DNA from: a virus
IMG/VR virus record: IMGVR_UViG_3300046524_000002
Location: 1-20,718 of that record
Strand: one strand, 5' to 3'
DNA length: 20,718 nucleotides
The position numbers were made by a program, and so were the translations under genes. The notes below the pieces were generated by a model. The model ran no database searches and had not been told where the DNA came from. It was given only the letters and a program-made list of their open reading frames with translations. The first letter of the stretch is position 1. Each line of letters starts with the position of its first letter. Of this stretch, positions 1-20,718 are shown one piece after another.

Positions 1-1492
1 CGTTAACAACCATGTTCCCGGTAAGGATAAGTGCACCAGCCGATGCGCGCGTTTGAGCCGCGCAAACAGAACTGCTGTCTCCCGGCGTACCGACGATGAT
101 AGCGTGGCTGCTGTTCGGGAAGTTGGACGACATCTTGAGGATCGTCGAGTAGACGCCTGTACCCTTCAGGATAACACCATCAGGGATGAACAGAACACTC
201 GTGAACATCATAGTGCCCTTCGGAAGAAGGACCGTATGACCGGCACCGCCGCCACTATCAAAGCCGGGGAAGGTTTGCATGGAAGCGAAGTTCATCGCGT
301 TCTGCAAAGCTGCACGGCAGTCCGTAGCGCCAATGTCACCACCGCCCGATGCTAACTGCGATCTGTTGGGGTCCCAGTCTGCCTTAACTCCGAACGCACA
401 AGCGTCGATGCCTTCCGGTCCCGGCACATACACCCACCAGCCACCGTTGGTGTTGTCGATAGTACCGTTCGGCAAGTACCGATCAGTAGAACGAACACCA
501 CCATACAACGGCTGTTTTAATGCGCGCTTGAACGTGATGACGTTGCAGTCACCAACGACATCGTAGCCAGCGCAACGCGCAAGCTGCACCGGAGGCACAG
601 CCGCAAGCGCGAGAGCCGCGCGAGACGAGAACTCACGGACGTTTGGTCCGGTAAGGTCAAGCTGCCAGTAGTTGCCCGCAACGTCAGCGAACGACATTGG
701 ACCGCCGACCGTACCGGGGATGTATATTTCCTTGGTGACGGGCTTTCCAACTGCGTCACGGACGATGCCGACGACGGAGGTAACGGGAATGGTTGCGGCC
801 TGCGCCTGTGCGCGAGTGTCGAACCAGCGCATCTGGACGCCGCTAACCGTATCGGCAGCAGCAACCGCAATGTCGCGTGCATCTTCAGCCGCAGCGAGTG
901 CAGCCTGTGCATCCGCTTCAGCGGCTTCCGCCGCGCTCTGAGACGCCAGCGCCTGTGCGAGCGCAGTCTCCGCGCCGTCGCGATCTTCCGCCGCGTCTGC
1001 GGCAGCGGCAACAGCGATCTCGGCTTCGATGACGCTAGTATGAGTATCAACGTATGTCTTCGTAGCAACGTCATCGGCTGCTACAGGCTCGCGCACGTTA
1101 ACAATGCTGAAGCCGCCTGCATCCAAGTCCTGTGTCAAGGTCGAGAAGCGACCGTCGAGAACCTCATGGATAGCCATCATAGCTTGCTTCTGAGCAATCA
1201 TGAGATTGTCTTCGTCAAGTTGATCGCCGTTGTCGAAGTCGATCCGTAGAACGTCCTTGTCCACGGTACGTTCAAATACAACGTGGACGCCGTTGCCAGC
1301 GGGAGTACCGCCGACTTGAATTAGATTGGTCGATAGAAAGGTGATTGGCCTATAAGACGGTCCGCCACTGCCATCCGTCTCTGTACCCACTCTGCACGTA
1401 ACGTCCGTTTCGAGCAGGTAGTCCAGAGCGAAGTTCACTGCGAACTGCGTAGTAGAGCCATCACCTGTAGCCACGACCCGCGAATAGGCCAT
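1..1492 (-). CDS. Tail fibre / tailspike protein, N-terminal 497 residues (C-terminus outside window)
   Basis: The frame is open from an ATG at 1492 to the window edge with no stop, so the gene is cut at its 3' end. Upstream is AAGGAG (1500-1505), seven bases before the ATG. Residues 1 to about 150 (MAYSRVVATGDGSTTQFAVNF..., ending near VATKTYVD) look like the T7 gp17 N-terminal domain that anchors the fibre to the tail. Residues about 155-219 are very Ala-rich with Asp/Glu/Arg (AAAADAAEDRDGAE), probably a trimeric coiled coil. From about residue 368 (FGVKADWDPN, then TDCRAALQNAMNF, LLPKG, GVILKGTG) the pattern is that of the pectate-lyase-3 beta-helix fold found in capsule- or polysaccharide-degrading tailspikes. 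Inference: receptor binding with possible depolymerase activity; the catalytic residues are not in view. The gene follows its own promoter-like site and a large inverted repeat. Anchor and helix calls are by motif pattern only. Confidence 0.9.
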   Translation of the reverse strand, partial: MAYSRVVATGDGSTTQFAVNFALDYLLETDVTCRVGTETDGSGGPSYRPITFLSTNLIQVGGTPAGNGVHVVFERTVDKDVLRIDFDNGDQLDEDNLMIAQKQAMMAIHEVLDGRFSTLTQDLDAGGFSIVNVREPVAADDVATKTYVDTHTSVIEAEIAVAAAADAAEDRDGAETALAQALASQSAAEAAEADAQAALAAAEDARDIAVAAADTVSGVQMRWFDTRAQAQAATIPVTSVVGIVRDAVGKPVTKEIYIPGTVGGPMSFADVAGNYWQLDLTGPNVREFSSRAALALAAVPPVQLARCAGYDVVGDCNVITFKRALKQPLYGGVRSTDRYLPNGTIDNTNGGWWVYVPGPEGIDACAFGVKADWDPNRSQLASGGGDIGATDCRAALQNAMNFASMQTFPGFDSGGGAGHTVLLPKGTMMFTSVLFIPDGVILKGTGVYSTILKMSSNFPNSSHAIIVGTPGDSSSVCAAQTRASAGALILTGNMVVN

Positions 1493-1546
1493 ATAGTAAC
1501 TCCTTGTATCTCCTAATAGGGAGGTACAGGTTCACTATATGGCCTA
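1485..1546. repeat. 62-bp dyad: 13-bp perfect inverted repeat enclosing a second hairpin
   Basis: The outer arms are 1485-1497 (TAGGCCATATAGT) and 1534-1546 (ACTATATGGCCTA), perfectly complementary over 13 bp. Nested inside is a 9-bp stem, 1505-1513 with 1520-1528, closed by the six-base loop TAATAG and containing one T-G pair. The left arm includes the fibre start codon (1490-1492) and its next two codons. The right arm lies just after the stop codon of the preceding internal virion gene (1552-1554). No U-tract follows on the minus strand, so this does not look like an intrinsic terminator. Confidence 0.8.
1508..1530 (-). promoter_or_regulatory. Predicted phage RNA polymerase promoter upstream of the tail fibre gene
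   Basis: The minus strand carries the 12-base core CCTCCCTATTAG (1524 to 1513) followed by GAGATACA. The segment CTCCCTATTAGGAGA matches the T7 promoter segment CTCACTATAGGGAGA at 12 of 15 positions without gaps. The surrounding 25 bases (1505-1529) are identical to the copy before the capsid gene. A start near 1513 would leave a leader of about 20 bases holding the fibre's Shine-Dalgarno sequence. The identity is seen directly; the promoter role is inferred from position at a gene-block boundary and the T7 resemblance. Confidence 0.65.
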
Positions 1547-1551
1547 AGTCA

Positions 1552-4500
1552 TTAGTCCTTCAGAGAGTTCAGGACGTACGTTGCACCGTATGCCTTGCCT
1601 ATAATCGGAATGGACTGTGCTGCGCGTACGTCGTTGTTCGACAGGTTGCCTGTCAGTGCGTGCCCGGCGATAGCGGGGATATGCATCATGCCGTTCAGTG
1701 CACTCAGCGATGCCGGTGTACTGAGGATGTCACCAGCCTGTCCGCGACTGCCGCCGAACGAGTTGATCTTTAGCGCATCGAGCCCGAGCATACCCGTAAC
1801 TGGATCAGCCCACATTGGGAGCCAGCCTGTCAGGTTGCTGTATCCGATAGCGCCGCGTGCGATCTTGTCGATGTTCAGGTTCTGTGTGTTGCCGTTGATC
1901 GCCTGCTTCACGGTGTACGCAGCCGCAGCCGTAGCCAGTCCAGCGAACAGCGTGCCGAGGCTCTCGCCATCCTGCACACGGAGGTTTCGCAGTGCCTGCT
2001 TCTCGATAGCCAGCAGCGAGAACGTCTTCATGTGATAGAACAGAGACGCGATACCGTCCTTGTGGAACAGCACGCTACTCTCGCCAGCCATCGCCTTCTG
2101 CACGACTTGGTTGACGTGCCGGTTCAGTGCGAGCACGAAGTCCTCTGCATCCTCCGGCTTCCACTTATCGAAGTTCGTCTTGAACAGCGAACCATCCTTG
2201 AACTCGACAACGCTTGCGCGGCGTCCGCCGACAGATGGGTTCACGTACAGGCGCTGGATGCGCGCGTACAGTGCGGGATCAAGTCCGATGTCCGCAGCGC
2301 GTGCTGCGCTCAGATCGTTAGCGAGCCCTGCCATGTTGCGCATGATCTTGTCCGCAGCCGACGTGACAGCAACTCGCTGTTGGAAGTTGCGAACCTGATA
2401 GTACAGTGACGTGTAGCCTTGAATGTGTTGCGCGCTGTTCAGCGTGCTCTGCATCTTCTGTGCGAACCAGCTAGAACCTGGCCCACTACGATCCATGTCT
2501 AGGTTCATGTCGTTCCTGAAGTATCGTTCTTCAGGCACCATCACGCCCATGTGCCGTAGCTCCTTCGCCAACTCTGACGTGGGGCTTAGTGCGTTACCGC
2601 GTAGCGCGGGCGCAGCGTGTTGAAACCACCGCTTCAATCCGACTGATGCGATCTGCGCACCAAGCTCCGACATCTGCGTCAGGCCGAGTTGCGGCAACAG
2701 CGACAGGTTCGTGAGCTTCTTCATGTTCGAGTAGAACGGGCTTAGACCACCAGCGATAGGACCACCAGTGAAGTTCGTGAAGAGTGCGTCGATGTCGTCA
2801 CCGCTCAGATGCTTGTCTCGATCAACAAGGTCATTGAACTTGTCGAGCGCCGATCCACCTGACATACGGCTAGGACCGCGAGCGGCCTGCTCTGCGAGGA
2901 TTGCTTCCTTGATGGCTGCGATGTCCGCGCGTGACGTGATGCCCTTACGGGCGAGCGCCGCAGAGCCTGCGGTGCTACGCACACGTCGAGCAAGCTGATC
3001 CGCCACATCGTTGTTGATGATGTCGAGAAGCTGGATGCCGTTAGACGCCTTGAAGCGCATGTCGATGTCGATGCGTTGCTTGGTATGGCCCTGCTGTCCG
3101 CGTGTCGCGGCTTCGCCGGTCAACTTGTCGATAAGCTTGAGAGCTTCCGCCTCGCTCACACCGTTAGCGCGCAGAGTGTCCTGCAAGAACTCTTTGCCGT
3201 CACCCTGTAGGATGCCGATAAGGTTCGTGTCGTGACCCTGTTCGTTACGACGTGCACGGTTCACCAGAGCGGAGGCGTACACGCGAGCATCTTCGATCTT
3301 CATCTGATGCTGATTAACGTACGCTTCAGCTACTGCTTCGATGATCTCGTCCACCTTGCGGCCAGCATGTATAAGCTTTTCCATCGCAGCACCGTTCCAC
3401 TTCTGCGGCATGTAGCCTGAGTAGTGGTCGAAGTTCTCGTAGCCTTTGATCGAGCCTTCGCCCGGTCGGCCTTTGCCGATCTCCACATCCTTCTTGTGGA
3501 AGTCATCAATAGCATCAGCAGCCAGCTTAACAGCCCGAGACGTTCCGCGATCAGTACCGGGAGGATCGTTCGCACGACCAGCCATCTCGATCTGTATCTG
3601 ACGATTGAACTCCTGCCTGTTCTCCGACTTGAAGCCGTCGATCACACTGAAGCCGTTGTCCTTGCTCCACAGTTTGTAGGAGTCGTCGTAGTGCATCGAG
3701 ACAGCACCGAGGACGTTCTTGTACATCTCCATCAGGTTCGCAGCGGAACGGTTGTTACGTACGATGCCGCTTGCGCTCTCTAACAGATCGTAGCTGAGCC
3801 TCTGTGCAACAACGGAGCCCGAGCGCCACAGCCTGTCGAAGTCTGTAGCCATCGGTGATGCCGCGAGCATGTCATGAAAGCGGGACGCCCACTTAGCAAC
3901 GTAGTCAGTCGCGGCCTGCGAGCCAGCGTTCGCACGCTGTACGATGCCAACGTACTTGTCGTTGTACTCGCCAGCGATGCCAGTGCGGTTCGCCCAGTTA
4001 CGCGCTGACGTAATCATGTCAGTGATGCGCTGGCTTTGAATGGTCGCCACCGAGCCGACAGACTGCATCTGCCGAGCACCGATAGAGCCGCCGTTCTCGC
4101 CCTGCACATCGTTCATGGTGTCGCCAGCTTTGGCGATCTTCAGTGGTTCAGATATTTGAGGTTCGCCGCGAGCCCATCGCCGCAAGTTTTCAGCCTCTGC
4201 TTCGTCAGCAGCTTTAGCTGTAGCGACTACCGTGTCCCACGATATAGGCTCTGCACGCGGGTTCAGTTCGTCAAGGCTTATGGTCTTGCCGACGCCTGCT
4301 TCAGTGTCGGACGGAATGTGGATGATCTCTTCGTCCTCGAAGTCTCCGCGCATGTCCTTCGGTTGGTCGCGTAGCGTCGTCTGCGTCTCAGCAGCGGCAC
4401 GGCTTCCGTACGGGTCTTCGTGTATGTGCGTCTCTGCACGCGGGTCGGCCTTAGCAAGCGGTGCGCCGTCCGCAACGTACTCGTCGAACTCGCGCACAGT

Positions 4501-5250
4501 CTTTAGCGCAGCGTCATTCGCGAGATGCTCAGGCTCTGACTTGCGGAGTGCGCCACCGGCTGCGCCGAACACCAAGCCACCTAGACCGGCAGCAGGGATA
4601 CTCGTCCAGTCGCCAGTCGTACCAGCCTCGAACGCAATGGTCTGTCCGGCCATCTGAGTAAGCGCACCAGCACCAGCGGTGCCCATGAGCTTGCCCCACT
4701 TCGTAGCCATGATGCCGCCCTTGAAGCCAGCCGCAGCACCACCAGACAGGAGGGACAGCGGCGTATCGAGGTCAACGATGCCAGCGAGGCCAGCAGCAAC
4801 GAATGTACTGAAGCCGCCACGGCGTTCCAGTATCTGTTGCTTGCTAAGCTCGTCGCGCATGTCGCTGAGCATAAGGCTGGCTTCCTTCTCAGAGGTCGCC
4901 ATGTGGTATTGCATTTCGAGAGACTGCGGGATCAGGTCGCGATTGCGCTTGATGAAGTCTTCCGCTTTGAAGTCTTTGTCGGGCGGCGGCGAGATAGCTT
5001 CGCGCTCAGCCCGCTTGTATAATTCGTAAGCCCAGTTTCCGCCGCTCGTGAAGGACTTCCCCACGCTGTCCGCGAATAGCTCCACGCTATCCGGTACAAG
5101 AGCATAGCCGCCCTGTACGGTGTTCGCCTCTGCTTCGAGGCGGTTCGTCTTAGACGTAGGCTCTGCGCCTATCGTATCATTCTCTGATACGTTGATAAGG
5201 GGATCGAGAACCTTAGTCGGGTCCGCAACCACCGGATCAATAATTCCCAT
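1552..5250 (-). CDS. Large internal virion (DNA-ejection) protein, T7 gp16-like, 1232 aa
   Basis: By length (1232 aa against about 1318 in T7) and position between the second internal virion gene and the tail fibre, this corresponds to T7 gp16, which leaves the capsid at infection and helps form the trans-envelope channel. Residues about 146-236 are a long Gly/Ala-rich hydrophobic tract (GGFSTFVAAGLAGIVDL, GALTQMAGQTIAF, GLGGLVFGAAGG). A second hydrophobic stretch lies near 1098-1118 (LGTLFAGLATAAAAYTVKQA). Both suit membrane insertion. I see no lytic transglycosylase motif at the N-terminus, where T7 gp16 has one; the wall-degrading domain seems to sit in the neighbouring protein instead. 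The ATG has AGGAG five bases upstream and follows a 49-base gap containing a perfect hairpin. Middle region: no recognised domain. Family assignment rests on size, order and composition. Confidence 0.82.
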   Translation of the reverse strand: MGIIDPVVADPTKVLDPLINVSENDTIGAEPTSKTNRLEAEANTVQGGYALVPDSVELFADSVGKSFTSGGNWAYELYKRAEREAISPPPDKDFKAEDFIKRNRDLIPQSLEMQYHMATSEKEASLMLSDMRDELSKQQILERRGGFSTFVAAGLAGIVDLDTPLSLLSGGAAAGFKGGIMATKWGKLMGTAGAGALTQMAGQTIAFEAGTTGDWTSIPAAGLGGLVFGAAGGALRKSEPEHLANDAALKTVREFDEYVADGAPLAKADPRAETHIHEDPYGSRAAAETQTTLRDQPKDMRGDFEDEEIIHIPSDTEAGVGKTISLDELNPRAEPISWDTVVATAKAADEAEAENLRRWARGEPQISEPLKIAKAGDTMNDVQGENGGSIGARQMQSVGSVATIQSQRITDMITSARNWANRTGIAGEYNDKYVGIVQRANAGSQAATDYVAKWASRFHDMLAASPMATDFDRLWRSGSVVAQRLSYDLLESASGIVRNNRSAANLMEMYKNVLGAVSMHYDDSYKLWSKDNGFSVIDGFKSENRQEFNRQIQIEMAGRANDPPGTDRGTSRAVKLAADAIDDFHKKDVEIGKGRPGEGSIKGYENFDHYSGYMPQKWNGAAMEKLIHAGRKVDEIIEAVAEAYVNQHQMKIEDARVYASALVNRARRNEQGHDTNLIGILQGDGKEFLQDTLRANGVSEAEALKLIDKLTGEAATRGQQGHTKQRIDIDMRFKASNGIQLLDIINNDVADQLARRVRSTAGSAALARKGITSRADIAAIKEAILAEQAARGPSRMSGGSALDKFNDLVDRDKHLSGDDIDALFTNFTGGPIAGGLSPFYSNMKKLTNLSLLPQLGLTQMSELGAQIASVGLKRWFQHAAPALRGNALSPTSELAKELRHMGVMVPEERYFRNDMNLDMDRSGPGSSWFAQKMQSTLNSAQHIQGYTSLYYQVRNFQQRVAVTSAADKIMRNMAGLANDLSAARAADIGLDPALYARIQRLYVNPSVGGRRASVVEFKDGSLFKTNFDKWKPEDAEDFVLALNRHVNQVVQKAMAGESSVLFHKDGIASLFYHMKTFSLLAIEKQALRNLRVQDGESLGTLFAGLATAAAAYTVKQAINGNTQNLNIDKIARGAIGYSNLTGWLPMWADPVTGMLGLDALKINSFGGSRGQAGDILSTPASLSALNGMMHIPAIAGHALTGNLSNNDVRAAQSIPIIGKAYGATYVLNSLKD

Positions 5251-5263
5251 CGTTACTCCTAGT

Positions 5264-5292
5264 GCTGGCCTGTACGTGATGCACAGGCCAGC
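5264..5292. repeat. Perfect 10-bp inverted repeat between the two large internal virion genes
   Basis: GCTGGCCTGT (5264-5273) and ACAGGCCAGC (5283-5292) are exact reverse complements with a nine-base loop. The hairpin fills most of the gap between the stop of the upstream gene (5300-5302) and the AGGAG ribosome-binding site of the next gene (minus strand, just before the ATG at 5250). No run of U follows it in the minus-strand RNA, so a classical intrinsic terminator is unlikely. RNase processing, mRNA stabilisation or translational insulation are possible. Confidence 0.75.
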
Positions 5293-5299
5293 CGGTTAA

Positions 5300-8200
5300 T
5301 CAGTTTGCGTTGTAGACGTTCTCCATGTTGTCGCCGTTCAAGCCGGATGCTCCGGTCTTAAACATGCTGTTCCATGTCTTCGCCCATCGAGTAGGTTCAG
5401 TCTGAGCCTTGGCGTACTCTGCACCGATAGCCTTGACGTTCAGATGCTTCGGAGAACCGAGCGTCTGTTTCATTTCCGCGTCCTTGTACAAGTCCACGGT
5501 CATGATGCCGTTCTCTGCGTCGTACGTGATATGCACCGGAGGCGCGTCACGACGAGAACCAGTCAGGTTGTCCGGGTTCTCGTACTTGGACGAGATAGCG
5601 CGGGCGATACCTTGCGGGCTGAACTGTCGATCAATAGTACCGAGAGTGCTGATAGCACCCGCGATCTTCGACTGATGGTCGTAGGCAGAGTTCGCACCAG
5701 TGACGGGATTGGTCGTCGTGTCGAACATGCGCTTGCCGCCAAGCAGCGTGCTGCCCTGTTCGTCGTACGCCTGCGGCCACAGCTTAGCGCCGTTGTCGCG
5801 AACGTACTTCTCGATTGCAGCTTCAGCAGCGTCAGGACCGAAGCCGTCGAGGCCCATCGTCTTAGACAGTTCCTTGCCGGGCTTGGTGATGACGAGGTTG
5901 CCCATGACAGGCGTAGAGTTGCGCTGCAAGTCTTGCAGTCCCTTCTCAAGCGACACTTCACCATGCTCACGCGGTTCGAGTGCGTGATACATCTCTGCAC
6001 GTTGCGTCACGTAGTTCTGCGCAACCGTGTTGTTAGTCAGGATGCGCTCACGCTCGCTAGGGTCTTTCGTAGCGAACCAACTGTCGAGGAAGCTACCGTG
6101 AGTACGCTCAAGCAATACACGCTTCAGGTCCACGTCGAGCTTCTGCTTCCACACCACGTCCTTATTGATCTTGTCGTTAGGGTCGCGGTTAGGATCGTTC
6201 AGTACCTCGTGCGCCTTTAGCAGCGCCTGATCCTTGGAGAGCGTGCCGCCGTCAAACAGGAAGGCGTGCTCAAGCAAGTTGCGCGTGGTCGGGTCCGGTA
6301 CGAGCTTCGCCATGTACGCCGGGCTGATGTCGCCAGTCGTCTTGAGGTTCAGCCACGTATCGTACGCCTGCCGAGCCTCGTCAGAGACCTTGCCGTCCTT
6401 GACGATGTTGCCCTGAAGAGAACCGTTGATCTGATCCACAGTCTCCTTATCGACAACGCCATGGTTCTGTAGTTCGAGCGCCACCTTGCGTTCGAGCATT
6501 CCCTTGGCCTGCGAACGATCAAGCGTACCGTTGTTAACGGAAGTAGTAATCTCCTTCGCCCATTTGTCCTTCACCTGTTGAACGCCGTACTCTTCGGCAG
6601 TGATCGTGACAGGATTGCCCCTGTTGTTCGTAGCCTTCAGCGAGCCGGTGACGTGAGCAAGGCCGTTACCGTTAGACAGCGCACGGTCCACGTTGGCCTT
6701 GATGCCATCCTGTTCGGCCTTGGTCTTAACCGCAGCTTCCACCTTCTCACGAAGACGGGTCTGGTACGACTGATCCTCAGTGAACATCTTGCCGACGATC
6801 TTCTGCACGTCCTTCTCGGTCGCGCCGTACTTCTCAGCAATCTTCTTGCCCTGCGCAGCCGCAGACTTGAACTCAAGCGAGCCAGAGGCGATGCCTTGGT
6901 ACAGTCCGCCCAACTCACCGAGCATATCGGGGTTAGCCATCTGCGTAGCGTTGTCGCCTTTGCTCTCAGCGCGTATCTTGTCGAGAGCGCCAGTAGCGAG
7001 AGCACGAGCCTGTGCATCGTTCATCAGTCCGCTTGCGCGGCGCTTGTCGATGTCAGCAAGGATACTGTCGCGGTCTTCGCCCTTCTCAGCACGAGCCTTG
7101 ATGTCGTCCTCGAACTTGATGTTCCCGGTGTTGAACTCCGTGAGCTTCTTGTCGTCGAACCGCTTCTTGGCTTTGATAACCTCGTCGATGTCCGCAGCCT
7201 TGGCACGCAGGTTCTGCATCATTGCGATGCCGCCTGCGTCGTTGAACAGCTTGTCGTCGCCAGCATCGAGCGTGCGGCGCATAGCATCCGCAACAGCCGC
7301 AGCCTTGTCTTCAGGCTTGAGTGCCGAAGTCATGATGCGCTGCGTTACCTCGTTCTGCGGTACAGGCTTTACCTTGCCGGACATATAGGCGGCAGTGTCT
7401 TTGTCCATGTACTTGTGCATCTGCGCGTAGCGAGCATCCGCCTCTTCAGGCGTCCTGTAGGACGGGAAGTTATCCCACCCGGCCTTCTCTACGTTATCAA
7501 GTGCAGCCTTGTTCGGCACATCAAGAGACGTACCGTTAGGACGAGTGTACTTCTCTACTTCGCGCTTACCATTCCACACAGTTGGGATGTTGTAGAAACG
7601 TCCGTTGTGTTCCTGCACAGCCACGTACACCGTAGAGCGGCTACCCTGCGGATTGTTTTCGTCAGGGGGATTATCGACGCCACCGGGACCATTCAAGTTA
7701 TTCACATGACGGTCGTACAGTGCGCGCTCTTGTGGGTTCAGGTTCAGTGTGCTCTGTGCTTCGTCTGCATGAGAGTTGCCTGCACCGTTCGTCTTGCCGA
7801 CGAAGATATGTCCGCCGATCTTGATACGACCACCACCGCGCTTGGTCTCTTCGTCGAGCCAACGTGGAACTGTGTTCGTCTGATCGCCGTCGTTCACGAG
7901 CTTCTGCATTCCAGCCGGGCTGTAGTAGTGCGTAGCGCCGCCTGTCTGATCGACGTGCTTACCCGCCATGACGGCATCGAACACTTCGCCAGCCCGCTCG
8001 TAAGCGGGAGAGCCGGGCTTCGCATTGTACGGGATAGCGTTACCGCCAGCGCCAGCATTCCACGTCGAGAACTGTTGCGGCTGAAGCGATACCTCTGCCA
8101 CGCTCTTGGGGTAGCGGCTGTCCGTGGTGCGGTTCTTCAGGACATGGGCAACTGCGGCCAGTCCTTCCGCGCCCTCATTACCAGCCTCGCCAAGCATGGT

Positions 8201-8899
8201 ACGGATACCAACGTCGCGATCCTTCGCACTAGGCGTGAGGATCGGGCCAACCGGCACTGGCGACAGCGACAACTGCCCACCAGGTTCACGGCGAGATGCC
8301 GTGGCACTGGTAGGTGCAGTCGAGGCAAGCTCAGTCGAGAACGACTTGACGCCCTCAACACGATTGTACTCGTTGTGCTTGATAGCCTGCGTAGCGGCGA
8401 GACGCGGAGACATATCCTCGAACGCTGCGCTCGCTACCTTGCGAGCCTGCGGGTCGGTGATGCGTGAGAGAGTATCTGCGCGCTGCTGCTGTAGCTGCTT
8501 CGCATAGTCCTTCGGGTCCATCGTCTTGCCGGTCTCGTCCATAGCGACCGTCTGATCCGTGAACCAGTTGTTCACTTGGTCACGAGCCTGCGATGTACGA
8601 TAGCCCTGCGCAGTGAAGGCGTTGCCGCTTTCAAGCATCTGCGCTTCAGTGACACCTGACTGGTAGGCAATCTTGCCTTCAGTCAGCCACTGATCTTTCT
8701 TGTTCTCGAACTCCTTTTGCAGAACGCCCTCTACGCCCTGTAGCGCCTCCTGTAGACCGTCACGGTTGGTCAGGCTTGCGGCACTGGGAGTATGAGGGGT
8801 CTGCACGCCGCCCAACTGTAGCGAACGGTTAGGACGCTGTTCGCGCGGGTTAGGTGCGAGTGGGTCTTGTACGACCGCGCGCGTTCCTTCGTTAGCCAT
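5300..8899 (-). CDS. Internal virion protein, T7 gp15 position, with SleB-type cell-wall hydrolase domain, 1199 aa
   Basis: This is the middle of three genes in the order of the T7 ejection proteins gp14, gp15 and gp16, and is clearly longer than T7 gp15 (about 747 aa). Residues about 227-368 match the SleB/hydrolase-2 family: MLGEAGNEGAEGLAAVAHVL (E238 in GEAGNE is the likely catalytic acid), then NR, QPQQFSTW and GATHYYSP. This suggests peptidoglycan cleavage during DNA entry. A second module at about 420-505 (VQEHNGRFYNIPTVWNGK ... TPEEADARYAQMHKYMD) resembles a short domain of unknown function that I recall from other phage virion proteins. The remainder is Lys/Glu-rich, largely helical sequence with no recognised motif. 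The ATG at 8899 has AAGGA upstream and follows the preceding stop by eight bases, indicating one operon. The SleB call is good; the gp15 equivalence is by synteny. Confidence 0.85.
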   Translation of the reverse strand: MANEGTRAVVQDPLAPNPREQRPNRSLQLGGVQTPHTPSAASLTNRDGLQEALQGVEGVLQKEFENKKDQWLTEGKIAYQSGVTEAQMLESGNAFTAQGYRTSQARDQVNNWFTDQTVAMDETGKTMDPKDYAKQLQQQRADTLSRITDPQARKVASAAFEDMSPRLAATQAIKHNEYNRVEGVKSFSTELASTAPTSATASRREPGGQLSLSPVPVGPILTPSAKDRDVGIRTMLGEAGNEGAEGLAAVAHVLKNRTTDSRYPKSVAEVSLQPQQFSTWNAGAGGNAIPYNAKPGSPAYERAGEVFDAVMAGKHVDQTGGATHYYSPAGMQKLVNDGDQTNTVPRWLDEETKRGGGRIKIGGHIFVGKTNGAGNSHADEAQSTLNLNPQERALYDRHVNNLNGPGGVDNPPDENNPQGSRSTVYVAVQEHNGRFYNIPTVWNGKREVEKYTRPNGTSLDVPNKAALDNVEKAGWDNFPSYRTPEEADARYAQMHKYMDKDTAAYMSGKVKPVPQNEVTQRIMTSALKPEDKAAAVADAMRRTLDAGDDKLFNDAGGIAMMQNLRAKAADIDEVIKAKKRFDDKKLTEFNTGNIKFEDDIKARAEKGEDRDSILADIDKRRASGLMNDAQARALATGALDKIRAESKGDNATQMANPDMLGELGGLYQGIASGSLEFKSAAAQGKKIAEKYGATEKDVQKIVGKMFTEDQSYQTRLREKVEAAVKTKAEQDGIKANVDRALSNGNGLAHVTGSLKATNNRGNPVTITAEEYGVQQVKDKWAKEITTSVNNGTLDRSQAKGMLERKVALELQNHGVVDKETVDQINGSLQGNIVKDGKVSDEARQAYDTWLNLKTTGDISPAYMAKLVPDPTTRNLLEHAFLFDGGTLSKDQALLKAHEVLNDPNRDPNDKINKDVVWKQKLDVDLKRVLLERTHGSFLDSWFATKDPSERERILTNNTVAQNYVTQRAEMYHALEPREHGEVSLEKGLQDLQRNSTPVMGNLVITKPGKELSKTMGLDGFGPDAAEAAIEKYVRDNGAKLWPQAYDEQGSTLLGGKRMFDTTTNPVTGANSAYDHQSKIAGAISTLGTIDRQFSPQGIARAISSKYENPDNLTGSRRDAPPVHITYDAENGIMTVDLYKDAEMKQTLGSPKHLNVKAIGAEYAKAQTEPTRWAKTWNSMFKTGASGLNGDNMENVYNAN

Positions 8900-8907
8900 C
8901 TGTTTCC

Positions 8908-9420
8908 TTATTTGGGTTTGCTACTCTGATACAACTTCGTCGCATCAGTTGCGAAGTTCAGCATGTACGTAGCGGGGTTAGGGTCAGGGATCGGGCTGTA
9001 GTCCATCTGCATCGCGGCAGAGATGTCCACCTGCCTGCGCTGGTTGTCGATCTGTAAGAACTGCGATTGCAGGTCTTGCTTGCGGCGCGACTGCGCCATT
9101 GTAGCGTTGCGCTCCACGTCCGCCATAACGGCGTTGACTGAGCGTCCGCCCGTATCGGACGCAGCAGCCGCCACTTCAGCCTGAGCCGAAGTGATGTACT
9201 CGCTGCGCTCGATAGCGAACGCCTGATCTCTGCTGGTTGCACGTACGATGTTCTCGTTAGTCGTCAGAGTGTTCTGACTTTGCGCCGCAGAGAGTTTAGT
9301 CATGGTGTTCTTGTAAGCCTGCCACGCCTGCTTAGCCTGCGCGTCCTTCTCGGCTTGCTGATACGCCACGCCTTGACGAAGTGCAGACAGTCCACCACTC
9401 AAGGCTAAATCTGCCCACAT
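8908..9420 (-). CDS. Internal virion protein, T7 gp14-like, 170 aa
   Basis: This small protein is encoded between tail tubular protein B and the first large internal virion protein, exactly where T7 has gene 14 (196 aa). It starts MWADLALSGGLSAL, followed by long Ala/Gln-rich helical sequence (YQQAEKDAQAKQAWQAYKN, SAQAEVAAAASDTGG, RRKQDLQSQFLQIDNQRRQ) typical of gp14-type ejection proteins. In the T7 family this protein forms part of the channel through the outer membrane. The ATG (9418-9420) overlaps the stop of the upstream tail gene as TAATG, which suggests translational coupling. No catalytic motif is visible. Assignment rests on position, size and composition. Confidence 0.8.
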   Translation of the reverse strand: MWADLALSGGLSALRQGVAYQQAEKDAQAKQAWQAYKNTMTKLSAAQSQNTLTTNENIVRATSRDQAFAIERSEYITSAQAEVAAAASDTGGRSVNAVMADVERNATMAQSRRKQDLQSQFLQIDNQRRQVDISAAMQMDYSPIPDPNPATYMLNFATDATKLYQSSKPK

Positions 9421-11855
9421 TATTGTTTGCCTCCTGTGTTGGCGATCCGGCGACCGCGCTTGCTGTACTGTCCTACGTACTCGATGTCTGCGAGCGTCAT
9501 AGGCAGATGACTGTTAGAGTAGAGTTCGATCTCTGCATCGTTCACGTTGTAACGGAACGGGAGCACGAAGAGGCCGCTGCTCAGAGGCTGCTCACCAACG
9601 ATGTCCTCAACGTCACCGACGATGCGGGCGTTGAACGCGACTTCAGGCCCGTCGCCGTACTTGGATCGAACACGACCAGCTATGTAGCCGGTGTCGTCGA
9701 GCGCAATGTTGAATGACCGTGCACGAACCTTGGCAGAACTGATGACGGTGCCATTGGCATCCTTCACAGATGGCATGGTCGGCATGTAGCGAGACATGAA
9801 GCGCGTACCCACAACCACGTCACCGCCTAGCATGTTCTTGCTGAGCGTGACCACCTTACCGTCTACGCTGTCCGTGATGCTCTCGATGGATACCGTGAGA
9901 CCTGGCGTAGGGCAGTTATCGCTCTGCACGCATACGAGTTCAGCATCAGCCAGATAGGCGTACGGCAGAATGAACGACTGGTAGCAGTCGTGCACGTCGA
10001 ACCGCTGATCGAGGAACAATGGGTACTCGATGCTGTCGCTACCGTTCTGAACGTCCAGAGGCATACGCAACAGATAGAACGTTGTACCGATCTTCTGCAC
10101 GAGGTACAGAACGTCTTCGTCGAAGAAGCTGTACACGATGCTATGCGCGAACTTCCACGTAGACCATGCAGACTGGATTTTCTTATCGTCCGCCCAAATG
10201 TATTGGTACGGGTAAAGGTCCGTCTGAGTGTTGTCCGTGTGCACGAGAAGCGTCTCGTAGTTCGCTGACGCAGTAAGCAACGTGGACTTGCCAACAAGAT
10301 ACTTGTTGACGTGCTGCGTGATCGTGCGGCTGTCGTTGTTGTCGCTCGTGGTCTCCGAGAAGAACTCACGCACGCCTGTAAAGCGTCCGAAGTTGGAAGC
10401 GAAGAACACGTTCTTGCCAGCAGACACAGGCTTAGCCTGTAGTTCGCTCTCGAAGCTCGTGGTAAGCACCAGCTTGGCGTTAGACGGAGTGAGCGCCGTA
10501 CGACCGAACACAACGAACTGAGCCTTTGGCGAGAACACCGCAAGGTCTTTGTTGAATGACACAGCAGCCAGCATCTGAGAACTTTCGACAGTCGAGTTGA
10601 TGTCGATAGGATCGGTATCGACGAGAGCCGACGCTGATCCTTGCCAGAAGTTCGTAGGCTTGTTCGTACGAGACATGATGACGTTCGAGCCTGACAGGAA
10701 CACTGCGCGGCCTTGGAAGCTCGCCACGTCGTTGATCTTGTTTCCAACGAATGACGGATCAGGGTTCGATACTGTTGTACCGACCAGTCGCGTTAGCCAA
10801 GTCTCTCGCTGGAACCTAAACCCCGGATCGTTGTAGACCAGCTTGTGCGGCATGGTAGCCGCGTTTAACGTCGTAGGCGTCGCGGGTGCCACGGTCTCCT
10901 GCCAGTAGCCAGACTTGCCGAAGCCAGCGAGGTTAGGTGTCTTGGAGTTCTCAAGCTCCTGTACGACGAACTTGAACCACAAGTCTTTCTCTCTGTCGGC
11001 ATTCTCTGCGATCCGCACAGCGTAGTAGTGCGGCGCAAGTCGCGGGAGGTCCGCAATGTCCGAGACAGTATCTGTGCACGCCTTGAAGTTCACACCGCCC
11101 CCACCGTCCGCCACTGTCACAGTGAATAGACCGGGTGACGGCTTCTTTATGACGATGATGTCACCGATGATCGCGGTCGTCCAACCGGCACAGTACGATG
11201 TCGAGAACAACTCGGTAGCTGCACCGCTATCTGGATTGGTTGTGCCGCTGCCTGAAGTGAGACCCTGATAAAGACGCGCCGCAATGAACGGCGTTGCAAC
11301 GTAGATCGCGTCGTCAGGACCGGAGCCGGTCGCCGTCTTGAATGACGCCTTCAGAGAACCGTCGATGTAGATCGAGTACGTGACGCCGTACGCTCCACCG
11401 AGCACCTGAAAGATAGCTGCGCTAGTCCCTTCAGTGTTGTAGTACGGTTGCGTGGTTGTATCCAAGGCAGTGACGACTGACGGGTTGACCACAGTAGTTA
11501 TGTCTGCGTCATCTGTGCTGGACTTCAAGCCTGTCGTGCCCGCAAGGTACGCCGCCGCGTCTGCGTCTACAGTGACGCTCTGCGATGTCGCGTTCAGATC
11601 GAACACGTCAACGTCGCCGTCCTTGAACATAGCCAAGAACTTGTTGCCGTCTCGCGTAGTGAAGTTATGCCAACCGAGCACAGACGATGCCGAGCCGAGT
11701 AGCCCGACCAGATCAGTGGGCGGCCTGCGTCGCAAACCGTTCACTGCATCTGAACTCATGTTCTCTTGAAGCGAAGCCTGTCCGTCGAAGCGATCTCGCG
11801 CAGCCTGTTGCGAGACGCCCTGTAGAAGAGAGCCGAGCGAACCATCAACCTTCAT
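9420..11855 (-). CDS. Tail tubular protein B (T7 gp12-like nozzle), 811 aa
   Basis: Length is close to T7 gp12 (794 aa), and the N-terminus MKVDGSLGSLLQGVSQQA, followed by DGQASLQENMSSDAVNGLRR and RPPTDL, is the typical opening of this family. The protein forms the tail nozzle below the portal and gp11 ring and contacts the fibres. The body is beta-rich, with little Lys/Glu-rich helix, as expected for nozzle proteins. The start ATG (11853-11855) overlaps the stop of tail tubular protein A in an ATGA arrangement; the Shine-Dalgarno sequence is weak, so coupled translation is likely. The stop overlaps the next gene's ATG as TAATG. Identification is strong from sequence pattern, size and gene order. 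Confidence 0.93.
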   Translation of the reverse strand: MKVDGSLGSLLQGVSQQAARDRFDGQASLQENMSSDAVNGLRRRPPTDLVGLLGSASSVLGWHNFTTRDGNKFLAMFKDGDVDVFDLNATSQSVTVDADAAAYLAGTTGLKSSTDDADITTVVNPSVVTALDTTTQPYYNTEGTSAAIFQVLGGAYGVTYSIYIDGSLKASFKTATGSGPDDAIYVATPFIAARLYQGLTSGSGTTNPDSGAATELFSTSYCAGWTTAIIGDIIVIKKPSPGLFTVTVADGGGGVNFKACTDTVSDIADLPRLAPHYYAVRIAENADREKDLWFKFVVQELENSKTPNLAGFGKSGYWQETVAPATPTTLNAATMPHKLVYNDPGFRFQRETWLTRLVGTTVSNPDPSFVGNKINDVASFQGRAVFLSGSNVIMSRTNKPTNFWQGSASALVDTDPIDINSTVESSQMLAAVSFNKDLAVFSPKAQFVVFGRTALTPSNAKLVLTTSFESELQAKPVSAGKNVFFASNFGRFTGVREFFSETTSDNNDSRTITQHVNKYLVGKSTLLTASANYETLLVHTDNTQTDLYPYQYIWADDKKIQSAWSTWKFAHSIVYSFFDEDVLYLVQKIGTTFYLLRMPLDVQNGSDSIEYPLFLDQRFDVHDCYQSFILPYAYLADAELVCVQSDNCPTPGLTVSIESITDSVDGKVVTLSKNMLGGDVVVGTRFMSRYMPTMPSVKDANGTVISSAKVRARSFNIALDDTGYIAGRVRSKYGDGPEVAFNARIVGDVEDIVGEQPLSSGLFVLPFRYNVNDAEIELYSNSHLPMTLADIEYVGQYSKRGRRIANTGGKQ

Positions 11856-12478
11856 CGGATCACACCACCGATAAGGTTAGGATTGCGGGAGCCGTTCGTT
11901 CCGGTGATGCCGGACTGCAATCGACGAGCGTTGGGGCTGTCGAGTGCGTTCGTAGCGAGCACCTGTAGCTCCTTCGCCTTGAGCTTGGCCCACGCGATAG
12001 CGGACTGTTGCTTCAGTTCGTTGGTCTTGAAGCTGTCGCCGTCATCGTCGATGTACATCGCCTCGCGGGCTTTGTGCAGGATGTAGCTTGATGCTACTGA
12101 CGGCAAGCTGCCGATGTCCAGACGAGTAACGAGGTCAACGACGACGCTCGTGCTGATGACATCAGTATGCTTGAACGCATCGTAAATGAAGTTGCCGCGT
12201 CGCGCGTAGCGAAGCTTCTCAGACGGTGCCACGAAGGCAACGTCGCTGATCTGCATGTCGAGCGCAGCAGCCGGGACAGCCACCCGTCCCTCACTGTTAG
12301 GAACAAGCTTCATCCTGTACTCACGGTTGAACCACCAGCCTTGCTGCTGGAAGTCGATGTCCTCTGTTTCGAGAATGCGTAGTGCAGTCTGTACAGACGG
12401 GTGCGTGGACGTAGTAGAACTTACACCGCTCTCTCCAATCACGGAGAGCATAGAATTGATAATCGTAGCGCGGTCCAC
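11852..12478 (-). CDS. Tail tubular protein A (T7 gp11-like adaptor), 208 aa
   Basis: The size (T7 gp11 is 196 aa) and the sequence pattern fit the gatekeeper ring that joins portal to nozzle: an N-terminal MDRATIINSMLSVIGESGV, then HPSVQTALRILE, DFQQQGWWFNRE and an internal VPAAALDMQISDV. It is the first gene after the post-capsid terminator, so its expression probably depends on read-through. The start is GTG (12476-12478), with GGAG eight bases upstream (TTGGAGACTACTAAGTG); no ATG start fits. The last codons overlap the next gene (ATGA). Identification is firm by pattern and order. Confidence 0.93.
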   Translation of the reverse strand: MDRATIINSMLSVIGESGVSSTTSTHPSVQTALRILETEDIDFQQQGWWFNREYRMKLVPNSEGRVAVPAAALDMQISDVAFVAPSEKLRYARRGNFIYDAFKHTDVISTSVVVDLVTRLDIGSLPSVASSYILHKAREAMYIDDDGDSFKTNELKQQSAIAWAKLKAKELQVLATNALDSPNARRLQSGITGTNGSRNPNLIGGVIR

Positions 12479-12495
12479 TTAGTAGTCTCCAATGC

Positions 12496-12526
12496 AAAAA
12501 GCCCCGGCCCAATTAAGGACCGGGGC
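12496..12526 (-). terminator. Rho-independent terminator after the major capsid gene
   Basis: On the minus strand GCCCCGGTCC, loop TTAATT and GGGCCGGGGC form a 10-bp GC-rich stem with one U-G pair, followed directly by TTTTT and then G. It starts about 20 bases after the capsid stop codon (12546-12548). T7 has its main late terminator at the same place, after gene 10, where partial termination makes capsid mRNA more abundant than tail mRNA. The same role is inferred here. Confidence 0.93.
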
Positions 12527-12545
12527 AATGTAGGTTAGTGCAGGC

Positions 12546-13520
12546 TTACGCCTTGAACACCGCGCCGCACACGTCGGGGCGATTGATCGAGACACCGAAC
12601 GCGAGGAAGCTGTCGATGAACCACTGCTTCTCTTCGCGGTTGAACCAGATGTCGCTCTGAAGCGGAATGGTCTCACCGGCGAGGAAGGACTTCGGGTGCA
12701 GGATGACTGCAACGGCCTTCGCCTGCGCGGCCGACACGTCGTAAGCATTCGCGTTCTGCGCGTTGCTCAGGAAGTGCCCGGTGATCGCGGCAGTCGGGAT
12801 GCGCGCAGTCTTGACGATACGGACGCCCTTCAACTCGTAGATCATTCCCTTCGCGAAGTCACCGTTACCGGCAGCGAAGTCACGCGAGATAAGCTTGTTG
12901 TTGTTCAACAGCGTCTCGAACTCGGTAGGACGAACGAAGATGACGAGTTCAGTAGTCTCGATCTCTTCCTCTTCCATGTCCACGATGATGCCCGCGATAG
13001 CCTTGTACAGCTTGTCGGGATCGAGTTCATCGAGAGCGGCGGACAGCGTGGCGGACTTGCCAGCGCCGATGGACTGCTTGGACGGGGAGCCGTCACCGAG
13101 GACAGGGGCCGCAGCGGTGCTGCCCTTGATGCCCATGATGATGAAAGCCTGATCGAAGAACTTGCCAAGCTCCTTGCCGTGATCCTGCGCAAGCTCCTGA
13201 CGCGCGTCGAAGTGCGTCTGAAGATCGTTCAGCATGGAACGGTTGTCGCGGGCGAGCACAACGGTATCGACGGTCAGCGAGACCTTGCCGAACGGCGTGA
13301 CTTCACCCTGCGGGCGGACGCCGGGGACCAGCGCCTTCAGCGTGGTACGACCAACGCGGTTATTCGAGATAGTGTCGGTGCCCCGGACGGGGCGAACTTT
13401 CGCGTACTGCCGCATGATGGCGGACTTCGCGAACTGGCTTTCGACCATGCCACCGTACTGCTCAAGCAGTAGCGAGACATCCACATCGGAAAGGTCGGGG
13501 CCGGGAATTTCGTAAGACAA
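12546..13520 (-). CDS. Major capsid protein (T7 gp10-like), 324 aa
   Basis: This is the HK97-fold shell protein of the T7/phiKMV group, by position after scaffold, by length (T7 gp10A is 345 aa) and by pattern: ESQFAKSAIMRQYAKVRPVRG near the N-terminus, then a spine-helix region (ARDNRSMLNDLQTHFDARQE), LVIFVRPTEFETLLNN in the centre, and HPKSFLAGETIPLQ and AFGVSINRPDVCGAV at the end. The only reasonable start is TTG at 13518-13520, with AGGAG five bases upstream; the first internal Met is residue 25. A TTG start is unusual for what should be the most abundant phage protein. The gene is preceded by one strong and one diverged promoter-like site and followed by a terminator, so it can form its own high-level transcript. 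No second, frameshifted form is evident. Confidence 0.94.
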   Translation of the reverse strand: MSYEIPGPDLSDVDVSLLLEQYGGMVESQFAKSAIMRQYAKVRPVRGTDTISNNRVGRTTLKALVPGVRPQGEVTPFGKVSLTVDTVVLARDNRSMLNDLQTHFDARQELAQDHGKELGKFFDQAFIIMGIKGSTAAAPVLGDGSPSKQSIGAGKSATLSAALDELDPDKLYKAIAGIIVDMEEEEIETTELVIFVRPTEFETLLNNNKLISRDFAAGNGDFAKGMIYELKGVRIVKTARIPTAAITGHFLSNAQNANAYDVSAAQAKAVAVILHPKSFLAGETIPLQSDIWFNREEKQWFIDSFLAFGVSINRPDVCGAVFKA

Positions 13521-13523
13521 TGT

Positions 13524-13546
13524 TTCTCCTATAGGGACGTTACGCG
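13524..13546 (-). promoter_or_regulatory. Diverged second promoter-like copy overlapping the capsid ribosome-binding site
   Basis: The minus strand reads GTCCCTATAGGAGAAACA directly before the TTG start of the capsid gene. Compared with CTCCCTATTAGGAGATACA of the other sites it has one base deleted and two substitutions. Its AGGAG clearly serves as the capsid Shine-Dalgarno sequence. It may be a tandem promoter with a leader of about nine bases, or a decayed duplicate kept for its ribosome-binding site. The resemblance is seen; function is uncertain. Confidence 0.35.
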
Positions 13547-13553
13547 GACGGGT

Positions 13554-13585
13554 CCGCTGTATCTCCTAATAGGGAGGTACAGCGG
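13554..13585. repeat. 13-bp hairpin around the capsid promoter-like site
   Basis: Arms 13554-13566 (CCGCTGTATCTCC) and 13573-13585 (GGAGGTACAGCGG) pair over 13 bp with a single T-G pair and the loop TAATAG. The inner nine pairs are shared with the tail fibre site; the outer CCGC/GCGG pairs are specific to this copy, so the pairing extends beyond the conserved sequence. In minus-strand RNA the T-G pair becomes a C-A mismatch. No U-tract follows. Confidence 0.78.
13561..13583 (-). promoter_or_regulatory. Predicted phage RNA polymerase promoter upstream of the capsid gene
   Basis: The minus strand contains the core CCTCCCTATTAG (13577 to 13566) followed by GAGATACA, within 25 bases (13558-13582) identical to the site before the tail fibre gene. 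It lies in the 77-base gap between scaffold and capsid, the place of the strong phi10 promoter in T7. A start near 13566 gives a leader of about 46 bases. Promoter function is inferred from repetition, T7-like core and location. Confidence 0.68.
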
Positions 13586-13597
13586 CTGGTCCGTATG

Positions 13598-14476
13598 TTA
13601 GATACCAGCTTTCATGCCAGCTTTCCGCCGGGCATCCAGCGCCTTGATCTCTGTAGACGGGGCACGACGGTTATGCGCCGCTTCGAGTTCACGCACGTAC
13701 TCAGCGCGGGTCAGCGCCTTACCGATCACTGTACCAGTGCTGTCACCGACAGCGAGCTTGGCAGTACCGAGGCCCTTCTGATCCGGTGCAGCGTTGTACA
13801 TGCGCAGCAGTTCCTTCGCACCGAGGTCTGCACGGAAGCCGCCCTCGTCCAGCATCGTGCGGATGTCATCCACCTTAGCCTTGAACGCAGGATCAGCCTT
13901 CTCAGTCTTCTGTGCCCACGCACGTACGACGGCCCAGTTCTCCTCACCGCCGAACACTTCAAGCACCTTCGCGACACTTGCTTCGCTCTGTGCCTTCATA
14001 CCGTTGTAGTGCGCAGTGACGCCCGCCATGACGAGCGTAGCCTTGTCCTTGCCGAGCTTGGCTTCCAAGCCAGCAACGTCAACGTCGTTGAGGTCGCCGG
14101 ACTTCAGTGCCTTGGCAAAGTATTCGTTCGCTGCGTTCGGGCCGAGACCGGCTTCCTTCAGCAGATTTACAGCGGCCTGTGCAGCCGGGCTGTCGTCGAA
14201 CTTGGTGTATTCCTTCAGCGGGCCAGCGGCTTCCTTATCGGCAGCAGCCTTGTCCGCAGCCGCCTTGTCAGCAGCGGCCTTCTCTTCCGCAGCCTTCGCA
14301 GGATCGACTACGACAACGGTATTCTCTTCGTCGTCGCCCTTCTTAGGCGGTTCATTGGAAGCAGCGGCGGGAGCCTTCGGGCCTTTGCCCGTCGTGCTAT
14401 CGTCGAGGTTCTCCAACGTAGCGCCCTGCGCAGCGAGCGTCTTGTCTTCTACAGTAGTCGTAGTCTCGGTCGTCAT
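13598..14476 (-). CDS. Capsid assembly scaffolding protein (T7 gp9-like), 292 aa
   Basis: It lies between portal and capsid, is close to T7 gp9 in length (307 aa), and is acidic, Ala/Lys/Glu-rich and predicted highly helical, as scaffolds are. The N-terminal third is low-complexity (MTTETTTTVEDKT, a Pro/Ala stretch, then a KAAAD repeat at residues 66-80). The middle (EAGLGPNAANEYFAKALKSG, GGEENWAVVRAWAQ) and the basic C-terminus (NRRAPSTEIKALDARRKAGM), which probably binds the shell protein, match the family pattern. The start ATG (14474-14476) overlaps the portal stop as ATGA. The role is temporary: it guides procapsid assembly and leaves before or during packaging. Confidence 0.9.
   Translation of the reverse strand: MTTETTTTVEDKTLAAQGATLENLDDSTTGKGPKAPAAASNEPPKKGDDEENTVVVVDPAKAAEEKAAADKAAADKAAADKEAAGPLKEYTKFDDSPAAQAAVNLLKEAGLGPNAANEYFAKALKSGDLNDVDVAGLEAKLGKDKATLVMAGVTAHYNGMKAQSEASVAKVLEVFGGEENWAVVRAWAQKTEKADPAFKAKVDDIRTMLDEGGFRADLGAKELLRMYNAAPDQKGLGTAKLAVGDSTGTVIGKALTRAEYVRELEAAHNRRAPSTEIKALDARRKAGMKAGI
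14237..14281 (-). repeat. 15-bp tandem repeat encoding (KAAAD)x3 in the scaffold protein
   Basis: Codons for residues 66-80 encode KAAAD three times and continue into a partial fourth unit (KEAAG). The DNA units differ at synonymous positions, so the peptide repeat is better conserved than the DNA. It would form an Ala-rich helical linker. Confidence 0.8.
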
Positions 14477-16068
14477 CCGTTCATTGATCCTTGTACGGCG
14501 GCCTTGCCTGCCTCTGCGGCAACGGCTCCACCTGCCTTCTGTTGTTCGAGTTGCGCTTGCTGATCTATCGCGCGCTGCTGGTTCGCCCGCATCTCGTTCT
14601 GCGTGTACAGGAACTTGGTGTAGTCAACCTGTAGGTTCGTAGCGAGGTACGCAGCGAACTTCAGCGGATCGATTGCACCGAGCATGTTCTCCGGTACAGC
14701 CTTCAGCATACCGAGCGCGTTGATCCACTGTGCGACATTCTCTAACTCGCCTTGGCGAGAGAGGCTGTCCATACCAGTGATGATCTGCGGCACGATGCCG
14801 AGTTGCGTACCAGTGAAGCCGATATGATCGAGCGTGATGTACGCGGTCGGTCCTTGCCACTGCATAGCGAGACGTGAGTAGATGCCTCCGACAGACATCT
14901 CAAGCTCGTTGGCTTGGATGCGTATCTCTTCGGCAGTGACACGCTCAGCATCACGAGTGACGCCAGAGTTCAGTAGGAACGCCTGCGAGATTTGTTTCTC
15001 GTAGCGTTGTATCATCGTCACAATGAAGTTCGCGTCGTTCGACTTGTTCAACTGAACAGCGACGACATCGCCTTCCTTGCCGCTATGATACGATCCGGCT
15101 TCCGACTTGTTCAGCGCGTCAACGTCAACCATCGACGCGGGGTTCACGAGGAACTTGATGTCTCCCATGATACCAGCGAGGTTGATAAGCGACTGCGTAA
15201 GGACTTCGATGGCATGGAATGCGCCAGCGTAGTCTTCGACGATACCGCGTCCGTAGTCCTCACCGCGAACGAGTGTCCACGTCAGAGGTATCCACGGCAG
15301 AACATTCGCAGGCCACGAAGCTTCTTGTGCGGGGCTGATGTCCACGAAGCCAGCTTCCTGCTTCGCATGAAACTTGCCGTCGTCTTCTAGCTTGATGCGC
15401 GTGAACACGATCACGTCCGAAGTGTCTTCGTACTCCGGCGTCTGTGTCTGCTTGTTGGATCGAAGCTTCGTCTGTACGTCTGGATGGAACGTCTCGAATG
15501 CTTTGCACTCTCGCGTCATGATCTCGATGACAGTGCCGCTCAGGTCTCGCACAACGCAGTAGTCGCGTAGTGAGAATACTTGTGCGGGCTTACCCTTCGG
15601 ATGATACATTAGAGAGTTGCCTGTCGCGACGATCAACTGCGCAGCGAACGTAGCTTGCGGTCGATAGGCGACCATATCAAGATACTCCATCGCCTCGCGC
15701 TCAGTGCTGTTGAGTTCTTCCTCGATCTTCGTAGTGAGCGCAGCGAGTTCAGCGGGTTCAGCATCCGCAGACAGCGCCTTGATCTTCTTCATCTGCGCTG
15801 CGCCGAGCGTGAGCCGGAAGAACGGTCCTTGCGGACGGAAGAGTGTAGTGACAACCTTGTTCGACAGATGGTTCACGGCACGAGCGCCGAGGCTATCGTT
15901 GCTGAGTTGTCGTTCAGACGTGTCTGTAGTCGAAGTCGTGTCGGGGAAGATATGAGGTAACGTCCACCGGGCGTACTGCTCACTCCGCGTAATGAAGCTC
16001 GACTTCTTACCGTCTAAGTGATCCCACCTGTGTTGAAGTGTATCCTTCGGCGCAGTGGATGCAGTCAT
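14473..16068 (-). CDS. Head-tail connector / portal protein (T7 gp8-like), 531 aa
   Basis: The length equals the T7 family norm (536 aa). Characteristic segments are present: HRWDHLDGKKSSFITRSEQY and YARWTLPHIFP near the N-terminus, GARAVNHLSNKVVTTLFRP, PFFRL, YLDMVAYRPQATFAAQLIV, GNSLMYHPKG, the crown/stem region with ITRDAERVTAEEIRIQANEL, and a Gln/Ala-rich C-terminus. Twelve subunits form the ring through which DNA is packaged and ejected. The ATG (16066-16068) overlaps the stop of the small upstream gene as TAATG with a weak Shine-Dalgarno sequence, so it is probably coupled. The 3' end overlaps scaffold by four bases. Confidence 0.95.
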   Translation of the reverse strand: MTASTAPKDTLQHRWDHLDGKKSSFITRSEQYARWTLPHIFPDTTSTTDTSERQLSNDSLGARAVNHLSNKVVTTLFRPQGPFFRLTLGAAQMKKIKALSADAEPAELAALTTKIEEELNSTEREAMEYLDMVAYRPQATFAAQLIVATGNSLMYHPKGKPAQVFSLRDYCVVRDLSGTVIEIMTRECKAFETFHPDVQTKLRSNKQTQTPEYEDTSDVIVFTRIKLEDDGKFHAKQEAGFVDISPAQEASWPANVLPWIPLTWTLVRGEDYGRGIVEDYAGAFHAIEVLTQSLINLAGIMGDIKFLVNPASMVDVDALNKSEAGSYHSGKEGDVVAVQLNKSNDANFIVTMIQRYEKQISQAFLLNSGVTRDAERVTAEEIRIQANELEMSVGGIYSRLAMQWQGPTAYITLDHIGFTGTQLGIVPQIITGMDSLSRQGELENVAQWINALGMLKAVPENMLGAIDPLKFAAYLATNLQVDYTKFLYTQNEMRANQQRAIDQQAQLEQQKAGGAVAAEAGKAAVQGSMNG

Positions 16069-16334
16069 TACAGACCTAGACCACCACGACCAAGACCGCC
16101 GAGCGGCTTGCCGGTGACACGCTTCGTGGTGAAGCCGTCGTACTCCGGCGTGGGCAGAGCACTGTTCTTGGCTGTGCCATCACCGATGCGGACTTCAGCA
16201 TCAGGGTCGCGCGCAGCAGATGGAGGACGTGCAGGGATAACGGGCGGAGGCGGTGGTGGAGCGTCGTTACCGCCACCGAACAGCGCAGCGCCGCCCGCTA
16301 GGGCAGTCAATCCCAGTGTAATTGGGTCGCACAA
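16068..16334 (-). CDS. Small Pro/Gly-rich MCDP protein upstream of the portal, 88 aa
   Basis: The protein begins MCDPITLGLTALAGGAALFGGG, a short N-terminal hydrophobic Gly/Ala stretch, followed by a run of six prolines (residues about 26-31), a charged middle and a Gly-rich end (PLGGLGRGGLGL). Small proteins starting MC and carrying such a stretch are common just before the portal or among structural genes in T7-supergroup phages, but I do not know a proven function; a minor virion component is likely. The start is TTG (16332-16334) with AGGA nine bases upstream, two bases after the preceding stop; no ATG is available. Its stop overlaps the portal ATG, so it may set portal translation by coupling. 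Confidence 0.75.
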   Translation of the reverse strand: MCDPITLGLTALAGGAALFGGGNDAPPPPPPVIPARPPSAARDPDAEVRIGDGTAKNSALPTPEYDGFTTKRVTGKPLGGLGRGGLGL

Positions 16335-16335
16335 A

Positions 16336-16779
16336 TTAGTTTATCCTTTTAGATACGGTGTTGGCCTCGCGCGTGTAGCCAAGCCGTTCGTACAGTCTCA
16401 GTGTCCTCTCTGCGTCAACGAGTGTGCTCGTGCCCGCGCGTACATGAATACAATCCAGACGCATTGCTGCGCTCTCGAATTGCTTTATGAGGCGGGGTGC
16501 GAGTGTAGTACCGCGATGTTCAGGGAGGATGTAGAGCAAGAGTTCGTAGGCGTTGAGTTCACTGTCGAACCAAGTGCGGTTCGCAATGCCAAACATAAAG
16601 CCTCGAAGATCAACGTCGATGTACCCAATGAATGCGGGCTGCTCGATCATGGACGTGAGTGTAGTACGAACGTAGTTTGGGTCGGGCCTTACCTTGGAGT
16701 AGTGCGGGCTTTCGACATGCAACGCGAGAAGCATCTCAATAATCAGCCCGACATCATCGGTTCTGATCGGTCGAAGCAT
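16336..16779 (-). CDS. GNAT-like N-acetyltransferase, 147 aa
   Basis: Domain length and pattern fit the GNAT superfamily, acetyl-CoA dependent transferases. N-terminal LRPIRTDDV is the usual beta-1/alpha-1 entry; FIGYIDVDLRGFMFGIAN is the central beta hairpin; LLYILPEHRGTTLAPRLI (residues 81-98) is motif A, where acetyl-CoA pyrophosphate binds; TLRLYERLGYT (127-136) is the typical C-terminal motif. Motif A reads R-G-T-T-L-A instead of R-G-x-G-x-A, a loosened loop also seen in phage members, so activity is likely but unproven. I place the start at ATG 16779, four bases after AGGAG and overlapping the upstream stop as TGATG; a GTG one codon earlier is too close to the Shine-Dalgarno sequence. 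Substrate unknown; modification of a host or virion protein is possible. Confidence 0.85.
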   Translation of the reverse strand: MLRPIRTDDVGLIIEMLLALHVESPHYSKVRPDPNYVRTTLTSMIEQPAFIGYIDVDLRGFMFGIANRTWFDSELNAYELLLYILPEHRGTTLAPRLIKQFESAAMRLDCIHVRAGTSTLVDAERTLRLYERLGYTREANTVSKRIN

Positions 16780-17033
16780 CACTCTCCTAGTTTTACGATG
16801 GCTCCGGTGTTCGTTCGAGTGTCACGGAGCGCAGACGCTTCACCAGTTAAGGTGCGTCCACGTAGCGCGTGGTACTTGATCCACTCGATGACCTTCTGTT
16901 CTCCCACGGACTGCATCAGAGCATCCCGTTCAAAGCCCGGCCCAACCTCGAAAGGTCGGAACGCATTGCAAAGAACCTTGATGAACTCTTCGGATACAGG
17001 GGGGACTGCGACCGCGCCTACGAAGGTCGGCAC
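16779..17033 (-). CDS. Conserved-type phage hypothetical protein, 84 aa
   Basis: The sequence runs MPTFVGAVAVPPVSEEFIKV, then FEVGPGFERDALMQSVGEQK and VIEWIKYHAL. The pattern of a short helix with EEF, a PG.x.RD...M...G.Q.VI..I core and a charged tail resembles small uncharacterised proteins that I recall next to the portal in many podoviruses; no function is known to me. The start is GTG (17031-17033), overlapping the upstream small gene by 16 bases; the next Met (residue 40) would remove half the protein. Its stop is shared with the start of the acetyltransferase (TGATG), so both are read from one message. Confidence 0.7.
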   Translation of the reverse strand: MPTFVGAVAVPPVSEEFIKVLCNAFRPFEVGPGFERDALMQSVGEQKVIEWIKYHALRGRTLTGEASALRDTRTNTGAIVKLGE

Positions 17034-17173
17034 GGTGCGTGAAGCGTGATCGCCTCGAAGAGACCAGCCTCGCGCAGAAACGTGTCGAGTGTTTCCGGCA
17101 AAGGCTGATCTCTTGCGACGAACCTAATCGCTTCCTCTAGTTTGTCCTCGTCGGACAATTCAGCGTAGCTCAA
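17018..17173 (-). CDS. Small hypothetical protein, 51 aa, TTG start, first gene after the RNA polymerase
   Basis: Reading from TTG at 17171-17173 gives LSYAELSDEDKLEEAIRFVA, then RDQPLPETLDTFLREAGLFE and AITLHAPCRPS, ending at TAG (17018-17020). AGGA lies seven bases before the TTG. The acidic, helix-like sequence and its position as first gene of the late block, 26 bases after a predicted promoter start, support a real gene. It overlaps the next gene by 16 bases. I recognise no family. Confidence 0.62.
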   Translation of the reverse strand: MSYAELSDEDKLEEAIRFVARDQPLPETLDTFLREAGLFEAITLHAPCRPS

Positions 17174-17180
17174 TGGTTTT

Positions 17181-17206
17181 CCTATTAGCGGCTATTATCT
17201 AATAGG
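17181..17206. repeat. 8-bp perfect inverted repeat joining promoter core and ribosome-binding site
   Basis: CCTATTAG (17181-17188) and CTAATAGG (17199-17206) are exact reverse complements separated by ten bases. One arm is part of the promoter-like core; the other contains the AGG of the Shine-Dalgarno sequence of the 51-aa gene. A further inverted pair, GGCTA/TAGCC on the minus strand, lies around the core. Confidence 0.65.
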
Positions 17207-17216
17207 GAGGGAACTA
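17194..17216 (-). promoter_or_regulatory. Predicted phage RNA polymerase promoter at the end of the RNA polymerase gene
   Basis: The minus strand reads TTCCCTCCCTATTAGATAATAG; the 12-base core (17210 to 17199) is identical to the capsid and fibre sites, while the downstream bases (ATAATAG rather than GAGATACA) differ. It begins at the RNA polymerase stop codon (17214-17216) and would start transcription of the whole virion block, about 26 bases before the first small gene. Inferred promoter. Confidence 0.6.
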
Positions 17217-19646
17217 GCCAAAGAAGTACAGCGAACGCTTCACGTCTTGGATGTCGAGCGAGCCATACGCGGGAAGCGGCTCAAGCTCGTACTCAGTATC
17301 CTTGTACTGCTCAGCGAGTGCTTGCAGTGGATCGTGGTCGGAATACAGCGCCACGAAAGTCTCTCGGATGATCTCGCCCAGTCGTTCAGTGTCTGCGGCA
17401 TGTGTGCCGAAGTCATCATGAATGAACGCTAACGGTGCGATACCTTCCGCCTTGCATTGTCGAACTACCGCGCGCATGTGCGCCGCGTCTTGTGAGTGAA
17501 CGAAGTTAGGTGCGACGCCGTTGCGCTGTCTGTTGCGGTCGATGTCGTCGGTGAAGTTTCCAACTCGTAGCTGGAAGCGTCCACCTAGCTGCGTCTCGAT
17601 CTTCGTCGAGTTGATGACACGAGTGCCCATGTAGATCGGGAAGCCATCGTAGGCTGTCCATGTGATAGGCTCGTTCTCTTTGCTCAAGACACTTGCTGCG
17701 CGCTGTAGCCACTTCATTGCGTCACGCGCAGCGACGACAACCTCTCCGATGCTCTCCCACATATACGGGGTAAGCCAGCACGACGCTTTGAAGTTGCCAT
17801 CGAAGTGCTCGCGGTCTGTCGTCATGACGTACTCGAAGATGTACTTCGTGCATGACTGCCGCGTCGATCCGTACGGCAATGTCATCACCGGCCGCTTGGC
17901 TAACTTCCTTGGTATGGTTCCTTCACCGTGCTTCTCAATATATGAACGCCAGCCATCACTGAACGGATCATCTGAAGATTGCGTTCGTAGTTTTCCAGTG
18001 CAGACTTTAGCGACTGCTGTGTAGATGTCAGCGGGTACGGCAGCAGGTACAAGGTTCGTGTAAGTCCCTCCGACGTTATCGCGGAGCATGGCGCTGAAGT
18101 GTTGCAGCCCGTTGCACGTACCGTCTCGACCAACTGGGATGTGGGATACGAAGTCCCCGATGTCACGTCCTAGTGCCTCCAATGCTAATGCGTCTCTGTA
18201 CTCGAACAGCCACGCTAGGAATTGCCACGGCTTGTCCGCATTGCCCCACACGTCAGTATGAGACATCGGATCGTTCGCCGCTCGCAGGAAGAACTCCTGC
18301 TGTTCGTCAACCCACTTCACGCGGTCGTCGTAGCTTACCTTGTCGTGACCGAAGCGGTTCGCACCGTTCACCCGATGCCAGTACCATCCCGTAGCGCCCA
18401 GTGCTTTACTCTCGCGTGGTCGTAGTAGTCCCTTGGCAATGTCTGCGCCTTGTGGGTTGAAGCCGCTCGTCGTCGGGTAAGCTCGTCCTCTGCTGTCGTA
18501 GTACCACACGTACCAGAAGCGATCATACTGAGTGTACTCGCTTGCGAGCCGGATGATGCGGCTGATCTGGAACGACTTGCTGCGCCGTTCCTTTTCCTGC
18601 GTGTGGATTTCAGCGGCTTCATGTTTCCAGTCCGTGAGTTGTTCTTCCTCCGCCTCCGTAAGCTCCGTGCCTTTGGCGAACGGGCTTGGCGGAATAGTCA
18701 GAGGTTCTTTCGGAGGCATACCGATTGTGAGGTTCGCGTTCCAGCACGCAGTCACGACTGCAAGTATCTCCGTGTTAACTTCCCACGGTACAGCTTGCAG
18801 AGCGTTCAGCGCCTCCATGGCGAACGACAAGTCACCGGCCTGTACGTGCTGGCGATGTCGCTTGCCGCTCGTCTTAATCATCGGCGTAGCCTGCCGAAGT
18901 TCAGGACTGTAGTAGCCTCCCTGATTGAGACCAGTCCAATCGTCCGGTGGAATGATGCACGGCATCTTGTCGGGGAACAGAAACTTGCTGAACTCCTTGT
19001 GCTCGTCGATCCACTTCTTTGCGCTGTCGGTCGGCACCAGCAGCGTACGGGTCTTGCCGTGCTGGTTGAACTGCCGCTTCTCGATCAGGTCGGTGTTCGT
19101 CAGGATCACGTCCACCAGCTTCATGCCGACTTCCGCACGCTCCGATACCGTCCACTCTATCCACTCGTCCTGCATCTCGTTCGCTTTGTGCGTCAGCACT
19201 CGATGCATGAACCTGTAGTCCTTCGTGCCCTTGCGCTTGAAGTCCTTCTTGATCGCGTCGTAGTAGTCGCCGTGCATCTCTTGGAAACGGGAGAACCGAA
19301 CCTCGTCCTCAACCATCCTGCCGATGCGTGTAGCGAGGCCCGCCAGCGGTGCCTCGTGAGTGAACGAATTGAACACAGCCTGCATCGCAAGATACATCGC
19401 CTTGTCGGGCGAGGCTCTGTGTAAGAGCGTCCTGATCTTGCCGTGCTTACCCGGCCGATTGGTAGTAACGAAAGAAGTCAGCGCCTCGATCAGAGGCAGC
19501 ATGAACTCCTGTAACAGCCTCTGTGCGTATGCAGTCTCTGCACCCCGCCCGGCTTCTTCTGCTTCCTTTGTTGCACGCTCGAAAGTCTCAGCACCTTTGA
19601 AGACCATCGTACGTTCGAGTTCTAGCTGACTGTCTATCGTCTGCAT
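17214..19646 (-). CDS. T7-type single-subunit DNA-directed RNA polymerase, 810 aa
   Basis: All catalytic residues of the T7 family are present: D508 in GRDGTCNGLQHFSAMLRD (T7 D537), R580, K584 and Y592 in PRKLAKRPVMTLPYG (T7 R627, K631, Y639), and H743-D744 in FIHDDFGTH (T7 H811-D812). The N-terminal domain begins with LELERTMVFKGAETFERA and the C-terminus is LYFFG, compared with FAFA in T7. The region matching the promoter specificity loop (about 689-707, GRFQLRVGNFTDDIDRNRQR, before GVAPNFVHSQDAAH) is about three residues shorter than in T7, so it should read a different promoter. The ATG follows the endonuclease stop by one base; the Shine-Dalgarno sequence is weak. Placement after the replication genes, directly before virion genes, is the phiKMV-like order, which implies that host polymerase transcribes a large early region first. 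Confidence 0.97.
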   Translation of the reverse strand: MQTIDSQLELERTMVFKGAETFERATKEAEEAGRGAETAYAQRLLQEFMLPLIEALTSFVTTNRPGKHGKIRTLLHRASPDKAMYLAMQAVFNSFTHEAPLAGLATRIGRMVEDEVRFSRFQEMHGDYYDAIKKDFKRKGTKDYRFMHRVLTHKANEMQDEWIEWTVSERAEVGMKLVDVILTNTDLIEKRQFNQHGKTRTLLVPTDSAKKWIDEHKEFSKFLFPDKMPCIIPPDDWTGLNQGGYYSPELRQATPMIKTSGKRHRQHVQAGDLSFAMEALNALQAVPWEVNTEILAVVTACWNANLTIGMPPKEPLTIPPSPFAKGTELTEAEEEQLTDWKHEAAEIHTQEKERRSKSFQISRIIRLASEYTQYDRFWYVWYYDSRGRAYPTTSGFNPQGADIAKGLLRPRESKALGATGWYWHRVNGANRFGHDKVSYDDRVKWVDEQQEFFLRAANDPMSHTDVWGNADKPWQFLAWLFEYRDALALEALGRDIGDFVSHIPVGRDGTCNGLQHFSAMLRDNVGGTYTNLVPAAVPADIYTAVAKVCTGKLRTQSSDDPFSDGWRSYIEKHGEGTIPRKLAKRPVMTLPYGSTRQSCTKYIFEYVMTTDREHFDGNFKASCWLTPYMWESIGEVVVAARDAMKWLQRAASVLSKENEPITWTAYDGFPIYMGTRVINSTKIETQLGGRFQLRVGNFTDDIDRNRQRNGVAPNFVHSQDAAHMRAVVRQCKAEGIAPLAFIHDDFGTHAADTERLGEIIRETFVALYSDHDPLQALAEQYKDTEYELEPLPAYGSLDIQDVKRSLYFFG

Positions 19647-19647
19647 T

Positions 19648-20046
19648 TCAATGCGTCGTTTCTTTCAACTTGGCGCGTCTCTTGCGAGCCTTCGCATTAG
19701 TAGCGATGCGCTTTTCGTCCACAGTCTTGTGGAGAGGATGATAAAGACCAGTGTTATCGGTCTCGTGCTTAATCCAATACAGGATCACTTGTCCCAAGTA
19801 GTCCTTGGTAGTGAGTGTACGTTTCGCTCTGTTCGCTAGATTGTATATCTTCCCTTCGATACCGTTACAGTTACGGCACAGTACACCCCGGATCAGTCCG
19901 GTCTTGTGGTTGTGGTCAAGGCACGCAGTCGCCATTGTCAACTGCTCTGGACAGAGACAGCACTTGTGATGCTGTCTCTGTAGTAGAGCCGCTTTGACTA
20001 TCGGTATCTCTGCTGCCTTTATCCTACGACGTGGTTCCAACGTCAT
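19648..20046 (-). CDS. Endonuclease VII-type HNH nuclease, 132 aa
   Basis: It has the full signature of the recombination endonuclease VII family: zinc ligands C29/C32 and C57/C60 around the catalytic D44-H45-N46-H47 in CLDHNHKTG, followed by IRGVLCRNCNGIEGK. Such enzymes resolve branched DNA before packaging; T7 uses an unrelated enzyme (gp3), while phiKMV-like phages carry this type between the exonuclease and the RNA polymerase, as here. I chose ATG at 20044-20046 (MTLEPRRRIKAAEIP). A TTG 54 bases upstream is in frame but would add a low-complexity STTTSS stretch and overlap the neighbour further; neither start has a clear Shine-Dalgarno sequence. The tail is Lys/Arg-rich (NAKARKRRAKLKE), suiting DNA binding. 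Confidence 0.88.
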   Translation of the reverse strand: MTLEPRRRIKAAEIPIVKAALLQRQHHKCCLCPEQLTMATACLDHNHKTGLIRGVLCRNCNGIEGKIYNLANRAKRTLTTKDYLGQVILYWIKHETDNTGLYHPLHKTVDEKRIATNAKARKRRAKLKETTH

Positions 20047-20239
20047 AGGAACGATGCTTGATGTAGTGGTCGATCCACCACTTAGGCGCACTGATACCAA
20101 TACTATTCAGTGCGCGGCGTATCTGTCGCCTGACCCTTCGCCTGTCCACGTTTCCCGTAAACCTAAACTGCGAATGGTTCCGTCTATTCTCAGCGTCCAG
20201 CCAAGGTATCAACACGAGTCTGCCGTTGCAATACCGCAT
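20024..20239 (-). CDS. Small basic hypothetical protein, 71 aa
   Basis: The ATG (20237-20239) follows the exonuclease stop directly (TAAATG) and the end overlaps the endonuclease start by 23 bases, so it fills the gap of about 190 bases between them. The protein is strongly basic (RFTGNVDRRRVRRQIRRALN, then KWWIDHYIKHR), consistent with nucleic-acid contact, but no known motif is present. There is no good Shine-Dalgarno sequence; coupling to the exonuclease is possible. It could also be chance coding. Confidence 0.55.
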   Translation of the reverse strand: MRYCNGRLVLIPWLDAENRRNHSQFRFTGNVDRRRVRRQIRRALNSIGISAPKWWIDHYIKHRSYDVGTTS

Positions 20240-20718
20240 TTACGCTGCGCACCGTCGCCAATAGTTTAATACACAGTTCGGGTCCGTAGTGTGCTTTCGC
20301 ATCCACAGTAGCTGACCTTCAGAGGCGAAGGCTTTGCCCCACGGCACAGGATCACCAGTCTTATGATGAACGAAGCCCGTAGTTTCCCCGTAACGCTTAT
20401 ACAATCCCTTGATCGTAGCGAACGCCTGTCCTTCCTGTTCGAGCATGTCAAGTATCAGGATTGCCGTAGCAGGTCCGCATGGACCGTCCTTGCGTTCCTT
20501 AAGCGAAGCGCGTGCCTTCTCCTTCTTCTCGTCGGATGCAGTCTCGTCTGCGAGTATCGCCACGGCCTTGTCTGTCGCCTTCGTCGGCTTGATGAAGTTC
20601 ATGACGTGGCCGGGGATCGCCGGGATGCCGCTGATGTTGTCGGCTGTGTCACCGATCAGCATCTGCGCCCAAAAGAACTTGTGGCCGTAGCCCTTGAGTT
20701 GCTTCGTGACGCCGCTTG
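20240..20718 (-). CDS. 5'-3' exonuclease (T7 gp6 / FEN-like), C-terminal 158 residues; start outside window
   Basis: The frame stays open to the right edge, where it reads SGVTKQLKGYGHKFFWAQ before MLIGDTADNISGIPAIPG, so the apparent internal Met is not the start. The GDTADNISGIPAIPG segment is the metal-binding plus helix-turn-helix region of the FEN/5'-nuclease family, and the following FIKPTKATDKAVAIL and WRRCAA end fit a phage exonuclease of the T7 gp6 class. In T7 this enzyme removes RNA primers, degrades host DNA and takes part in recombination. Downstream genes follow without a gap, suggesting one replication operon. Confidence 0.88.
   Translation of the reverse strand, partial: SGVTKQLKGYGHKFFWAQMLIGDTADNISGIPAIPGHVMNFIKPTKATDKAVAILADETASDEKKEKARASLKERKDGPCGPATAILILDMLEQEGQAFATIKGLYKRYGETTGFVHHKTGDPVPWGKAFASEGQLLWMRKHTTDPNCVLNYWRRCAA

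Follow-up and report, generated by a model that had tools for sequence, protein, structure and literature searches.

A predicted hairpin with a T7-type late promoter at its tip may mask the tail fibre start in read-through RNA of T7-like phages

In a fragment of a T7-like phage, the start codon of the tail fibre gene sits within the stem of a predicted RNA hairpin that carries a putative phage late promoter at its tip. The fragment, hereafter the window, is the whole stretch of DNA that was analysed (20,718 nucleotides; IMG/VR record IMGVR_UViG_3300046524_000002). The best explanation of this arrangement, held with moderate confidence, is a hairpin specific to read-through RNA that masks the fibre start. 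Polycistronic late RNA that starts at the capsid promoter and continues across the internal virion genes would contain both hairpin arms and fold, burying the fibre AUG and/or its Shine-Dalgarno sequence. RNA begun by the phage polymerase at about position 1513 would lack the upstream arm and leave the fibre start cheap to open. Most fibre protein would consequently come from the short messages of its own promoter, and the long late message would contribute little. Computed directly were the complementary arms and their retention in close relatives, the confinement of the hairpin to the promoters of the fibre and capsid genes, and the gap in opening cost between the two RNAs. Masking as the selected function of the hairpin is the leading reading only.

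The main genes of the window lie on the minus strand and encode a single-subunit RNA polymerase, portal, scaffold, capsid, nozzle, internal virion proteins and tail fibre, the scaffold being identified from its gene position. The following features are relevant to the analysis:

1..1492, minus strand: tail fibre gene, with PF03906 (T7 tail-fibre N-terminal domain) and pectate-lyase-like PF12708; extends past the window end
1485..1499, minus strand: hairpin 3' arm, from fold and inverted repeat; includes the fibre ATG at 1492-1490
1500..1505, minus strand: fibre Shine-Dalgarno AAGGAG, from sequence; about half paired in the window's predicted read-through RNA
1509..1525, minus strand: putative T7-type late promoter core ACCTCCCTATTAGGAGA in the phi17 position, which makes up the hairpin's loop and the top of its stem; transcription predicted to begin with the G at 1513
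1532..1546, minus strand: hairpin 5' (upstream) arm, from fold and inverted repeat; begins 5 nt past the stop codon of the upstream gene
1552..5250, minus strand: internal virion protein gene upstream of the fibre gene, 1232 aa; TAA at 1554-1552
12501..12526, minus strand: terminator-like hairpin followed by TTTTT, directly 3' of the capsid gene, in the T7 Tphi position
12546..13520, minus strand: major capsid protein gene, TTG start, PF21703
13545..13593, minus strand: sister hairpin centred on the capsid promoter, from shuffle test and folds; the capsid start codon is not covered
13562..13578, minus strand: second exact copy of the promoter core, in the phi10 position ahead of the capsid gene
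17195..17209, minus strand: third promoter-like site CTCCCTATTAGATAA, a weaker copy after the polymerase gene, without arms
17214..19646, minus strand: single-subunit phage RNA polymerase gene, PF00940 and PF14700

The 17-bp core ACCTCCCTATTAGGAGA occurs exactly twice in the window, ahead of the fibre and capsid genes, and 0.01 matches with up to three mismatches would be expected. Twelve of 15 core bases, compared by eye, agree with CTCACTATAGGGAGA of T7, and the same core was found again in related phage records. A recurrent core, an encoded phage RNA polymerase, and sites ahead of the capsid and fibre genes, all of them seen in the window, together characterize T7-type late (class III) promoters. 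The preliminary description had placed a promoter near 1513, between the hairpin arms; the second exact copy and the likeness to T7 support a promoter there, which would fire at 1513, and its location between the arms holds. Its suggestion that fibre output depends on the choice of polymerase is not supported. The phage enzyme is the most likely source of both RNAs, and no further promoter site lies between the capsid and fibre genes at up to four mismatches with a motif-centre filter, a search that could overlook a more diverged promoter. The internal virion genes are therefore presumably read from upstream by the same enzyme. A scan of the window for terminators gave no excess of hits (10, against 9.1 expected from shuffles) and none in the stretch from the internal virion gene to the fibre start; the hairpin at 12501..12526 is distinguished from the other hits by its 10-pair stem. 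Because neither a terminator hit nor a promoter site intervenes, the anatomy suggests that transcripts serving the internal virion genes necessarily reach the fibre site.

The 13-nt sequences at 1485-1497 and 1534-1546 are perfect complements of each other, separated by 36 nt. Among 200 dinucleotide-shuffled versions of the window, 7 contained a perfect 13-bp inverted repeat with a gap of 3-60 nt (mean 0.045), so the repeat by itself is modest evidence; chance is excluded by the position of the hairpin and its conservation, not by the repeat alone. The predicted read-through hairpin on the minus strand comprises 25 bp, with pair positions counted from the computed fold. Its outer stem pairs 1546-1532 with 1499-1485 (15 bp, one G-U) and contains the fibre ATG. 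Inner pairs join 1530-1528 to 1504-1502, 1527-1525 to 1508-1506, and 1523-1520 to 1513-1510, closing a loop at 1519-1514. Across eight distinct fibre sites, the predicted hairpins measure 22-25 bp, each with one to three G-U pairs, and in the folds the upstream stop codon lies 1-8 nt ahead of the first paired base.

The perfect complementarity of the 13-bp arms over the fibre start, as first described, is accompanied by a hairpin in all nine close relatives. A protein-based search of IMG/VR with the fibre N-terminus returned 13 loci. The hairpin is present, with altered arms, in 9 of 9 loci with at least 66% fibre N-terminal identity and absent from 4 of 4 at 42-44%. Upstream arms vary among relatives, including by insertions and deletions, yet all still pair. 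When the upstream arm was shuffled and the 3' arm kept, none of 1000 shuffles matched the observed fold at any of the nine fibre sites, two of which (L058 and L060) share identical arms; z ranged from -5.7 to -8.0. By comparison, no hairpin excess appeared at the other promoter-like sites of these phages (12 of 12; z -1.4 to +1.3, 300 shuffles each). These control sites had up to three mismatches and kept CCCTATT, a selection that does not include the 4-mismatch site of G005 or the sites of G004. Since none of the 12 shows an excess, the arms are not part of promoter recognition. Two further candidates were dropped as chance pattern matches, G006 for a context unlike all others and G011 for want of a fibre N-terminal match.

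Exchanging arms between relatives gives a mixed picture, in which the own partner is not always favoured. The altered 3' arm of G005 pairs at -31.4 with its own 5' arm and at -17.2 to -19.0 with the other eight, and the 5' arm of G008 pairs at -27.9 with its own 3' arm versus -23.7 with the common one. The 3' arm of G008, however, is bound better by the foreign 5' arms of G003 (-33.2) and G005 (-32.4) than by its own. For 35 of the 48 ordered pairs, random arm substitution reached the observed energy in at most 5% of 400 trials; these pairs are not independent, 8 of 56 with fewer than three substitutions were left out, and no indels were simulated. Two-sided changes are few, with one position in the fibre-fold pair table, because the 3' arm is fixed by the Shine-Dalgarno sequence and start codon. 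A MAFFT alignment of the fibre sites misaligned the 5' arms, and pairs were instead tabulated from individual minimum-energy folds, which biases the tables towards pairing. In the corresponding table for capsid sites, shifts of register account for some changes that look two-sided. The outer stem base has only 3 bp at L058, L060 and L061, and there the AUG pairs elsewhere once more downstream sequence is included.

As a prediction, masking has good support. When 100 nt of upstream sequence are included, opening the region from the fibre Shine-Dalgarno to the AUG in read-through RNA costs a computed 12.7-22.8 kcal/mol at the nine sites; in promoter-born RNA the same starts cost 0.4-7.1 kcal/mol. 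The read-through cost is the greater at 9 of 9 sites, a large gap that agrees with the earlier proposal of a fibre start open in promoter-born RNA and shut in read-through RNA. Eight other gene starts of the window cost 2.8-10.7 kcal/mol. Masking is weaker in G001 and G002 (12.7 and 13.4 kcal/mol). Sliding windows along whole records reach the fibre value in 1 of 227 cases in the window, 1 of 498 in G003, 1 of 502 in G005 and 1 of 515 in G008. In G001 the fibre value is reached by 77 of 525 sliding windows and also by 3 of 39 ORF starts. Of the five records tested, then, four show extreme masking, and in G001 it is ordinary.

The part of the start site that is covered differs between the window and its relatives. 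The preliminary description had the start codon buried and AAGGAG probably so; in the window's predicted read-through RNA the former stands (mean probability of being unpaired 0.00 for AUG), whereas AAGGAG is only about half buried (0.51). At the other eight sites the emphasis is reversed, with 0.00-0.17 for AAGGAG and 0.03-0.35 for AUG. In promoter-born RNA, Shine-Dalgarno openness rises at 8 of 9 sites, from 0.00-0.17 to 0.44-0.89. The window is the exception (0.51 versus 0.52), and there the AUG opens instead, from 0.00 to 0.39. The AUG alone is freer in promoter-born RNA at only three of nine sites (the window, G002 and G005), because the short RNAs make other, weaker pairs; its openness is lower at G001, G008, L058, L060 and L061 and the same at G003. 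For masking to act in cells, the predicted hairpin would have to form there and survive ribosomes and RNases.

This class of mechanism is already known from T4. Published accounts describe a hairpin at the translation start and a late promoter nearby for T4 e, soc, 49 and I-TevI, and also for segB and Aeh1 mobE (PMC3014915, PMC2988022); the parallel to T4 gene e drawn in the preliminary description is correct (PMC3014915). As these accounts present it, the T4 start is sequestered in a long transcript, as predicted for the window, and the promoter lies in or beside the 5' strand, so that the short transcript lacks that strand and is translated. In the computed folds of the window's clade, the stem likewise sequesters the Shine-Dalgarno and/or AUG in the long transcript, most weakly in G001. 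The two systems differ in several respects. The T4 long RNA is described as early or middle and the short RNA as late, both made by the host polymerase, whereas both RNAs of the window are, from the anatomy, probably late and made by a T7-type polymerase. Furthermore, in the window the promoter core is the stem tip and loop, the gene is the tail fibre gene, and the case is known from computed folds.

A second parallel comes from mobile elements. IS10 and IS50 use fold-back protection against read-through into transposase, in which an outer repeat present in read-through RNA pairs with the start region, and RNA from the gene's own promoter lacks that pairing. Unlike the window, these are mobile elements with host promoters and another biological purpose. 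The usual picture of late genes in T7-type phages is one of free translation from overlapping late RNAs. In the open-access literature, including that on LUZ100, no case was found of a T7-like phage with a read-through hairpin that masks a translation start. If the proposed masking is correct, the concealment of a start codon in read-through RNA, known from T4, has arisen among T7-type phages as well; there it would provide one way of setting the dose of tail fibre relative to capsid and a natural design uniting promoter and start site in one element.

Masking as the sole function is doubtful because a similar hairpin at the capsid promoter leaves the start codon there free. The predicted capsid hairpin measures 17-20 bp at seven sites, and between 0 and 2 of 1000 upstream-arm shuffles match the observed fold at 7 of 7 sites, taking 32 nt for the 3' arm; in arm swaps, own pairs are often not the strongest. 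The capsid start region costs 3.7-6.2 kcal/mol to open in read-through RNA versus 3.2-5.5 kcal/mol in promoter-born RNA at the seven sites. Given nearly the same cost in both RNAs, masking cannot be a function common to the fibre and capsid sites. In promoter-born capsid RNA, the same 3' strand is predicted to fold into a different 5'-end hairpin, for example GCGGACTAGTCCGC in G008, and the capsid leader may therefore be two-state. A broader proposal, possible but tentative, treats promoter-tipped hairpins as read-through sensors: the fibre gene would be silent on long late RNA, with output following the local promoter only, and the capsid strand would refold in promoter-born RNA. Were this so, one single-subunit polymerase would make two functionally different messages from the same genes. 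A TTG start of the capsid gene (13518-13520 in the window) is apparent at all nine listed sites (seven distinct), found with a search string that presupposed TTG. Ahead of it, CCTATAGGA, which resembles a small copy of the promoter centre, occurs in six of the seven distinct sites.

A single function for both sites is offered by RNase III. In this serious rival to masking, somewhat improbable in our estimate, an RNase III site would overlap the late promoter, and the host enzyme would cut the read-through hairpin at capsid and fibre, separating the messages. The 5' ends left behind would lie near those of promoter-born RNA, and the fibre start would be released, not hidden. The predicted stems (22-25 bp at the eight distinct fibre sites, 17-20 bp at the seven capsid sites) span about the one to two helical turns typical of such substrates, and according to one report E. 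coli RNase III needs no more than a stem of 12 bp capped by a tetraloop (PMC8708148). Among 13 T7 promoters folded, phi13 (z -3.5) and phi17 (z -3.7) stand out, with hairpins involving the upstream side. The predicted phi13 hairpin (about 27234-27280 of NC_001604; L109) spans the promoter, with an upstream arm and no start codon in the stem, and we take it to be the T7 RNase III site R13; no paper giving the position of R13 was found in the open-access literature on T7 RNase III sites beside promoters. However, the 12 other promoter-like sites tested in the window's clade lack such a hairpin, and processing gives no reason for the 3' arm to be the start codon itself. T7 phi17 shares genome position and promoter type with the fibre site of the window; the gene 17 start, in contrast, is unmasked (8.2 versus 7.1 kcal/mol).

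More distant relatives bear on a junction role, which likewise competes seriously with masking. All 17 more distant fibre loci (13 distinct sequences; L054, L055, L056, L089-L092 and L094-L103), from phages of Rhizobium, Agrobacterium, Bradyrhizobium (phage Paso), Stappia and others, have a hairpin with a 4-nt loop within 40 nt ahead of the fibre promoter, at or just past the upstream stop codon, and TTCG occurs within those 40 nt in 14 of the 17. The capsid upstream folds of Palo, RHEph02 and Atu_ph03 (3 of 3 examined) also contain hairpins at or ahead of the promoter. With the hairpins of T7 phi13 and phi17, the distant fibre loci suggest that these phages more widely carry a stem-loop at late promoters, and the shared purpose of such stem-loops may be RNA processing or protection. 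A junction hairpin, whether guarding the 3' end of the upstream message or insulating cistrons, could have merged with the promoter in the window's clade, leaving masking as a by-product. This is unlikely in our view: the relatives fill that role without using the fibre start as an arm, and in each close relative the upstream arm is matched to the start region, even where that region is altered. Relatives that keep the promoter core and lack a complementary arm, which the preliminary description held would speak against its proposal, occur only at a distance. RHEph02-type phages keep CTCCCTATTAGGA without a masking arm, and close relatives keep both. At 8 of 8 distant loci tested the fibre start is predicted to be unmasked (2.7-6.0 kcal/mol), and among the phages examined the fibre start serves as a hairpin arm only in the window's clade. 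If the masking reading is true, relatives with masking and non-masking hairpins at the same junction offer a clean comparison; limiting fibre translation would then be what the hairpin was selected for.

Translational coupling would hide the start on the long RNA and open it by means of ribosomes finishing the upstream gene, tying fibre synthesis to upstream translation. With the upstream stop codon 1-8 nt before the first pair, a terminating ribosome would cover part of the arm and may open the stem base. The inner stem would nevertheless remain closed, and coupling is unneeded given a promoter at the hairpin tip, which makes this explanation improbable. Least probable by far is a role in DNA, as in hairpin promoters of the N4 virion-polymerase type, or as an intrinsic terminator: although the inverted repeat encloses the promoter, the 12 other promoter-like sites lack arms, the one to three G-U pairs in each of the eight distinct fibre hairpins suit RNA more than DNA, and the stem is followed by coding sequence and not by a T-run and is not listed by the terminator scan.

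Within the window, no RNA family of Rfam matched at the gathering score, and among annotated phages the 301-base fibre junction has no DNA relatives. A 629-aa open frame at 6578-8467 on the plus strand lies opposite the gene at 5300-8899 and is probably a side effect of codon usage. A tyrosine integrase match (PF00589) is present in 4 of 4 related phage records of 45-47 kb that were searched (G001, G003, G005 and G008), the match in G003 being partial and at the record end. A search of bacterial genome contigs gave 14 hits, of which nine were set aside as chance, judged by context. The other five, from Bradyrhizobium sp. LTSP885 (503-kb contig) and B. retamae Ro19, showed promoter sites. The window's clade probably comprises temperate T7-like phages of Bradyrhizobium.

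Follow-up and report, generated by a model that had tools for sequence, protein, structure and literature searches.

The two late promoters of this phage fragment, which precede the capsid and tail fibre genes and are presumed to be strong, each lie in an inverted repeat; its left arm would precede the transcription start and its right arm would fall in the leader. Since the left arm precedes the putative +1, only read-through mRNA can form the hairpin: RNA carrying both arms would fold into a long hairpin, and promoter-started RNA, devoid of the left arm, would form none. We consider it fairly probable, from predicted folds and by analogy with known systems, that these repeats mark read-through mRNA, the fibre gene being gated and the capsid RNA being cut or insulated. 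The fibre hairpin would hide the Shine-Dalgarno (SD) and the AUG, so that fibre protein would be made mainly from promoter-started transcripts. At the capsid gene, the hairpin would most likely cut or insulate the scaffold-capsid read-through RNA in an RNase III-type manner; in promoter-started RNA, the right arm would be freed for a 5' hairpin in the leader. The phage would probably treat read-through and promoter-started messages differently.

The window, that is the whole stretch of 20,718 nucleotides analysed here (positions 1-20,718 of IMGVR_UViG_3300046524_000002), is a genome fragment, the relatives measuring 45-47 kb. The phage is T7-like and of the Bradyrhizobium type, and its genes lie on the minus strand in the order RNA polymerase, portal, scaffold, capsid, tail proteins, internal virion protein and tail fibre. 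The polymerase (RNAP) gene (17214-19646, minus strand, 810 aa) encodes a T7-type single-subunit enzyme, matching phrog_414 (E 4e-280) and T7 RNAP 1aro (E 1e-104, residues 6-809 aligned). The scaffold gene (13598-14476, minus strand; phrog_1018, E 1.5e-36) lies upstream of the capsid hairpin and is followed by the major capsid protein gene (12546-13520, minus strand; phrog_267, E 9e-83). The tail fibre gene (2-1492, minus strand) runs off the window and was assigned from relatives annotated as tail fibre. Directly after the capsid gene (~12495-12530, minus strand) we observed a strong terminator-like hairpin, GCCCCGGTCCTTAATTGGGCCGGGGC, followed by TTTTT. A terminator after the capsid gene has likewise been reported in T7 and LUZ100, and Paso carries an annotated terminator at the corresponding place.

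On the plus strand, positions 13554-13585 read CCGCTGTATCTCCTAATAGGGAGGTACAGCGG, an exact dyad. An identical 25-mer, TGTATCTCCTAATAGGGAGGTACAG, is present at 1505-1529 and 13558-13582, and beyond it each site has private self-complementary arms, which confirms the original prediction. The capsid arms are CCGC/GCGG plus an outer CGGAC/GTCCG pair (13589-13593/13545-13549), and the fibre arms are a 13-bp pair, TAGGCCATATAGT/ACTATATGGCCTA (1485-1497/1534-1546). The prediction had also described a shared inner stem with a TAATAG loop; the dyad holds, but the stem contains a C.A mismatch on the mRNA strand, where the opposite strand has a U.G wobble, and the mRNA loop is CUAUUA because the genes run on the minus strand. 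In 60-base windows of the plus strand, the two dyads are the two most stable folds in 20.7 kb (-40.7 and -34.9 kcal/mol). Their folds on the minus (mRNA) strand (-28.6 and -27.4) fall in the lowest 0.6-0.7% of windows. The dyads are real and beyond chance. An Rfam search of the window returned no match at gathering score.

At the capsid site, the putative promoter core CCTCCCTATTAG occupies 13566-13577 of the minus strand, with a predicted +1 at G13566. The left arm (13578-13593; CGGAC cag CCGCTGTA in mRNA sense) is upstream of this start and pairs with 13545-13561; its own duplex has -22.4 kcal/mol (p = 0.008 vs shuffled left arm). The right arm (13545-13565) contains GCGGA (13553-13557), which can alternatively pair with TCCGC (13544-13548) in a 5' leader hairpin. 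The remaining leader (13518-13544) carries, according to its sequence and the leader folds, a UCCC able to close on the 5' GGAG, and includes the SD GGAG (13526-13529) and the TTG start (13520). At the fibre site, the same putative core CCTCCCTATTAG (1513-1524, minus strand; predicted +1 at G1513, by T7 analogy) is positioned between the arms. The left arm (1525-1546; TAGGCCATATAGTGAACCTGTA in mRNA sense) is again upstream of the start and includes one side of the 13-bp outer block (1534-1546/1485-1497). The right arm (1485-1512, minus strand) includes the SD AAGGAG (1500-1505) and the ATG (1490-1492), and the duplex reaches -27.4 kcal/mol (p = 0.002 vs shuffled left arm).

Allowing 3 mismatches, a search with the core CCTCCCTATTAGGAGA gave 3 matches in the window vs 0.05 expected. 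By T7 analogy, the G that follows TATTA was taken as the start site. The third copy (17199-17210, minus strand; the match spans 17195-17210 in the 3-mismatch search) is just downstream of the RNAP gene and provides a dyad-less natural control (left:right duplex p = 0.57). Related genomes have ~5 core copies each, nearly all on the coding strand; these follow the RNAP gene, precede capsid, lie on either side of fibre and occur near an end. This recurrence on the coding strand is the sequence pattern of phage promoters. A promoter prediction published for the relative RHEph02, TTAATCCTCACTATTAGGATAA (PMC11475235), is of the same motif type. By analogy, the core would be the promoter for the encoded T7-type polymerase, its activity and strength being presumed. 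An inverted repeat, CCTATTAG...CTAATAGG, was also seen at 17182-17205, with a left half that is the RNAP-downstream promoter core; it recurs in the relative L048 and was absent from the other RNAP-downstream sites seen.

We then compared the core and the dyad across close relatives, taking 30 bases on either side of each core and scoring its own left:right duplex vs shuffled left arms. All distinct sites of the clade (9/9 capsid and 8/8 fibre) form 13-23 left:right pairs, with duplexes of -19 to -31 kcal/mol (p 0.002-0.018). Seven RNAP-downstream sites with the same core showed no left:right dyad (p 0.17-0.81 in relatives), and at the other core sites of relatives the dyad was statistically unsupported, with one borderline case (L046, p 0.048). 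The fibre site of RHEph08 also has the same core without a dyad. This distribution argues that the dyad is not part of promoter recognition and, as judged from sequence, it belongs to the capsid and fibre genes.

Among its options, the original prediction had proposed a hairpin-form promoter, in which extruded DNA hairpins are recognised as by the N4 virion RNA polymerase. As in N4, the dyad overlaps the promoter, and extruded hairpins would be stable. However, the prediction had itself set an intact core without a dyad against this option, and such cores were found downstream of the RNAP gene, at most other coding-strand sites and at the RHEph08 fibre. Moreover, the encoded polymerase is of the single-subunit T7 type, and N4-like promoters combine a stem of 4-5 bases with a loop of 3 (PMC3715699), whereas the window stems are long with a loop of 6. 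Neither the short stem, the 3-base loop nor the giant virion polymerase of N4 was seen at the window sites. Dyad-less cores, the T7-type RNAP and the lack of an N4 vRNAP-like stem and loop largely refute this option, and we give it almost no credence.

Swapping arms between site types weakened the predicted duplexes (mean -9.8 for capsid-left with fibre-right and -12.7 for fibre-left with capsid-right, vs own-arm means of -22.8 for capsid and -27.5 for fibre); left arms thus suit their own site type alone. Another idea is that a dimeric protein binds the dyad, or that the dyad arose by chance from promoter sequence combined with SD complementarity. The inner CTCC/GGAG pair does follow from the promoter sequence itself, and an anti-SD sequence is short. 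Yet the arms reach far past the core and remain complementary even though they vary from site to site and from clade to clade, while a protein binding site would keep its sequence, which makes this explanation very unlikely.

The original prediction had held that structure, and not only sequence, is selected, and our comparisons support this: capsid and fibre sites of many relatives retain the dyad, which is missing at other core copies. Further backing comes from compensatory changes and from a second clade. Because bulges shift the stem register between phages, pairs were taken from the fold of each individual sequence. Double changes that preserve pairing affect 4 right-arm columns for capsid, such as two with A-U/G-C, and 5 for fibre, where 4/5 come from L044 and are decided by the placement of a 2-base indel. 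Two bases before the fibre AUG, the pair is G.U in L028/L037, C-G in L038 and A-U in the window. The comparison of related phages for compensatory changes thus yielded double changes, but not fine covariation within the capsid set, in which arm swapping costs little (p = 0.18, not significant). Within the fibre set the swap effect is modest (p = 0.028, with relatedness left in).

In a second clade (Paso, RHph_Y1_20, TM34, X3_9 and contig L151), a hairpin likewise encloses the capsid promoter in this position, and neither its arms nor the promoter sequence are related to those of the window clade. There, CCGCTTCT/AGAAGCGG in most members becomes CCGCCTCT/AGAGGCGG in X3_9, a compensatory double change. 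At the sequence level, the support for selection across clades is stronger than that from covariation within sets. Fourteen other relatives tested had no significant promoter-spanning pairing at capsid (p 0.13-0.94), and the feature is therefore clade-specific. Taken with the predicted folds, the comparisons indicate that the dyads are very probably functional RNA existing in read-through mRNA only. They may also have a role at the DNA level, because wobble-pair asymmetry gave no distinction between sense and antisense strands and the antisense fold is the more stable.

The burial of the fibre SD and AUG is, on the folding models, the strongest functional clue, and it was absent from the options first proposed. 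In the window, the predicted energy needed to open the fibre SD/AUG is 24.0 kcal/mol in read-through RNA vs 3.9 in promoter-started RNA, the former exceeding every other value among the 14 putative gene starts examined there. The same holds in 8/8 phages (predicted 14-27 kcal/mol in read-through vs 3-9 in promoter-started RNA). A gating role in translation is well motivated by a T4 precedent, to which the fibre site would be analogous. Long transcripts of T4 gene e form an inhibitory structure and give ~100-fold less lysozyme, and a late promoter within the 5' strand of this structure produces late transcripts without that strand (PMC3014915). I-TevI and mobE are also cited for a hairpin that buries the RBS in long transcripts (PMC3014915). 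The fibre site resembles gene e in having an RBS-burying hairpin in long RNA, with local transcripts that would lack the 5' strand and be translated. It differs from it in that the presumed promoter is that of a T7-type single-subunit polymerase, the gene encodes a tail fibre and a second copy in the window encloses the capsid promoter without hiding an RBS.

Ten isolates have another arrangement. No obvious stem spans their fibre promoter; a hairpin lies directly before it instead (-12.8 to -21.0 kcal/mol, shuffle p 0.002-0.11), in most cases capped by a UUCG loop. This upstream hairpin was absent at the five window-clade fibre sites tested. With an upstream hairpin in the ten isolates and a spanning one in the window clade, a hairpin at this boundary is therefore general.

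A boundary hairpin would also be expected if both dyads were sites for RNase III, or a similar enzyme, in read-through mRNA, cutting between scaffold and capsid and between internal virion protein and fibre, with the burial of the fibre RBS as a side effect. T7 places RNase III sites between late genes, and the window hairpins resemble them in lying at late-gene boundaries near phage promoters. Extended interrupted stems of 13-23 pairs at both sites, formed in read-through RNA only, would fit such processing, as would the different hairpin found just upstream of the fibre promoter in the ten isolates. However, with 13-23 pairs the stems rank among the shorter ones for the enzyme, and the fibre left arm follows the SD/AUG precisely, a match that processing alone does not need. 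The T7 sites are downstream of promoters and are formed in primary transcripts too, whereas the left arm in the window precedes the predicted +1. We hold processing at both genes to be possible, though rather doubtful as the full account.

The translational gating proposed for the fibre gene does not extend to the capsid gene. The predicted opening energy of the capsid RBS is about equal in read-through and promoter-started RNA, its SD and start not being buried, and gating therefore cannot be the function shared by both sites. In predicted folds of 9/9 members, the capsid right arm changes partner between the two RNAs: it binds the left arm when RNA is read through and a downstream segment when RNA starts at the promoter. 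For the window, the choice in read-through RNA is near even (0.44 vs 0.37). In most members, the promoter-started leader can close GGAG (+1 to +4) on a UCC(C) before the RBS. The individual 5' leader hairpins are weak vs shuffles (p 0.005-0.48). The T7 gene 10 leader (phi10) has a 5' GGGAGA...UUUCCC stem, and the capsid mRNA would likewise start with GGAG, which can close on a UCC(C) further down and so enclose a hairpin. Unlike that of T7, the leader hairpin of the window has a rival in read-through RNA, namely the upstream left arm. The capsid promoters of Paso, RHph_Y1_20, TM34 and X3_9 are also hairpin-enclosed, with a right arm that can re-pair downstream, but their promoter is wholly in the loop, and their fibre site has an upstream UUCG-type hairpin instead of a spanning dyad. 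Our best guess for the capsid hairpin is RNase III-type processing or insulation of the scaffold-capsid read-through RNA. In L057, L058 and L060, an extra hairpin inserted in the capsid leader repeats the left-arm sequence CCGCTGT (CGCTGT in L060) downstream, so that two near-identical partners compete for the right arm.

A purely transcriptional role is another explanation, the hairpins pausing, terminating or insulating polymerase that comes from upstream, and promoter-started transcripts escaping for want of the left arm. A promoter inside the loop gives exactly this logic of pause and escape, and Paso carries UUUU after its right arm. Neither window stem is followed by a U-tract, nor is any other stem in the window clade, and termination is therefore unlikely; the capsid gene, moreover, already has its own terminator-like hairpin and T-run (~12495-12530). 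A classical intrinsic terminator was rejected for the window clade, as no U-run directly follows either stem. Pausing, as first suggested, and termination find weak support in this clade. As a whole, we judge the transcriptional reading unlikely.

Returning to start-site-dependent marking of read-through RNA, the arrangement may, as a tentative proposal, be a general device of alphaproteobacterial T7-like phages. Late promoters would sit between competing RNA arms, the start site alone would select one of two exclusive leaders, and unrelated arms in at least two clades would serve the same end, gating fibre translation and setting the fate of the scaffold-capsid read-through RNA. Among open-licence papers, we found no description of a promoter-in-hairpin arrangement in T7-like phages. 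The nested late transcripts of these phages raise an old question, namely how the right amount is made from a gene that ends many overlapping mRNAs. A promoter inside a hairpin would answer it by sequence alone and, if true, would offer a compact start-site-dependent expression part for T7-type polymerases.

The 20-mer CCTCCCTATTAGGAGATACA matches 18 stretches of viral contigs and is also present in contigs of Bradyrhizobium sp. LTSP885 and B. retamae Ro19. Promoter/hairpin units were likewise observed in Bradyrhizobium genome contigs (L204-L208), one of them of 504 kb, which suggests that such T7-like phages integrate as prophages. Two further hairpins were seen on the minus strand of the window. 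One, at 17047-17119, is very stable (-40.8 kcal/mol in an 86-base fold) and lies close to small genes found between RNAP and portal. The other is a 12-bp GC-rich hairpin, CTGGCCTGTGC...GTACAGGCCAG (~5262-5293), without a promoter core, located in the gap just 5' of the Shine-Dalgarno of the internal virion protein gene.
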